Assembly: GCF_000767615.3 (NCBI RefSeq)
Contig: NZ_CP009553.3
Span: 5,325,286 to 5,389,285, forward strand
Length of the DNA stretch: 64,000 nucleotides
Reading direction: 5' to 3'
Source of the DNA: Pandoraea pnomenusa
GTDB taxonomy: Bacteria; Pseudomonadota; Gammaproteobacteria; Burkholderiales; Burkholderiaceae
The translations under genes were made by a program, and so were the position numbers. Numbering within the stretch: the first letter of the stretch is position 1; each line of letters opens with the position of its first letter. Below, piece by piece: positions 1 to 64,000 of the stretch. The notes beneath the pieces are model-generated. The model was not told the DNA's origin. It worked only from the letters and a program-made list of their open reading frames with translations, and searched no databases.

Positions 1-137
1 CCGACAGGCATCCGGAGACCTTCCAGGTCGTGTGGCATCGCGCCGACGGCAAGATGGGGCGCCATGAGGCGCGTCCGCTGGCCATGGTCGCCTTCCTGAC
101 CGACGTCGAAGTGCCCTGGCTCGACGACGACGCCTGA
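1..137 (+). CDS. C-terminal end of an unidentified protein (5' truncated by window edge)
   Basis: An open frame enters from the left edge and ends at the TGA at 135-137. It encodes about 44 residues, including FQVVWHRADGKMGRHE and an acidic tail WLDDDA. I do not recognise the family from this fragment. The stop codon abuts the stop codon of the convergent pepE gene with no gap. That the frame is coding is inferred from its uninterrupted codon use and the tight convergent packing. Confidence 0.5.
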   Translation, partial: DRHPETFQVVWHRADGKMGRHEARPLAMVAFLTDVEVPWLDDDA

Positions 138-851
138 TCAGATCGACGCCAGCGCGAACGTGCTGCCCGGGGCGAGCTTCTCGACGATGCCGCCCTGCCT
201 GAAGCACAACGCGTCGAAATCTCCCATCACGGTCGCCTGATCGCCCTGCACGTGCAACGCGGTGCCTTCCGGAATGGCGACGACGCACTCATCGGGATTG
301 ATCGCCAGATACTCCGCCAGGCGCTCCTCGCGCGACTCGCCGTTGTGGCCGTCGGGCTTGCCGCTGATGAAATGCGGGTTCACCTGGAACGGAATCAGGT
401 TGAGGGCCTTGAGCGTCGGCGGCTCGACGATGGGCATGTCGTTCGTCGTACGAATCGTGGGACACACCACGTTCGCCCCGGCGCTCCACCCCACATACGG
501 CATGCCCGCATTCACGCGCTCGCGCAACAGACCCACGAGCCCCGCGTTGTAGAGGCGATCGAGCAGGGCGAACGTGTTGCCGCCGCCCACCACCACCGCG
601 TCGGCGAGCGCCACCGCGGCGCGTGGGTCCGGGCTTCGGTGGATCGACTCGAGCGCGTAGCCGAGCCGCTCGAAGGTAGGTTTCACGCGTGCCTCGTAGT
701 CATCGAAGCTGGACGTGATGCCGCCCGCGTACGGCACGAACAACACACGCCGGGCACGCCCGCGCAGTACCGCGTGCACCTGATCGTCGACCTGCTCCAG
801 ATACCCCAGGTTGCCCTTGCGGGAACTGCTCATCATCAGAATCTGTTTCAC
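138..851 (-). CDS. pepE: Dipeptidase E (alpha-aspartyl dipeptidase, family S51)
   Basis: Predicted 237-residue cytoplasmic serine peptidase that cleaves Asp-X dipeptides; E. coli PepE has 229 residues. The nucleophile motif GWSAGAN places Ser123. Asp138 (TTNDMP) and His160 (NPHF) sit at the same spacing as the E. coli triad Ser120/Asp135/His157. The first residues, KQILMMSSSRKGN, match the usual family start. I chose the GTG at 849-851 because GGAGG lies 8 bases upstream. Longer in-frame extensions from upstream ATGs have no ribosome site and do not look like the family. It is a single gene, convergent with the fragment at the left edge and divergent from glcB across a 446-base gap. Confidence 0.9.
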   Translation of the reverse strand: MKQILMMSSSRKGNLGYLEQVDDQVHAVLRGRARRVLFVPYAGGITSSFDDYEARVKPTFERLGYALESIHRSPDPRAAVALADAVVVGGGNTFALLDRLYNAGLVGLLRERVNAGMPYVGWSAGANVVCPTIRTTNDMPIVEPPTLKALNLIPFQVNPHFISGKPDGHNGESREERLAEYLAINPDECVVAIPEGTALHVQGDQATVMGDFDALCFRQGGIVEKLAPGSTFALASI

Positions 852-1297
852 GACACATGCCTCCGGGGGCAAAGAATTTCTCGGGGGACCACGCCGGATC
901 GGCCGGCCAGAGCATCGAGTGTACCCGCCGCACGAACCGACAAATTCCGGGGTATCCGATGGCCATCGCGCGCCACCGGCGGGTCGCGGCCATTTCTCAT
1001 GAAGTGAAACGCCATATCGAATGCTGCAACTGACGATGAAAAAATGCGCACGGGGCGCAAAGCCTTGTCGCACCGACGTCATACGCAAACCCTTATGCCA
1101 CCTATAACCGACGGTGGTGTCGCCACCTGAAATCCCGGGTTTCCGAGCGCGCGGAGAAGGATTACACTCAGAGTCTTATATAAGACTGCCCCTTATCGTC
1201 CGCCCTGCCGACGACTCCCCGGTGAAACGAGTGCCGGAACGTCGAAGCCGGGCGACGAAGTCGCGTCAACCAGGTTTTCAAACTCGAGTACAGCATC
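852..1297. other. Divergent intergenic region pepE / glcB
   Basis: This gap of about 446 bases carries the two divergent promoters. Apart from the 16-base palindrome at 1172-1187 I see no gene in it. Open frames here are antisense or extension shadows without a ribosome site. Confidence 0.5.
1172..1187. promoter_or_regulatory. Perfect 16-base palindrome AGTCTTATATAAGACT upstream of glcB (operator candidate)
   Basis: The sequence AGTCTTATATAAGACT reads the same on both strands and lies 110 bases before the glcB start, in the divergent gap with pepE. A core of the CTTATATAAG type suits a dimeric helix-turn-helix repressor, for example of the GntR class. That assignment is inference; no regulator gene is adjacent. 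Confidence 0.5.
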
Positions 1298-3478
1298 ATG
1301 ACTTCCACTTCCCAGCGTGGCGGCCTGAAGGTCGCAGACAATCTGATCGCGTTCATCGAAAAGGAAGCCCTGCCGGGCACCGGTGTCGATGTCGACGCAT
1401 TCTGGAAGGGCTTCGACGCCATCGTCCACGACCTCGCGCCGAAGAACCGCGCCCTGCTCGCCGAGCGCGACCGCCTGCAAGGCGAACTGGACAACTGGCA
1501 CCGCGCCAATCCGGGCCCGATCGCCGACGCGCCCGCGTATCGCGCGTTCCTCGAGAAGATCGGGTACCTGCTGCCCGCGCCCGCGAGCGTGAAGGCCACC
1601 ACGGCGAACGTCGATGACGAAATTTCACAGCAGGCCGGCCCGCAACTCGTCGTGCCGCTGTCCAATGCCCGCTACGCGCTCAATGCCGCGAACGCGCGCT
1701 GGGGCAGCCTGTACGACGCCCTGTATGGCACCGACGCCATTCCCGAGACCGACGGCGCCGAGAAGGGCGCGGGCTACAATCCGAAGCGCGGCGAACGCGT
1801 GATCGCCTTCGCGCGCGGCTTCCTCGATCAGGCCGCGCCGCTGGCCGAAGGCTCGCACAAGGATGCGACCGGCTATCGGGTGGAGAATGGCAAGCTCGTC
1901 GTCACCACGAAGCAGGGCACGACCGGCCTGGCCACGCCGTCGCTGTTCGTGGGCCACCAGGGCGACGCTGCCGCACCGACCGCCGTGCTGCTCAAGCACA
2001 ACGGCCTGCACTTCGAGATCCAGTTCGATGCCAATCATCCGATCGGCAAGACCGACGCCGCTCACATCAAGGACGTGCTCGTCGAGGCCGCCGTCACGAC
2101 CATCATCGACTGCGAAGACTCGGTCGCGGCCGTGGACGCCGACGACAAGGTCGACCTGTATCGCAACTGGCTCGGCCTGATGCAGGGCACGCTGACCGAG
2201 GAAGTCGCCAAGGGCGGCAAGACCTTCACGCGCCGCCTGAACGCCGACCGCGAATACACCGGCGCCGATGGCAAGCCGGTCAAGCTGCATGGGCGCTCGC
2301 TGCTGTTCATTCGCAACGTCGGCCACCTGATGACGAACCCGGCGATCACCGATCGCGATGGCCACGAAATTCCGGAGGGTATTCTCGACGGCGTGGTCAC
2401 CGTGCTCGCCGCGCTGCACGATCGCAAGCACCAGCTGAACTCGCGCACCGGCTCGATCTACATCGTCAAGCCGAAGATGCACGGCCCGGCCGAAGTGGCT
2501 TTTGCCGACGAACTGTTCGGTCGCATCGAAGATCTGTACGCCCTGCCGCGCAACACGCTCAAGATGGGCATCATGGACGAGGAGCGCCGCACCAGCGTGA
2601 ACCTCTCGGCCTGCATCGCGGCGGCGGCGGCGCGCGTGGCGTTCATCAACACGGGCTTCCTCGATCGCACGGGCGACGAAATGCACACGGCGATGGAAGC
2701 CGGTCCGATGATGCGCAAGGGCGACATGAAGTCGTCGGCATGGATCACCGCGTATGAAAAGAGCAACGTGCTCGTGGGCCTGGCGGCCGGGCTGCGCGGA
2801 CGCGCCCAGATCGGCAAGGGCATGTGGGCGATGCCGGACCTGATGCACGCGATGCTCGAACAGAAGATCGCGCATCCGAAGGCCGGGGCGAACACGGCAT
2901 GGGTGCCGTCGCCGACCGCCGCCACGCTGCACGCGCTGCACTACCATATGGTCGATGTGCAGGCCGTGCAGCAGGCGCTCGAGAAAATCGACTACGCGAA
3001 GGAGCGCGACGCGCTGCTCACCGGTCTGCTGACCGTGCCGGTCGTGGCGAAGGCCGAGTGGACTGCCGATGAAATCCGCAAGGAGATCGAAAACAACGCA
3101 CAGGGCATTCTGGGTTATGTCGTGCGCTGGATCGATCAGGGTGTGGGTTGCTCGAAGGTGCCGGACATCAACGACATCGGCCTCATGGAAGACCGTGCGA
3201 CCTTGCGCATTTCGAGCCAGCACCTGGCCAACTGGCTGCGTCACGGCGTCATCACGCGCGAGCAGGTCGAAGAGACCATGAAGCGCATGGCCGTCGTGGT
3301 CGACAAGCAGAACGCTGGCGACAAGCACTACGTGCCGATGGCACCGAACTTCGACGATTCGCTCGCGTTCAAGGCGGCCAGCGCGCTCGTGTTCGAAGGG
3401 CTCACGCAGCCCAACGGCTACACCGAACCGCTGCTGCACAAGTACCGTCTGGCGTTGAAGGCGAAGCAACGCGGCTGA
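1298..3478 (+). CDS. glcB: Malate synthase G
   Basis: Encodes 726 residues, close to the 723 of E. coli malate synthase G, and distinct from the roughly 530-residue AceB form. It condenses glyoxylate with acetyl-CoA to malate in the glyoxylate/glycolate pathway in the cytoplasm. Family landmarks are the [15 protein letters not shown] block in the TIM barrel and the [18 protein letters not shown] block, which carries the catalytic-base aspartate in the family. The start at [11 protein letters not shown] fits the family N-terminus, although no strong ribosome site precedes it. Neither isocitrate lyase nor glycolate oxidase genes lie nearby. The palindrome at 1172-1187 may control it, and a double hairpin follows the stop. 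Confidence 0.95.
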
Positions 3479-3490
3479 TGACGCGTGACG

Positions 3491-3560
3491 GATGCCGCGA
3501 TGTATCGCGGCATCCGGTCACGGCACAAGACGCCCGGTGGGGGAATCCCCGCTGGGCGTT
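3491..3560 (+). terminator. Double hairpin downstream of glcB
   Basis: Two stem-loops follow the glcB stop. The first is a perfect 10-bp stem (GATGCCGCGA / TCGCGGCATC, 3491-3514). The second pairs ACGCCC-GTGGGG with CCCC-GC-GGGCGT (3530-3559) and is followed by a short T-poor tail (TTTGTC). It is probably a glcB terminator, though the U tract is weak. Confidence 0.55.
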
Positions 3561-3612
3561 TGTCATTGTGGCGAAGCCGCGACGTGTGCACCCCGGGGAA
3601 CGAAAACGTTGT

Positions 3613-4272
3613 TCAACGCACGTCGACACCCGCCGCCATGAGTGAGCCGATGACGTCCTGGTAGTCGACGAACGCGGCTTGCCCCTGCGGCCAGTGTTCC
3701 CGGAACAGCGTGACGTCATATCCCGCCTCGTGCGCCGCCTTCGCGCGCGCTTCGGTGGGTGAGTCGGCGCCGAAGCACAACATCGTGCCACCCGCCCCCT
3801 TGGGGCCGTTGGCGATCCGCATTGCCGCCACGAACAGATCCTCCCCGGAGGTCGGCATCGCGGTGCCCCGGTCGAACGTACCGGGCACGTGCTTGACCTC
3901 GACAAACCGATCACAATGGGTCGTGTCGAGCGCGCCCTCGAGGTAGATGCCGGCCGTCGTCATGCCGAGTTCCTGCGCCAGGGCGTAGACAACCCCGATA
4001 TTCGCATCGCTACCGCCCCCGATGACGACGATCCGACGTCCATTCTGCGCATCGCGCGTCGTCAGCAACTGCTGGGTAAGCGCGAGCTTCAGTCCCTCGG
4101 GTTGCGCGTATTCCGAATTCGCAAATCCTTGAACGACCACGAGATACTTGCCGTCGATGATGTCGGTCAGCGTTCGCTCGAAAAAGTCATCCGTGTCCGG
4201 CAAATCCTGGGCCGGCGGCGTCACCGGGGAAAGCGGCGGGTGGTTGCCGCAGTAGTCAACAGTGGATGGCAT
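3613..4272 (-). CDS. Hypothetical protein with a glycine-rich Rossmann-like segment
   Basis: Encodes 219 residues, starting at the ATG at 4270-4272, which has AGGAG 7 bases upstream. The middle contains RRIVVIGGGSDANIG followed by VYALAQELGMTTAGIYLEG. This looks like a beta strand, glycine-rich turn and helix of a nucleotide-binding Rossmann-type fold. The C-terminal half has alternating hydrophobic strands (GGTMLCFGADSPTEA, GYDVTLFREH). There is no signal peptide or membrane segment. It is a single gene, convergent with glcB. I cannot name the family; a nucleotide- or sugar-binding role is only inference. Confidence 0.65.
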   Translation of the reverse strand: MPSTVDYCGNHPPLSPVTPPAQDLPDTDDFFERTLTDIIDGKYLVVVQGFANSEYAQPEGLKLALTQQLLTTRDAQNGRRIVVIGGGSDANIGVVYALAQELGMTTAGIYLEGALDTTHCDRFVEVKHVPGTFDRGTAMPTSGEDLFVAAMRIANGPKGAGGTMLCFGADSPTEARAKAAHEAGYDVTLFREHWPQGQAAFVDYQDVIGSLMAAGVDVR

Positions 4273-4602
4273 GACATGGCTCCTATCGCGCGTGGCGAGC
4301 AAGATCCTCGGGAACGCCGCGTCCGGACGACGCGCCTGCGCGTCGGACCGACGTCACGATGCGCCACGACGACGCACGCCTTGGCCCAATGGCGTCGAAG
4401 CACGCGCAAAGTGTCCTCCCCGGTCCGCCGACGCGACTTCCGGGTTTCGCTTCACGGACAGCGCGAATCGGCCCAACACCGCGCACGCGAGCGCGCCGAC
4501 GCGCGCCAATATGGACTTGCAAACGCGAATTCGGGACTTATCATCACGCGGCCGTCGCGGTAACCTGTCGAGCGTCGTCGTCATTTCAGGAGCCGGCTGC
4601 GC
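4273..4602. other. Divergent intergenic region
   Basis: A 330-base gap between the hypothetical gene on the minus strand and the DUF445 gene on the plus strand. It should contain both promoters. I see no further gene or conspicuous repeat. Confidence 0.4.
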
Positions 4603-5889
4603 ATGGATTCCGCAGATTCCGCCGATCCCGCCATTGCCTTGCAGCGCGCCGAGCGCCGGGCCCTGTCCTTTCTGCTGGTCGCGCTGGCGATCTTCATCGC
4701 CACGCTATTCATGCCCGTGCACTTCGTGACGGGCTGGATTCGCGCGGCGGCCGAAGCCGCGATGGTCGGCGGGCTGGCCGATTGGTTCGCGGTCGAAGCG
4801 TTGTTCCGGCGCATCCCGATTCCGGGGCTTTCGCGACACACGAACATTCTCATTCGAAAGAAGGACGCGCTGGGCGACGGCCTGGCCCGATTCGTGCGCG
4901 AGAAGTTTCTCGACACGCCGTCGGTCGTGCGGCTCATTCGACAGCAGAATCCGGCGGACGCCGTCACGCACTGGCTCGGCTCGTACGAAAACACCCGGCA
5001 ATTGAGTGCCGTCCTGGTGAAGGTGACGGGCGGCGTGCTCGACGTGATGGACGAGCGCAACGTGCAGGCGTTCATCCGTCGCGCACTCGACACGATGATC
5101 GACCGGCTGGACTTCTCGCAATCGGCGGCGGCGATTCTGGATACCCTCACGCGCGACGGGCGTCATCAGGCGTTGCTCGACGAGACGCTCGACTATCTCA
5201 TCGCACTCCTGAACGAACCGCGCACGCGTGAATTCATTTCGGCGCGCATCGTCGACTGGCTCAAGAGCGATCACCCGAAAAAGGAGAAAGTGCTGCCCTC
5301 GGAGTGGATCGGCGACAAGGGATCGGACATGATCTCGGCGGCCCTCACGCGCTTGCTTGCGCAGATGGAGGCCGACGAGACGCACCAGTTGCGGCAGGCA
5401 TTCGATCGTGCGGTCGCCGGGCTCATCGAACGGCTCAAGCATGACGCGACCTTGCAGGAGAAGCTCGACGCGTTCAAGGCCCAACTCAAGGGCGATACGG
5501 CGCTCAACGCCTACGTGGGCGGGCTGTGGAACGAATGGCGAAACTGGGTGAAGCACGACCTCGCGCGCGACGATTCCGTCATCGGCGCGAAAATCACCGG
5601 CGCCGCGGCGTGGATCGGCCAGGAGCTTGCCCGCAGCGAATCGCTGCGCCGCGCGCTCGACGCCCAACTGCTCGACACCGCCGAGCGCATGGCACCGGGC
5701 TTCGCCGACTTCGTGACGGAGCACATCCGCGCCACGGTGCACGGCTGGAACGCGGAACATCTTTCGCGGCAGATTCGGCTCAGCGTCGGACAGGACCTGC
5801 AATACATCCGCATCAACGGCACGCTCGTCGGCGGGCTGATCGGCGCCGTGCTATACCTGATCGCACAGGCGCCGGTGTTGTTTCTGTGA
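4603..5889 (+). CDS. DUF445 family membrane protein (YjiN-like)
   Basis: Encodes 428 residues against 426 for E. coli YjiN. The N-terminus has a hydrophobic segment (about residues 22-42, FLLVALAIFIATLFMP) followed by the family signature AMVGGLADWFAVEALFR. A long, mostly helical soluble region follows (about residues 75-390). A C-terminal membrane helix near GTLVGGLIGAVLYLIAQ completes the family layout of one anchor at each end. The start has AGGAGC about 10 bases upstream. The biochemical role of DUF445 proteins is unknown; inner membrane location is inferred from the two anchors. It is a monocistronic gene. Confidence 0.85.
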   Translation: MDSADSADPAIALQRAERRALSFLLVALAIFIATLFMPVHFVTGWIRAAAEAAMVGGLADWFAVEALFRRIPIPGLSRHTNILIRKKDALGDGLARFVREKFLDTPSVVRLIRQQNPADAVTHWLGSYENTRQLSAVLVKVTGGVLDVMDERNVQAFIRRALDTMIDRLDFSQSAAAILDTLTRDGRHQALLDETLDYLIALLNEPRTREFISARIVDWLKSDHPKKEKVLPSEWIGDKGSDMISAALTRLLAQMEADETHQLRQAFDRAVAGLIERLKHDATLQEKLDAFKAQLKGDTALNAYVGGLWNEWRNWVKHDLARDDSVIGAKITGAAAWIGQELARSESLRRALDAQLLDTAERMAPGFADFVTEHIRATVHGWNAEHLSRQIRLSVGQDLQYIRINGTLVGGLIGAVLYLIAQAPVLFL

Positions 5890-6021
5890 AGGCGATGTGC
5901 ACGACCGTGTCGTCCCCACCGCCACTCAGGGGTTGCGAACATCGCCGTAACCGTCTGCGGACGCATGGATCGGCCCGGCGGCAAGAACGCGCCACACTTG
6001 TCTGCAATCGCACAACCGACA

Positions 6022-6051
6022 AAGCCGCCGGCCCGTGTGGGCTGGCGGCTT
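6022..6051 (-). terminator. Hairpin downstream of the DUF4148 gene
   Basis: AAGCCGCCGGCCC pairs with GGGCTGGCGGCTT around a 4-base loop. On the minus strand it lies about 30 bases beyond the stop of the gene at 6082. The following U tract is weak. It could also serve the convergent DUF445 gene. Confidence 0.5.
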
Positions 6052-6081
6052 CGCGTCGCTTGATATCGACGTGTGCGCAGC

Positions 6082-6393
6082 TTACGAACGGTTGTCCTGC
6101 AGCAGGGTGCGATCGCTCAGTTGAGCGCGCACGTCGGCACGCGTGAGCGGATCGGCGATCGCGGCGGCCTGCGTCGGGTTGGCCGTGACCAGCGGTGCGC
6201 CGGTTTCGACTTGATTCAGCACACCGGCAGCGGCGGCCTGAGCAAGCTCGCTGCGCACTTCGGCGCGGCTCAGTTGGCTTTGACCGGTCACGGCGATGTC
6301 GGGCACGTTGTTGTCATAACGTGCATCGGCGAATGCAGAGGCCGACACAAACGAAGCGGCGGCAACCACGGCGGCAAGGATACGAGTGTTCAT
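6082..6393 (-). CDS. Small secreted DUF4148 protein
   Basis: Encodes 103 residues with a clear Sec signal peptide (MNTRILAAVVAAASFVSASAFA, cut after AFA). The mature part contains the repeated DUF4148 pattern LSRAEVRSELAQAAAAGVL and a second, related PLTRADVRAQLSD. DUF4148 proteins are abundant in Burkholderiales, have no known function and are predicted periplasmic. It is transcribed alone, and a hairpin follows the stop. A second DUF4148 gene lies at 15302-15607 in this window. Confidence 0.85.
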   Translation of the reverse strand: MNTRILAAVVAAASFVSASAFADARYDNNVPDIAVTGQSQLSRAEVRSELAQAAAAGVLNQVETGAPLVTANPTQAAAIADPLTRADVRAQLSDRTLLQDNRS

Positions 6394-6806
6394 GGTGAGA
6401 CTCCTGTCAATGTTGGATAACGGCTTGGTCAGCTAGCGTTCGGGGCATCGAACCACCTGGTTTGTTGCGTTGCGGTGTCCGTCGCGTTGGCATGGATGAA
6501 TCTTAGGGAAAACCCGTGGTTTTTTCGCAACTAAGCGTCCACAAAACGCAACCGATCGTCCGATTCGAAAAAACTATTGAAAATCAATTTGTTAGCGCCG
6601 TTAAACCTCATAAGTGGCAGGTAAATGACTCCTTCGGGGCGCGAAATCGACCGGATATGCCGCCACGCGCAACAAGGTCTTTGACGCGACGGGGTTTATT
6701 GCAAAGTGCGTCGGCAGTAGAGTGACAACATGATGAAGTCAACCGGCATCGTGGCTCGCAAGGTGCGCCGCACCGCGGACGACCCGGTTCGAACAGGAGC
6801 ATTACC
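6394..6806. other. AT-richer intergenic region
   Basis: This gap of about 410 bases holds the promoter region of the DUF4148 gene and the upstream region of the 38-codon ORF at 6807. Around 6510-6610 it is markedly AT-richer than the surroundings. I see no gene with a ribosome site in it. Confidence 0.4.
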
Positions 6807-6923
6807 ATGGCTGCCCTCGGGTCTTTCCTTTTGCTGGTGAGCGCCTCGCTGCTGACCGCCTCGTATCTGCGCAGCCGCGCCGCGCGTGCGCGCCGCCAGC
6901 CGGTACGTATCACCCGCCGGTAA
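6807..6923 (+). CDS. Predicted 38-residue single-pass membrane peptide
   Basis: An ATG at 6807 is preceded by AGGAG with 7-base spacing and opens a 38-codon frame ending in TAA. The peptide begins MAALGSFLLLVSASLLTA, one hydrophobic helix. An Arg-rich tail follows (YLRSRAARARRQPVRITRR), the positive-inside arrangement expected for an N-out single-pass peptide. Nothing in the neighbourhood indicates a role. That it is translated is inferred from the ribosome site and the segregated composition; an overlapping alternative frame from 6730 lacks such a site. Confidence 0.5.
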   Translation: MAALGSFLLLVSASLLTASYLRSRAARARRQPVRITRR

Positions 6924-7170
6924 GTTGCGCACGGCGCACGCCTTGCCGCACTGCAAAAAGGATGTCGCCGACACGTCGGGTCGGCGCGAGCACATATCGT
7001 CCCTGACTTGCCGCCCAATAGGGAAAATCGGCATTTTTGAAGGGTGATTATTTCGTTTTCAGCAATGCGCCCTTCCTCGGGATCGCATTTTTCTCCCTCA
7101 CGCGCGAGCGTAGATTTGGCAACCATGACGACGCCCATGGTGGACGTCTCGCCAGACAGGAGAAATGAAA

Positions 7171-7413
7171 ATGAAGCCGATTCTGATTGCCTCGACCCTT
7201 GCCCTCGCGCTCGTTGCCGGTGCCGCCAGCGCCGCAGAGAGCGCACAGCAGCCGGCCGCTCAGCCGCAGCAAGCCCAGCAGCAAGCTCAGGCGAAGACTC
7301 AGGCACAGGCCCAGCCGGGTCCGGTCGCGGCACAATCGTCGACGGTCGTCGCTCCGGTGTACGAAGTGCCGGGTCGCGTGAACCGCGCCGGTTCGATCTA
7401 CTTCGGCCAGTAA
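7171..7413 (+). CDS. Small secreted Gln/Ala-rich protein with AGSIYFGQ C-terminus
   Basis: Encodes 80 residues from the ATG at 7171, which has AGGAG 8 bases upstream; the ATG at 7165 is closer than optimal. A signal peptide (MKPILIASTLALALVAGAASA) is followed by a low-complexity stretch of Gln, Ala and Pro. A short C-terminal block PGRVNRAGSIYFGQ follows. The ending resembles the last residues of the DUF4148 protein at 15302 (AQAGSTYFGN). A periplasmic location is inferred; the function is unknown. Confidence 0.7.
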   Translation: MKPILIASTLALALVAGAASAAESAQQPAAQPQQAQQQAQAKTQAQAQPGPVAAQSSTVVAPVYEVPGRVNRAGSIYFGQ

Positions 7414-7417
7414 GTCC

Positions 7418-7461
7418 GTAAAAAAAGCGGCAAGCCGGGGAGCCATCCACCGGCCTGCCGC
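7418..7461 (-). terminator. Rho-independent terminator for the MFS transporter gene
   Basis: The 12-base arms GCGGCAAGCCGG (7427-7438) and CCGGCCTGCCGC (7450-7461) pair with one mismatch. On the minus strand the stem is followed by a run of seven T. It lies about 90 bases beyond the MFS stop at 7548. Confidence 0.8.
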
Positions 7462-7547
7462 GCTCCCGACTCACCGGGACGAGATTTCTCTCTCGCGCGC
7501 CTCCTCGCGCAACCTTCTCCCCGCCTTCCCCCTGCGCCGCGTCTGCC

Positions 7548-8855
7548 TCAATAGGTCCGTTTCATCGCTGCCGCACAGGCCGCGGACAGGCATCCCACCA
7601 CGAGCACGTACACCGCAATCCACCACGGCTTGTGTCCCCCGTATTCGAGCAGCGTTGCGGCCACGAGCGGCGTGATCGAACTCGAGACGATTCCCGACAC
7701 CTGATAGACCACCGAGATGCCGGTGTATCGCACGCGTGTGTCGAACAGCTCGCAGAACATCGATGCCTCGGGCCCATACACGAACGCATACACCACACCC
7801 AGCGGCACGATCACCGCAAGCGACACCCACCAGACGTTCGACGAGTAATGCATGAGCGCCAGCGCCGGGATCGAACACACGCCGCATGCCAGCGCGCCCC
7901 AGCCGAACACGCGGCGACGCCCGACGCGATCCGAGAGTTTCGACGCATAAGGAATCGTGACGATCAGCACGAGCGCCGCCACCGTCACCGCGAGCAACAC
8001 CGGTGTCTTCGGGAAATGCAGCGTGCCTACGAGATAGGAAATCGCGAACACCGCATAGACGTTGAACACCACCCCGTCGATATAGCGCGCGCCCCAGCCG
8101 AGCAACACATTGCGCCGATAGTCGCGAGCGATCTCCGAGAGCGGCACGTGGGCCACGTGCTGGCTGTCCTTGATGCGGGCGAACTCCGGTGTCTCCAGCA
8201 CACGTAGCCGGATGAACATGCCCACGGCCACGAGTACCAGACTGAGCATGAAGGCCAGACGCCAGCCCCAGGCCATGAACTGCGCGTCGGTCAGCGTGGA
8301 CGAGAGCAGCGCGACCACACCCGTCGACAGACACAATCCCACTGCCAGACCGATCTGCGGATAGGCGGCGAACTGCCCGCGTTTGTCTCTCGGCGCGTAT
8401 TCGAATGCCATGAGCACCGCGCCGCCCCATTCGCCGCCCAGCCCGATGCCCTGCAACAGGCGCAGGAACAGCAGGATCAGCGGCGCCGCAATGCCGATGC
8501 TGTCGTAGGTCGGCACGAGTCCGATGAGGAACGTCGAAACGCCCATGATCGTCAACGTAACGATCAGCAAGGGTTTGCGCCCGAGCTTGTCACCGAAGTG
8601 TCCGAAGAGAATTCCGCCGAGCGGGCGCGTGGCGAAGCCCACGGCATAGACGGTGTAGGCGAGCGCGGTGGCGACGAACGCGTCGCCGCTGGGGAAGAAG
8701 AGTTTGTTGAACACGAGCCCGGTGACGGTCCCGTACAGAAAGAAGTCGTACCACTCGACGGTCGTGCCGATCAGACTGGCCAGCGCGACCGTGCGCACCG
8801 CTTTTTCGGCATTGGCGGCAGCGCGGTCGCCGACACCGGTGAGAACCTGTTCCAT
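7548..8855 (-). CDS. MFS transporter, metabolite:H+ symporter (MHS) type
   Basis: Encodes 435 residues from the ATG at 8853-8855, which has AGGAGG 4 bases upstream. It shows about 12 hydrophobic segments and the MHS-type opening SLIGTTVEWYDFFLYGT. The cytoplasmic loop motif GHFGDKLGRKPLL follows helix 2, and a second copy (SDRVGRRRVFG) lies in the second half. Members of this subfamily import organic acids, osmolytes or aromatic acids with protons across the inner membrane; the substrate here is unknown. It lies downstream of the iron-dependent dehydrogenase on the same strand and is probably co-transcribed, so its substrate may feed that enzyme. Confidence 0.85.
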   Translation of the reverse strand: MEQVLTGVGDRAAANAEKAVRTVALASLIGTTVEWYDFFLYGTVTGLVFNKLFFPSGDAFVATALAYTVYAVGFATRPLGGILFGHFGDKLGRKPLLIVTLTIMGVSTFLIGLVPTYDSIGIAAPLILLFLRLLQGIGLGGEWGGAVLMAFEYAPRDKRGQFAAYPQIGLAVGLCLSTGVVALLSSTLTDAQFMAWGWRLAFMLSLVLVAVGMFIRLRVLETPEFARIKDSQHVAHVPLSEIARDYRRNVLLGWGARYIDGVVFNVYAVFAISYLVGTLHFPKTPVLLAVTVAALVLIVTIPYASKLSDRVGRRRVFGWGALACGVCSIPALALMHYSSNVWWVSLAVIVPLGVVYAFVYGPEASMFCELFDTRVRYTGISVVYQVSGIVSSSITPLVAATLLEYGGHKPWWIAVYVLVVGCLSAACAAAMKRTY

Positions 8856-9126
8856 TGCGCCTCCTGTTGTGCGCCGCGCCATGGCGGCGCGCTGCGACGC
8901 ACCGGTCTGCGCCGGGCGTCTGTCTCCTGGATGTCTCGGTGCCGCGAGTTCATGACGCGGCGGTTGTTGTGATGATGGGTATTGCGGGGACTGCGGGTAA
9001 GACTCGAAAACACGCATGCGCACGGGCATGCGCCCAACACATCGGTCGGGCCCATTCGAGCGCAGGCGCGCCCTTGGCGACGATTGCGCCGATGGTGCCG
9101 ACAGCAGCCCGGGCCGCTCAGGCTTC

Positions 9127-10224
9127 TCAGGCTGCGGCGCCGATGAAATTGCGCCCGCGCGGGCCGTCCAGCGCGGCGGCGATCATCGCGCTCGACTCGG
9201 TCTCGCTCACGCCGTAAGCGGAGAATTCCGTGGCCACGCCGAGGTCATGGAGAAACGCCGTGAGCTTCCCGGGTGCATTCGCGATATCGCCGTCGAAAAC
9301 CCGGGCGAGCACCGCGTCGCGATCGGGCCGTCGGCCAATGGCCAGACGCATCACCGCCGGCAGCGTGAATGAACAGGCGATGCCGTGCGGTAGCCCGTGC
9401 CGCAGCGTCATGTCGTACGAAATCGAGTGCGCGAGCGCCGTCTTCGTGTTCGAGAACGCCATGCCGGCCTGCAGCGCGGCGAGCGCCGCGTGCGCGCGCA
9501 GATCGGCATCGTCGAGCGACGCCATGAGACGGGGCAGCACGCGCATCATGTCGCGCGCGGCCGTCACGGCGAACGTGTCCGAGATCGGATTGGCATTGAC
9601 GTTCCAGATCGCCTCGAGCGCGTGCGACAAAGCGTCCAGACCGCTTTGCAACGTCACGGCGCGTGGCAGCGAGCGCGTGAGATCCGGATCGACGATGGCG
9701 GCTTCCGGCCACGTCTGCGGCAGGTGCAGCGAGTATTTCTTGCGCTTCACATGGCGGTCCCAGAGCGTCGCCCAGGGCGTGACTTCGCTGCCGGTGCCGG
9801 CGGTCGTGGGAATCGTGATCAGACGCTTGGTGCGTGTCGGCCGCAGGGCGACGCCCGCGTCGAGCGCGTCCACGAGCGTGGCGAAACGGTCGTCGTCGCC
9901 CGCCACCATCAACAGCTTGGCGGTATCGAGCGCGCTGCCGCCGCCCAACGCGACAATCACTTCGCATTGGCCGTAACGCCGCCAGAAGTCGCCGTACATC
10001 GGCGCCAGCTCGCGCACGTCCGGGTTCGGATTCACCTGGTCGATCACGCCGGCCAGACGCTGCCCCAGCAACGCCTCGACCTGCCCCGTCATGCCCAGCG
10101 CGCGCGCTTCGGGCATGGTGACGAGTACCGCGCGGCGAGGGCCGACCAGCGCCGGCAAGTGCGACAGTGCGCCTGCACCGAAGTGAACATCGACCGGATT
10201 ATGAAAATGGGAACGAGCTGTCAT
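9127..10224 (-). CDS. Iron-containing alcohol dehydrogenase (maleylacetate reductase / phosphonoacetaldehyde-reductase-like)
   Basis: Encodes 365 residues of the Fe-ADH family. The NAD(P)-binding loop ALGGGSALDTAK (about residues 92-103) and the TIPTTAGTGSEVT block are typical. Metal ligands are expected in the SGLDALSHALEA helix and near the HGLPHGIACSF region. It is divergent from the LysR gene at 10383 and upstream of the MFS gene. This is the usual arrangement of a small LysR-controlled catabolic unit of uptake plus dehydrogenase. The exact substrate cannot be read from sequence; a phosphonate-derived aldehyde is one possibility I considered, with low certainty. Confidence 0.8.
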   Translation of the reverse strand: MTARSHFHNPVDVHFGAGALSHLPALVGPRRAVLVTMPEARALGMTGQVEALLGQRLAGVIDQVNPNPDVRELAPMYGDFWRRYGQCEVIVALGGGSALDTAKLLMVAGDDDRFATLVDALDAGVALRPTRTKRLITIPTTAGTGSEVTPWATLWDRHVKRKKYSLHLPQTWPEAAIVDPDLTRSLPRAVTLQSGLDALSHALEAIWNVNANPISDTFAVTAARDMMRVLPRLMASLDDADLRAHAALAALQAGMAFSNTKTALAHSISYDMTLRHGLPHGIACSFTLPAVMRLAIGRRPDRDAVLARVFDGDIANAPGKLTAFLHDLGVATEFSAYGVSETESSAMIAAALDGPRGRNFIGAAA

Positions 10225-10382
10225 GGTGAGAGCGGTGCCGCCGCGCCCGCAGGCGTTGCGATCGATTGACGAAGATTGAGCTGGATTATGGTGAGCGTTC
10301 TCCTATACTTCCAATTCACATTTTTTCGACGAAGTATTGATAAAACCTATACCTCGCGAGAGACCCTCCAGGAGCGGTATCG

Positions 10383-11246
10383 ATGCGAATTACCCAATTG
10401 CGCTCATTCCACGCGGTCGCGCACCACGGCAGCGTGACGCGCGCGGCGCAGGCGTTGCATGTGAGCCAGCCGACCATGACCACGCAGATCCGTGCGCTGG
10501 AGGAAACCTACGGCGTCGAACTCTTCTACCGGCACGGCCGGGGATTGACGCTCACGCCGACGGGCCGGGCGCTTTACGCGGTGAGTCTGCGCATTTTCTC
10601 GGACGAGGCCGAAGCGCTCGGCCTGCTCAAGGAGCATGGCGGGCTGCGCACCGGGGAGTTGCGGCTGGGCGCCGTGGGGCCGCATCACGCGATGGAAATC
10701 GTGGCGGCGTTCCAACCGCGCTATCCGGGCATTCGCATCTCGATGCGGCCGGGCAACTCGGAAGAGATGATCGACGGCTTGCTCGCGTATCGCACGGATG
10801 TGGCAGTGCTCGCGCGCTATCACGATGACGCGCGGTTACACACCGTGCCGTATCGCACGCATCCGGTCGTGCTGCTGGTGCCCCGCACCCACCGGTTCGC
10901 GCGACGCCGCAGCGTAAAGCTCTCGGAACTGGCCAGCGAGCCGATGCTCATGCGCGAGCCGGGCTCGACCACGCGTCACGCGCTCGAAGCGGCCCTTCAG
11001 GACGCGGGCGTGACACCGAAGGTGGCGATGGAGATCGGCAGCCGCGAGGCGATTCGCGAAGCCGTGATGTTGGGACTGGGGATTGCCGCCGTGTCGGCCC
11101 GCGAACATACGCCCGACGAGCGGCTCGCCACGGTGTCGATCAGCAATGCGCGCGTGGAGACGACCACCGTCGTCGTGTGCCTGGCGGAGCGCCGCGCCGC
11201 GCGGGTCATCGCGGCGTTTCTGGAGGTGGTCGCGGGTCTGGTGTGA
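10383..11246 (+). CDS. LysR-type transcriptional regulator
   Basis: Encodes 287 residues. The N-terminal winged helix-turn-helix (about residues 1-60) includes [22 protein letters not shown] periplasmic-binding-like effector domain follows, with [16 protein letters not shown] and a second lobe ending in [17 protein letters not shown]. The ATG has AGGAG about 8 bases upstream. It is divergent from the Fe-ADH and MFS genes across a gap of about 160 bases. LysR regulators usually control the divergent neighbour, so it probably activates that unit in response to the pathway substrate. Confidence 0.9.
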
Positions 11247-11302
11247 TGTGCGGCGGGGATGCGCGACCACCCCCGCCAATCAGTTACTGCGGCACTTCGG
11301 TG

Positions 11303-12154
11303 TTACAGGATCCGACTCGACGCCAGCACGGCAACCGACGCCACCAGGCAGTAGATGCCGAACAGGTACCAGCGGCCGTGCTCGAGCCAGCGCGAGAGCC
11401 AGCGTAGCGCCACGAGGCCGGCGAGGAAGCTGAAGACCATGCCGACCAGGCTCGGCGTGAGCACGGTCATGAAGTGACCGGACAGCGTCTGCGCGCCACC
11501 CGACTTATACAGGCGGTACGCCTCTTTCGCGATCACGGGCGGCGTGAGCACGACCGCCAGCGCGAAGCTGAATTCCTCCACCCGCACCTTGTCGAGCCCG
11601 CGAAGCATGCCCGTGGAGATCGTCGAGCCCGAGCGCGAGAAGCCGCGAAACGGCAGGCACAAGCCCTGTACCGCACCAATCCACGCGGAGTCGCCCGCGC
11701 GCATCGGACGATCGCCCATCGGCGCGCGCTTGCGACCCGAGATCAGGATCAGGACGCCCGCCATCGCGAGGCCCGCCGAGATGATGTACAGGTTGCCGAA
11801 CAGATGCTCGATCTCGGCGTGCTCGCTACCGCGCATCAGCACCTTCTCGATGAAGAACATCAGCGCCAGACCGATCACCCCGGTAAAGCCGGTCGCAATG
11901 ACGACCTGCTTCGCGTTGTGGACGAAGTCGCGCTTCGACGAAAAATACCGCTCGCGCCACGAATTCCAGAAGTAGACGATGACAGCGAGCATCGTGCCGG
12001 TGTGCAGCATGACGAGCAGCAACGTCATGGCAGGCGCCGACGGATCGAGTCCCATCGCCTTCTCGGCCATGATCACGTGTGCCGAGCTCGACACGGGAAG
12101 TAACTCCGCGACCCCCTGCACAATCGCGAGCACGAGCACTTGCAAATAGTCCAT
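11303..12154 (-). CDS. uppP: Undecaprenyl-diphosphatase (BacA/UppP)
   Basis: Encodes 283 residues from the ATG at 12152-12154, which has AAGGA about 7 bases upstream; a longer start at 12184 has no ribosome site. This inner membrane phosphatase converts undecaprenyl diphosphate to the monophosphate, recycling the lipid carrier for peptidoglycan. Both family motifs are visible: QGVAELLPVSSSAH near the N-terminus and RGFSRSGSTIS in the middle. The second has Arg-Gly where many homologues have Pro-Gly. About eight hydrophobic segments are present. It is convergent with the LysR gene, 56 bases apart. Confidence 0.92.
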   Translation of the reverse strand: MDYLQVLVLAIVQGVAELLPVSSSAHVIMAEKAMGLDPSAPAMTLLLVMLHTGTMLAVIVYFWNSWRERYFSSKRDFVHNAKQVVIATGFTGVIGLALMFFIEKVLMRGSEHAEIEHLFGNLYIISAGLAMAGVLILISGRKRAPMGDRPMRAGDSAWIGAVQGLCLPFRGFSRSGSTISTGMLRGLDKVRVEEFSFALAVVLTPPVIAKEAYRLYKSGGAQTLSGHFMTVLTPSLVGMVFSFLAGLVALRWLSRWLEHGRWYLFGIYCLVASVAVLASSRIL

Positions 12155-12331
12155 GCGCAATCCTTTTGAAATGGGCAAGGACACTACGCCGCGTTCGTGA
12201 CAATTTCATGACGGTCACATGGCGACGGCGCCGGTCGCTTGCCCGCCACCGGCTGCCGCGCATGATACGCCGTCAGAAACGACTGCCATCCGGGATTGGC
12301 ACCCGCCGCGCCGCGCGGCACGGCGGCCCGT

Positions 12332-13648
12332 TCAGTTTCGTCGTGCTGTCAGTGCCTGATCGAGATCGGCGAGCAAATCGTCGATATGCTCGATGCCGAT
12401 GGACAGCCGCACGGTCTCCTCGCTCACACCGGCCTTGCGCAGTTCCTCGGGCGAGAGCTGGCGATGGGTGGTCGACGCCGGATGCGTGGCGAGCGACTTG
12501 GCATCGCCGATGTTGACCAGGCGCGTGAAGAGCTGCAAGGCGTCCTGGAATGCGGCGCCCGCTTCGCGTCCCCCCTTCACGCCGAACGTGAGAATGCCGG
12601 GGCCGCGACCCGAGAGGTATTTCTCGACAAGCGCATGCTCCGGATGGTCGGGCAGACCGGCATAGTTCACCCACTCCACCTTCGGGTGCGTCTGCAGGAA
12701 TTGCGCGACCTTCAGGGCGTTGTCGGTGATGCGATCGAGCCGTAGTGCGAGCGTTTCGATACCTTGCAGGATCTGGAAGGCGTTGAAGGGCGAGATCGCC
12801 GCGCCCGTGTTGCGCAGCGGCACCACGCGCGCGCGTCCGATGTACGCGGCCGGGCCGAACGCTTCGGTGTACACCACGCCGTGATAGCTCACGTCCGGCT
12901 CGTTGAGCCGCTTGTAGCGCGCCTTGTGCTCGGCCCAGGGGAACTTGCCCGAGTCGACGATGGCGCCGCCGAGGCTCGTGCCGTGACCGCCCAGGTACTT
13001 GGTGAGCGAGTGGACCACGATATCCGCACCGTGCTCGAACGGGCGCAGCAGGTACGGCGAGGGCACCGTGTTGTCGATGATGAGCGGAATGCCGTGACGA
13101 TGGGCGATGTCGGCAAGCTTCGCGACATCGGTGACGTTGCCCAGCGGATTGCCGACCGATTCCGCGAAAATGGCCTTGGTCCTGTCGTCGATGAGCGGCT
13201 CGAAGGACGCCGGGTCGCGCGGATCGGCGAAGCGGGTGGTAATGCCCGAGAGCGGCAGCGTGTGCGCCAGCAGATTGTACGTGCCGCCGTAGAGCGCGCT
13301 CGCGGCGACGATGTTGTCGCCCGCTTCGGCGATCGTCTGGATCGCGTAGGTGACCGCAGCCTGCCCCGACGCGAGCGCCAGCGCCGCCACGCCACCTTCG
13401 AGTGCCGCCACGCGTTGCTCCAGCACGTCTTGCGTGGGGTTCATGATGCGCGTGTAAATATTGCCCGGCACCTTCAGGTCGAACAGGTCGGCACCATGCT
13501 GGGTGTCGTCGAAGGCGAAGGCCACCGTCTGGTAAATGGGCACCGCCACGGCGCGGGTGGTCGGGTCCGGTCGGTAACCGCCATGCACGGCCAGCGTCTC
13601 GAGACGCCATTGCGGGGCTTGCGGGGCTGCGTTCGTCTTCTCGGTCAT
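12332..13648 (-). CDS. metY: O-acetylhomoserine aminocarboxypropyltransferase (sulfhydrylase)
   Basis: Encodes 438 residues, typical for the MetY branch of the Cys/Met metabolism PLP family and longer than MetB/MetC (about 390). It makes homocysteine from O-acetylhomoserine and sulfide in the cytoplasm. The PLP lysine is in HSLTKYLGGHGTSLGG. The N-terminus ETLAVHGGYRPDPTTRAVAVP and the C-terminus RLSIGIEHIDDLLADL are characteristic. The start at 13646-13648 has GGAGA 8 bases upstream. It is transcribed alone. A second, shorter PLP enzyme of the same fold lies at 28557. Confidence 0.92.
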   Translation of the reverse strand: MTEKTNAAPQAPQWRLETLAVHGGYRPDPTTRAVAVPIYQTVAFAFDDTQHGADLFDLKVPGNIYTRIMNPTQDVLEQRVAALEGGVAALALASGQAAVTYAIQTIAEAGDNIVAASALYGGTYNLLAHTLPLSGITTRFADPRDPASFEPLIDDRTKAIFAESVGNPLGNVTDVAKLADIAHRHGIPLIIDNTVPSPYLLRPFEHGADIVVHSLTKYLGGHGTSLGGAIVDSGKFPWAEHKARYKRLNEPDVSYHGVVYTEAFGPAAYIGRARVVPLRNTGAAISPFNAFQILQGIETLALRLDRITDNALKVAQFLQTHPKVEWVNYAGLPDHPEHALVEKYLSGRGPGILTFGVKGGREAGAAFQDALQLFTRLVNIGDAKSLATHPASTTHRQLSPEELRKAGVSEETVRLSIGIEHIDDLLADLDQALTARRN

Positions 13649-13996
13649 GTCGAATGTCTCCGGACAGGTTTGGCGCTCTCTCTTTGCGGAGCGCATTGGT
13701 TAGGTATCCGAGGCCATTCTAAACGGCTGCCCGCTCCCGGCTTATCTTCGTTTTGCGAATGCTTGGCTGCGGTGAGTTGGGGACCCGGCAGGCGCGCAAT
13801 CGTTCGTAATATGGGAGACGGCGCACGCGCTATCTGGCGCACCCGCGGCTGGCTATACTCGTCTCGCATCGGGTTCGCCGTGACGGCAGCCACGTTGGCG
13901 GCGTTGGCGGCGGTGGCAGCGTTCGTCGCGCTCATCGCATCGCACGGGGCCGATCCGGCACCGCGGGAGGCCCGCGACTTCAGGAGGCATTCGATC
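13649..13996. other. Divergent intergenic region
   Basis: About 350 bases between metY and the hydrolase gene. Some in-frame open sequence extends upstream of the hydrolase start, but it lacks a ribosome site. A sulfur-responsive leader could be expected upstream of metY, but I see no convincing SAM or SAH riboswitch. Confidence 0.35.
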
Positions 13997-14917
13997 ATGC
14001 TGCGCAGATTCGCCGTCGCACGCCCCCAAGGATTACCCGCTGTGCTTCGGGTCGGATTCGCCGCCGTCGCCTTTTCCGCGCTCGTCCTGAGCGACGCCGC
14101 GTTCGCCCAGCAGAAAGTCAGCCTGCCCTCGTTGGACACCGACGGCGACGGCAAGCCGGTGATGATCGACGCGTACCTGTTTCCCGTCGCAAACGCCACA
14201 AGCCCGACGCCCGCCGTCGTGTTCATGCATGGGTGCAATGGCATGTTCACGCGCAAAGGCGGCATCGACCGGCGCGAACTCGATTGGGCGCAGCGCTTCA
14301 ATGCGCTCGGATACGCCGTGCTTGCGGTGGACAGCTTCACTTCGCGCGGGCAGGCCAGCGAGTGCCGGGGTGGCGGCACCGCGCGTGCCTCCGTCGAACG
14401 TCCGAAGGACGCCTACGGGGCATTGCGCTACCTGCAGCGCCAGCCCGGCATTCGCCCCGATCGCATAGCGCTGATGGGCTGGTCGCACGGTGGCGGCACG
14501 GTTCTGTTTTCCATCGGCCCCAGAGGCCCTGCCAGCGCCCCGGACGCCGCACAGCCTCCCGACTTTGCCGCCGCTGTGGCGTTCTACCCCGGCTGGTGCA
14601 ACACGAGGGCGCAGGGTGTGGACTGGTCCACGCGCATCCCGCTGCTGGTGCTGAGCGGGGCCGACGATGTCTGGAGCAAAGCGGCGCCGTGTGAGGCCCT
14701 GATGCAGGACGTGATCGCAAGAGGCTCACCCGTTACCTTCCACCTCTATCCCGGCGCGGTGCATGACTTCGATTATCCGAACCTGCCGGTACGGCGCCGC
14801 CCGGAGTTCACCAATCCGGTCACGCATGTGGTGCCGATCACCGGCACGCAGCCCGAGGCGCGCGCCGACGCCATCGAGCGCGTCACCGCCTTTCTCGCCA
14901 AGGCCTTCGACAAATAG
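13997..14917 (+). CDS. Secreted dienelactone-hydrolase-like alpha/beta hydrolase
   Basis: Encodes 306 residues from the ATG at 13997, which has AGGAGG 9 bases upstream. An N-terminal signal peptide ends near SDAAFAQ. The alpha/beta hydrolase fold shows the oxyanion region VVFMHGCNGMF, the nucleophile elbow GWSHGGG, an acid in VLSGADDVW and the histidine in YPGAVHDF. Dienelactone hydrolases proper use Cys; here the nucleophile is Ser, so an esterase-like activity in the periplasm is inferred. An odd tandem CACTGG / TTATCCAC-like array follows the gene. Confidence 0.8.
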   Translation: MLRRFAVARPQGLPAVLRVGFAAVAFSALVLSDAAFAQQKVSLPSLDTDGDGKPVMIDAYLFPVANATSPTPAVVFMHGCNGMFTRKGGIDRRELDWAQRFNALGYAVLAVDSFTSRGQASECRGGGTARASVERPKDAYGALRYLQRQPGIRPDRIALMGWSHGGGTVLFSIGPRGPASAPDAAQPPDFAAAVAFYPGWCNTRAQGVDWSTRIPLLVLSGADDVWSKAAPCEALMQDVIARGSPVTFHLYPGAVHDFDYPNLPVRRRPEFTNPVTHVVPITGTQPEARADAIERVTAFLAKAFDK

Positions 14918-14930
14918 CGGCACACCTCGG

Positions 14931-15152
14931 ATTTCCACAGGAAATCCACTGGCTTATCCACGCATTTTTGCCACTTATGCACCACCTGTTCACTGGATAC
15001 CCACAGGTTACCCACCGCATTCAATCGCGTTTTCCCCGAGATATTCACTGGATATCCACGGGCTATCCACCGCTTTTCCAACGTACAGTCCACAGGGTTG
15101 CCCACACCTTTGGCACAGGTTGTACACAGCGTTATCGACAGGCTTGTCCACA
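14931..15152 (+). repeat. Array of DnaA-box-like 9-mers in a noncoding gap
   Basis: The gap after the hydrolase gene is packed with same-orientation variants of TTATCCACA. They include TTATCCACG (14954), TTACCCACC (15008), ATATCCACG (15052), CTATCCACC (15063), TTGCCCACA (15098), TTGTACACA (15120), TTATCGACA (15132) and TTGTCCACA (15144). Two 30-base units (14989-15018 and 15044-15073) are direct repeats with four mismatches, spaced 55 bases start to start. The rest of the gap to 15301 holds a terminator. No gene is apparent. Confidence 0.6.
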
Positions 15153-15183
15153 GGCTGCGCCCGCTCGAATACCGGCGGACAAA

Positions 15184-15213
15184 ACAAGATCGGCCGCCAT
15201 AAGTGCGGCCGAT
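15184..15213 (-). terminator. Rho-independent terminator of the DUF4148 gene
   Basis: ATCGGCCGC and GCGGCCGAT form a perfect 9-bp stem around a 7-base loop. On the minus strand it is followed by CTTGTTTTG. It lies about 90 bases after the stop at 15302. Confidence 0.7.
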
Positions 15214-15301
15214 TTGTCATCGGAGACGGCTACCCGGAGTCACGTTGCGCCCTGATGGCACAGGCTCACGGGGAATGCGAGTATCGCGATCGGTGCGGCA
15301 A

Positions 15302-15607
15302 TCAGTTGCCGAAGTACGTGCTGCCAGCCTGGGCGATCTGACCGACCGAACCCGGCGTCACGCCGGCTGCGGCTGCACCGCCCGCCGTGGCGACCAGCTT
15401 CGGATACACCGAGTCATGCTGCTGGAGCAGGCCGGCCTGTTGCGCTTGCACCAGCTCGTTACGAACCTGTGCGCGGCTCAGCACGCTGGTCTGAGGAACC
15501 CACGAGAACTCCGACGGACCGTCGAAGGCATCGCTGGCAAAAGCCGAACCGGCTGAAACGGCCAGCATGGCGGAAATCAGGGCAGAGGTGATAAGAGTGC
15601 GCTTCAT
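15302..15607 (-). CDS. Small secreted DUF4148 protein
   Basis: Encodes 101 residues with a signal peptide ending near GSAFAS and a DUF4148 block LSRAQVRNELVQAQQAGLL. The protein ends in IAQAGSTYFGN. It is the second DUF4148 gene in the window (the other is at 6082). It shares its C-terminal pattern with the Gln/Ala-rich protein at 7171. A periplasmic location is predicted; the function is unknown. It is transcribed alone, with its own terminator. Confidence 0.85.
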   Translation of the reverse strand: MKRTLITSALISAMLAVSAGSAFASDAFDGPSEFSWVPQTSVLSRAQVRNELVQAQQAGLLQQHDSVYPKLVATAGGAAAAGVTPGSVGQIAQAGSTYFGN

Positions 15608-15819
15608 GAGGGTTTCTCCTGTCTGTTTGAAACGCGGCGATGTTCAATTCATCGTCGACAGTTGCAGTCTATTGCCATCATCATTCGCAATAAAGTCTAT
15701 AGTCGTCTATTTTTAATTTCATTTTCAGAAACAATAAACGACAAACCACCGCAAGTCTTCGCAGGAGGCGTGGCGTGTGCTCACTTCGAATCATCGATTC
15801 GGGTTGGCGATCTCCGAAT

Positions 15820-15847
15820 GAAAACGGGACACCCGTGGGTGTCCCGT
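15820..15847 (-). terminator. Rho-independent terminator of uvrA
   Basis: ACGGGACACCC and GGGTGTCCCGT form a perfect 11-bp stem with a 2-base loop. On the minus strand TTTTC follows. It lies about 65 bases beyond the uvrA stop. The rest of the 15608-15910 gap holds only the upstream region of the DUF4148 gene. Confidence 0.75.
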
Positions 15848-15910
15848 GGTGATGAGGCACCGACGGCGGCTCGCGATGCGAGGCCGCCGGCCCATGCGTC
15901 GCACGATTTT

Positions 15911-18900
15911 CTATTTCGCCGTGGCGGTCGCGTCGAGCGATGTCTTCGCAGCGGTGCTGGCGCCGGGCGTTTGCGCCAGCACCGGTCTGAGCGCAATGCC
16001 GGTGTGACTCGCCGCCACCCTGGCCAGCGCATCGGGCGAAGTTGCCGCCACGACGGTGCCGCCGTCCTTGCCACCCTCCGGACCCATATCGACGATCCAG
16101 TCGGCCTCGGCAATCACATCCAGGTTGTGCTCGATGACGACGACCGTGTGCCCGCCGTTCACCAGACGATGCAGCACGTTGATCAAACGCGCCACGTCCG
16201 CCATGTGCAGGCCCACCGTCGGCTCGTCGAGCACGTAAAGCGTGTGCGGCGACTTCTGTCCGCGGCGGGTGACGTCGTCACGCACCTTGGTCAGTTCCGT
16301 CACGAGCTTGATGCGCTGTGCCTCACCGCCCGAGAGCGTCGGCGAGGGCTGGCCCAGCGTGAGGTAACCCAGCCCGACGTCCTTCATCAGTTGCAGCGGA
16401 TGCGCAATGCTGGGCATCGACGCGAAGAACGCCACGGCCTCGTCGACCTCCATCGTCAGCACGTCGCCGATGCTCTTGCCACGCCACGTGACCGCCAGCG
16501 TCTCGGCGTTGAACCGCTGGCCGTGACAAACGTCGCACAACACCTTCACGTCCGCCAGGAAGCTCATGCCGATGGTGCGCACGCCTTGCCCCTCGCATGC
16601 CGGACAACGCCCCTCGCCGGTGTTGAAGGAAAAGCGCGAGGCGGAGTAGCCGCGTGCGCGCGCTTCGAGCGTATCGGCAAACAGGCGGCGAATCGTGTCC
16701 CAGAAGCCGATGTAGGTCGCCGGACAGGAGCGTGGCGTCTTGCCGATCGGCGTTTGATCCACTTCGAGCACGCGATCGATCGTTTCCCACCCCGTGACCG
16801 ATTCGCAACCGTGCCACGCGTGGACCACCGGGCGACGCGGCTCAGCGGACGCCTCCGATTTCGCTCGCGGACGGCCGTCCGCCTTCACGGCATGGCGCAC
16901 CGCTCCCTTGCGGGCGCGCCGTTCCGCCGGCGACGACAGCACGGAACGTCCCACGGCGTCGAGCAGATTGGTCATCAGCACGTCGCGCGCCAGGGTCGAC
17001 TTGCCCGAACCCGACACGCCGGTAATCGCGGTGAGCCGCGAGAGCGGCAACGACGCCGTGACATGCTTCAGGTTGTGCAGCGTGGCGCCGTGGACGGTCA
17101 GCCAATGCGGCGGCACGGCATCGACGCCCTTCGCCGGGGCCACCACCTCGCGGCGCGGGGCGATCGGGTGCTGCAACGGATGCGCGAGGAACTGACCCGT
17201 CAGCGAATCGGGATGCGCCGCCAGATCGGCCACGTTGCCCTGCGCGACGAGCGTACCGCCGCGCTTGCCCGCCCCCGGGCCGATATCGATGATGTGATCG
17301 GCCCGGCGAATGGTGTCCTCGTCGTGCTCGACCACCACGAGCGTGTTGCCCTGATCGCCGAGCTTGCGCAGCGCGCTGAGCAGAATGCCGTTGTCGCGCG
17401 GGTGCAATCCGATGGTGGGTTCGTCGAGCACGTAGCAAACGCCCTGCAGATTGCTGCCGAGCTGCGCCGCGAGACGAATGCGCTGCGATTCGCCACCGGA
17501 GAGCGTCGGCGCTGCGCGATCGAGCGTGAGATAGCCAAGCCCGACTTCCTCCAGGAATTCCAAACGCCCCTGAATCTCGCTGATCAGATCGCGTGCGATG
17601 CTCGCGTCGCGCCCCTTCAGCTCGAGGCCCTGAATCCAGACGCGCACGTCGGTGACGGTCCACTGCGCGACATCGGAGATCGCATTCTTATCGAAGGTCA
17701 CCGCGCGCGCGACCGGGTTCAACCGCGCGCCGTGGCAATCCGGACACGGCTGATCGCCGACGTCTTCCGGCTCCTGCTCCTGCGATGGCAGCGAATGCTC
17801 GCGTCCGCGATTGTCCTGATTGAGCACGGTGTCGTCGAACGCCTCGCGCTGCTCGCGCGTGAGCGCAAGCCCCGTGCCGACGCAAGTCGAGCACCACCCG
17901 TGCTTGCTGTTGAACGAGAACATGCGCGGATCGAGATCCGGGTAGCTCGTGCCGCACACCGGGCAAGCGCGCTTGACCGAAAACACCTCGATGTCGCCGA
18001 CCCCTTCGCCCGCCCCTTCGCCCGGCTGAGCACCGTTCATGGCGTCGCCCAGGCCGTCGAGCGGTGCGAGCAGGTGCATCACGCCCTTGCCCAGTTCGAG
18101 CGCCGCCGCCAGTTGCGTGCGCAGCAGCCCTTCGTTCTCGGGCGTGACGACGACGTCGCCCACCGGCAGCTCGATGGTGTGCTCGCGAAAACGGTCGAGC
18201 TTCGGCCACGGGTCCACGGGCAGGAACACGCCGTCGACGCGCAAGTGGGTATGACCGCGCGCCTTGGCCCACTTCGCCAGATCGGTATAGATGCCCTTAC
18301 GGCCGACCACCAGCGGCGCGAGCAAACCGACATGCTGGCCGCGACGATCGCGCATGAGCTGGGCCACGATGGAATCGGGACTCTGTGCCGTGACGGGTGC
18401 GCCGTCGTGGATACAGTGCTGAATACCGAGCTTCACGTAAAGCAGCCGCAGGAAGTGCCAAACCTCCGTCGTCGTCGCCACGGTACTCTTGCGCCCGCCG
18501 CGCGAGAGCCGCTGCTCGATGGCCACCGTGGGCGGAATGCCGTACACGGCGTCCACCTCCGGACGCCCGGCCGGCTGCACGATGGAGCGGGCGTAGGCGT
18601 TGAGCGATTCGAGGTAGCGGCGCTGCCCTTCGTTGAAGAGGATGTCGAACGCAAGCGTCGACTTGCCCGAGCCGGACACGCCGGTGATCACGCTGAACTT
18701 GCCGCGCGGAATGGCGACGTCCAGCGACTTGAGATTGTGCTCGCGCGCATTGACGATGCGAATGTCGTCGCCGCCCGCCGGCTTGCGATGCGCGCGCGCG
18801 GCGCGCAACGCCGTTTGCAGCGGCATGCCCGGATCGCCCGCCCTGGCCGCAACAGTCCGCGTCGGCGCCACCACGGTGCGTTCGTAATCCGCCAGCGCAC

Positions 18901-21850
18901 GGCCGGTGTGCGAGCCCTCGCACGCCACGACGTCGGCCAGCGTGCCCGCGCACAACACTTCACCCCCGCCTTCGCCGCCTTCCGGCCCCAGGTCGATGAT
19001 CCAGTCGGCCGCGCGCACCACATCGAGATTGTGTTCGATGACCAGCAGGGAATTGCCACCGTCGAGCAACTTGGCGAACGCCCGCATGAGCTTGGCGATG
19101 TCGTCGAAGTGCAGGCCGGTCGTGGGCTCGTCGAAGATGAAGAGGCGACCGCGATGCGCCACCTTCTGCCCGCTTGCCGTCTTCTTCTGCGCCGCCTCGG
19201 CGAGAAACCCCGCGAGCTTCAGGCGCTGGGCCTCGCCGCCCGAGAGCGTCGGGACCGGCTGGCCAAGCTTCACATACTCAAGGCCCACGTCCACGATCGG
19301 CTGCAATACGCGCAGCACGTCGCGATCCGAGGAAAACAGTTTGACGGCTTCGTTGACGGTCAGCTCGAGCACGTCCGACACGCTTAGCTCGCGCATCGCC
19401 TCGCCGGGTACGGCGCGCTGAATCTTCACGTCCAGCACCTCGGCGCGATAGCGTTTGCCGTCGCAATCGGGACAGCGCAGGTAGACGTCGCTCAGGAACT
19501 GCATCTCCACGTGTTCGAAACCCGAACCGCCACACGTCGGACAACGCCCGTTGCCCGAGTTGAAGCTGAACGTGCTCGCGTTGTAGCCACGTTGCAGGGC
19601 GACCGGCTCTGCCGCGAACAACTTGCGGATCTCGTCGAACGCGCCCACGTAACTTGCCGGATTCGAGCGCGCGGTTTTGCCGATGGGCGACTGGTCGACG
19701 AACACCACGCCCGCGAGTTGTTCGGCGCCGACGAGCGAATCGTGTGCGCCCGGCGCCTCGGTCGGATCGCCGAAGTGACGCGCGAGCGCCGGACTGAGAA
19801 TGTCCTGCACGAGCGTCGATTTTCCGGAGCCCGACACGCCGGTCACGCACACGAGGCGCCCGAGCGGAATGTCGACGCTGACGTGCTTGAGGTTGTGCTC
19901 GCGCGCACCGGTGAGCGAGAGGCGCGGCGTGGCGTCGTCGACGGGACGCGCCCGCCAGTTCGACGCGTTGGCCACGTGCTTGCGCCCGCCCAGGTAACTG
20001 CCGGTCAACGTGTCGGCGCTGCGCACCTCGTCGGGCGTGCCGTCGAACACAATGCGGCCGCCGCGCTCGCCGGGGCCCGGCCCCATGTCGATGACGCGGT
20101 CGGCCGCGAGCATCACGGCCGGATCGTGTTCGACCACGACGAGCGTGTTGCCCGCATCGCGCAGCCGGTGCATGGCCGCAACGATACGGTCCATGTCGCG
20201 CGGATGCAGGCCGATGCTGGGCTCGTCGAGCACGAAGAGTGTGTTGACGAGCGACGTGCCGAGCGCGGTCGTCAGGTTGATACGCTGCACTTCGCCGCCC
20301 GAGAGCGTGCGACTCTGGCGATCGAGCGTGAGGTAGCCGATGCCCACGTCACACAGATACTTCAGGCGCGTGCCGACTTCTTCCTGCAACAGCTTCAGGG
20401 CGTCGTCGAGCAGGCTCGACGGCAAGGTCAGCGAATCGAAGAACTGACGCACGCGCGAAATCGGCATGAGCATCAGGTCGTGCATCGTCAGGCCCGGCAA
20501 TGCCTCGAGCTGCTCGCGCGACCACGACACCCCACGCGGCATGAAGCGCTGTGCGGGAGGGAGCACGGCGTCCGCGTTTTCCTTGGTACCGAGGCGCCAC
20601 AGCAGCCCTTCGGTCTTCAGACGCGCGCCGCCGCAGGTCTCGCACGTGGTGTAGCTGCGGTACTTCGAGAGCAGCACCCGGATGTGCATCTTGTACGCCT
20701 TCGACTCGAGATAGCCGAAGAAGCGACGAATGCCGTACCACTGCTTGTTCCACTCGCCCTTCCACTCGGGGTCGCCCTCGATCACCCATTCTCGATGTTC
20801 GGGCGAGAGCTTCGACCAGGGCGTATCGCGCGGAATGCCGGCCTTGCCCGCGTATTCGAGCAGATCGTCCTGGATTTCCTTCCATGCCGGCGTCTGGATG
20901 GTTTTCACCGCGCCGCCGCGCAACGTCTTGCGCTCGTCGGGAATCACCAGTCCGAGATCGACACCGATCACCCGGCCGAACCCGCGGCAGGCTTCGCACG
21001 CGCCGTAGGCGGAGTTGAACGAGAAGAGCGCGGGTTGCGGATCGGCGTAGTGCAGATCGCTGTCCGGGCAATGAAGATCCTGCGAGTAACGCCAGATCTC
21101 GGGCTCGCCTTCGTCAACCGGCAGATAGACATTCACGCGCCCGCGGCCGCGCTTGAGCGACGACTCGATGGCCTCCATCGCGCGCGCTTTCTCGGTGTTC
21201 TGCAAACGGAACCGGTCGGCAACGACGTCGAGCACCTTGCGGGCGCCCTCGGCCGTGGCGACCTCCCGCTCGGCCTGCACGCGCGTGTAGCCCGACGCCG
21301 AGAGCCATTGCTCGACCTCGTCGGGGGTGACGCTGGCGGGCAACTCCACCGGGAACGTGACGACCAGGCGCGGATCCCCCTGCGCGGTGCGTGCCATGAG
21401 GTCGGCGTAGATGGTCTCGGGCGTGTCGTGACGCACTGGCTGCGCGGTTTCGCGATCGAACAGCGCCGCCGCGCGTGCGTAAAGGAGCTTGAGGTGATCG
21501 TTGAGTTCGGTCATCGTGCCGACCGTCGAGCGCGAGCTGCGCACCGGGTTGGTCTGATCGATGGCGATCGCGGGCGGCACGCCCTCGACATGGTCGACCT
21601 GCGGCCGGTCCATGCGGTCGAGGAACTGGCGCGCATAGGCGCTGAAGGTCTCGACATAGCGGCGCTGACCTTCGGCGAACAGCGTGTCGAACACGAGGCT
21701 CGACTTGCCGGAGCCGGAAGGACCGGTCACCACCGTCATCTCACCGGTCTGGAGATCGACGTCGAGGTTCTTGAGATTGTGCTGGCGAGCGCCGCGAATG
21801 CGAATGGCGTGGCTGGCCGACGGGTCGGGTTTCGAGGAGGACTTATCCAC
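15911..21850 (-). CDS. uvrA: Tandem-duplicated excinuclease ABC subunit A (double UvrA)
   Basis: Encodes 1979 residues, about twice the usual 940. It is two complete UvrA copies joined head to tail (about residues 1-1000 and 1030-1979). Four Walker A motifs (GPSGSGKS near 43-50, then three GVSGSGKS near 675, 1050 and 1617) and four LSGGE signatures are present, each with a VLDEP- or FDEP-type Walker B. UvrA finds bulky DNA lesions and loads UvrB in nucleotide excision repair. The first zinc module of copy 1 is degraded: CPDS replaces the first CxxC, while GACEACRG remains. Copy 2 keeps CPVC and CSTC. Start is GTG at 21848-21850. A LexA box lies at 21994-22009. Double UvrAs occur in other Burkholderiales, so it is probably real and not an assembly duplication. 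Confidence 0.9.
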   Translation of the reverse strand: MDKSSSKPDPSASHAIRIRGARQHNLKNLDVDLQTGEMTVVTGPSGSGKSSLVFDTLFAEGQRRYVETFSAYARQFLDRMDRPQVDHVEGVPPAIAIDQTNPVRSSRSTVGTMTELNDHLKLLYARAAALFDRETAQPVRHDTPETIYADLMARTAQGDPRLVVTFPVELPASVTPDEVEQWLSASGYTRVQAEREVATAEGARKVLDVVADRFRLQNTEKARAMEAIESSLKRGRGRVNVYLPVDEGEPEIWRYSQDLHCPDSDLHYADPQPALFSFNSAYGACEACRGFGRVIGVDLGLVIPDERKTLRGGAVKTIQTPAWKEIQDDLLEYAGKAGIPRDTPWSKLSPEHREWVIEGDPEWKGEWNKQWYGIRRFFGYLESKAYKMHIRVLLSKYRSYTTCETCGGARLKTEGLLWRLGTKENADAVLPPAQRFMPRGVSWSREQLEALPGLTMHDLMLMPISRVRQFFDSLTLPSSLLDDALKLLQEEVGTRLKYLCDVGIGYLTLDRQSRTLSGGEVQRINLTTALGTSLVNTLFVLDEPSIGLHPRDMDRIVAAMHRLRDAGNTLVVVEHDPAVMLAADRVIDMGPGPGERGGRIVFDGTPDEVRSADTLTGSYLGGRKHVANASNWRARPVDDATPRLSLTGAREHNLKHVSVDIPLGRLVCVTGVSGSGKSTLVQDILSPALARHFGDPTEAPGAHDSLVGAEQLAGVVFVDQSPIGKTARSNPASYVGAFDEIRKLFAAEPVALQRGYNASTFSFNSGNGRCPTCGGSGFEHVEMQFLSDVYLRCPDCDGKRYRAEVLDVKIQRAVPGEAMRELSVSDVLELTVNEAVKLFSSDRDVLRVLQPIVDVGLEYVKLGQPVPTLSGGEAQRLKLAGFLAEAAQKKTASGQKVAHRGRLFIFDEPTTGLHFDDIAKLMRAFAKLLDGGNSLLVIEHNLDVVRAADWIIDLGPEGGEGGGEVLCAGTLADVVACEGSHTGRALADYERTVVAPTRTVAARAGDPGMPLQTALRAARAHRKPAGGDDIRIVNAREHNLKSLDVAIPRGKFSVITGVSGSGKSTLAFDILFNEGQRRYLESLNAYARSIVQPAGRPEVDAVYGIPPTVAIEQRLSRGGRKSTVATTTEVWHFLRLLYVKLGIQHCIHDGAPVTAQSPDSIVAQLMRDRRGQHVGLLAPLVVGRKGIYTDLAKWAKARGHTHLRVDGVFLPVDPWPKLDRFREHTIELPVGDVVVTPENEGLLRTQLAAALELGKGVMHLLAPLDGLGDAMNGAQPGEGAGEGVGDIEVFSVKRACPVCGTSYPDLDPRMFSFNSKHGWCSTCVGTGLALTREQREAFDDTVLNQDNRGREHSLPSQEQEPEDVGDQPCPDCHGARLNPVARAVTFDKNAISDVAQWTVTDVRVWIQGLELKGRDASIARDLISEIQGRLEFLEEVGLGYLTLDRAAPTLSGGESQRIRLAAQLGSNLQGVCYVLDEPTIGLHPRDNGILLSALRKLGDQGNTLVVVEHDEDTIRRADHIIDIGPGAGKRGGTLVAQGNVADLAAHPDSLTGQFLAHPLQHPIAPRREVVAPAKGVDAVPPHWLTVHGATLHNLKHVTASLPLSRLTAITGVSGSGKSTLARDVLMTNLLDAVGRSVLSSPAERRARKGAVRHAVKADGRPRAKSEASAEPRRPVVHAWHGCESVTGWETIDRVLEVDQTPIGKTPRSCPATYIGFWDTIRRLFADTLEARARGYSASRFSFNTGEGRCPACEGQGVRTIGMSFLADVKVLCDVCHGQRFNAETLAVTWRGKSIGDVLTMEVDEAVAFFASMPSIAHPLQLMKDVGLGYLTLGQPSPTLSGGEAQRIKLVTELTKVRDDVTRRGQKSPHTLYVLDEPTVGLHMADVARLINVLHRLVNGGHTVVVIEHNLDVIAEADWIVDMGPEGGKDGGTVVAATSPDALARVAASHTGIALRPVLAQTPGASTAAKTSLDATATAK

Positions 21851-21993
21851 TTGATATCGAGGCCGCTTGATTGACTGACGATGACAGCGTGACGTCTGAC
21901 GGCGCGCGTACGCGCCTCGGGGGAACTACTGTATCAGGCCGATGCGTCAGTCGCTGGCAGCATCCGGACAACGCTCGGCACGGGTCGATTGTA

Positions 21994-22009
21994 CTGTATA
22001 TTTGTACAG
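21994..22009. promoter_or_regulatory. LexA (SOS) box upstream of uvrA
   Basis: CTGTATATTTGTACAG matches the CTGT-N8-ACAG LexA consensus exactly. It lies 144 bases before the uvrA start in the divergent gap. SOS control of this uvrA is inferred. The box could also affect the divergent NlpC/P60 gene. Confidence 0.85.
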
Positions 22010-22148
22010 CACCCGACCAATCCCCCACGGCCGGTGTTCCTTCTTCGAAAGCGTCGTTGCAACACCCGCCAGCCCCATGGGGCCCGGCCGGGATCGGTCG
22101 GGTCGCGATGGAGTAGCATGGCGACATCAAGGCTCTCTATCGCACGAC

Positions 22149-23846
22149 ATGGGTGCAATTCTCGCGACGCGCGGCGCCATCCGGCGCATGCGCATTCGTC
22201 TGACCCGCCGTGTCGGCTCGACGCGTACCGCCGACGGACCGCGCCCGACGACGCGGCACGCCAACCGTCTTCGCGCCATCGCGGCATTGCTGGTCCCGGC
22301 CGTCCTGCTGGCTGCCTGCGCGGTTGCGCCACAACCGCCCCGCACGTCCGCAATGCCCCCGGCCGCGACGTCGGTCACGCGCGAGAACATCGACCGCTTC
22401 CCCATCGAACATTACGATCAGGACGTCGATCACTGGATTCGCCCCGACGCGCCCGGCTATGACCGGCCACTACTTTCCTCGCAGGCACAGGCGCGACGTT
22501 TCGACGCGTTTCGCGCGCGCTACTTCGGTACCGCGCCGCGCGATCCGTCGCCATGGAACGGCACCTGGCTCGCCGCGTCGCTGCTCGATGCCGCAAGCCT
22601 GCGGCAGATCGGCGATTCCCAGGCACGGCGCGTCAGACGCTTCGACAATGGCGCAACCGGTGTGCGCAAAACGTACGGTGAGAATTTCCAGCCGCACACC
22701 GTCGCATGGATCCGGGCGCTCGAAGCCAACATGGCGCTCTCGCAACTCGATCCCGATCGGACGAATCCGGGATACGATCCGCGCCGTCGCGGCATCACGG
22801 TGGACAATGCGCTGGTGCGGCAACTGCCCACGAACGATCCCGCGTTCTACAACTTTCGCGAAGCGGGCGAGGGCTATCCGTTCGACGCCTTGCAGGACTC
22901 CGCGCTGCGTCCCGGCACACCGGTCTACACGCTGGCGCGCAGCGTCGACGGTGCGTGGCTGCTCGTCTATTCGCCCGACCTGATCGGGTGGGTCGACGCG
23001 CGCACGGTCGCATCGGTGGACGAGCGCTTCGTCACCACGTGGCGCAGCGCCGCCCTGCAACGGCTCGGTGCCATCGTGCGCGCCAATACGCCGCTCGCCG
23101 ACGCCACCGCCGACGCCACCGACGCCCCGGCCCCGATATACCGGACGTTCGCACCGATCGGCACCGTACTCCCGCTCATCCGCGCCGCCGATGACCGCCA
23201 GGCCGCGATGTTCCCGGTGGCGGACATCGAGCGTCGCGCGCAGATCCGCACGGCTGCGCTCGACACCGACACCATCGTGGCGATGCCCTGGACCCTTACG
23301 CCGCGCCATCTCGCACAGGTAATGAAGCAGCAGATCGGGCGTCCGTACGGGTGGGGCAACACGCTCTTCTACAACGATTGCTCGGCCGAGACACGCAGCC
23401 TGTTCGCGCCGTTCGGCGTGTGGCTGCCCCGGCATTCGTCGGACCAGTTGCGCGCCGGAAAGCGCACCGACCTGCGCCACGCCGACATCGACACGCGACT
23501 GCGCACGCTCTCCGAGCAAGGGCGGCCGCTCATGACACTGATCCACATCAATGGGCACATCATGCTGTATCTGGGCAATGCCCAGCGAGATGGCGAGCGC
23601 GTGCCGATGACGTATCAGAACGTGTGGGGACTATTACCGGCCGACAACAGTCGCCGCAACGTGATCGGCGGCTCGGTGATACTGCCCTTGCTCAAGACCT
23701 ATCCGGAAGATCCGGAGGCGCAGTCGCTCGCCGGCAAGCCGCTATTCGAAATCAGCGTGATCGGGGCGGAGGATGCGGCAGGACAACCTCGGGGAGAAGC
23801 CATACGGGCACCCGGTCTCGATTCGCAGGAGGAGATGCCGCAGTAG
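22149..23846 (+). CDS. Predicted SH3 / NlpC-P60 (C40) cell wall lipoprotein
   Basis: Encodes 565 residues from 22149 or 552 from the ATG at 22188; neither start has a good ribosome site. A lipobox-like VLLAACAV near the N-terminus suggests an outer membrane lipoprotein. The middle (about residues 240-370) looks like paired SH3b modules (GTPVYTLARSVDGAWLLVYS). The C-terminal NlpC/P60 domain has Cys411 in YNDCSAET and the histidine in HINGHIMLYLG. Family members cleave peptidoglycan peptide cross-links. The gene is divergent from uvrA and ends in an octamer repeat. Confidence 0.8.
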   Translation: MGAILATRGAIRRMRIRLTRRVGSTRTADGPRPTTRHANRLRAIAALLVPAVLLAACAVAPQPPRTSAMPPAATSVTRENIDRFPIEHYDQDVDHWIRPDAPGYDRPLLSSQAQARRFDAFRARYFGTAPRDPSPWNGTWLAASLLDAASLRQIGDSQARRVRRFDNGATGVRKTYGENFQPHTVAWIRALEANMALSQLDPDRTNPGYDPRRRGITVDNALVRQLPTNDPAFYNFREAGEGYPFDALQDSALRPGTPVYTLARSVDGAWLLVYSPDLIGWVDARTVASVDERFVTTWRSAALQRLGAIVRANTPLADATADATDAPAPIYRTFAPIGTVLPLIRAADDRQAAMFPVADIERRAQIRTAALDTDTIVAMPWTLTPRHLAQVMKQQIGRPYGWGNTLFYNDCSAETRSLFAPFGVWLPRHSSDQLRAGKRTDLRHADIDTRLRTLSEQGRPLMTLIHINGHIMLYLGNAQRDGERVPMTYQNVWGLLPADNSRRNVIGGSVILPLLKTYPEDPEAQSLAGKPLFEISVIGAEDAAGQPRGEAIRAPGLDSQEEMPQ

Positions 23847-23879
23847 TGCTGGAGTGCAGTAGTGCAGTAGTGCAGTAGT
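23840..23879 (+). repeat. Tandem octamer GCAGTAGT at the end of the lipoprotein gene
   Basis: GCAGTAGT occurs at 23840-23847, where its TAG is the stop codon. Three exact tandem copies follow at 23856-23879. It lies between two convergent genes and looks like a slippage-prone microsatellite. Confidence 0.8.
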
Positions 23880-23990
23880 GCGGACATTCGAAACCCCGAC
23901 GGGTGAAGGCCGTTTTTCCGAGATGTACGAGGCGGGAAGCGGGGCTCGCGCGCCGTGCGCGACATCGCGAGCCCCGTGGACTGACGACGG

Positions 23991-24344
23991 TTACGCCAGG
24001 GCAGTCACGGCAATTTCCACATCGATACCGTCGCGCATGAGCGGCGACTGCACGCAGGCGCGCGTGGGCGCGTGGCCTTCCGGCACCCAGGCATCCCAAA
24101 CGGCATTGAATTCGGCGAAGTGCCTGGCGTCCGACAGCCAGATGTTGGCCGTGAGCAGCCGCGTCTTGTCCACGCCGGCCTCGGCGAGCAGCCCGTCGAT
24201 GCGCTCCAGAATCTGCTGCGTCTGCTCGGTAATCGACAAGAGGTTGACATCCGGCACCTGGCCGGCCAGATACACGACGCCGTTGGCGATCACGATCTGG
24301 CTCATGCGAGCGTTGGTGTGCAGACGCTTGATTTCGTTCGACAT
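23991..24344 (-). CDS. ridA: RidA family reactive-intermediate deaminase
   Basis: Encodes 117 residues from the ATG at 24342-24344, starting MSNEIKRLHTNARMSQIVIA. Typical YjgF/RidA features are YLAGQVPDV, the middle LLTANIWLSDA and the C-terminal IDVEIAVTALA. RidA proteins hydrolyse enamine/imine intermediates from PLP enzymes in the cytoplasm. The family Arg is expected in the ACVQSPLMRDG region; the usual proline-rich end is altered, so it may be a divergent RidA subgroup. It lies downstream of the TetR gene on the same strand, 99 bases apart. Confidence 0.85.
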   Translation of the reverse strand: MSNEIKRLHTNARMSQIVIANGVVYLAGQVPDVNLLSITEQTQQILERIDGLLAEAGVDKTRLLTANIWLSDARHFAEFNAVWDAWVPEGHAPTRACVQSPLMRDGIDVEIAVTALA

Positions 24345-24443
24345 TGGGGGGCACCGTATAGAGAAAACGCGAGCCGGGAGTGGCCCGAGTGCCGCTATCT
24401 TAAACGACGGGTATCGCAACGCCCGCACGCCCCACGATTCGCG

Positions 24444-25103
24444 TCACTGCCGGATGAGCGCCATCGCGCAGTCGAGCACCGTGCGCTTCAGATCGGCCAT
24501 GCCTTCCGGCGGCAGGAACGGCCCCATCATGTGCCGGTACGACACGGTCTTGCTGATGGCTGACGTCAGCATGAAGAACATCACGTCGGCATCCTGCACC
24601 GGTCGGTGCTGCGTGACGAGCCAGTCGGACACGAGCGGCACCATCGCATCGCGGTACGGCCGCACCAGCCGTTGCGTGATGATGTCCAGACGCTCGCCCT
24701 CCTCGGTGGCCGCGGTGGAGAAGAACATGCCGACGTCCGGGTTCTCGAACACCGCCTCCACGAACTCGCGCACCGCCTGCTCGAGTCGCTCCGCGGGCGC
24801 CATCTCGGACTGACGCAACAGGTGCGTTTGCTCGATCAGCGACTGCGTGAGCGTGGCGATCTGGTCGACGACGGCAATCCAGAGCGCTTCCTTCGAACCG
24901 AAGTGATGCGAAATCAGCGCCGCATCCACGCCCGACGCTTCGGCGATCTGCCGCACGCTGCTCGCATAAAACCCACGTTGAGCAAAAATACGCCGCGCGT
25001 TGAGCAGCAACGCATCGGCGCCATGCGCGCAGTCGCACGTCGGGCGTCCGCGGGAACGCTTGCGGGGTGAATCGGCTTGCGAGACGGCTTTTTCGGGAGT
25101 CAT
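24444..25103 (-). CDS. TetR/AcrR family transcriptional regulator
   Basis: Encodes 219 residues. The N-terminal helix-turn-helix (about residues 30-76) reads LLLNARRIFAQRGFYASSVR then GVDAALISHHFGSKEALW, standard for TetR. A helical ligand-binding domain follows. An Arg- and Cys-containing N-terminal arm (RKRSRGRPTCDCAHG) precedes the DNA-binding part. The gene is divergent from the NDH-2 gene across about 155 bases and upstream of ridA, so it may control either. Its effector cannot be predicted. Confidence 0.88.
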   Translation of the reverse strand: MTPEKAVSQADSPRKRSRGRPTCDCAHGADALLLNARRIFAQRGFYASSVRQIAEASGVDAALISHHFGSKEALWIAVVDQIATLTQSLIEQTHLLRQSEMAPAERLEQAVREFVEAVFENPDVGMFFSTAATEEGERLDIITQRLVRPYRDAMVPLVSDWLVTQHRPVQDADVMFFMLTSAISKTVSYRHMMGPFLPPEGMADLKRTVLDCAMALIRQ

Positions 25104-25258
25104 TGAGCGATGGGGTAACGATTTCGCGACAGCAATGCGCCAAGTCTACCCGACCCGAACGCGCCTGCCTGCCCAGACACATCCCATTTGACACGCCGGG
25201 GCCACGCTCTATATTATGCCCTTATTCATCACTTGTTGAATTTGACATTTCCCCCCAA

Positions 25259-26551
25259 ATGTCTCGCGCGAACCGAATCGTGATCGTCGGTGGCGGTATC
25301 GCCGGCTTGATGCTGGCAACGCGCCTGGGCCGCACGCTCGGGCGCGACGGGGCCGCGCGCGTGACGCTCGTCGATCAGCATCCCACGCATCTCTGGAAGC
25401 CGATGCTGCACACCGTGGCTGCCGGCACGCGCGATGTGGCGCACACACGGGTGGCGTATCTCGCCCATGCGTGCGGCAATGGCTTCACGTATCAGGCGGG
25501 ACACCTGTGCGGGCTGGATCGCGTGCGCCGCGAAATCGTGCTGGGAGAGATGGTGGCGCCGGACGGATCGCGCTTGCTGGGCGAGCGTCGCGTGCCGTAC
25601 GACGCCCTCGTGCTCGCGCTGGGTTCGCAGGCCGACGACGCCGGTCTGCCCGGTGTGCGCGACGTATGCCACTTCATCGACAGTCAGACACAGGCCGAGG
25701 CGTTCCACGCGGCGCTGCGCTGCGAAGCCCTGCGCAGCGCCGTGAATGACGACGCGGTGCGCATCGTGATTGCCGGAGGCGGCACCACGGGCGTGGCGCT
25801 GGCGGCGGAGTTGAGCCGCACGTTTGCGCTGGCCGCGGGGTATGGCGATCCGCGGATCGGGGAACGCCTGAAACTCACGCTGGTGGAGGGCGGCCCGCGG
25901 GTGCTGGGTGCCTTTCCCCCCGGCGTTTCCGCCTCGACGCAGGGGCAACTCGAAGCGCTGGGCTTTCGTGTCCTGACGGACACCCGCATCGTGTGCGCCG
26001 ATCGCGATGGTTTCTATCGCGACGACGGTCAGTTGATCCCGGGCGATCTGCTGGTGTGGGCCGCGGGCGTGAAGGCGCCCGACGTGCTCGCCGGTATCGG
26101 CGGCCTTGCGACCAACGACGCGAACCAGATCGTGGTGCGTCGTTCGCTGCAGAGCGCGCAGGACGAGCGGATCTTCGCGCTTGGCGATTGTGCATCGCTC
26201 ACGCGGTCGGACGGTGAACACACACTGCCGCCAACCGCTCAGGTGGCAACACAACAGGCGGCGCATTTGGGCCGTCACTTTGGCGCGTGGCTCGAAGGCC
26301 GCGCTATTCCGCCGTTCGCTTATCGCGATCCCGGCGCGTCGGTGTCGCTGTCGGGCTACAACGCGTGCGGTGCGCTTGGGCAATTCGGCTTCTTCAAAGG
26401 TGGCATCGTGCGCGGACGGTTTGCGCAGTGGAGCCACGCCATGTTGTATCGGCGTCATCAGCAAGCGTTGCACGGGTTCGCCCGCGCCACGATGTTGCTG
26501 GGGGCGGAAAAACTCGGCGGCCTTCGCGGGCCGCGCATCCGGCTGGCCTGA
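25259..26551 (+). CDS. Type II NADH dehydrogenase (NDH-2-like, FAD/NAD(P) oxidoreductase)
   Basis: Encodes 430 residues from the ATG at 25259; an upstream extension to 25067 is not supported. An N-terminal FAD-binding Rossmann motif RIVIVGGGIAGLMLATRLG, the LVLALGSQADDAGLPG block and a second nucleotide motif RIVIAGGGTTGVALAAEL are all present. The FAD contact IFALGDCASLTR follows. The C-terminus has the membrane-associating region seen in NDH-2. Such enzymes pass electrons from NADH to quinone without proton pumping, on the inner face of the inner membrane. The DUF3331 gene follows 2 bases after the stop. Confidence 0.87.
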   Translation: MSRANRIVIVGGGIAGLMLATRLGRTLGRDGAARVTLVDQHPTHLWKPMLHTVAAGTRDVAHTRVAYLAHACGNGFTYQAGHLCGLDRVRREIVLGEMVAPDGSRLLGERRVPYDALVLALGSQADDAGLPGVRDVCHFIDSQTQAEAFHAALRCEALRSAVNDDAVRIVIAGGGTTGVALAAELSRTFALAAGYGDPRIGERLKLTLVEGGPRVLGAFPPGVSASTQGQLEALGFRVLTDTRIVCADRDGFYRDDGQLIPGDLLVWAAGVKAPDVLAGIGGLATNDANQIVVRRSLQSAQDERIFALGDCASLTRSDGEHTLPPTAQVATQQAAHLGRHFGAWLEGRAIPPFAYRDPGASVSLSGYNACGALGQFGFFKGGIVRGRFAQWSHAMLYRRHQQALHGFARATMLLGAEKLGGLRGPRIRLA

Positions 26552-26553
26552 CT

Positions 26554-27027
26554 ATGCGAAGCGACCGAACCAACTGTTCCAACCGAAGCGGCGGCAGCCG
26601 CGCTCCCGTCAACGCCTCGGCGACCTCCCGCGCCTCGCGCGCCGCACGTGCTTCGGCGCGTGACAAGGGCGTGTGGCAGCACACCGTGGCGATGCTCGAT
26701 GCCGAGCCCATGGTGTGCCTGCCGGTCATCCCATACACGCGGCGGGCGCCGATCGTGCGCGTGCTGGAAATATCCAGCGAACTGACGATCACCGTGTCGT
26801 GGAACGACGCCATGGGCGGTAACTACGGCGCTCAGATCTGGCGCATCCGCAAAGCACATCATCCCGGCGTTTGTGCGTTGACCGGAGTGTCGATCGACGT
26901 GGGCGATTTCGTCTACCGGCCGCTGTTCGGCGACGTACCGCCGCTCAACGCCGACGCCATGATCTCGGCCGACGCGATTCGTGCAATGCGCGCCGCGGAG
27001 AGCCGCGAGCTGGAAGCCGCCCTGTAA
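26554..27027 (+). CDS. DUF3331 domain protein
   Basis: Encodes 157 residues from the ATG at 26554. The core (about residues 60-150) reads ITVSWNDAMGGNYGAQIWR and CALTGVSIDVGDFVYRP, then NADAMISADAIRAM. This fits DUF3331, a small family in Burkholderia and relatives of unknown function. The first 40 residues are Ser/Arg/Ala-rich and the true start may be further downstream. It follows the NDH-2 stop by 2 bases, suggesting co-transcription, and is followed by a strong terminator. Confidence 0.7.
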   Translation: MRSDRTNCSNRSGGSRAPVNASATSRASRAARASARDKGVWQHTVAMLDAEPMVCLPVIPYTRRAPIVRVLEISSELTITVSWNDAMGGNYGAQIWRIRKAHHPGVCALTGVSIDVGDFVYRPLFGDVPPLNADAMISADAIRAMRAAESRELEAAL

Positions 27028-27093
27028 GGCGCGACCAACCCACGCGCTGAAAAGACCGATCCCCCCGATCCCCCGTTTCGTTTCAGCGTGTTG

Positions 27094-27118
27094 CCGCCCT
27101 TCGAGGGCGGTTTTTTTT
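27094..27118 (+). terminator. Rho-independent terminator after ndh-DUF3331
   Basis: CCGCCCT and AGGGCGG form a 7-bp stem with loop TCG, followed by eight T. It lies about 65 bases after the DUF3331 stop. Confidence 0.85.
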
Positions 27119-27136
27119 GCGCGGCATTTCCGAGCC

Positions 27137-27208
27137 GGCGATTTACGGCGATTTACGGCGATTTACGGCGGTTCCCGAGGTTACGACCGTTACGACCGTT
27201 ACGCCGCA
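27137..27208 (+). repeat. Two short tandem repeats upstream of the beta-lactamase gene
   Basis: The decamer ATTTACGGCG occurs three times head to tail at 27141-27170. Shortly after, TTACGACCG occurs twice plus a partial third copy (27181 onwards). Both lie in the noncoding gap between the terminator and the beta-lactamase gene. The rest of that 308-base gap shows no gene. Confidence 0.75.
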
Positions 27209-27335
27209 CACCGCCGGATGCGGTGGCATTTGGGATTACCCTTCGGTCATCGCATCAAGCGCTTCACAATGGCATCGACCGGCCCCGGCCAGTGCCGTAT
27301 CTGCGCAATGCCCCCTCACACGGAGACCCTCGCCG

Positions 27336-28544
27336 ATGACCAAGCCACACCTCACGCTGTTTGCCTCGCTCGTCGCCACCGCCGCCATTGGCTGGATGGC
27401 ATTCAGTGCGCGCAGTTTCGCGGCCGAGCCGGACGACGCGACGACTCGGACGAATCCCCGTCAGGAGGAGATCCGGTCGCTGGTCGACAAGACCATCCGC
27501 CCACTCATGGCGCGGCAGGACATTCCCGGCATGGCCGTCGGCATCCTGTTCGACGGCCACACGTACGTCTTCGACTACGGCGTCGCGGACAAGGCCGCCA
27601 ACAAGCCCGTGACCGCCGACACGCTGTTCGAGATCGGGTCGGTCAGCAAGACGTTTACCGCCACCCTCGCCGCCTATGCGCAGGCCGACGGGGCGTTGTC
27701 GCTCACCGACAAGGCGAGCCGCTTCGCCCCCGAATTCGCCGGCACGCCGTTCGGCGACGTCAAGCTGGTGAACCTCGGCACGCACACCAGCGGCGGCATG
27801 CCGCTCCAGTTGCCCGACAACGTCCGTACGACCGACCAGATCGCTGACTACCTCAAGGCGTGGAAGCCCGCGAAGCCGACCGGGACCGTGCGCACGTATT
27901 CGAACGTCAGCATCGGCGCGCTCGGCTGGCTCACCGCACGGGCCATGCAAGGCGACTTCGCGACACTGATGGCGGAACACGTCTTCAAGCCGCTCGATCT
28001 GCGGCACACCTTCATTCGCGTGCCCGAGTCCGAGCAGGCGAACTACGCGTGGGGTTACAAGGACGGCAAGCCGGTTCGGGTCACACCCGCGCTGCTCGAA
28101 CCGGAAGCCTATGGCGTGAAGACGACCGCCGCTGACCTGCTGCGCTTCGTCAATGCCAATCTCGGACAGCCGGTACCCGATCGCAAATTGCGCCATGCGA
28201 TCTACGCCACGCGCACCGGCTATTACTTCGATGCCCCCATGACACAGGATCTGGTGTGGGAGCAATACCCGTATCCCGTGACGCTCGACGCCCTGCTCGA
28301 AGGCAATTCGTCGCACATGGCGCTCAACCCCACGCCGGTGCGGGAACTCTCGCCGCCGATGGCGCCGACACCGGTCGCCTGGGTCAACAAGACCGGATCG
28401 ACGAACGGCTTCGGCGCATACGTTGCGTTCGTGCCGTCCAAACAGATGGGCATCGTGCTGCTGGCGAACAGGAATTACGCGATGGACGAGCGCATCCGTG
28501 CCGCGCATCTCATCCTGACGACGCTCGACGGCGCCCGGCCCTGA
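27336..28544 (+). CDS. Class C beta-lactamase family serine hydrolase
   Basis: Encodes 402 residues with a signal peptide (cut near ARSFAA). The three active-site motifs are present: S102-V-S-K105 with Ser102 the nucleophile, Y188-S-N190, and K352-T-G354. Length and motif spacing match AmpC-type enzymes of the periplasm, so cephalosporin hydrolysis is plausible. A penicillin-binding or esterase role cannot be excluded. GGAGA lies 9 bases before the ATG. No ampR-type gene is adjacent, unlike many inducible ampC genes. It is convergent with the C-S lyase gene, 12 bases apart. Confidence 0.85.
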   Translation: MTKPHLTLFASLVATAAIGWMAFSARSFAAEPDDATTRTNPRQEEIRSLVDKTIRPLMARQDIPGMAVGILFDGHTYVFDYGVADKAANKPVTADTLFEIGSVSKTFTATLAAYAQADGALSLTDKASRFAPEFAGTPFGDVKLVNLGTHTSGGMPLQLPDNVRTTDQIADYLKAWKPAKPTGTVRTYSNVSIGALGWLTARAMQGDFATLMAEHVFKPLDLRHTFIRVPESEQANYAWGYKDGKPVRVTPALLEPEAYGVKTTAADLLRFVNANLGQPVPDRKLRHAIYATRTGYYFDAPMTQDLVWEQYPYPVTLDALLEGNSSHMALNPTPVRELSPPMAPTPVAWVNKTGSTNGFGAYVAFVPSKQMGIVLLANRNYAMDERIRAAHLILTTLDGARP

Positions 28545-28556
28545 CGGCGGAGTGCC

Positions 28557-29744
28557 TTAGCCGAACACCTCCGCCAGCGCGGCCGCCATGTCGTCGATCA
28601 GGTCTTGCGGGTCTTCCAGGCCGACGTGCAGGCGAACGATGGGGCCGGCCGCGCTCCAGTCCTCGCACGTGCGCGTACCCGGCACGTTGACGACTGTCGC
28701 CAGGCTCTCGTAGCCGCCCCAGGACGCCCCGATGCCGAACAGCGCCAGCGCATCGACGAACCGGTTCGCCTGCGCGGTCGTGGCGTTGGCGAATTCGAAC
28801 GAGAGCAGACCGTTCGTGCCCACGCAGTCGCGCTGCCACAGGGCGTGCCCCGGATGCGTCGGCAGCGCCGGACAGAACACGCGCGCCACTTCGGGCAACG
28901 TCTCGAGCCAATGGGCGACCTCGAGCGCATGGCGCTCATGCATCTGCAAGCGCGCCGCCAGCGTGCGAATGCCGCGAAGCACGAGATAAGCATCGTCGGG
29001 GCTCACCGCCACGCCTTGCGCGTCGGCCATGGTGGACAGCGTCGGCCACACCGCCTGCGTCGTGGTGACGGTCCCCATCATGACGTCGGAGTGACCGCTG
29101 AGATACTTCGTCGCGGCCATCACCGAGATGTCGGCACCCAGCGCGAGCGGCCGGCACTGCACCCCCGAGCCCCACGTGTTGTCCGCCACGAGCCATGCGC
29201 CATGACGATGTGCCAGATCGGCCAGCGCGGGAATGTCGCACATCTCGTAGACGAGCGACCCCGGCGTTTCCACATAGATCAGCTTGGTGCGCGCCGTCAT
29301 GTGCTCGGCCGCGTCGCTGCCATCCGCGCGGAAATACGTCACGTGCACGCCCCACGGCTTCAGGAATGTCTCCACGAAATGCCGCAGCGGCTGATATACG
29401 CAATCCGAAATCAGCACATGGTCGCCCGGTCTCACATAGGCGAGGAACACCATCGAAATCGCCGCCAGGCCCGTCGGAAAAAGACGCGTGCGGTAGCCGC
29501 CCTCCATGTCCGCCACGACATCTTCCAGCGCGAAGCCGGTCGGATTGCCGCGCGCGCCGTAGGTGAACATGCGTTCGGTGCCGCGACGGCGGCGGGCGTC
29601 GTTCATGTCGTCCATCGAGTCGAACAGCACGGTGGACGCGCGCACCACCGGCGGATTGACGGCGTGGCCGCCAATGACGGGCGTGTGCGTGCCGCCCTTG
29701 ATCAGGCGGGTGGCGAGACGTTGGGAAGACGATTGTCGGGACAT
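28557..29744 (-). CDS. metC: Cystathionine beta-lyase-like PLP enzyme
   Basis: Encodes 395 residues from 29742-29744, the usual MetC length. The PLP lysine lies in VMAATKYLSGHSDVMMG; YVETPGSLVYEM and VADNTWGSG are family blocks. MetC-type enzymes break C-S bonds of cystathionine or cysteine, giving a thiol, pyruvate and ammonia. It is the last gene of a minus-strand group with a rhodanese, a thiol dioxygenase and an amino acid ABC importer. Its physiological substrate may therefore be an imported sulfur amino acid, not a methionine-pathway intermediate. The symbol reflects family only. Confidence 0.85.
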   Translation of the reverse strand: MSRQSSSQRLATRLIKGGTHTPVIGGHAVNPPVVRASTVLFDSMDDMNDARRRRGTERMFTYGARGNPTGFALEDVVADMEGGYRTRLFPTGLAAISMVFLAYVRPGDHVLISDCVYQPLRHFVETFLKPWGVHVTYFRADGSDAAEHMTARTKLIYVETPGSLVYEMCDIPALADLAHRHGAWLVADNTWGSGVQCRPLALGADISVMAATKYLSGHSDVMMGTVTTTQAVWPTLSTMADAQGVAVSPDDAYLVLRGIRTLAARLQMHERHALEVAHWLETLPEVARVFCPALPTHPGHALWQRDCVGTNGLLSFEFANATTAQANRFVDALALFGIGASWGGYESLATVVNVPGTRTCEDWSAAGPIVRLHVGLEDPQDLIDDMAAALAEVFG

Positions 29745-29841
29745 GGTTCGGGGGCGTGGCGTAACAGGAAGCGTCGGCGAATCGGGAAATGGGGGAATGG
29801 GACATGCGTCACCGCCGCGGTGCGCACGCCCATGTCGGAGC

Positions 29842-31461
29842 TTACTTCGAAGCGACGGACTCACCAACTCGGAAGGCGCCTCGCTCTTCATCGTCAAGTT
29901 GCGCGAGCAGACCCGTCTCCCATGCCAGGTACTGACGCGCGGCCGCCTTGTTGCCGTCGTGACGGTCGTGTACGAAGAACAGGTAGTCGATGCACTCGGC
30001 ATCGGGCGGGACATCGGCTGAACCGACCACCGGGTAGCCGGCCGCCATCCAGGCCTTGATGCCCCCCGCAAGCAGCGAGAACGTTCGCGTGTCTTCCGGG
30101 TGCGCGCGCCGCCAGTCGGCAACGAACAACTCCGCCACGCCGCGCTCGTCGGCCACGAGCACGACGTGATGTGCCGCATTCAATACCGAAGAGACCGCCG
30201 GTGCCGACACACGCGGACGAATCGCCCAATGGGCGCCCGGCACGTGCTCGCGGCGGAAGTTCATGCTCGGGCGCAGATCGACGACCGCCACGCTGCCGTC
30301 GGCCAGCGCCGCATCAAGCGCGGCCGCGTCGATCTCGGGCAGCGTAGCGCTCACGCCCGGTGAACGCACCGGCAGCGATGCGCCGCTCGACAGGCCGTCA
30401 CGCAGCACGTACGCGTCGTGACCCAATTGACGCAGCCAACTGGCAACGATGGGCGCTCGCACGCCGTCGTTGTCGAACAGCACCACGCGCGCGTGGCGCA
30501 CGCCGACGTACTGGTCCGTCGCCTGGATCAGTTGGCCGCCCGGCGTGTGTTGCGCGCCCGGCAGCGTTCCCGCGGCGAATTCCTCCGGCGTGCGCACGTC
30601 GCACAGAAACAGCGTGCGCGTGGGATCGGCGGCCCACTGCGCGAACGTCGCGGCATCGACTTCGGGTACCGCGAAGCGCTCGGCCAGCGCACGGCTTGCC
30701 TCGCGCATCTGCGCCGCACTCGACGGCGCGACCGTGTCCGGGTAGCGCCGCGTGCTGCCGCGCTCGAGCGGCAAGTCTTCCAGATACCAGCCCTGCGTGC
30801 CGTTCTCCAGCGCCATGACCGGGTTGGGAATGCCGAGATTGATGAGCGTCTGCGCGCCGATGATGCTACGCGTGCGCCCGGCGCAGTTCACGACGATGGG
30901 CGTCGTGGCGTCGGGCACCAGCTCGCGAATGCGATAGCCGAGTTCCCCGTTCGGACAACAGATCGACGACGGGATCGTCATCTTCAGATACTCGTTCACG
31001 GGACGGCCGTCGAGAATGACCACGTTGTCGCCACGCGCTCGCATCGCCGCCAGTTCGCGGGCCGTCACGCGCGGCGTGTGATATGCCATCTCGACGAGTT
31101 CGCCGAATGTTTTCGACGGCACGTTCACGCCGGCGAACAACGTGTAGCCGGCCTGCCGCCATGCGTCGGTGCCGCCTTCGAGCACGTACACGCCGGTGTA
31201 GCCGAGTTCGGCCAGACGCTGCGCCGCCTGCACGGCCACGGTGGCGTCGGTGTCGTAGACGACCACGCGGGCATCACGCCGCGGCGCGAGCCGCACGATA
31301 TCGAGTTCGAGACGGCTGTAAGGCAGCGTCACGCCGTAAAAGAGATGGGCTTCACCGTATTGACCGTGTTCGCGCACGTCGAACACGGCGATTTCGGCGC
31401 CGTCGTGCAGCCATGCCTTGAGACGGGCGGCCGGCACGAATTGAGGAGTGAACGAAGTCAT
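29842..31461 (-). CDS. Four-domain rhodanese-like sulfurtransferase
   Basis: Encodes 539 residues made of four rhodanese modules (about 1-110, 125-235, 270-380 and 390-500). Only the second has the catalytic cysteine, Cys193 in VVNCAGRTRS. At the matching loop the others show VVVYDTDA, VVLFDNDG and VLVADERG. So there is one probable persulfide-carrying site and three inactive, probably structural, modules. A start at 31459-31461 is supported by the MTSFTPQFVP opening. It lies between the thiol dioxygenase and the C-S lyase, so it probably handles sulfane sulfur released in the pathway. Confidence 0.85.
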   Translation of the reverse strand: MTSFTPQFVPAARLKAWLHDGAEIAVFDVREHGQYGEAHLFYGVTLPYSRLELDIVRLAPRRDARVVVYDTDATVAVQAAQRLAELGYTGVYVLEGGTDAWRQAGYTLFAGVNVPSKTFGELVEMAYHTPRVTARELAAMRARGDNVVILDGRPVNEYLKMTIPSSICCPNGELGYRIRELVPDATTPIVVNCAGRTRSIIGAQTLINLGIPNPVMALENGTQGWYLEDLPLERGSTRRYPDTVAPSSAAQMREASRALAERFAVPEVDAATFAQWAADPTRTLFLCDVRTPEEFAAGTLPGAQHTPGGQLIQATDQYVGVRHARVVLFDNDGVRAPIVASWLRQLGHDAYVLRDGLSSGASLPVRSPGVSATLPEIDAAALDAALADGSVAVVDLRPSMNFRREHVPGAHWAIRPRVSAPAVSSVLNAAHHVVLVADERGVAELFVADWRRAHPEDTRTFSLLAGGIKAWMAAGYPVVGSADVPPDAECIDYLFFVHDRHDGNKAAARQYLAWETGLLAQLDDEERGAFRVGESVASK

Positions 31462-31632
31462 CACGTGGTATCGGTTCTCTGGTTTCGCCCGGCCGTTGCC
31501 GAAGCGTAGGGATGAGCGCGCCCGCACCGCCCTTCGGGGGCGATGTGTCGCGCTTGGCGCAAGGGGCGCTTGCGCCGTGTGGAAAGGCCGTCGGGCCGCG
31601 CCGGGACGGCGCGGCTTCAGCGGATCAGCGGA

Positions 31633-32229
31633 TCAGCGGCGGGTCTTCACGCCGATGTCCATGACCTGATACGTGCCCTTCTCGAGGTCGAACGTAATAC
31701 GCTCGGTCAGCGTCTCGAGCGCGCGTCCGTACATGTGCAGGTGACGAATCGGCGCGTCGCCCTTGATCTCGACGGCGTGAATGTCGTCCGACGCGAGCGC
31801 GATGCCGTTGCCCGGATCGACCACCACGGTCTCGCTCACCTCGAGCGTGCCGACACCGGGGGTCTTGCCGTCGTCGGTGCGGCGATAGACGTAGTTGTAT
31901 TCCACGCCGTCCACGGCTGCGATGCAAGCCCACGTGGTGTGGTTGTGCGGCGTGATTTTCTTGCCGGGGCGCATGACGTTCAGATACAACGCATACGTCT
32001 TGTCGGCGTCTTCATGGATCAGGTAACGCGCCTGGAGTTCGCCGTCGGTCGGGGGCGGAAAGTCCGCCTCGCTCCACAAGGCGCCGCGAGCGGCCAGCGA
32101 CTTGACCTGTTCGAGCACGGCGGCCAATGCCGGGCGTGTCTCACCGGCCGGCGCGAGGGCGGCCTTCATGGCGGCAATGGCGTCGCCGACGGCGGCCTGA
32201 CGTTGTTCGGAAAGTTGGGACGTGGACAT
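31633..32229 (-). CDS. Cysteine dioxygenase family thiol dioxygenase
   Basis: Encodes 198 residues of the cupin-type thiol dioxygenase family. The Fe(II) three-histidine site is His95 and His97 (TPHNHTTW) plus His151 (DDIHAVEI). These enzymes add O2 to the thiol of cysteine or 3-mercaptopropionate, giving the sulfinic acid, in the cytoplasm. Which thiol is used here cannot be fixed from sequence. It sits between the ABC importer genes and the rhodanese on one strand, which supports a sulfur amino acid catabolic role. Confidence 0.88.
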
Positions 32230-32331
32230 GATGAAAGTCTTCTCCGTGAAACCTTGTTATTTCGACGCGCTCCGATGAGACGCGCTCGTGTGTGTCGTCA
32301 ATGGCTTGCGGGCGTCGGGCCGGCTAGCCTG

Positions 32332-33105
32332 TCAAACCGTCGCGGCCTCGCGTGGCACGCTGATCGTCGGCGACGGGCGCAGTACATCCTGAAGGAAGCG
32401 TTGCGCACGCGCGTGCCTGGGCCGACTGAAGAACTCGGCGGGCGGTGCGTCTTCGAGCAATTGCCCCTGATCCATGAACCAGACGCGGCTCGACACGTCG
32501 CGCGCAAAGCCCATTTCGTGCGTGACGATCATCATCGTGAGCCCCTCCCCGGCCAGCGATCGCATGACCTGCAGCACCTCCTGCACCATCTCCGGATCGA
32601 GTGCGCTCGTCGGCTCGTCGAACAGCATGAGCGGCGGCTTCATGGCCAGCGCCCGAGCGATGGCCACACGCTGCTGCTGGCCACCCGAGAGATTGGCGGG
32701 CATGGCGTCGATCTTGTGCGCGAGCCCCACCTTGGCCAACAGCGTCTCGGCCTGCGCCTCGGCCGCCTCGCGCGACATGCCGAGCACCTTGGTCGGCCCG
32801 AGCACCAGGTTCTGGCGCACCGAAAGGTTCTGGAACAGGTTGAAGCTCTGGAAGACGAAACCGATGCGCGCACGCAGCTGGTTGAGCTTTACGTCGCGGG
32901 CATTGACGTCCTTGCCCTCGAAGAGAATGCGTCCCTTCTGAATGGCCTCGAGCCGCGTGACGGTGCGAATCAACGTCGACTTGCCCGACCCCGACGGTCC
33001 ACACACCACCACGACTTCACCGCGGCCGATGGTGGCATCGATGCCCTTGAGGACATGGTGCTCACCGTAGAACTTGTCGACTTTCTCGAATGCGAGCATG
33101 GACAT
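32332..33105 (-). CDS. Polar amino acid ABC transporter ATP-binding protein
   Basis: Encodes 257 residues from 33103-33105, with AAGGAG 8 bases upstream. Walker A is GPSGSGKS, the Q-loop is VFQSFNLF, the signature LSGGQQQR, Walker B LMLFDEP and the switch histidine is in VTHEMGFA. The sequence belongs to the GlnQ/HisP group that energises uptake of polar amino acids. It is one of four importer genes with two permeases and a binding protein; cyst(e)ine or a related thiol is the likely cargo from context. Confidence 0.93.
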
Positions 33106-33134
33106 GGTCGCGTTCTCCTTGTGGAAACCTGTGC

Positions 33135-33827
33135 TTACGCCAGTCCCGCGCGCTGGCGGGCGATGCGACGCTCGAGCCAGCCGGCGAAGCGCGAAATGGC
33201 GAAACACAACACGAAATAGAAAGCTGCAAGCACGAGGAACGTCTGCAGCGGCTTGGTCAGCACGATCGTATTGACCTGAGCGGCCGAGTAGGTGAGCTCC
33301 GGTACACCGATAACGTAGGCCAGCGACGTCGCCTTGATGATCGATACGAACTGATTGACGATCGACGGCAGCATGTTCGCGAGCGCCTGCGGCAATTGCA
33401 CGTAGCGCATGCTTTGCAGCCAGGATAGTCCGTTCGAGCGCGCCGCCTCCATCTGGCCGCGCGGCAACCCTTCGAGACCGGCGCGCACGATCTGGGACAG
33501 GAACGCACTCTCGTAGACGATGATCGCGCACACCGCCGTGGTGAAGGCCGACACTTCGGCGCCCACCAGCAGCGGCACGGCGAAGTACGCCCAGAAGATG
33601 ATCATCAGCAGCGGAATGCCGCGCACGAGCCGCGTCCAGACGCCGGCCGCACGCCGCATGGCGCGCCAGGGCGAGACCTGGGCCATGCCGATCAGCACCG
33701 AGATCGGAAACGAGATCAGCAGCCCGAGCGCCGACAGAATGAGCGTGACGGCCACGCCGCCCAGCGGACCGTTAGGCCAGCTGCCGACGAGGAACAACGC
33801 GAAGTAATCATGCAGGATCTGGTACAT
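33135..33827 (-). CDS. Amino acid ABC transporter permease (second)
   Basis: Encodes 230 residues with five or so membrane helices. It has the HisM/GlnP-type loop [20 protein letters not shown], which contacts the ATPase, and the G-x-P-L-L segment [11 protein letters not shown]. The start lies 4 bases after the stop of the other permease gene, implying translational coupling. It forms the membrane pore with the permease encoded at 33832. Confidence 0.92.
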
Positions 33828-33831
33828 CGGC

Positions 33832-34524
33832 TCAGACTCCCGAGGGCGCCGCGCGGCGTTTGGCGAAGTGCTCGGAGAGCGCCATCAGAGCGAGCGTGCC
33901 GATGAGGTAGAGAATCGTGGCCACCAGAAACACGTCGAAGGTGCGAAACGTCAGGTTGTCGATCTGACGCGTGCGGTACAGCAGTTCGTGCACACCGATG
34001 GCCATTGCCAACGAGCTGTTCTTGAAAAGAAGCAACGCCTGGTTGAGCAGGGCGGGCAACGCCACCCGAATCCCCTGCGGCAGGATCACGTAGCGGAATG
34101 ATTGGAGGTACGTCAGGCCGATCGACCACGCGGCCTCCTGTTGCGTATGCGGTATCGCGCGCAGCCCCGAGCGCAGGTCTTCCGAGATGAAGGCCCCGGC
34201 GTTGAGCGCGAGCGCCACCGAGGCGAAGAAGAACTCGGTATTGCCGGCGTTGATCCAGTCGCGCATGCCGGCAGGCAGCAGTTGCGGCACGCCGAAGTAC
34301 CACACGAGGATCTGCACCAGCACCGGCACGTTGCGGTGGTACTCCACGATCACGATGACGAAGCCCTTGAAGAGCTTCACCGGCAGGGCGCGCAGCGTGG
34401 TGAGCACAATGCCCACCACGATCGCCATCAGACCCGACACCACGAACAGCCGCAGCGTGGTCAGTACCCCGTCGCGAAGCAGCTTCAGGTAGCCGTCGTC
34501 GAGCAAAAACGAAAGATCGAACAT
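33832..34524 (-). CDS. Amino acid ABC transporter permease (first)
   Basis: Encodes 230 residues with several membrane helices. The coupling loop EAAWSIGLTYLQSFRYVILP and the EYHRNVPVLVQILVWYFG segment are typical of the HisQM family. It lies 15 bases after the binding-protein gene and 4 bases before the second permease gene, so it is part of the same operon. Confidence 0.92.
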   Translation of the reverse strand: MFDLSFLLDDGYLKLLRDGVLTTLRLFVVSGLMAIVVGIVLTTLRALPVKLFKGFVIVIVEYHRNVPVLVQILVWYFGVPQLLPAGMRDWINAGNTEFFFASVALALNAGAFISEDLRSGLRAIPHTQQEAAWSIGLTYLQSFRYVILPQGIRVALPALLNQALLLFKNSSLAMAIGVHELLYRTRQIDNLTFRTFDVFLVATILYLIGTLALMALSEHFAKRRAAPSGV

Positions 34525-34539
34525 TGTGCCGCGTCTCGC

Positions 34540-35364
34540 TTACTGCACCTTGATCGGCTCGACCTTGTAGTCGCGCGTGAACTTGTAAGCCGACTTGCTG
34601 CCGAGCCACTTGTCGAAGCTTTCCTGCAGGCCGTTCGACTTGTCGTAGTCGAGCAGAATCTTGTTCACGGCCTCGCGCAGCGCGGGCTCGCCCTTGTTCA
34701 TCACCACGCCCCAGCGCTCCTCGAACACCGGCTTGGCGAGCAGACGATACTGCTGCCCACCCTTGGTGGCCGCTTCGTTGGCGAAGCGCGCGAGAATCAG
34801 CTGACCGGCGACCAGCCCCTCGACCTTGCCTTGCTGCAGGGCGAGGAAGGCCGATGAGATGTCATGGAACGTCAACAGGTTCGAATCGGGCAGGCGCGTG
34901 ACCGACACGGCCGCCGAACTCGAGCCTTCCGATGCGGCGATCTTCTTGCCGGCGAGCTGGTCGAGTGTCTGCACCGGCGAGTCGGCGCGCACCAGCACGC
35001 GAATCGGGGCGACGAAGTACTGGTCGCTGAAGTCGACCTGTGCCGCGCGCGCGGGCATCCACGCCACGGCGGCCGCCTCGACGTCCACGCGGCGCGTCTT
35101 CAGTTCGGGGATGCGCGCGTCGGTCGACAGGGCGCGGTGGTCGAGCTTCACGCCGAGCCCCTTGGCGAGGGCGTTGCACACGTCCACGTCGAAGCCGACG
35201 ATCCTGCGCGTCGCGGCGTCGGGGAACGCGTAAGGCTCGCTCGCGTTCTGCGTGCCGCAAACGAGCGTGCCGCGCGCCTTGATGTCGGCCAGTTGATCGG
35301 CGCGGGCGACGCCCGTCACGGCGAGTGTCGCGAACAGCGCGGCTGCAAGGTGTCGTTGCCACAT
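34540..35364 (-). CDS. Periplasmic amino acid-binding protein of the ABC importer
   Basis: Encodes 274 residues from 35362-35364 with a Sec signal peptide (MWQRHLAAALFATLAVTG, cut after ARA). It is a family 3 solute-binding protein: RGTLVCGTQNASEPYAF then IVGFDVDVCNALAKGLG, and late GVVMNKGEPALREAVN. Two ribosome-site-like AGGAG boxes precede the ATG. It is the first gene of the sulfur cluster and divergent from the LysR at 35567. Cystine or another sulfur amino acid is the probable ligand from context. Confidence 0.92.
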   Translation of the reverse strand: MWQRHLAAALFATLAVTGVARADQLADIKARGTLVCGTQNASEPYAFPDAATRRIVGFDVDVCNALAKGLGVKLDHRALSTDARIPELKTRRVDVEAAAVAWMPARAAQVDFSDQYFVAPIRVLVRADSPVQTLDQLAGKKIAASEGSSSAAVSVTRLPDSNLLTFHDISSAFLALQQGKVEGLVAGQLILARFANEAATKGGQQYRLLAKPVFEERWGVVMNKGEPALREAVNKILLDYDKSNGLQESFDKWLGSKSAYKFTRDYKVEPIKVQ

Positions 35365-35566
35365 GCTCCTGAGTCTCCTTGGGTGCGATCCTGGGGCGAT
35401 CATGGATCGGCGAATCGATTAGCGGGGGACCGGTCAGCGCCGGCTTTGCCCCCCGTCACATAAATATTGCTTGAGTGTCAGGCAGGTTATCCACCAAAAT
35501 TCCTGAGAACAATTTAATTTTTATCCCGGAAACATTAGCGTTTCTGAAGTATTGACTTTGACGATC

Positions 35567-36445
35567 ATGCGAAATCTGGACATCGACCTGCTGCGCACCT
35601 TCGTGGCGATCGCGCAGCACGAGACGTTTGCGGCGGCCGCCACGCGGGTGGGGCGCACGCAATCGGCCATCACGCAGCAGATGCAACGGCTGGAACAGGA
35701 AATGGGATGCGCCCTGTTTGAAAAGCAGGGGCGGCAGAAGACGATGACCGCCGACGGCCTGCGGCTCGTCGCGTATGCGAACAAGATTCTCGCGCTCAAC
35801 GATCAGGCGGTGCAGGTCATGCAAACGCGCGGCCCGGCCGAGAAATTGCGGATCGGCTCGCCCCACGACGTCGCCGATTCGATCCTGCCGAGCATGCTGC
35901 GACGACTCTCGAAGCTGTCGGCGGAATTGCAGTTGGAGATCATCGTCGGACGCAGCCCCCACCTGATGGATGCGCTGCGCGACAAGGAGCTGGACCTGGC
36001 GATCTCCACGCGTTACGACGAGGGATTTCCGGGGATCAAGCTCCGGACGTCGCCGATGGTCTGGATCTGCGCGGACGATTTCATCTTCAACGCGTCGGCG
36101 CCGGTGCCGCTGGTGATGGCTGACGAACTGAGCCTGTTCCGGCGACTGTCCATCGAACGGCTGAACGCCGCGGGCATCGCGTGGCGCACGAGTTTCATCT
36201 CGCCCACGCTCACCGGCATCAAGGCGGCGATCAGCGCAGGGCTGGGCGTGACAGCGCGCACCACCGAACTGCTCGACGCGAACATGCGTGTGCTCTCGGA
36301 AGCGGACGGCCTGCCGCGTCTGCCCGATGTGGCGTTCTATCTGTACGTGCAGCCCACGTGCACGAGTCAGGTGCTGCGCGAACTGTTCGAGTCGACGGAG
36401 CACATCGCCACGCGCTTCGGACCGCCGTTCCTGATGGCGGAATGA
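35567..36445 (+). CDS. LysR-type regulator of the sulfur cluster
   Basis: Encodes 292 residues. The N-terminal helix-turn-helix LLRTFVAIAQHETFAAAATR then VGRTQSAITQQM is standard. The effector domain includes LRIGSPHDVADSILPSML. The gene is divergent from the importer and dioxygenase genes across a 200-base gap, the usual position of the activator of the facing operon. Its ligand is probably the thiol or sulfur amino acid handled there; this is inference. Confidence 0.9.
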   Translation: MRNLDIDLLRTFVAIAQHETFAAAATRVGRTQSAITQQMQRLEQEMGCALFEKQGRQKTMTADGLRLVAYANKILALNDQAVQVMQTRGPAEKLRIGSPHDVADSILPSMLRRLSKLSAELQLEIIVGRSPHLMDALRDKELDLAISTRYDEGFPGIKLRTSPMVWICADDFIFNASAPVPLVMADELSLFRRLSIERLNAAGIAWRTSFISPTLTGIKAAISAGLGVTARTTELLDANMRVLSEADGLPRLPDVAFYLYVQPTCTSQVLRELFESTEHIATRFGPPFLMAE

Positions 36446-36484
36446 CGCGCGGCGAGGGGTGCGGCAAAGCGTGTGGCGACGAAC

Positions 36485-37057
36485 TTAACCTTGCGGCGCG
36501 GTCCCCGGGCGCAGATACCCAAGCACGTGCGCCACGTAATCGGCCTTGCCAAGTTCCACGCCGTGCTGACGCAGGATGCCGTAGGCGGTGTTGATGTGGA
36601 AATAGAACTGCGCGAGCGACCAGTCGCGCGCGTACTGCTCGCCCGTCATGTCGAAGATGACACCGTTGGGGAGCGACAGGGAAATGTCGATGTATTCACC
36701 GGCGTCGAGCGCATTCCCGGCCAGCGTGTCGAGAAAGGCGAGCGCGTTCGCAAGGCACGCCTTGGCGTCGGCGAACGTGCCGGGATGCTGTTCCGCATTC
36801 CAGCCTTCCTTCTGAAGCGTCACGAGCGCTTGCGGAATCGCTTCGCTGCGCAGGCGGTAAGCGGGCTCCATCGCCTGGTAGCACACGAAGCGCACCTGCG
36901 CGGCGAGCGGATACATGTCCGGCGCGAGCCGCAGCGTCATGAGCGCATCGGGATGCTTGCCATTCGCGCTTTCGTAGTCGGCAGCCTTGTCGAGCCATGC
37001 CGACAGGCCACGCAGCATCTGCGAAAAGGTCGGAACGAGAAGTTCGGTCAATGTCAT
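36485..37057 (-). CDS. DUF1993 family protein
   Basis: Encodes 190 residues with GGAGG 6 bases before the ATG. The opening LLVPTFSQMLRGLSAWLDKA and the ending FHINTAYGILRQHGVELGKA match DUF1993. This family is predicted to adopt a DinB-like four-helix bundle. No signal peptide or membrane segment is present. The function of the family is unknown. It is convergent with the LysR gene and followed upstream by a methyltransferase gene on the same strand. Confidence 0.85.
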   Translation of the reverse strand: MTLTELLVPTFSQMLRGLSAWLDKAADYESANGKHPDALMTLRLAPDMYPLAAQVRFVCYQAMEPAYRLRSEAIPQALVTLQKEGWNAEQHPGTFADAKACLANALAFLDTLAGNALDAGEYIDISLSLPNGVIFDMTGEQYARDWSLAQFYFHINTAYGILRQHGVELGKADYVAHVLGYLRPGTAPQG

Positions 37058-37193
37058 GCCACGCCTCCGTTAGCGGTATCGATTCTTGCGCAGCGGGCAG
37101 CATAGCGCGAACGCGTCGGCGTCACAGCGCAGGATCGATGCGATGCGGCGGCGGACGGTTTCGGGCAACGCCGGCCGCACGCGAGCGCATCGC

Positions 37194-38054
37194 TCACGTC
37201 GTCGCAATCAGCAGTTCCTCGGCATTGCGCGGCGGGTGCAGGCCATCGGTACGGTTTGCGAAATACCGCTCGGTCAGCGCGGCCGCCGAGATGTGCCGGG
37301 CATCCTGAAAGCCGTTTTCGAGGGCGAACGCCATCATCGCGTCCGGAGTGAAGAAGCTGATGAACGGCGTGCCGCTGGCGCGCGCGCCCTTCTCCGCCAT
37401 CTCCAGCCCGGGGCGTACGTCCGGATCGGCCATCTCCAGCGGCAGCAGGAACGTCATCGCCAACGTCGAGCCCGGCGCGAAGGACGACACCTCGCGCAGC
37501 GTCGCGGCATTGGCCTCGCGCGACAGATACATGCTCACGCCCGTCGAAACGATCACGGCCGGTCGGCTCGCATCGAAGTCGTGCCGCAACAGTGCCTCGC
37601 GCCACGATTGTCCGGCTTCGAAATCGACCGGCACAAAACGAAGCCAGTCCTGCACGCCGTAGCCGAGCGCGATGAGGCGATCGTGCTTCCATCGCTGCGG
37701 CCCTGGGCGGTCGACTTCGAAAATCGTAAGCGACGACGCCAACGACGCGTGCCGCTGCGCGAAGCTGTCGAGCCCCGCGCCGAGAATCACGTACTGGCTC
37801 ACGCCGCGCTGCACCTGCTCGATCACGAGGTCCTCGATGAAGCGCGCCCGCGCGACGATGGACGCCCGAAACGGGCGCGTGAACGTCGGATCCATGTCGC
37901 CGCGCTCCCGCCAGTCGTCCGGCGGATCGAGCAGCTTCAGTCCGATGTCGTCGGCGAGCACGGGCGGGGCCGCGTCGGCTTCGAGATGCAGTGCGCGCCA
38001 TAATGCAACGCGCGCAGCCGTGGGTTCGGGGGCGATGTCCTTCGGAGCGGTCAT
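37194..38054 (-). CDS. SAM-dependent methyltransferase, PPM1/LCM family
   Basis: Encodes 286 residues. The SAM-binding motif VSQYVILGAGLDSFAQR and the acidic EVDRP that follows are diagnostic of the leucine carboxyl methyltransferase-like family. A later segment reads VIVSTGVSMYLS. The natural substrate of bacterial members is generally unknown; some modify small molecules in biosynthetic clusters. It is probably co-transcribed with the DUF1993 gene (136-base gap), but no biosynthetic context is visible. Confidence 0.82.
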   Translation of the reverse strand: MTAPKDIAPEPTAARVALWRALHLEADAAPPVLADDIGLKLLDPPDDWRERGDMDPTFTRPFRASIVARARFIEDLVIEQVQRGVSQYVILGAGLDSFAQRHASLASSLTIFEVDRPGPQRWKHDRLIALGYGVQDWLRFVPVDFEAGQSWREALLRHDFDASRPAVIVSTGVSMYLSREANAATLREVSSFAPGSTLAMTFLLPLEMADPDVRPGLEMAEKGARASGTPFISFFTPDAMMAFALENGFQDARHISAAALTERYFANRTDGLHPPRNAEELLIATT

Positions 38055-38173
38055 GATGGGGCCTCATCGGAGCGATACCGGATGAGCCGATTCTTGCACA
38101 CCGTGGGGCAACGCGCCGCACACGTCGGTCCGGCGCCGATGGCGTCCATGCGCCCCGCCCGGCTGGCGTCGCT

Positions 38174-39094
<921 letters not shown>

Positions 39095-39134
39095 GACGCC
39101 ACGCTCGATCGAGTTGAACAGGGAACCGCGAATA

Positions 39135-39149
39135 TACTCCCCCAGAGTA
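39135..39149. promoter_or_regulatory. RcnR operator between rcnA and rcnR
   Basis: TACT-CCCCCAG-AGTA lies in the divergent gap. On the other strand it reads TACT-CTGGGGG-AGTA. It fits the TACT / G-tract / AGTA operator described for E. coli RcnR, with seven bases between half sites. RcnR should repress both genes here until it binds Ni or Co. Confidence 0.8.
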
Positions 39150-39209
39150 TATTTGTGTTAGCATTTTTCGCACATTGATCGTCAGAAAATTGCGAGGGCG
39201 CGACAGACC

Positions 39210-39479
39210 GTGCACACGATTCGGGACAAGAGCAAATTGCTGGCACGCGTGCGTCGCATACAAGGGCAGACGCAGGCGTTGGAGCGTCAGTTGAGCGAGG
39301 AAGGCGACTGCGTGGAGATTCTCCAGCAGATTGCCGCCATTCGAGGCGCCGTCAACGGTCTGATGGGCGCGGTGATCGAAGGACATCTGGTCGATCACCT
39401 CGTTCATGAGTCCGATGAAGCGCATCGCGAAGCCGAATTGGCACCTGTCCTCCACGTGATCAAGGCCTATCTGAAATGA
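39210..39479 (+). CDS. rcnR: Nickel/cobalt-responsive repressor RcnR
   Basis: Encodes 89 residues of the CsoR/RcnR family, an all-helical tetramer that leaves DNA when metal binds. The metal ligands known in E. coli are preserved in position: the N-terminal His (His2), Cys34, His59 and His63 (GHLVDHLVH). The helix QQIAAIRGAVNGLMGAVIEG is the family core. The gene overlaps the following ABC-like gene by 4 bases (ATGA). Confidence 0.93.
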   Translation: MHTIRDKSKLLARVRRIQGQTQALERQLSEEGDCVEILQQIAAIRGAVNGLMGAVIEGHLVDHLVHESDEAHREAELAPVLHVIKAYLK

Positions 39480-40129
39480 CACGCCCCGGCCCCCTGCTCC
39501 GCTTCGCGCATCTCACCCAACGTTTCGGCGACTTCACTCTGTTCGAGAACCTCGGGTTTCAGGCCGACTGCGGCTGCTTCGCATTGCGCGACGAGGGCGG
39601 TGGCGGCAAGACCACGCTGCTCGGCATGCTCGCGGGCACGGTCGATGCCCACGGCGGCCGGGTTTGGATCGACGGGCATTCGATGCAGAGCGCGACGGAC
39701 GCCGCGCAAGCCGCGCTGGCCGTGGTGCCGTTCGATTGCCTGACCGAGCCCGCGCAGACGGGGATGGGGTTTCTTGCGCAGCGTGCGGCTGCGCGACGAG
39801 TCGATGTGAGCGCGGACGTTCTGCAATGGGTGGAGCGCTTTGGCTTGATGCCTCACATGGAAAAGCGGTTCGATCAGATGTCACTGGGTACGCGCCGGAA
39901 GTTCTATCTGAGCGCCACGCGATTCGGCTCGCCGCGCGTGATCCTTGCCGACGAACCGAGCGGCGGCCTGGACGGTCCGTCGCGCAGCGTGCTGATCGAT
40001 CTCTTCAGCGAGCTGGGCAAGAACAGTTGCGTGTTCTTTTCGACGCATGACGACGAACTGGCCGAAGGCTGCCACGCCACCCAGCTGCGATTCCCGGATC
40101 TCGCGAGCGTCGCGACCAGCGGTCCTTGA
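39476..40129 (+). CDS. Orphan, degenerate ABC-type ATPase
   Basis: Encodes 217 residues and starts inside the rcnR stop (ATGA overlap), so it is translationally coupled to the repressor. Overall the layout is that of an ABC ATPase: LTQRFGDFTLFENLGFQ, then Walker B VILADEPSGGLDG and the switch histidine FFSTHDDEL. But Walker A reads DEGGGGKTT, with Asp where the first Gly should be. The signature LSGGQ is replaced by MSLGTRRK. No permease gene is adjacent. It may be a non-transport or inactive ATPase with a role tied to metal stress; its function is unknown. Confidence 0.7.
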   Translation: MTRPGPLLRFAHLTQRFGDFTLFENLGFQADCGCFALRDEGGGGKTTLLGMLAGTVDAHGGRVWIDGHSMQSATDAAQAALAVVPFDCLTEPAQTGMGFLAQRAAARRVDVSADVLQWVERFGLMPHMEKRFDQMSLGTRRKFYLSATRFGSPRVILADEPSGGLDGPSRSVLIDLFSELGKNSCVFFSTHDDELAEGCHATQLRFPDLASVATSGP

Positions 40130-40261
40130 TCGCCCAGCCGGGGGCCGACAGATTTACGTCGAGCGCCATCCCGTCATGTCGGGTCGCAGCGTGCCGAAAC
40201 CGTCAGGTTCACCTCGCGCCGGTCCCCGGCGGCAACGGCACGCGTCACCTTGACTGCCGGG

Positions 40262-40942
40262 TCAAAGGCGGCTTCGAATCAGCACGCCGGCAGGAAATGA
40301 GGCGCCTTCGGCCGCAGTGTCCGAGCGTACCGACGCTACCGCAGCGCTATCCTCCTGATCCTCCGTGACCGAAGCCGTGGCCGGCATTGCGGCGGCGTAG
40401 TAATCCCTGACCATCCCGTAGCTCGTCATCTGGCCGCGAATATAGGTGCCGTCGGCGCCGGCCGAGGACCCCATGCGGCTGAAGTCGTTGTAGTCCCGCC
40501 GGCTGATCGTCCCTCGGTAATACGGCCCCAGGGCGCCCGTCAACATCAACGCCTTCCAGAAATTGTTCCGGTTGAGTCCGACGGCCTCGTCAACGATCCA
40601 CTGCACACACCGACGTTTCTCGATCTCGCTCAAGCTGTTGAACGAGGCGGGGACCCGAACCGCCCGCATGGATGACCATCGGCTTTCGCTATTCGCCGCC
40701 GCATGCCAGTCCTTGCGCAATTCCGTGTATGCGACTTCCACGGAATCGTTGCTTGCGGCACCGGCAACCGAGGCGCCCTTGCGTGTACGCAGCGGTGCGG
40801 CGTCGCCATCAAAACGTGCGGTGGCCGAGTGTGTCACGCGCGACAGATCGCCGGCGACGCCACCCTGCGCCGGCGCATGCGGCTCGATGAACGCCGGAGC
40901 AGGCGGGATGCCGCGCACTTCCATCTCTGAAACAATGCCCAT
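40262..40942 (-). CDS. Unrecognised protein with Pro/Ala-rich N-terminus
   Basis: Encodes 226 residues from the ATG at 40940-40942, with AGGAG 8 bases upstream. Residues 1-90 are Pro/Ala/Ser-rich and look disordered (RGIPPAPAFIEPHAPAQGG). The middle is probably helical (LSEIEKRRCVQWIVDEAVGL, FWKALMLTGALGPYYRG). The C-terminus is again disordered. There is no signal peptide or membrane helix. Base composition is similar to the host. A secreted effector or a phage-like morphogenesis protein would both fit; nothing is established. Confidence 0.55.
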   Translation of the reverse strand: MGIVSEMEVRGIPPAPAFIEPHAPAQGGVAGDLSRVTHSATARFDGDAAPLRTRKGASVAGAASNDSVEVAYTELRKDWHAAANSESRWSSMRAVRVPASFNSLSEIEKRRCVQWIVDEAVGLNRNNFWKALMLTGALGPYYRGTISRRDYNDFSRMGSSAGADGTYIRGQMTSYGMVRDYYAAAMPATASVTEDQEDSAAVASVRSDTAAEGASFPAGVLIRSRL

Positions 40943-41172
40943 GACTCGACTCCTCAGGTAGGTTGGTATTTCAGATTGGCACCGAAAACGCGGCACACTT
41001 TCAGTTGTCGACGCCGGATTTTGGCATCGGGCCACCCGTCGAGAACGCTTGGGATATTCGCGGGGTGGTCCGCTGGCCGTATTCGGCGACCGCAAGCGAC
41101 GACAACCGCTCATCGATGGCGGCCGTCGCTTGTGACATCATTCGGGAATTGTTTCGACGACAGGAGACAGCC

Positions 41173-41592
41173 ATGCGCAGCCGATGGTTCTCGAAGTTTT
41201 CGAGCTACCTTTCCACGCTCACCGGACGACCGTCAGCGTTCGTGCTGGCGGCGTCGCTAGTACTTCTCTGGGCTGTCACCGGCCCCATGTTCGACTACAG
41301 CGATACGTGGCAACTGGTCATCAACACGTCCACGACCATCGTGACCTTCCTGATGGTCTTCCTCATCCAGAACACCCAGAACCGCGACACGGCGGCCATG
41401 CACATCAAGCTCGATGAGCTGATCCGGGCCATGGAAGGGGCGCATAACGCCTTGCTCGACCTCGAGGAGCTCGACGAGAAGGAGCTCGCGCGCTTTCGCA
41501 AGCGCTACGAAGCCCTCGCGAACGAGGCCCGCCTGGCGCTTCGCAACGGCAAGCGCGATACCGGGTCGCCCTTCGTCGACGACAAGCATTGA
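41173..41592 (+). CDS. Low-affinity iron permease family membrane protein
   Basis: Encodes 139 residues from the ATG at 41173, which has AGGAG upstream. Two membrane helices (FVLAASLVLLWAVTGPMF and TIVTFLMVFLIQNTQ) and the NTQNRDTAAMHIKLDELIRA motif match the family named after yeast Fet4. An acidic/basic helical tail follows. The bacterial members are predicted inner membrane proteins of uncertain function. It is divergent from the hypothetical gene at 40262 and upstream of the chemoreceptor on the same strand, 215 bases apart. Confidence 0.85.
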   Translation: MRSRWFSKFSSYLSTLTGRPSAFVLAASLVLLWAVTGPMFDYSDTWQLVINTSTTIVTFLMVFLIQNTQNRDTAAMHIKLDELIRAMEGAHNALLDLEELDEKELARFRKRYEALANEARLALRNGKRDTGSPFVDDKH

Positions 41593-41807
41593 GACGAATC
41601 CGAGGGGCGCCCGGTGTATGCCTCGGCATCGACGGTTGAAACGCAACGCGGGCGCATTGACTTTCGCTCACTAAAGTTCCCGCCCCGCGCGGCCGTAAGC
41701 GAGGGAGTAGCGCAGCACTGTCTCCACGCGAGGGCACCGCAAGTCCCGCGCCGACCGGTTGCCCCCCCGACCCCACGGCTCGCATGCGAGCCTATCGAAG
41801 ATCGCCC

Positions 41808-43694
41808 ATGAAAGTCACTTCCTTGCGAACCCGGATTTTGCTCATTGCCTGCCTGACGGTGGTCGGCGCGCTGATTCTCTCAGGCGTCACGACCTACGTG
41901 ATCGTGCGCGGGAGCATGATGTCGAGCATCGACGATACGCTCTCGGCCGTGGCCGACGGCAACGCCAGCGCCATCGATCGCTGGTCGGCCGACAAGGCGC
42001 AGGCTGTCGTCGCCACGTCGCAGGTCGTGGAAAAGGGCGATCCCGCGGGCCTCGTCAAGCTCATGGGCAAGACCAACGACTTCCCGATCACCAGCGTCGG
42101 CTGGTCGGACAAGACGTTCTTCTCCACCGCGGCCACGCCGGCAGACTACGACCCGACCGCTCGCCCCTGGTACAAGAGTGCCGTTTCGGCTGGCAAACTT
42201 ACCGTCACCAAGCCGTATGGCGATTCGTCGACGGGCATTCCGTACGTGGCTTTTACCGCGCCGATCGTGCGCGACGGCCAGACCACCGGCGCGGTGAGCG
42301 GTGCGGTCGCCCTGACCGGCGTGCAGGACATCATCAAGGCGGTACATCCCACACCGTCGAGCCTTGCGCTCGTGGTGGCCAGCGACGGGCAGGTGATCGC
42401 CCACCCGGACAACAAGTTCTCGCTCAAGCCCTCCACCGAAGTCGCACCGCAACTGACCGCCGAATCATTGCCCGGCATGGCCGCCGATGGCGCGGCGCCG
42501 GTGCAAATGTCGCTCGCCGGCGCACCGAAGCTGCTCCGGGCGAAGCGCATTCCCGGCACCGACTGGTACCTCGTGGTCGCACTCGACCGCGCGGAGGCGA
42601 CCGCCGGGCTGACGCGCGTGCTCACCGCCACGGTCGTCACGCTGGTGGTGCTGACCTTGCTCGCGCTGGTCATCGCCACGATCTTCACGTCGCGCGCCTT
42701 CAAGCGCCTGTCGATCGTACGCGACGCGATGGATACCATCGGTTCGGGCGACGGCGACATGACGCAGCGTCTGGACGTGATCGGTCACGACGAAGTGGCG
42801 CAGATCTCGAAGTCGTTCAACGCCTTCGTGGACAAGATCAGTTCGGTCATGCTCGACGTGCGCTCCGGCGTGTCGTCGATGACCTCGGCCACCAGCGAGA
42901 TCGAAATGGGCAACCGCGACCTGTCGCAGCGCACCGAGGCCTCTGCCGGTTCGCTGCAGGAGACGTCGTCCGCGCTCACGGAACTCACCTCCAGCGTGAA
43001 ACAAACCGCCGACACGGCCGAACACGCCACGCGTCTGGCCAACGACGCGAGCGCCGCCGCCGCCCGCGGCGGCCAGGTGGTGACCGACGCCGTCGGCACC
43101 ATGGCCGCGATCACGCAGTCGTCGGAGCGCATCACGGAAATCATTGGCGTCATTGACGGCATCGCCTTCCAGACCAACATTCTCGCGCTCAACGCGGCGG
43201 TCGAAGCCGCCCGCGCGGGCGAGCAGGGGCGCGGCTTCGCCGTGGTGGCCGGCGAGGTGCGCACGCTGGCGCAGCGCAGCGCGGCGGCCGCACAGGAGAT
43301 CAAGGCGCTCATCGAGACATCGGTGCAAAACGTGAAAAGCGGCACCGAGCGGGTACAGGCGGCGGGCACGACGATGCATGAAATCGTCGACGGCATTGCC
43401 CGCGTGCAGCGTCTGGTGAGCGAGATCCACGGGGCGATGACCGAGCAGAGCACCGGCATCAGCCAGATCGACCGGTCAGTCTCGGAAATGGATCAGGCCA
43501 CGCAGCAGAATGCGGCGCTGGTGGAGGAGTCGGCGGCGGCGTCGGCCATGCTCAGCGAACAGGCCCGCATGCTGGCCGAGACCGTGGCGCGCTTCCGCCT
43601 GCGCGACAGTCAGTCGTTCGAGTCGCGCGGCCCGGGCGGCGCACATGCGCCGTCGTTGTCCGTCGTCGGCGGCACGAAGCGGCTCGCCGCCTGA
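41808..43694 (+). CDS. Methyl-accepting chemotaxis protein with dCache sensor
   Basis: Encodes 628 residues. Membrane helix 1 (about residues 10-35) is followed by a periplasmic dCache-type domain with [13 protein letters not shown] and PYVAFTAPI, typical of amino acid or organic acid sensors. Membrane helix 2 is near residues 275-300 ([18 protein letters not shown]). A HAMP linker and the signalling domain with [19 protein letters not shown] complete it. The end GGTKRLAA lacks the NWETF-type CheR tether, so methylation would rely on other receptors. It is monocistronic. Confidence 0.92.
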
Positions 43695-43786
43695 AGGGAA
43701 CCGGCGCGGGCGGCAGGGGCTTTCGTGAGCGAGGCATTCACAAAAGTCGATTTTCCCGTTACAATCGCGCTCCCTTGCAGGACAAA

Positions 43787-43871
43787 GCCGACGTGGTGAA
43801 ATTGGTAGACACGCTATCTTGAGGGGGTAGTGGCGCAAGCTGTGCGAGTTCGAGTCTCGCCGTCGGCACCA
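43787..43871 (+). tRNA. tRNA-Leu (anticodon GAG)
   Basis: The acceptor stem GCCGACG / CGTCGGC, an anticodon stem CTATC / GGTAG around loop TTGAGGG, a long variable arm and T arm GTTCGAGTC are present. The anticodon GAG is at 43821-43823. The 3' end ACCA is encoded. The length of 85 bases fits a class II leucine tRNA. A strong terminator follows. Confidence 0.95.
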
Positions 43872-43880
43872 AGGTTAAAA

Positions 43881-43915
43881 AAGGCAGAAGATCGAAAGGT
43901 CTTCTGCCTTTTTCG
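43881..43915 (+). terminator. Rho-independent terminator of tRNA-Leu
   Basis: AAGGCAGAAGA and TCTTCTGCCTT form a perfect 11-bp stem flanked by A and T runs, 10 bases after the tRNA. It can work in both directions and may also end the minus-strand gene that stops at 43929. Confidence 0.9.
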
Positions 43916-43928
43916 TTTTTCGGCGTCG

Positions 43929-44507
43929 TCACGCCCCCGGGTGATCGCCTGGATGACGCATCGCCTGCGCGATGACGTTCGAGGCGGATCCTTCAATGGC
44001 ACTGCTCACGGCTTCGCGCATGGAAACCCACAGGTAATTCGGGAATTGACTGATCCAGCTCCACTCATAGGTTTTCGCCTTGACCGCATGCAAATCGAGT
44101 GGCACGTAATCGTACGACGGGAGCCGAAGCAGAATATTGAATGCGTGAAGGACGTCCGTCTCGTGCAGTCTCTTGAGCTCATCGAACAGGCGCAAAGCCG
44201 CAGCTTCAGGGGGCTCGCCCCTCGCACAAAGGAGCTCGCGCAGCCAGCGCAGGTCCTTGCAAATCTTTATTGCGTAATGGAATTCTTCCTTGAGTGCCCG
44301 GCACAAATTCCCGAAAGCGATTTCGATAAGTTCAGACTCCGTGAAACCTGGTGAACCCGCAATGCCGACGGGAGCGTGGCCAACGCCTGCCATGTCGTCG
44401 ACGAATTCATGAAACGCGCCGGCGCCCGGCACTGGACCTTCGGCGCCACGCACGTCCGGGACCGCAAAGGGAATGGCTGAAAAGCCGGTGTTCTGCGCAG
44501 GATTCAT
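43929..44507 (-). CDS. Unrecognised protein next to tRNA-Leu
   Basis: Encodes 192 residues from 44505-44507, with GGAGA 7 bases upstream. A Pro/Gly/Ala-rich leader (about 1-55) precedes a helical central part (FTESELIEIAFGNLCRALKE, AALRLFDELKRLHETDVLHA). There is no signal peptide or membrane segment. It lies directly beside the tRNA-Leu gene, a common integration site, and near two other orphans of similar build (40262 and 44672). The family is unknown to me; an effector-like or mobile-element origin is only a guess. Confidence 0.55.
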   Translation of the reverse strand: MNPAQNTGFSAIPFAVPDVRGAEGPVPGAGAFHEFVDDMAGVGHAPVGIAGSPGFTESELIEIAFGNLCRALKEEFHYAIKICKDLRWLRELLCARGEPPEAAALRLFDELKRLHETDVLHAFNILLRLPSYDYVPLDLHAVKAKTYEWSWISQFPNYLWVSMREAVSSAIEGSASNVIAQAMRHPGDHPGA

Positions 44508-44671
44508 GGTCGATCTCCATACGGTGGAAGGAAGAACCATCCTGTCACCGGATCGATAACGCCCTTTGCGTTACACTCGCTCGACTTTCATTTTCCGTAC
44601 CCTGCCGGGCCGATGCCCAGCGCGCTTTGCGGGACATCGACCCGCCCGCGTCTGAATCGGCGGCGCCAGAT

Positions 44672-45208
44672 TCACCGCGCCATCGCGGCGTCGCGCAACA
44701 GACGACGCACTGTCGGCCAGTGCGCTCGCGCGAATCTTCCGAGTCCAAGCCGCCGCCAATGGCGCAACACTGCGGCGCGTCCATCGGGACCGTCAGTGAG
44801 CACGCACTCCAGCGCCGCAAGCCGCAGATGGATCTCGAGCCGGTCGAAGTTACGAATCAAATGTTGAAAAAGCGCGTAGCGCTTATCGTCACCGGGCATT
44901 CGTGCCATCCAGTACCTGACGAACGCCTGCCAACCGGGGGTACCGCCGCCATGGCGAACCGCCTGCGCCCAATGCGCCACGAAGTCCTCCGGGATGTCGT
45001 GTGCGAACCCCAGAAAATCCGTCTGAAACTGAAATGCCGTATCGGTATCCACCGACACCGGAGGGAAGGGAAGCGACCACGCCGGTTCCGGCACGTTGGC
45101 CACGCCATCGAGCGGCCATCCGATGTCGGGCGTCGCGCTCGAACGGCACGACTCCTCCATGTCGGATGGCAGCACCAGACTGATATCCGGGATCGGCAAC
45201 GGCGGCAT
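44672..45208 (-). CDS. Unrecognised protein, partner of the 43929 gene
   Basis: Encodes 178 residues from 45206-45208, with AAGGA about 10 bases upstream. The N-terminal 50 residues are Pro-rich and disordered-looking (MPPLPIPDISLVLPSD, WSLPFPPVSVD). The C-terminal part is helical and basic (LHRLAALECVLT-like and RHWRRLGLGRFARAHWP). It is on the same strand as the 43929 gene, about 165 bases upstream of its start, so the two may be co-expressed. The frame is open further upstream but without a ribosome site. Function unknown. Confidence 0.5.
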   Translation of the reverse strand: MPPLPIPDISLVLPSDMEESCRSSATPDIGWPLDGVANVPEPAWSLPFPPVSVDTDTAFQFQTDFLGFAHDIPEDFVAHWAQAVRHGGGTPGWQAFVRYWMARMPGDDKRYALFQHLIRNFDRLEIHLRLAALECVLTDGPDGRAAVLRHWRRLGLGRFARAHWPTVRRLLRDAAMAR

Positions 45209-45318
45209 ATCGCGATTTCCTTGGCAGCGAATGGCTCTCGCTGCCATGCTTATCGCACCGCGTCCAGCGGATTCGCTATCCGATTTCGCCAATTCCGAAT
45301 ACATCGGCTGGCGCAGCG

Positions 45319-46890
45319 TCAGCCGTGCGGCCCACGCGACGACGGCGCGGACGGCCAATGTGCCGCGTCGGAAATCGGGGGCGTTTGCCGCGGGCGAGGG
45401 CGCGCGTCGGGAAATTTCATGTCCGCGTACTTCACGAAGCGCGTGCGGCGCGCCAGTCGGTAACCCGCCCAGATCAGCAAAAACAGGGGAATGCCGATGT
45501 AGGTGGCAACCACGCCGCCCCAGTCGATCCGGTCTTGCAGGAACGCCTCGTAGTTCTGCCCCAGCGTGATGATCACGCACAGCACGAACGCGAAGATGGG
45601 TCCGAACGGGAAGCACGGCGACACGTAGGGCAGATTGGCCAGATCGCCGCCCCGCTTCAGATAGCCGCGACGGAACCGGTAATGGCTGATGGCGATACCC
45701 AGCCAGGCGATGAAGCCGGTCATGCCGGACGTATTGAGCAGCCAGATGTAGACCGCGTTCGGGCTGAACACGAAGGTGAAGAAGCACAGCGCGGCCACGG
45801 CGGCGGTGGCGAACAGCGCCCAGAGGGGCACACCGTTGCGCGAGACATGGGCAAACACGCGCGGCGCCTTGCCGTCGCGAGCCAGGCTGTAGAGCATGCG
45901 GGTGGCCGCGTACATACCCGAATTACCTGCCGAAAGTACCGATGTGAGCACCACGGCGTTCATGATCGATGCCGCGCCCAGCAGCCCGGCACGCTCGAAT
46001 ATCAGCGCAAACGGGCTCACGCTGATGTCGGTCACGTCGTTGCGCAACAGATGCGGGTCGGTATACGGGATGAGCAGGCCGATGACCAGAATTGCCGCCA
46101 CGTAGAACAGCAGGATGCGCCAGAACACCTGACGCACGGCGCGCGGCAGATTGCGCGCGGGGTCCTGGGATTCGCCCGCGGCGATGCCGATGAGTTCGGT
46201 TCCCTGGAACGAGAAGCCCACGACCATCGCCACACCGATCAATGCGGCAAAGCCACCGGCGAATGGCGCGTTGCCCACTGTCCAGTTGACCGCCCCGCCG
46301 GCTTCACCGCCACGGATGATGCCGAGCAGCATCATCACGCCCATCGCCACGAAGGCCAGCACGGCGATCACCTTGATGAGCGCGAACCAGAATTCGGCTT
46401 CGCCGAAGCCCCGGGCGGAAAGGGCGTTGAGCCCGAAGGTGATGGCGAGGAACAGCGCGCTCCAATAAACGCCGGGCACATGCGGAAACCAGTACGCCAT
46501 GACCAGTTGCGCCGCCACCAGATCGACCGCCACGGTGACGGCCCAGTTGTACCAGTAATTCCAGCCCAGCGCGAAGCCGAATCCCTCCTCGACGTAGCGC
46601 GCGCCATAGGTGGAGAACGAGCCCGAGACCGGCATGGCTGCCGCCAGTTCGCCAAGGCTCGTCATCAGGAAGTAGACCATGAGCCCGATCAGGACGTAGC
46701 CGAGCAAGGCGCCGCCGGGCCCGGCCTGCGCAATGGTGGCGCCGGAGGCGACGAACAGGCCGGTCCCGATGGACCCGCCCACTGCGATCATCGTCAGATG
46801 GCGCGCCGACAATGTACGGCGCAACTCGCCCGGCGCGGGCGCGCCTGCCTTGCCGCCGTCGCGGTGCTGATCGTGTTCCGATAATGCCAA
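45319..46890 (-). CDS. lysP: Lysine-type amino acid permease (LysP-like, APC family)
   Basis: Encodes about 523 residues with 12 membrane helices. The N-terminal block LSARHLTMIAVGGSIGTGLF and the following GYVLIGLMVYFLMTSLGELA are close to E. coli LysP, as is EEGFGFALGWNYWYNWAVTV. It imports a cationic amino acid, probably lysine, with protons. I chose the TTG at 46888-46890, with GAAGGGAA about 9 bases upstream; a longer start at 46911 lacks one. A terminator hairpin lies about 40 bases upstream of the start, suggesting an attenuated leader. Confidence 0.87.
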   Translation of the reverse strand: MALSEHDQHRDGGKAGAPAPGELRRTLSARHLTMIAVGGSIGTGLFVASGATIAQAGPGGALLGYVLIGLMVYFLMTSLGELAAAMPVSGSFSTYGARYVEEGFGFALGWNYWYNWAVTVAVDLVAAQLVMAYWFPHVPGVYWSALFLAITFGLNALSARGFGEAEFWFALIKVIAVLAFVAMGVMMLLGIIRGGEAGGAVNWTVGNAPFAGGFAALIGVAMVVGFSFQGTELIGIAAGESQDPARNLPRAVRQVFWRILLFYVAAILVIGLLIPYTDPHLLRNDVTDISVSPFALIFERAGLLGAASIMNAVVLTSVLSAGNSGMYAATRMLYSLARDGKAPRVFAHVSRNGVPLWALFATAAVAALCFFTFVFSPNAVYIWLLNTSGMTGFIAWLGIAISHYRFRRGYLKRGGDLANLPYVSPCFPFGPIFAFVLCVIITLGQNYEAFLQDRIDWGGVVATYIGIPLFLLIWAGYRLARRTRFVKYADMKFPDARPRPRQTPPISDAAHWPSAPSSRGPHG

Positions 46891-46931
46891 GATGGTGTTC
46901 CCTTCAATCAAAAAAGTGCGTTGGGTAAAAG

Positions 46932-46962
46932 AAAAGGCCTTGAATACACATCAAGGCCTTTC
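46932..46962 (-). terminator. Intrinsic terminator in the lysP leader
   Basis: AAAGGCCTTGA and TCAAGGCCTTT form a perfect 11-bp stem with a 7-base loop. On the minus strand TTTTCTTTT follows. It sits between the amidohydrolase stop (47186) and the lysP start (46890). It could end the upstream transcript or act as a conditional terminator in the lysP leader. Confidence 0.75.
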
Positions 46963-47185
46963 CAGTTTCCGTCCCGCGTCGGTGTTGCCGGTTGGCTTGA
47001 ACGTCGCCTCGACGCCATGCCTGTCGCACGCCCCCCTGGCGGTCCGCAGCTCCCGCAGCGCCGATGCAACACGGCCACGCACGCAGGAAAATCAATGAGT
47101 TAGCGTTGTCATCGCCAATGGGCGCATATGGTAACACTACAGATCTTCCAACCAGCCTGCGGACGCTCCGGAGGACGCATGCCTT

Positions 47186-48634
47186 CTACGCCAGTCCCGC
47201 CACCTTTCTCAGACGTTGCGCAGAACGCGTGGCGTCGCGAATGATCGCATCGGCGTCGATCGACACGAACTTGCCGTCTCGGCGCAGCATGCGACCGTCC
47301 ACGATCACGGTGTCCACGTTGTCGGGCTGCGCCGAGTACACCAGCGAGTTGAACGGATCGACCACGGGCGCGATATCGAGATCGTCCATGCGAACGAGGA
47401 TGATGTCGGCCTGCTTGCCCGGTGTCAGTGAACCGGTGCGCTCGGCGAGACTGAGGGCTCGCGCACCGTCGATGGTTGCAAGTTCGACCAGCCGGCGAGG
47501 GGTGAGCCGCACTTGTGTGCCGCGCGCCTTGTGCGCCCACAGCAACGCGCGCATTTCATTGAAGAAATTCGCGTTGGCCGACGCCGCCGACGAATCGACC
47601 GAGATCCCCATGCGCGCGTGAAGCGCCTCCATTTCCGCGAACTGGGTGTAACCGCTTCGTACTGTCGAGTATTGCAGCTCGATGACCGGTGCGATGCTGA
47701 TATTGACGTTCGATGCCACGAGCGTTTCGCGTTCGGCTGCCGTGAAGCCCTGGGGGTGCACCAGCAGCAGATCGGAGTCAAGCCATCCATGCTTCGCCAT
47801 GACGTCGACGATGCCATGCGTCAGATTGCCGTAGTGCAGCGTGTACGGCAGATGCATGGCCCGGATGTGCGCCATCGACACGCTCAGATCATCGAAAACA
47901 CTCGGGCGCATCATGCCGTCGTTGTCCGTCGTCGGTGCGATGACCACTCCCAGTGTCAGACGCGAGCGCTTCGGCACGATGGTCTGACGCACGCGCTCGA
48001 CGTCCTGCCAGTCCATCGGTCGGGTCGAAGGCTCGCCGAACCTGCCGTATGAGAAGCGCGCGCGTACGCCGAGATCCTCGAGCGCCTGCATGTCCGCATC
48101 GGCGTGTGCGGAAGATGGCACGTTATGGCAGAAGTCGTGTACCGTCGTGATGCCCGACGCGAGGTTCTGCGCCACACCAAAACGCACCGAGTGGTAGAAG
48201 TCGTCCGGTGTCATGACCGCACCTGCGCGCGCCTTGCTCGGGAAATAGCCGAACAGCGGATCGTCCCCGCGCAGCGAACCTCGCAGCACGCTCGTCCACA
48301 GATGCTGATGCGTGTCGACGAAGCCCGGCATCACGATCTTTCGGGTCGCGTCGACGATGCGCACGTCCCGCCTATCGATGCGTGGGGCCACGGCGACGAT
48401 CCTCCCCGCCTTCACATGCACATCGCCGGACGGGAGTTCGCCGAGTGACGGGTCCATCGTCAGCACGTAACCCCCGCGCAGAATGTATTCGTCGTCCGAC
48501 GCCGCCTTGCGGGTGTCTTCCGCATAGGCGATCCCCGAAACGGGCACCAGCGATGCCGGCGCGAGGGTACTTGCGGCAAGCGAGCCGCAGAGCTTGAGCA
48601 GATCGCGCCGGCGTTGCTGTACTTCGTCGTTCAT
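47186..48634 (-). CDS. Tat-exported amidohydrolase (Atz/Trz, metal-dependent)
   Basis: Encodes 482 residues. A twin-arginine signal QQRRRDLLKLCGSLAASTLA at the N-terminus suggests export in folded form. The amidohydrolase core starts MPGFVDTHQHLWTSVLRGS, with the metal-binding H-x-H; later landmarks are TTVHDFCHNVP and LLLVHPQGF. The C-terminus has the usual RTGSLTPGKQADIILVR. Members deaminate or dechlorinate heterocyclic or guanidine-type compounds. It follows the porin gene by 26 bases, suggesting an outer membrane uptake plus hydrolysis unit. Confidence 0.87.
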   Translation of the reverse strand: MNDEVQQRRRDLLKLCGSLAASTLAPASLVPVSGIAYAEDTRKAASDDEYILRGGYVLTMDPSLGELPSGDVHVKAGRIVAVAPRIDRRDVRIVDATRKIVMPGFVDTHQHLWTSVLRGSLRGDDPLFGYFPSKARAGAVMTPDDFYHSVRFGVAQNLASGITTVHDFCHNVPSSAHADADMQALEDLGVRARFSYGRFGEPSTRPMDWQDVERVRQTIVPKRSRLTLGVVIAPTTDNDGMMRPSVFDDLSVSMAHIRAMHLPYTLHYGNLTHGIVDVMAKHGWLDSDLLLVHPQGFTAAERETLVASNVNISIAPVIELQYSTVRSGYTQFAEMEALHARMGISVDSSAASANANFFNEMRALLWAHKARGTQVRLTPRRLVELATIDGARALSLAERTGSLTPGKQADIILVRMDDLDIAPVVDPFNSLVYSAQPDNVDTVIVDGRMLRRDGKFVSIDADAIIRDATRSAQRLRKVAGLA

Positions 48635-48660
48635 ATGCGGCCTCCTTGGGCGCGGTTGCC

Positions 48661-49761
48661 TCAGAAAGTGTGTTGGATGCTGAGCGTGCCGATGAACTGG
48701 CGGTCACTGCCCGATGGTCCGGTCGACGCGTTCACCTGGGCTTTGGCGCCCGCGCCGTACGCGATCTGATACGCGGCATCGACATACACGGTCGTGCGCT
48801 TCGAGAAGCGATAGCCGATGAGCGAAGTCACCTGATTGGCGCGGTGGTTGTCGAGTTGCGCGTTGCCGTGCATGTAGCTGTATGTCACTGACGCATACCA
48901 CGCCGCCGTGAAGTCGTAGCCGGCGCTGACGTCGAACACGTCGATCTGCGCGCCGGTGGCCGTGTTGCGCGAAACGGTGGCGAGGCCGGAGATCGTGAGC
49001 TTGTCGAAGCCGTAGCGAAGGCCGAGTCCGATGTTGCGGATACCGTCGTTACCGTTGTTCGTTTGCGGCGCCTTGACCATGGTGTATGCCGCGCCGATGC
49101 CCGCGTTGCCGCGCTCGTAATTGACGCCGAAGCTCGTGGCGCTCGACCGCCCGAAGCTGCCCGCCACGCCGCCGAAACCGTACATGGCGCCAAACGTCAG
49201 GCCGGAGAAATCGGCGCTCTTGAACTTGACCGTATTGGCGATCGCCTCACCGTTGACGCGATCGAAATCGAACGAGCCTTGCGCAGAGTACGAGACGCCG
49301 AACCTCGGGAACGGTCCCTGGTGCGCGGCATACGCGCCTTCGAAGAAGCTGCCCGGATAGCGGTTCAGCGTGAGGCTGTCGAACATGAAGTCGCGCTGGT
49401 TGCCAACGCTCAGCGTGCCGAAGCGATTCGCCAGCCCGACATACGACTCACGCGAGAACAGCGCCGCCGGGCCGCCGAACACGTTGCCATTGAGGATGCT
49501 GAACAACGTGCCGAGGTAAAACACGGCGCGTTGTCCGTCGCCGAGGTCTTCTCCGCCGCGAATGATCACTGCGTTCGGGCGCAACACACCCGGATTTGCC
49601 GTGACGGCTGCACCGCCGTCGACATTGCTCGTATAGCCGACGCCCGCGCCAAGCAGGCCGCTGATTTCAAGATTGCTCTGTGCCGACGCCGTCGTGGCGA
49701 ATGCGCCACTCAGGAAGCCCGCGGCGACCAGCGAGCGCGTGCCAATGCCATGAAGATTCAC
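48661..49761 (-). CDS. Outer membrane porin (Gram-negative trimeric type)
   Basis: Encodes 366 residues from the GTG at 49759-49761, which has GGGGAG 6 bases upstream. A signal peptide ends in TTASAQ. The mature part begins SNLEISGLLGAGVGYTSN and shows repeated amphipathic strands, ending in the porin pattern DRQFIGTLSIQHTF with terminal Phe. Burkholderiales porins of this kind form general or substrate-biased trimers. It is first in a likely operon with the amidohydrolase and divergent from a LysR gene. Confidence 0.9.
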   Translation of the reverse strand: MNLHGIGTRSLVAAGFLSGAFATTASAQSNLEISGLLGAGVGYTSNVDGGAAVTANPGVLRPNAVIIRGGEDLGDGQRAVFYLGTLFSILNGNVFGGPAALFSRESYVGLANRFGTLSVGNQRDFMFDSLTLNRYPGSFFEGAYAAHQGPFPRFGVSYSAQGSFDFDRVNGEAIANTVKFKSADFSGLTFGAMYGFGGVAGSFGRSSATSFGVNYERGNAGIGAAYTMVKAPQTNNGNDGIRNIGLGLRYGFDKLTISGLATVSRNTATGAQIDVFDVSAGYDFTAAWYASVTYSYMHGNAQLDNHRANQVTSLIGYRFSKRTTVYVDAAYQIAYGAGAKAQVNASTGPSGSDRQFIGTLSIQHTF

Positions 49762-50203
49762 GTTATCTCCCCTGAATTGTTTTGGATGCATCACAAAGAC
49801 AGCTTTCGCAAGGCATTCGCCGGTAGGCATGGCCTGCTACGCATCGGTCGCATCCCCGAGTTGTGTTCAGGGGGCAGGATTGCGTTATGCTTTAAATATA
49901 TATAATTGACGTTTAAACATATTGAAGGCATTGCGGCCCGCATGCCCCTGCGGGGGCGCGCAGACCCGCGCTCGGGGATCCGGGATCCGTCCGCTGGCGC
50001 ACGTCGGCTCTGGGAAATGATTCTAGGTTCGGCACAACCCTCGGCCGGTGAATTTTTGGAACGGGCCATCAACCGCGGGTTGACGTGATGAGCACGCGCA
50101 CGCGAGACCGGTGAGAGGATGTCGGAGCGGCAAGCGGGCCGCCTTTGCGGCGTTGAGTGGGAACGAAACTGACTTGCGGTCGATGTACCGTCGGAGATTG
50201 AAA
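49762..50203. other. Divergent intergenic region porin / LysR
   Basis: This 442-base gap contains the porin and LysR promoters. An AT-rich stretch near 49890-49925 (TTTAAATATATATAATTG) is the likely promoter core. No gene with a ribosome site is apparent. Confidence 0.45.
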
Positions 50204-51142
50204 ATGAATGTCAGCACCGGTCAGGCGCCGCCGTCGCGCCTCAAGCTCAAATACCTTCAGGTTGTGGCCGTGCTCGACGAGACGCATAGCCTGGCGAAGG
50301 CCGCCGATCATCTGAACCTTACCCGCGCGGCGCTCTCGAAGACGCTCGCCGGGCTTGAAGAACTACTCGGCGTAAAGCTTTACGAGCGCACGGCGGCCGG
50401 CGTGGTGCCGACGACGTTCGGGCGTACGCTGGCACGCCACGCGCGGTTGATCCTCGGAAATCTTCGGTCCGCCGAGGATGAGCTTCGCGATCTGATGAAC
50501 GAGCATCGGCAGAGCCTTGCCGTGGGTGCGCTCTTCGTCGCCATGCCGCAATTGCTGCCGCAGGCCATCGCCCTGATCACGCGGTCGGCGCCCAGATGTG
50601 TCATTACCGTACGCGAGAGCGGCTCGTTCGGATTGGCGGCCGGTCTTCACGACGGAAGTTTCGACCTGGTGGTGGGGCGTCTCGTGCCGGAGTATTTCCG
50701 CTCGGCGGTCAATCTCGAGCCATTGTTCGAAGAGGAATTGCTCGTGATTTGCCGCAGCGGTCATCCGTTGGAAAACGTGCCGGCGTTGACGTGGCGCGAG
50801 GTGGCGAAATACCCCTGGATGTTGCCACCGAAAGAATCGCCGATCAGCCACGCGATTCAGTCGCAGTTCCTCGCGGATGGCGTGCAGGGGCCGGCGGTGA
50901 TCGTGGAGGCGTTTTCCATCCCGCTCGCATTGGGTATGTTGCAGTCGTGCGATGCGATGACGGTGTTGCCGAGTCGTCTCGCGTATGCGTTGCGCGACAA
51001 GGGCGAGATCTCGATCCTGTCGTTGCGCTCGCCGAGATTGCCGGCCCCGATGGGGGTGGCATGGCGCAAGGACTGTCCGCTCTCACCGCTCGCATCGTTG
51101 TTCATCGCGGCGCTGAAAACGTGCGCGGGCGAGCGGGCATGA
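50204..51142 (+). CDS. LysR-type regulator next to porin-amidohydrolase
   Basis: Encodes 312 residues from the ATG at 50204, which has GGAGA 7 bases upstream. The helix-turn-helix reads DETHSLAKAADHLNLTRAAL. The effector domain includes AVGALFVAMPQLLPQAIALI and a hinge near EELLVICRSGHPLEN, similar to GbpR/PcaQ-type regulators. It is divergent from the porin gene and likely controls the porin, amidohydrolase and possibly permease genes. Its effector is unknown. Confidence 0.9.
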   Translation: MNVSTGQAPPSRLKLKYLQVVAVLDETHSLAKAADHLNLTRAALSKTLAGLEELLGVKLYERTAAGVVPTTFGRTLARHARLILGNLRSAEDELRDLMNEHRQSLAVGALFVAMPQLLPQAIALITRSAPRCVITVRESGSFGLAAGLHDGSFDLVVGRLVPEYFRSAVNLEPLFEEELLVICRSGHPLENVPALTWREVAKYPWMLPPKESPISHAIQSQFLADGVQGPAVIVEAFSIPLALGMLQSCDAMTVLPSRLAYALRDKGEISILSLRSPRLPAPMGVAWRKDCPLSPLASLFIAALKTCAGERA

Positions 51143-51197
51143 CATTCACCGATGGCTGGGACCGGCGGCGACGGCATACGACACGTCGCCCGGTGGT

Positions 51198-52523
51198 TCA
51201 GCGCATGTCGAACAGTTCCCGGTGGAAGGCTGCCGGATCCAGGCCCCACTTCTGCATGTTGGCCTGAAGCGATTCGCCCATGGCGGCAGGGCCGCAAAAC
51301 CAAATACTGGCGGACTGCCAGTCCGGCAGCACTTCCCGAACGACCTCTCCCGTCAGGCGCGGGTCTCGTCCCTTGATGTGAAGGTGCAAGGTGACGTCGG
51401 CCATTTCCGCGTGCTTCCGCAATCTTTCCACGAACACCGGATCGGGCAGTTGGGTCACGTAGAACAGGTCGATCTTGCGTTTGTCGTGCTCGACGGCCAA
51501 CGCCTTCAGGCGCGCGATGAAGGGGGTAATGCCAATGCCGGCGCCGATCCAGATCTGCCGCTGCTGAGGCCCCGTGAATTGGAAGGTCCCATAAGGCCCC
51601 TCGACCCTGGCGTGGCCGCCGACCTGCAGGGTGTCCGGCAACCGGCGCGTGTAGTCGCCCACGCCCTTGATCAGAAAGGTCAGCGTGTCGTCACCGGTCC
51701 AGGCGGACGAGATGGTGAAGGGATGCGCTCCCTCCCGGGGGTCAAAGGTCACAAAGGCGAACTGGCCGGGTTGATGGCCGGGCCATGGCTTTTGCAGATG
51801 CAACACGACCTTGAGCACGCGATTGTGCTCGAAGCGTTCGAGTTCGGTAATTCGCGCCGATACCTGCCGGCGGCGTCCGATGTGGCCCAACAGACCCACG
51901 ATCGATCCCACGACACAGCCGGCCACGAGCAGGGCCGTCAACCAGCCAACCGGATTGGACCAATCGCGAAACTCGGTCAGCACGACGGCATGCCAGCAAA
52001 ACACGAGGGCAATGACGGCCATCAGCCGGTGCGTGTATCGGAAGTAGCCGTAAGGGATGCGTCGAATCAGTGCAATGAGAACCAGAACGATCAACGCGTA
52101 GAAGGCCCATTCGCCCATCGTCTCGGCCAGGCCGCGCTGCTGGCGAAAAAAGGCCTCCACGCCTTCCAATTGCGGACGCGCACCTCTGGGTGGACGCACA
52201 AGCCAGCCCCAGCCCACGGCCCATTTCGGGGCCTTGATCCACAGCCAATGCACAACGGCGGCCGACAAGGCAGTCACCCCCAGCCACTTGTGCAGACGGT
52301 ACATCTTGTCCAGTCCGCCCATTGGCGGCTCGATGGACACTGGACGTACCGACAGCATCACCGCCACCGCCATGGCCGCGAAAGCGAACAGGCCCGTCAA
52401 CAGGATCCATTCGTGACGCATCGCAAAAACTTCGCTCAGAAAGAAGATCTGCCTGTGCGCAGCCAGCCAGATAGCCACCACGATCGCCATTCCCGCCACC
52501 AACGCCCAACGTATCCTGTGCAT
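51198..52523 (-). CDS. Ferric-reductase-like flavocytochrome (NOX/FNR domains)
   Basis: Encodes 441 residues from the ATG at 52521-52523 (AAGGTGA about 6 bases upstream); an alternative start is at 52544. The N-terminal half has about six membrane helices with haem-ligand type histidines (YRLHKWLGVTALSAAVVHWL, FRYTHRLMAVIALVFCWHAV). The C-terminal half is an FAD/NAD(P) reductase: GQFAFVTFDPREGAHPFTIS, the nucleotide loop IGAGIGITPFIARL and FCGPAAMGE. It would move electrons from NAD(P)H across the inner membrane. It is convergent with the LysR gene. Confidence 0.87.
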   Translation of the reverse strand: MHRIRWALVAGMAIVVAIWLAAHRQIFFLSEVFAMRHEWILLTGLFAFAAMAVAVMLSVRPVSIEPPMGGLDKMYRLHKWLGVTALSAAVVHWLWIKAPKWAVGWGWLVRPPRGARPQLEGVEAFFRQQRGLAETMGEWAFYALIVLVLIALIRRIPYGYFRYTHRLMAVIALVFCWHAVVLTEFRDWSNPVGWLTALLVAGCVVGSIVGLLGHIGRRRQVSARITELERFEHNRVLKVVLHLQKPWPGHQPGQFAFVTFDPREGAHPFTISSAWTGDDTLTFLIKGVGDYTRRLPDTLQVGGHARVEGPYGTFQFTGPQQRQIWIGAGIGITPFIARLKALAVEHDKRKIDLFYVTQLPDPVFVERLRKHAEMADVTLHLHIKGRDPRLTGEVVREVLPDWQSASIWFCGPAAMGESLQANMQKWGLDPAAFHRELFDMR

Positions 52524-52793
52524 TCGGATCACCTTGAAGGACATTTTTCAAAGCATGCACGCCTATCGCCGAAGTGGCAAACCCTTTTCCACCGGAACAT
52601 GATGTCAGTCAAGCGGTGGGGTGAGGAACCTTCGCGAATACCGTTGCCGCGACCGGTGTCGGGCGTGCCAGCATTGCCCGTCAACCCCGTCAACCTTATC
52701 GCTCGCCTGCATCGATACGCCGCCGAGCTGACATTCGACGCGCGCGCGGATTCCTGACCGTCACCATGCACGCAAGCATCTTTTGCTCGAAGT
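52524..52793. other. Intergenic boundary of the AT-rich region
   Basis: A gap between the flavocytochrome and the first gene of the AT-richer region. I see no gene, terminal inverted repeat or tRNA end in it that would mark an integration site. Confidence 0.35.
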
Positions 52794-52994
52794 TCATGAC
52801 ATCCGGAATCTCATTTCCGTGCTGCGCGTTGGTACCGGGTGTGCCGTGGTGAATGCGACGGTCTTCCTCACCCGCCTTCGGCGGACCTGCATCTTAGAGA
52901 AGAAGAGGCGAGGCACGGCACCTTGATTGGGACCCAGGTTGCGACTTCCAGAGGGAAAGACAATCGTTCGCCCTCCGAAGTCGCGCTGCTTCAT
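52794..52994 (-). CDS. Possible 66-residue basic peptide
   Basis: An ATG at 52992-52994 with AAGGAG 9 bases upstream opens a 66-codon frame. It begins MKQRDFGGRTIVFPSG and is rich in Arg (MQVRRRRVRKTVAF). It follows the 450-residue orphan by 78 bases on the same strand. The ribosome site is convincing, but the peptide looks like no family I know and could be noncoding. Confidence 0.3.
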   Translation of the reverse strand: MKQRDFGGRTIVFPSGSRNLGPNQGAVPRLFFSKMQVRRRRVRKTVAFTTAHPVPTRSTEMRFRMS

Positions 52995-53072
52995 GCTCCC
53001 ATCTCCTTGTCACAAAGCTGGACTCCGAGTGATGCAGCCACTCAATCCTCAGGAAATGGGGTATGCATATTT

Positions 53073-54425
53073 TTATGGACGAACAGTCGATACAAATCCG
53101 GAGCAATGCAACTCATGTTCAATGAAGTTCTTCGGCGTCTTCACGTCAGAAATGGTGTACCTACTCCTCATATTGGTTTCGCCAAGCGAGGACAATTCAT
53201 CACGCAGCAGTTGTTCGCCATTCAGTTTCACTATCTCTCCCCAAGCTTTTTTAAAACTGATGTTCGCTCCGACCGGAACTTCGTCACTATCCGACAAGTA
53301 TTTCAGCAATTGAAGATCCGCGTAAGTTAAATTCTCATGCGCCAAAGAACTCATTTTTTCTTTCCATTGATACAAAGACAAGGGCGGCTCCTTTCCGAAC
53401 CCGCGAAGCAAAAGCTGCCGATCTTCGCCCATACTCTTACCAATGCAAATCAAATTATGCGAGTTCATTGAGGATGCAGGATGAAATGCAGATGCATTGA
53501 CGCTGCGAATAAACAGGATATCGCCTTTCGTTAGCTCCTCCACGGCGCGCGCCTCGGTTTTCATACCAAAATCCTCCAATAATTTCAGCATTCCATCCGG
53601 GCCTAGCGACAACCTGCCCCCATATTTATTTGACACCAGCTTATTAAACTCCACATTACCAAGCTCATCCTTTATGGAAAGTGCGATGCACAAATGGACG
53701 AACAACCTGCAATCCAGCAGGAACGGCGTGTTGACGATAAGTTTCTCCAGCGCGCCACAACAATCGTCGCCTTGGTACGTATACTCCTTTCTTTTGTGAA
53801 CGATATCAAAGCTCATCCCAGCGATACTCTTGCCAATCTCCGTCCGATACCACCCCTCCAGAGCTCCTTTCTCCTGCCCGAACTTTTCTGCGGTACCGGT
53901 ATTACGTCCATTGCTGAATGCACTATAGAACTCCGCCTCGTACAGAAGGTTACTTCTTTTATTCAATTCGTCGAGACGACGAACCACGCCATTTGAAAAT
54001 CTTTTGATTTTATTAGATTCATTGCTGACCACATTAGTTTTACAACGAATCTCCAACCCCGGAAATTCATCAACAATGGCCTTCTCGATATAAGCTGCCC
54101 TCGGCAATGAATCGTTGTTAAAACTATGAAACTTGATATTTACTGATTTGCAATCCTTATTATTCGCCAGGAAGGCCTGAATATTGTCGATCAGAATTTT
54201 CGCAACCCTTGGAGATTCCACGTTAGGACCAATACTCAACGAGTAAAAACCAGGATTCATCCTGCGCGAATCAGTTCGCTGAAGACGATCCTTCTCCGAA
54301 GAGTCACCATTATTGAAGTAAAGGTTGGCCGTGTTGGTACAAGGCGTGAGAGAGTCTTTTTTGTTCGGATCCTGCTTTTTGTATACGGATCTGTGGCCAG
54401 CGACGTTTTTCTGTGCGGATATCAT
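53073..54425 (-). CDS. Unrecognised 450-residue protein with a possible papain-like Cys/His site
   Basis: Encodes 450 residues in AT-rich sequence with Asn-, Lys- and Ser-rich codon use unlike its neighbours, which suggests transfer. There is no signal peptide. The first half is charged and partly disordered. The second half has FLLDCRLFVHLCIALS (Cys239), then TKGDILFIRSVN and MNSHNLICIGK (His323). The order Cys in a helix, GD-hydrophobic strand, His on the next strand resembles papain-fold transglutaminase/NlpC enzymes, including several secreted effectors. This is pattern inference only. It is flanked by IS remnants. Confidence 0.55.
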   Translation of the reverse strand: MISAQKNVAGHRSVYKKQDPNKKDSLTPCTNTANLYFNNGDSSEKDRLQRTDSRRMNPGFYSLSIGPNVESPRVAKILIDNIQAFLANNKDCKSVNIKFHSFNNDSLPRAAYIEKAIVDEFPGLEIRCKTNVVSNESNKIKRFSNGVVRRLDELNKRSNLLYEAEFYSAFSNGRNTGTAEKFGQEKGALEGWYRTEIGKSIAGMSFDIVHKRKEYTYQGDDCCGALEKLIVNTPFLLDCRLFVHLCIALSIKDELGNVEFNKLVSNKYGGRLSLGPDGMLKLLEDFGMKTEARAVEELTKGDILFIRSVNASAFHPASSMNSHNLICIGKSMGEDRQLLLRGFGKEPPLSLYQWKEKMSSLAHENLTYADLQLLKYLSDSDEVPVGANISFKKAWGEIVKLNGEQLLRDELSSLGETNMRSRYTISDVKTPKNFIEHELHCSGFVSTVRP

Positions 54426-54747
54426 TTTCGTACCTTATTTAAAAAGTGCCGGATGTTCGGGAAGAGCAATTTAATTTATGGCTTTACGGAATTACACTTG
54501 CTGCGAATGAACTGCGGCTGCCGGCGCCGAAGCGACGCTCGGCAAGCGTGCGGGTGATTCAGTGGGCTCACCGTGGTGGTGGGAGGGCCGTGCCCTTCAA
54601 ACTCCCGACCAGCTTGTCGGTTGAACACCATGCCAATGAGTAACGTCGCTCGGGCAATGGGTTCCGGCGTAGCCGAGAAGTGACGATTAACCCGCGCCGA
54701 AGGACGGGGGCAAGGTTGGGCGGGATAGATGAGGCATTCGGGAGAAG
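54426..54747. other. Intergenic sequence in the AT-rich region
   Basis: A gap of about 320 bases between the 450-residue orphan and the IS3 remnant. It holds the upstream region of the orphan. I see no supported gene; short frames here have no ribosome site. Confidence 0.35.
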
Positions 54748-55188
54748 GTCGGCATCTCCGAGCACCGCGCCTGCCGGCTGCTCGGGCGTTCTCGCAGCGT
54801 TCTGCATTAGGACACGAGGCCAGACCACGAGAATGAGGTGCTAGCGGTGTGTCTGGTGGAGTTGGCGCACGGACGTCGTCAATTTGACTACTGCACGCTC
54901 TGGCGGAGCGCAAAGGTACAACACGCCAATCGCAAGCGCATCTACCGCCTGTACCGTGAAGCGAGGCTGGCTGTGCGGCGCCGTCGCAGGCGCCACGGCG
55001 AAATGATTGATCGCCGGCAACCCGCATTGCCGGGCGCAGCCAACGAGGCAGCGCAGAATGCGTACGCTGAATCGTTCAACGGCAAGTCTCGCGACGAATG
55101 CCCTGGCAAGCACTGGTTCACGGCGCTCGCGCAGGCTCGGGCTGTCGTCGTGGCATGGCGTACTGCTGAAGCGCCTGCAATAACTTAA
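54748..55188 (+). pseudogene. Degenerate IS3-family transposase (orfB) remnant
   Basis: The plus strand reads VGISEHRACRLLGRSRS, an in-frame stop, then VELAHGRRQFDYCTLWRSA, NRKRIYRLYREARLAVRRRR and ALPGAANE. It then jumps to NAYAESFNGKSRDECPGKHW and ALAQARAVVVAW. These are the orfB blocks of an IS3-family transposase, with an internal deletion removing the first catalytic Asp region and at least one stop. It is a dead remnant, distinct from the intact-looking element at about 57.1-58.2 kb. Confidence 0.85.
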
Positions 55189-55231
55189 ACCAACCGACTT
55201 CCGCGAAAACCGGGGCGATTCAGGATCTCCA

Positions 55232-55521
55232 CTACAAGCAGTGATTATCCATTGAATAGTTAGTGTTCCTATACAAATTAACGACTAAATTCGGAACCAT
55301 CCCATATCCATTTTTTCCCGGTGCGACTAGATTCTGAAGGTCAAATTCTTCAAGTATCGAGCCTTCCGTGCCAACCGTAAGCCGCGCGATATCGCTCCTA
55401 ATGTTCACCATCCGACGAACGACTCCGACGCCCAGGTATGTTGGACGTCACCGTCAAGTCCGTCTCCCTCCAGCTCTGCAAATTTTCGGGGATCGGTGAA
55501 TGGGAGACTCCTCGTCCACAT
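55232..55521 (-). pseudogene. Frameshifted remnant or coupled small ORF pair
   Basis: On the minus strand a 38-codon frame starts at 55519-55521 (MWTRSLPFTDPRKFAE, ending WASESFVGW). It stops in TGA overlapping the ATG of a second, 59-codon frame at 55409-55411 (MVNIRSDIARLTVGTEGSI, then NLVAPGKNGYGMVPNLVV). Both read like protein. They most likely derive from one gene by a one-base frameshift. Alternatively they are two coupled peptides. I do not recognise the family. The 5' end overlaps the divergent kinase-like ORF by 22 bases. Confidence 0.4.
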
Positions 55522-55922
55522 TGCCTGTCTGTGTCGAGACAACGGAGCGTGATTTGACGGAAGCGCACCTCCTGTTCACCATCCGCGAAAAACTCCCATC
55601 GCTCTGCAGGCTAAGGCTTGAAGAAATTTGCGGTGGCGCGGAAGCCGGGACCGTCGTAAAGGTCGATGCACATTGCAGCGTGGTGGTAAAGGCAATCCGT
55701 TCCCGCCTTGCGGCAGAAGAAGTTGCTCATATAAGGCGAATGAACGCCGCGATCCCCGGCACTTGTCCCCCCGTCGTCTATTTCGAGGCAGACAGGGGCA
55801 TCTACGCTACTGAATTCGCTTCGGGAGAAACGCTGGAGCGGCAATTACGCGATTCGGTGATCGACGTCATGGGTTCGGTTTGCGCCGAGCCTGAAAGGCT
55901 CAACTCAGCCTTGCATTTATGA
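55500..55922 (+). CDS. Kinase N-lobe-like fragment
   Basis: Encodes 140 residues. The pattern fits the N-terminal lobe of an APH-like or protein kinase: a strand with VVVKAIRS (Lys64), a helix with AAEEVAHIRRMN (Glu73/74) and a hinge-like strand IYATEFASGETLERQL. The catalytic loop and metal-binding Asp motifs are absent, because the frame ends at 55922. It is either a truncated gene or a small regulator. A GGGGAT box lies 8 bases before the ATG. Assignment is by pattern only. Confidence 0.4.
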   Translation: MGDSSSTLPVCVETTERDLTEAHLLFTIREKLPSLCRLRLEEICGGAEAGTVVKVDAHCSVVVKAIRSRLAAEEVAHIRRMNAAIPGTCPPVVYFEADRGIYATEFASGETLERQLRDSVIDVMGSVCAEPERLNSALHL

Positions 55923-55930
55923 GCGATATG

Positions 55931-55949
55931 GTTAATGATAATCATTTGT
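55931..55949. promoter_or_regulatory. Fur box upstream of the truncated cupin gene
   Basis: GTTAATGATAATCATTTGT matches 15 of 19 positions of the GATAATGATAATCATTATC consensus, including the whole central AATGATAATCATT. It lies about 48 bases before the start at 55997. Iron-dependent repression of the genes downstream is inferred. Confidence 0.7.
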
Positions 55950-55996
55950 ATTTTCATTAATTTTTTCACAACGTAAGCGCGACATGGAGTTTTGTC

Positions 55997-56350
55997 ATGC
56001 CACTTCAACTAGGGCTCTCGCGAGAGGCTTTTTATTCGGATTATTTCGAGAAGATGCCATGCCATCTAACAAACGTTGTATCCGGTGATGATTTTTCATG
56101 GCGTGCACTGAGCCAGACGATTTATGGTCTGAATTTCGAGAGCGACACGGATGTCAAGGTTCATCTTGATGGTGTGCTCAAGCTGGCCCAATACACCGAA
56201 CGATATCAGGACATTTCCGATATCAAGGTTAGGTTATCCAAAGAGCGTCTGGAGTCTCTTCTCCGGGACGGCGCAACGCTCGTTGTAAATCGCCTGGATT
56301 TGAAAAACACCGCAATTGCGGCCCTGTGTAAGGCGTTATTCTTGGAATAG
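55997..56350 (+). CDS. Truncated JmjC/cupin-type oxygenase (N-terminal part)
   Basis: Encodes 117 residues with GGAG about 7 bases before the ATG. The N-terminus AFYSDYFEKMPCHLTN and the later LESLLRDGATLVVNRLD then IAALCKAL match the start of bacterial JmjC-type cupin hydroxylases (as in YcfD/ROX proteins). The reading frame stops before the jelly-roll HxD...H Fe(II) site, so the protein cannot be an active oxygenase. A Fur box lies just upstream. It is probably a gene remnant; the sequence beyond the stop does not resume the family pattern. Confidence 0.55.
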   Translation: MPLQLGLSREAFYSDYFEKMPCHLTNVVSGDDFSWRALSQTIYGLNFESDTDVKVHLDGVLKLAQYTERYQDISDIKVRLSKERLESLLRDGATLVVNRLDLKNTAIAALCKALFLE

Positions 56351-56423
56351 CGGCACATTCCTAACCTGCTTTCTGATCGGCAATGGTTTCGGCATAACGG
56401 CCGGCATCCTGTCGGAGAGTCCA

Positions 56424-56522
56424 ATGGTGGGGGTACTGACCCAGCGAATGGTCCAGATGGGGTGTAAGTACGTAATGGACAATATCAATACGCCTCAAAC
56501 AAATGATGACGGGGATGGTTGA
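56424..56522 (+). CDS. Possible 32-residue peptide with acidic tail
   Basis: An ATG at 56424 with GGAG 7 bases upstream opens a 32-codon frame: MVGVLTQRMVQMGCKYVMDN, then an acidic end TNDDGDG. The frame is open upstream to 56316 (FLIGNGFGITAGILSES) with overlap of the cupin gene. It lies between the cupin remnant and a small membrane protein. A peptide product or precursor is possible, but the evidence is only the ribosome site and the location. Confidence 0.3.
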   Translation: MVGVLTQRMVQMGCKYVMDNINTPQTNDDGDG

Positions 56523-56550
56523 ACGAAAACGATTACGTTAAGGAGTCTTG

Positions 56551-56934
56551 ATGAAAAAATATCGACATAGACTGGCGTGGTACTTCGCGGTTTTTATCAT
56601 AAACCTTGGGATTTTATTCTCCGGTAGCAAGTTACTGTTTTCGGCATCCTCTTCGGCACTTTTGTACTATTTGCCGACGTCTGTATTTTGGCTGTTCGCC
56701 GGGCCGTGGTTGTTTGGGCGCCGATTTCGATCGAGTTCGGTGTTTGGCATTAAAGTAGAACGATTTGGGTTTTGGATTATCGGTATCGCTACTTTCGGCA
56801 CCGTGATCTTTCTGCTCCAGGGTAACGACAAGCTTGCGGCCATCGCAATCTTCGCTGCCATGTGCGGTGTCGAGGATGTGATTTGGTCCAGGGAGGGTCG
56901 GTGTTCCGCCGACCAGCCGGGATTCCAGTCCTAA
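56551..56934 (+). CDS. Small multi-pass membrane protein (immunity-like size)
   Basis: Encodes 127 residues from the ATG at 56551, which has AGGAG 5 bases upstream. There are three to four membrane segments (WYFAVFIINLGILFSG, LPTSVFWLFAGPWLFG, FWIIGIATFGTVIFLL and a fourth, IAIFAAMCG). The short loops are basic. No family is recognised. Its place between a peptide-sized ORF and an HlyD-type fragment is that of an immunity or export accessory protein; this is inference. Confidence 0.5.
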   Translation: MKKYRHRLAWYFAVFIINLGILFSGSKLLFSASSSALLYYLPTSVFWLFAGPWLFGRRFRSSSVFGIKVERFGFWIIGIATFGTVIFLLQGNDKLAAIAIFAAMCGVEDVIWSREGRCSADQPGFQS

Positions 56935-57014
56935 ACAATAAAAAGTATTGGGGATGCCCTCTGCTTCGAGCCTCGCAGTGATGACGAGCGTGAGGCAGGG
57001 GGTGCCGAACAAAA

Positions 57015-57150
57015 ATGAGCTACGTTGACCCCGCGAAGTCGAAGTTGTTTCGTCAGGAAGCATTGGATGCCCGTCGAGATCGCTTCCAAGGCAGTGTGTT
57101 ACTGACCTTTCCCATTTCCAGTTGGCTGATCAACGCCAGCTGTGGGGACG
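57015..57150 (+). pseudogene. 5' fragment of an HlyD-type secretion adaptor, cut by an IS
   Basis: The frame begins MSYVDPAKSKLFRQEALDAR and continues RDRFQGSVLLTFPISSWLI. This resembles the cytoplasmic start and membrane anchor of HlyD/CvaA-type adaptors of type I peptide exporters. It then runs into unrelated sequence and the end of the IS3-family element. The exact IS boundary was not resolved (between about 57100 and 57170). The rest of the adaptor and the ABC exporter are not in the window. Confidence 0.55.
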
Positions 57151-57171
57151 ATGATGGTTGTAGTCGTGCTG

Positions 57172-57876
57172 TCAAGCCGTCATTTTTTCTCGGAGGTCGT
57201 ATAGCGTGACGAATTCATGCACGTTAAGGAATTCATCACGCAATCGACCATTGAAAGACTCGATCAGTCCATTATCGGTCGGCTTACCGGGGCGTGTGTA
57301 GTCGAGTTTCACCCCACGCCGGTATGCCCAGTCGTCTAGAGCGCGGGAGGTGAACTCGGTGCCGTTGTCCACGGTGATGGATTCGGGCCATCCACGAAGG
57401 AGCGCAGAACGATCCAGTGCTTGGCCAACCGCACGGCCGGTCTGTCGAAAGTTGGCCTCCAGACAGACACTCTCGCGACTCCATTGATCGATGACGGTCA
57501 GAATGCGAAAGCGGCGCCCATCAAGCATCTGATCATGAACGAAGTCCATGCTCCAGTGCTGATTCGGCCCAGTGGGCACCGGCGGCTTGCCTCGCAGCAG
57601 GGCGATGCGTTTGCGGCGCTTGACCTTCATCCGCAACTGCAACCCCTCCAGGCTGTAGAGCCGATAGACGCGCTTCTTGCCCACGTCCCAGCCCTCGCGA
57701 TGCAGCATCACCAACACTCGCCGGTAGCCGAACCGCGGGCGACTTAAGGCGATGTCCCGGATGCGTTGGCGCAGCGCCCTTTGATCTCGCGCATGACTCT
57801 TCGCGTACCAAGTCGAACGCTGTAGCAACGCCAGCGCGCAGGAACGTTGCACGCTGATCTGAAAGCGCTCTTGCAT
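57172..57876 (-). CDS. IS3-family transposase OrfB (DDE integrase)
   Basis: Encodes 234 residues from the first ATG; with the frameshift it extends into orfA. The DDE catalytic residues are visible in HWSMDFVHDQM, ITVDNGTEFTS and GLIESFNGRLRDEF. The RPRFGYRRVLVMLHREGW block is typical of the family. The protein ends KMTA shortly after, slightly short, so the very C-terminus may be altered. Confidence 0.9.
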   Translation of the reverse strand: MQERFQISVQRSCALALLQRSTWYAKSHARDQRALRQRIRDIALSRPRFGYRRVLVMLHREGWDVGKKRVYRLYSLEGLQLRMKVKRRKRIALLRGKPPVPTGPNQHWSMDFVHDQMLDGRRFRILTVIDQWSRESVCLEANFRQTGRAVGQALDRSALLRGWPESITVDNGTEFTSRALDDWAYRRGVKLDYTRPGKPTDNGLIESFNGRLRDEFLNVHEFVTLYDLREKMTA

Positions 57877-57908
57877 CCAAGCCGCCAGCTCGCGCCGTTT
57901 GGCGGCCT

Positions 57909-58175
57909 TCAGACTTTTTTTCGCACCACCTCTTGCAGGATCTGCTTATCCAGCGTCAGGTCGGCGACGATACGCCGCAGGCGTGCGTTCTCGTCTTCGA
58001 GCTGCTTGAGCTTGCGCAGCTCGCTTACGCCGAAGTCGGCGTACTTCTTCTTCCATGTGTAGAAAGTTGCCTCCGACACGCCAAGCTGCCGACAAACGTC
58101 GACCACCGGCGTGCCGCTCTCGGCTAATCGCAATGCATAGGCGATCTGCTCTTCGGTAAATCTCGAGCGTTTCAT
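57909..58175 (-). CDS. IS3-family transposase OrfA (DNA-binding)
   Basis: Encodes 88 residues: an N-terminal helix-turn-helix (EEQIAYALRLAESGTPVVDV then LGVSEATFYTWKKKY) and a C-terminal leucine-zipper-like helix (LRKLKQLEDENARLRRIVAD). The gene ends in an A7G run where -1 slippage would produce the OrfAB transposase. Confidence 0.92.
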   Translation of the reverse strand: MKRSRFTEEQIAYALRLAESGTPVVDVCRQLGVSEATFYTWKKKYADFGVSELRKLKQLEDENARLRRIVADLTLDKQILQEVVRKKV

Positions 58176-58270
58176 GGCGACTCCTCGCCCCGTTTGGGGC
58201 GCTGAGAAGCAACTTTACCTCTAGTTTTGACCTGTACCGATATTCCGGGGACACGTCACCGTGTCTCAAA

Positions 58271-58302
58271 CAAAAAGAGGGCCTTGAAATTCAAGGCCCT
58301 CT
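58271..58302 (-). terminator. Rho-independent terminator of gyrB
   Basis: AGAGGGCCTTGAA and TTCAAGGCCCTCT form a perfect 13-bp stem, followed on the minus strand by TTTTTG. It lies about 165 bases after the gyrB stop, beyond the imperfect inverted repeat at 58332-58386. Confidence 0.9.
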
Positions 58303-58331
58303 ACGCATGTCTCGCGACGGTCGACGTGCCG

Positions 58332-58386
58332 TTATCTAGGCTCGAACCCGGCAGTGCAAATGCCACCACAATTCGAGTCCAGATAA
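58332..58386. repeat. Imperfect inverted repeat between gyrB and its terminator
   Basis: TTATCTAGGCTCGAA (58332-58346) pairs with TTCGAGTCCAGATAA (58372-58386) with two mismatches, enclosing a smaller hairpin GGCA / TGCC. It would fold as a long branched stem in the gyrB 3' untranslated region. Its role is unknown. Confidence 0.6.
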
Positions 58387-58466
58387 TCTCAGCAACTTCG
58401 TTATTTCAGTCTTACAACCCAGTGTGTAATCTCACGAATTCTGTTTCCCTGCAACGAGAACAAACC

Positions 58467-60943
<2,477 letters not shown>

Positions 60944-61067
60944 GACAATCTTCCGGTTACTGCGTCATTAACTGACGAATTACTGCTTCATGACCTGTCG
61001 GCTCCGTGCGCTTTTCGCGCCACGAAGTCGGCTTATCCCGCAAAAGGATAATTCTCTAGAAACGCCA

Positions 61068-61086
61068 AAGGGGCGCTCGGCCCCTT
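61068..61086 (-). terminator. Weak hairpin between dnaN and gyrB
   Basis: AAGGGGC and GCCCCTT form a 7-bp stem on the minus strand downstream of the dnaN stop, followed by a T-poor tail. It may be an attenuator or weak terminator; transcription probably continues to gyrB in part. Confidence 0.35.
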
Positions 61087-61121
61087 CGCGCATGTGACGG
61101 CGCGTATGGCGGAAACTCCGC

Positions 61122-62228
61122 TCAAATGCGCATCGGCATCACGACGTACTTGAATTCGTCGTTGTCCGGCAAGGTGATCAGCGCGCTCGAATTGGCGTCG
61201 CCAAGGCTCACCTTCACCTGCTCGACCTTGAGGTTCGACAGCACATCGAGCAGATACGTGACGTTAAAACCGATATCCACCGATTCGCCCGTGTAATCGA
61301 TCTCGATTTCTTCCTGCGCTTCTTCGTTCTCGGTGTTGTTCGCGCTGATCTTCAGCAGGTTCTCGCTCACGAGGAAGCGAACCCCCTTGAACTTGTCCGA
61401 CGTCACGATCGCCGCACGCTGCAACGAGCGATGCAGCTCTTCACGGCTGATCACAAAACTCTTGTTGTACCCCTTCGGGATCACGCGGTTGAAGTCCGGG
61501 AACTTACCCTCGACCAGCTTCGACACCAGCTCGACGTTCGCGAAACGGAACTTCACCTGGCTCGGCGCCACGTCGATCTGCACCGGATCGTCGATGTCCT
61601 CGAGCAGACGCTGCAACTCGAGAATCGTCTTGCGCGGAATGATGACTTCCTGACGCGCGAACTTCTCGCCCGCGATCGTCGTGTTGCAGTACGCCAGACG
61701 GTGACCGTCCGTGGCGACCGCCTCGATCTTCTCGCCTTCGACCACGAGCAGCATGCCGTTCAGGTAGTAACGGATGTCCTGCTGCGCCATCGCGAAGTGC
61801 ACCATGCCCAGCAGTTGACGGAATGCCCGCTGCGGCAGCGCAAAGCTCGCGGCGTAATCCTTCGCCTCGGCCACCGTCGGGAAGTCTTCCGCGGCCAGCG
61901 TCTGCAACTGGAAACGGCTCTTGCCTGCCTGCACCGTCAGACGCTTGTCCGACAGCGACAGTGCCACTTCGGCGTCCGGCATGTTGCGCAGAATGTCGAG
62001 CAGCTTGCGCGCCGCCACGGTCGTCGCCACATCGTCGGCGCCGGCACCGCAGTCGGCGGTGGTGGTGATCTGCAACTCGAGGTCGGTCGACAGGAACGAA
62101 ATGTCCTGCCCGTGCTTGCGAATAAGCAAATTGGCCAGAATCGGCAACGTGTGGCGACGCTCGACGATGCCACTCACAATTTGCAGCGGCCGCAGCAGAT
62201 TGTCTCGTTGAGTTTTGACCAATTGCAT
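61122..62228 (-). CDS. dnaN: DNA polymerase III beta subunit (sliding clamp)
   Basis: Encodes 368 residues with AAGGA about 7 bases before the ATG. It starts MQLVKTQRDNLLRPLQIVSG, contains the three repeated clamp domains and ends FKYVVMPMRI, typical of DnaN. As a dimer it rings DNA and tethers the polymerase and many partners. It follows dnaA by 239 bases, the conserved order dnaA-dnaN-gyrB of bacterial origins. Confidence 0.96.
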   Translation of the reverse strand: MQLVKTQRDNLLRPLQIVSGIVERRHTLPILANLLIRKHGQDISFLSTDLELQITTTADCGAGADDVATTVAARKLLDILRNMPDAEVALSLSDKRLTVQAGKSRFQLQTLAAEDFPTVAEAKDYAASFALPQRAFRQLLGMVHFAMAQQDIRYYLNGMLLVVEGEKIEAVATDGHRLAYCNTTIAGEKFARQEVIIPRKTILELQRLLEDIDDPVQIDVAPSQVKFRFANVELVSKLVEGKFPDFNRVIPKGYNKSFVISREELHRSLQRAAIVTSDKFKGVRFLVSENLLKISANNTENEEAQEEIEIDYTGESVDIGFNVTYLLDVLSNLKVEQVKVSLGDANSSALITLPDNDEFKYVVMPMRI

Positions 62229-62414
62229 ATTTATCCTTCGTAGTAACTGTTAACGGGTGCCGGTTGCGGCTGAAAACCCGAAGATTCCCTTATCTATCAA
62301 TCGCTTGCAGATGGGATAACAGGGCGGAAAACACGGTGGACGAGCCGGGGACGCGTTGTGCGCCGATCCGCTATTGTGCCCGAAAACACCAGTTCCCCCC
62401 AAACCACCCCCAGC

Positions 62415-62423
62415 TTATCCACA
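62415..62423 (+). promoter_or_regulatory. Consensus DnaA box in the dnaA-dnaN gap
   Basis: TTATCCACA is the exact DnaA-box consensus. It is the only perfect copy I see in the gap between dnaA and dnaN. It may autoregulate the region or belong to the origin. The main origin is usually upstream of dnaA, outside the window. Confidence 0.7.
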
Positions 62424-62467
62424 GGGACGCCGGCGACCCCGCCTCGCCGTCCCCCGGACACACCGGT

Positions 62468-64000
62468 TTACCCCTTGAGCGTCTGCTCCAGCACGTGCAA
62501 CTCGTGATTGAGTTGCGCATCCTTGCCTCGCTCTTCCGCAATCTTGCGTACCGCATGCAGCACTGTCGTGTGGTCGCGTCCGCCGAACAGCTCGCCAATT
62601 TCCGGCAGGCTCTTCTGGGTGAGCTCCTTCGCCAGGTACATCGCAATCTGACGCGGCCGCGCAATATTGGCAGGCCGCTTTTTCGAATACATGTCGGCGA
62701 CCTTGATATTGTAAAAATCGGCCACCGTCTTTTGAATGTTCTCGACGGAAATCTGACGATTCTGAACCGTCAGCAGATCTTTCAGCGCTTCCTTGGTCAG
62801 CTCGATGGTGATTTCCCGGCCGTGGAACTTCGAGTACGCCAGGATCTTGCGCAACGCGCCTTCCAGTTCACGCACGTTGGAGCGCAGGTGCTTGCCCACG
62901 AAGAACGCCACGTCCTCCGACAAGCCCACACCCTCGGCCTGCGCCTTCTTGATCAAAATCGCCACGCGCATTTCGAGCTCGGGCGGTTCGATGGCTACGG
63001 TGAGGCCTGAATCGAAACGCGAAATCAGACGGTCGTCGATCCCCGTGATTTCTTTCGGATACGTGTCGCTCGTGATGATCACCTGCGCACGATTCGCGAT
63101 CAGCGCCTCGAACGCGTAGAAGAATTCTTCCTGCGTGCGGCTCTTGCCCGAGAAGAACTGAATATCGTCGATCAGCAGCAGATCGAGCGAATGGTAGTAA
63201 CGTTTGAACTCGTCGAACGCCTTTCGCTGGTATGCCTTGACCACGTCGGACACGTATTGCTCCGCGTGGATGTACCGGATTCGCGGATTCTGTTTCTCGG
63301 CCAGCAACTGGTTGCCGATGGCATGGATCAGGTGGGTCTTGCCCAGGCCGACGCCGCCATACAGGAACAACGGGTTATACGACGTGCCCGGGTTGTTCGC
63401 GACCTGGATCGCCGCCGCGCGCGCCAACTGGTTCGACTTGCCCGTCACGAAGTTGTCGAACGTGAGCACCGGGTTGAGCTTGGAACGCTCGTAGATCGAC
63501 TCGGCCTCGCTGATTTGCGCGGGCTCCTGCGGCGTGACGCGCCAATTGCGGCGCACCGCCTCCGCTTCGCTCGCTTCCAGATCCGGACGCTCACCGTCGA
63601 GCGACGCCACATCGGCCGCATGCGCACCGGCCACCGCCGTTTGCGCCGCAGCCGCGGCCGGATTCTGGCGCGCCACGCCGGCAGGCACGGCCGGCGGGGC
63701 CGGAATCGGTGCGGGCGCCGGGGCGGGCGTCGACGAGGGAACACGCACGCCCGCCTTGGGATCGAGCACGAACGTCACCTCGATCGGTCCATTCCAATAG
63801 TCCGACGCCATGCTCTGGATACGCCCCGAGAATTGGCTCTTCACCCAATCCAGCTTGAAGCGATTGGGTGCGCCGATCTTGAGCGTGCGCGCCTGTTCGT
63901 CGAAGTCGAGCGGCGCCAGCGGTTTGATCCAGGTGCGGAATTGCTGGGGCGTCAGCTCTTGTTCGAGACGTGTCGCGCAGTGTTGCCAGAAGTCGTTCAT
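62468..64000 (-). CDS. dnaA: Chromosomal replication initiator DnaA
   Basis: Encodes 510 residues; the ATG is the last codon of the window (63998-64000), so the gene is complete. Domain I (1-80) begins [20 protein letters not shown]. Domain II (about 85-150) is Ala/Pro-rich. Domain III has Walker A GGVGLGKT (215-222), Walker [13 protein letters not shown] and sensor ISRFDSGL. Domain IV ends with [16 protein letters not shown], the DnaA-box recognition helix. It opens the replication origin. The region upstream is beyond the window. Confidence 0.97.

What the first reader, a model, noticed from the sequence alone, without database searches (positions are those of the whole stretch)
55232..57170. 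Eroded, Fur-controlled peptide-export (microcin/RiPP-like) locus cut by an IS3 element
Seen: a strong Fur box (55931-55949) precedes a cluster of small or truncated genes in AT-rich sequence. In order on the plus strand these are a kinase N-lobe-like fragment, a JmjC-type cupin fragment lacking its Fe site, a 32-codon peptide ORF, a 127-residue 3-4 TM protein and the first ~40 residues of an HlyD-type adaptor. An IS3-family element interrupts the last. Known: class II microcins are iron-regulated, exported by HlyD/ABC pairs and paired with small membrane immunity proteins. JmjC/cupin enzymes and APH-like kinases occur in peptide-modification clusters. Inference: the left part of a peptide antibiotic locus, now broken. 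No double-glycine leader was found, so the peptide itself is unproven.
Basis: partly seen in the sequence, partly recalled or inferred. Interest (0 to 1): 0.75.

Follow-up and report, generated by a model that had tools for sequence, protein, structure and literature searches.

The report
Broken iron-controlled microcin gene cluster
This stretch of a Pandoraea chromosome holds the wreck of a gene cluster for a small bacterial-warfare peptide (a microcin), and its intact relatives suggest that many such peptides share a short acidic tail that a companion oxygenase enzyme may modify.

Summary
Pandoraea pneumonica has the intact locus: JmjC_2/cupin oxygenase, 110-aa precursor with a 15-aa GA leader, 127-aa membrane protein, HlyD, C39-peptidase ABC exporter, TolC-type protein. 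The window keeps the Fur box, about 113 JmjC codons, the last 61 precursor codons, an open membrane-protein gene and 39 HlyD codons. One deletion removed the JmjC 3' part and the precursor leader; a second break, with an IS3 element close by, ended HlyD. The kinase fragment is an unrelated truncated gene.

New here: JmjC-linked precursors in seven core groups without detectable similarity share a C-terminal DxDG-type tail. By a fixed rule 11 of 18 JmjC loci with a leader ORF have it, against 0 of 13 exporter loci without JmjC; a second JmjC clade goes with an (N/D)Y tail. Best reading: JmjC modifies the tail before export. The chemistry is untested, my later predictions failed more often than they held, and a published Acinetobacter experiment reads this enzyme as immunity. 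Cupin genes beside microcins are already in print; my searches found no report of the tail link.

The parts
55931..55949 (+). Fur box upstream of the JmjC remnant
   Evidence: 15/19 to consensus, best in window; same 15/19 site in P. anhela; not found in P. pneumonica (12/19)
55997..56336 (+). 5' third (about 113 codons) of a JmjC_2/cupin oxygenase gene; Fe-binding part deleted (the ORF runs on out of frame to 56350)
   Evidence: 54% identity to P. pneumonica JmjC; alignments and junction
56337..56522 (+). 3' part (codons 50-110 plus stop) of the microcin precursor, ending NDDGDG; leader deleted
   Evidence: 94% identical to residues 45-110 of the P. anhela precursor; alignment; junction
56551..56934 (+). 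Open 127-aa membrane-protein gene, probable immunity protein
   Evidence: 98% to P. anhela, 68% to P. pneumonica; hydrophobic stretches; 6 synonymous and 3 non-synonymous differences to P. anhela
57015..57131 (+). First 39 codons of an HlyD-type adaptor
   Evidence: 97.7% DNA identity to P. anhela over 56321-57131; full HlyD in P. pneumonica, PF13437
57172..58175 (-). IS3-family element (orfB 57172-57876, orfA 57909-58175), one copy in this genome
   Evidence: NF033516, PF00665, PF01527; two other matches in G000 are under 100 bp at 70-75%; ends not resolved
55500..55871 (+). 5' end of an unrelated APH-like kinase gene, cut where the microcin locus begins (not part of the system)
   Evidence: 85% to residues 1-125 of a 369-aa ORF in another Pandoraea genome; boundary 55868

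Best explanation
The region is a decayed class II microcin-type locus of Pandoraea. In the intact form a precursor with a 15-aa GA leader is made, cleaved and exported by the C39-ABC/HlyD/TolC-type machinery, and the small membrane protein gives immunity (shown: gene content and order; inferred: functions). The JmjC_2 oxygenase of the same cluster modifies the C-terminal acidic DxDG tail of the precursor, most simply by hydroxylating one or more Asp residues in the cytoplasm before export, and the modified tail serves uptake through an iron-regulated receptor of the target cell (inferred). In the window the producer functions are lost by deletion and IS insertion and only the putative immunity gene stays open, so the strain is now at most an immune non-producer (inferred).
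For: Intact operon in P. pneumonica. Of the 80 JmjC loci kept from the genome-contig scan, 12 carry a C39 ABC of 400 bits or more, one more is cut by a contig end. DxD tail: 11 of 18 JmjC loci with a leader ORF versus 0 of 13 control exporter loci; 16 of 26 versus 0 of 22 ORFs; Fisher p = 4e-4 and 4e-6; by genus, counted by hand, 6 of 10 versus 0 of 12, p = 0.003. Thirteen tailed precursors fall into seven groups by core similarity (9 of 78 pairs above z 4). In Acinetobacter precursors SEDGD is identical in 13 of 13 rows while cores average 64% and leaders 74%; 2 of 15 rows with scrambled ends were dropped, and the search profile itself carried the tail. The JmjC tree splits by tail type, and the motif around the first Fe ligands differs (HWDTHD versus HWDTRD or HWDSRD). 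P. anhela, the window and two further Pandoraea genomes keep the membrane-protein gene while other genes are broken or gone. Receptors of two published cupin-bearing microcins are Fiu/PiuA and CirA (PMC10333792, PMC8853679, passages).
Against: No chemistry is shown. The tail rule was derived from the same loci on which it is counted. After I wrote down the prediction of a DG motif it was met in 2 loci (L189, L040) and not met in 4 (L190, L191, L192, L046). L050 and L052 have JmjC, HlyD and C39 ABC but no ordinary leader peptide was seen. Metagenome precursors P0004-P0006 keep the tail but have lost a recognisable GA site. Two unlinked enzymes (L032, L034) sit inside the DxDG clade. In A. baumannii, plasmid-borne mcaB (the cupin) alone protected a sensitive strain and is read there as immunity (PMC10333792, section 25). 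P. pneumonica shows no Fur box. The selection argument for the membrane-protein gene rests on only 9 differences.
Confidence: 0.58

Rival explanations
1. The JmjC/cupin protein is the immunity protein, not a maturation enzyme; the tail may be what it recognises or modifies on incoming peptide.
For: pmcaB alone protected A. baumannii delta-mcc from the microcin (PMC10333792, section 25). In Acinetobacter venetianus the gaps precursor-JmjC and JmjC-HlyD are only 267 and 108 bp, so no further sizeable gene lies between them.
Against: In Pandoraea a separate membrane protein lies 27-28 bp after the precursor. It is open in all five genomes with traces of the locus, and relatives of it (down to 27% identity) occur in 8 of 32 genus genomes against 3 of 32 for JmjC at E 1e-20; no leader ORF was seen beside the four most distant copies, so their role is open. 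Mcc1229 has a cupin (mctC) yet immunity maps to mctDE (PMC8853679, passages). A cytoplasmic enzyme that inactivates the peptide would spoil the product before export (inference).
Confidence: 0.22
2. The tail is a signal for the exporter or receptor and the JmjC enzyme acts on something else, such as a ribosomal protein in the manner of YcfD.
For: Best PDB matches are NO66, MINA and YcfD, which hydroxylate ribosomal proteins (recalled; the record titles say histidyl-hydroxylase and L16 arginine hydroxylase).
Against: C39 exporters at 43-57% identity without JmjC go with leader peptides that lack such a tail, so this exporter type does not require it; the enzyme clade follows tail type.
Confidence: 0.14
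3. The whole region including the kinase is one RiPP-like cluster with several modifying enzymes.
For: Neighbouring position in the window.
Against: The kinase fragment ends where homology to P. anhela's microcin locus begins, and its full-length relative in another Pandoraea genome (C1:219251) is far from that genome's two membrane-protein copies at 1560485 and 2852703.
Confidence: 0.02

Closest known systems
Mcc17978 locus mcaABCD of Acinetobacter baumannii ATCC 17978 (PMC10333792)
   Same: Microcin gene, cupin-like gene, HlyD, C39-type (SunT) exporter; Fur box; iron control; leader ending GA
   Different: Precursor before cupin; no separate membrane immunity gene in the passages I saw; cupin interpreted as immunity. 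I did not see the Mcc17978 peptide sequence, so its tail is unknown to me
Mcc1229 mctABC of E. coli (PMC8853679)
   Same: Cupin-like gene (mctC), ABC transporter, Fur control, siderophore-type receptor CirA
   Different: Immunity by mctDE (DUF4440/DUF2164); the authors leave the cupin's role open and name modification as possible; peptide not examined here
Class IIb microcins (E492, H47, M and others, as defined in PMC11634061)
   Same: 15-aa leader ending GG/GA, membrane-protein ORF close by, special C-terminal tail, iron link
   Different: Their tail is serine-rich and carries a siderophore; here it is acidic DxDG and the enzyme is a JmjC oxygenase
McbC of Moraxella catarrhalis pLQ510 (PMC2761928)
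   Same: HlyD, C39 ABC, GG-leader peptide and immunity gene; a JmjC gene lies on the plasmid before HlyD
   Different: The JmjC gene is annotated as two ORFs and McbC has no DxDG tail
PF08007 JmjC_2 oxygenases (YcfD, NO66, MINA)
   Same: Domain family and H-x-D...H Fe site
   Different: Microcin-linked forms are encoded beside exported peptides; the 300-aa forms lack the C-terminal part of the 380-aa forms

Membership tests
Class II microcin locus | Precursor with double-glycine-type (GG/GA) leader of about 15 aa | tested here: met
   Met in P. pneumonica and P. anhela; in the window itself the leader is deleted
Class II microcin locus | Peptidase-C39 ABC exporter and HlyD adaptor | tested here: met
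   PF03412, PF00664, PF00005, PF13437 in P. pneumonica; the window keeps only 39 HlyD codons
Class II microcin locus | Small membrane (immunity) protein within 200 bp | tested here: met
   28 bp after the precursor remnant; hydrophobic stretches; immunity function itself not tested
Class II microcin locus | Fur/iron control | tested here: inconclusive
   15/19 box in window and P. anhela, 14/19 before HlyD of C. basilensis, none in P. pneumonica
Class II microcin locus | Antibacterial activity of the peptide | not testable with these tools
   No assay
Class IIb microcin | Serine-rich C-terminus ending in serine | tested here: not met
   Pandoraea precursors end DDGDG; criterion from PMC11634061
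Class IIb microcin | Fewer than two cysteines | tested here: not met
   C60 and C92 invariant in 7 of 7 precursors
Class IIa microcin | Disulphide, no other modification | not testable with these tools
   Two conserved Cys only
PF08007 JmjC_2 oxygenase | JmjC_2 domain above gathering score | tested here: met
   P. pneumonica 93 bits versus cut-off 22; the window fragment has no Pfam hit
PF08007 JmjC_2 oxygenase | Fe(II) ligands H-x-D...H | tested here: met
   44 of 44 rows that I chose from the fetched loci; deleted in the window copy
PF08007 JmjC_2 oxygenase | Hydroxylase activity on a protein substrate | not testable with these tools
   None

The most novel reading that the evidence does not exclude
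Across proteobacteria there is a class of microcins defined by a portable C-terminal DxDG tail that a dedicated JmjC oxygenase turns into beta-hydroxyaspartate, giving a genetically encoded iron-binding, siderophore-like head group that opens TonB-dependent iron receptors: a third route to Trojan-horse microcins besides unmodified (IIa) and siderophore-linked (IIb) forms. A sister enzyme clade does the same for (N/D)Y tails.
Probability: 0.22. Interest if true: 0.88.

Novelty: new variant of a known kind. Interest (0 to 1): 0.62.

Why it matters
Two published microcin systems carry a cupin gene whose role is disputed or open (immunity in one, possible modification in the other). The link between this enzyme family and a short C-terminal tail, shared by precursors with different cores, gives a direct and cheap test: look for a mass shift on the last five residues. 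If true it adds ribosomal-oxygenase-type enzymes to microcin maturation, gives a sequence tag for finding more such peptides, and could explain iron-receptor use without a siderophore pathway. The window itself shows how such loci die: producer genes go first, the putative immunity gene stays.

Tried and rejected
Kinase as a cluster member: rejected. The rest of HlyD/ABC right of the IS in the window: no such ORF in the list, next is gyrB-like sequence recognised by eye. IS ends and target duplication: not resolved; no second copy in the genome to define them.

Tail motif without JmjC: a DNA pattern for an acidic DGDG end gave matches in 130 of 398 family genomes; the pattern also lets TGG pass and the match list was cut. 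Of 30 loci fetched from it, 14 ORFs with a true stop were read and none has a leader by eye; the other loci gave no ORF with a true stop and start, and the unfetched matches were not read. Three more such ends in Pandoraea genomes also had no leader. A DDGDG end about 35 bp before the membrane-protein gene of G014 may be a precursor remnant or chance.

Prediction of a DG motif: 2 met (L189, L040), 4 not met (L190, L191, L192, L046); L040 and L046 had been fetched before but their leader ORFs were not seen until. Fixed leader rule: it misses the real precursors of L033, L189, L040, L046 and the true one of L191, and counts some spurious ORFs on both sides. The JmjC set (25 loci) was chosen by me: exporter-linked loci, two broken loci (L028, L065), L029, plus five loci with a leader ORF seen by eye (L189, L190, L191, L040, L046); duplicates L147, L188, L200 were dropped. 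The control set is 18 of the 20 best C39 places in 200 Burkholderiales genomes; the other 2 have JmjC. The (N/D)Y class was defined after seeing the data.

Literature, open-licence papers only: microcin+JmjC (3 papers, unrelated by title and abstract start), class II microcin+Acinetobacter (14, 13 listed), microcin+cupin (14, two relevant), microcin+hydroxyaspart (8, 7 listed), microcin+2-oxoglutarate (31, 15 listed), class II microcin+post-translational modification+hydroxylase (0), JmjC+bacteriocin (2), Moraxella catarrhalis+mcbC (3), Pandoraea+microcin (2), microcin/cupin-like/siderophore from 2023 (246, 15 listed): no report of the tail link in what was listed. Seen: PMC10333792 abstract, passages, sections 25 and 27; PMC8853679, PMC2761928, PMC11634061 passages only; all others as search listings.

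Full report
What is in the window. The window is the last 64 kb of a single-contig 5.39-Mb genome, beside ORFs that I recognise by eye as gyrB, dnaN and dnaA. G+C drops from about 0.64 to 0.47-0.53 between 53 and 57 kb. On the plus strand lie a Fur box, a JmjC fragment, a peptide fragment, a membrane-protein gene and an HlyD fragment, followed by an IS3 element on the minus strand.

The intact relative. A search of 61 genomes with the JmjC fragment found the window itself and 2 others. In P. pneumonica the order is JmjC_2 enzyme (301 aa), precursor (110 aa, leader MRPLTSDEISSVSGA), membrane protein (127 aa), HlyD (440 aa), C39 ABC exporter (726 aa), outer-membrane protein (499 aa).

How it broke. 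Window 55868-56079 and 56321-57131 match P. anhela at 94.3% and 97.7%; between them the two genomes hold different pieces. The window keeps JmjC codons about 29-113, which P. anhela lacks, and lacks the rest of JmjC and the precursor codons up to about 49, which P. anhela has. These look like two different deletions of one ancestral locus; the window junction is near 56336. HlyD homology ends at 57131; the IS ORFs start at 57172. P. anhela's HlyD is also truncated, running into acetyltransferase-like sequence. Genome G012 has a JmjC scrap, a precursor with an in-frame stop, and two membrane-protein genes; G014 has a membrane-protein gene of 36% identity and a DDGDG end about 35 bp before it that may be a remnant. 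In these five Pandoraea genomes the membrane-protein gene is open. Between window and P. anhela it shows 6 synonymous and 3 non-synonymous differences (dN 0.010, dS 0.070), compatible with selection to keep it but few in number.

Not part of it. The kinase-like ORF is the first 124 codons or so of a 369-aa APH-type gene of G012 (85% identity; HGDPHLGN motif, its meaning recalled), cut where microcin homology begins.

The wider system. A scan of the genome-contig collection with 14 JmjC relatives found 106 relatives, the best 80 kept. In 12 of these 80 a C39 ABC exporter of 400 bits or more lies in the fetched locus: P. pneumonica, two Acinetobacter, Cupriavidus, four Methylomonas, Achromobacter, Niveispirillum, Sphingomonas and Pseudomonas; in a 13th, Variovorax, it is cut by the contig end. 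Plasmids add A. baumannii pMC23.1 and Moraxella pLQ510.

The tail. Leader-bearing ORFs beside these enzymes end in DDGDG, EDGDG(S/E/N/G), EDGDE, NDGDGY, DADGDGY, NDADGQ, VDGDE, and, in a precursor interrupted by a stop, DDGDS. By one fixed rule applied to both sets, 11 of 18 JmjC loci with a leader ORF have a DxD tail and 4 an (N/D)Y tail (7 of 25 loci had no leader ORF by the rule); of 18 exporter loci without JmjC, 13 have leader ORFs and none has either tail. By genus, counted by hand, 6 of 10 versus 0 of 12. Thirteen tailed precursors fall into seven groups: only 9 of 78 core pairs score above z = 4 against 60 shuffles each; a low score does not prove different origin. In Acinetobacter the tail is the most conserved part of the peptide. 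In the JmjC tree 10 of 12 DxDG-linked enzymes share a clade (support 92) with L040, which also proved to have a DGD tail, and two unlinked ones (L032, L034); L033 and L189 are unresolved. The five (N/D)Y-linked enzymes plus L192 form another clade (96), and 13 unlinked enzymes a third (100) (short search, SH-aLRT only). The Fe ligands are present in 44 of 44 rows; the second clade has HWDTRD or HWDSRD except L055.

Results against. My written prediction of a DG motif failed in L190, L191 and L192, which belong to the second clade, and in L046; it held in L189 and L040. L050 and L052 have JmjC, HlyD and C39 ABC but no ordinary leader peptide was seen. Moraxella McbC lacks the tail, though there the JmjC gene is split. 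P. pneumonica has no Fur box by my scan. Three metagenome precursors keep the tail but lack a GA site. The published A. baumannii experiment assigns protection to the cupin gene.

Mechanism. Shown: gene content, linkage, tail correlation, decay. Inferred from family knowledge (recalled): JmjC_2 enzymes are Fe(II)/2-oxoglutarate oxygenases that hydroxylate protein side chains; best PDB matches are NO66, MINA and YcfD. The simplest reading is Asp hydroxylation in the tail before export. Beta-hydroxyaspartate is an iron ligand in several siderophores (recalled), which would fit Fur control and the published receptors Fiu, PiuA and CirA, but no result here tests it.

Known versus new. Microcin loci with a cupin gene are in print (PMC10333792, PMC8853679), so the cluster type is known. 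I found no paper that ties the cupin to a C-terminal tail, within the searches named in Tried and rejected. The Pandoraea peptide is not class IIb (no serine tail, two Cys) and its place in IIa is undecided.

Noticed in passing
window 53073-54425 (-): 450-aa protein with no convincing Pfam or NCBIfam match in the low-G+C patch; relatives at 42-44% identity in two other Pandoraea genomes (G007 twice, G018), so 3 of 32 genus genomes including its own.
   Followed up: partly
window 54838-55188 (+): Remnant of a second IS3-family transposase left of the kinase fragment, so the locus lies between two IS3-type sequences.
   Followed up: no
window 58276-58302: Perfect 13-nt inverted repeat with a 1-nt gap between the IS and the gyrB-like ORF, terminator-like.
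   Followed up: no
L140 39-1120 (Moraxella catarrhalis pLQ510): A JmjC_2-type gene annotated as two ORFs lies before the published mcbABCI bacteriocin genes; 'cupin' does not occur in the main text of that paper.
   Followed up: partly
L189 8001-9997 (G247): JmjC gene followed by a leader peptide ending NDADGQ and a CAAX-protease-like protein (PF02517); no C39 exporter within about 8 kb.
   Followed up: partly
L050 14658-15272 (Niveispirillum irakense): A GG-type leader sits on a 204-aa protein with an HSHP motif that looks like a metalloprotease by eye, beside JmjC, HlyD and C39 ABC.
   Followed up: no
P0004-P0006 (metagenome precursors): Precursors that keep core and DDGDS tail but whose leader has lost the GA site (TSGV, ASDV, TPDV).
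   Followed up: no
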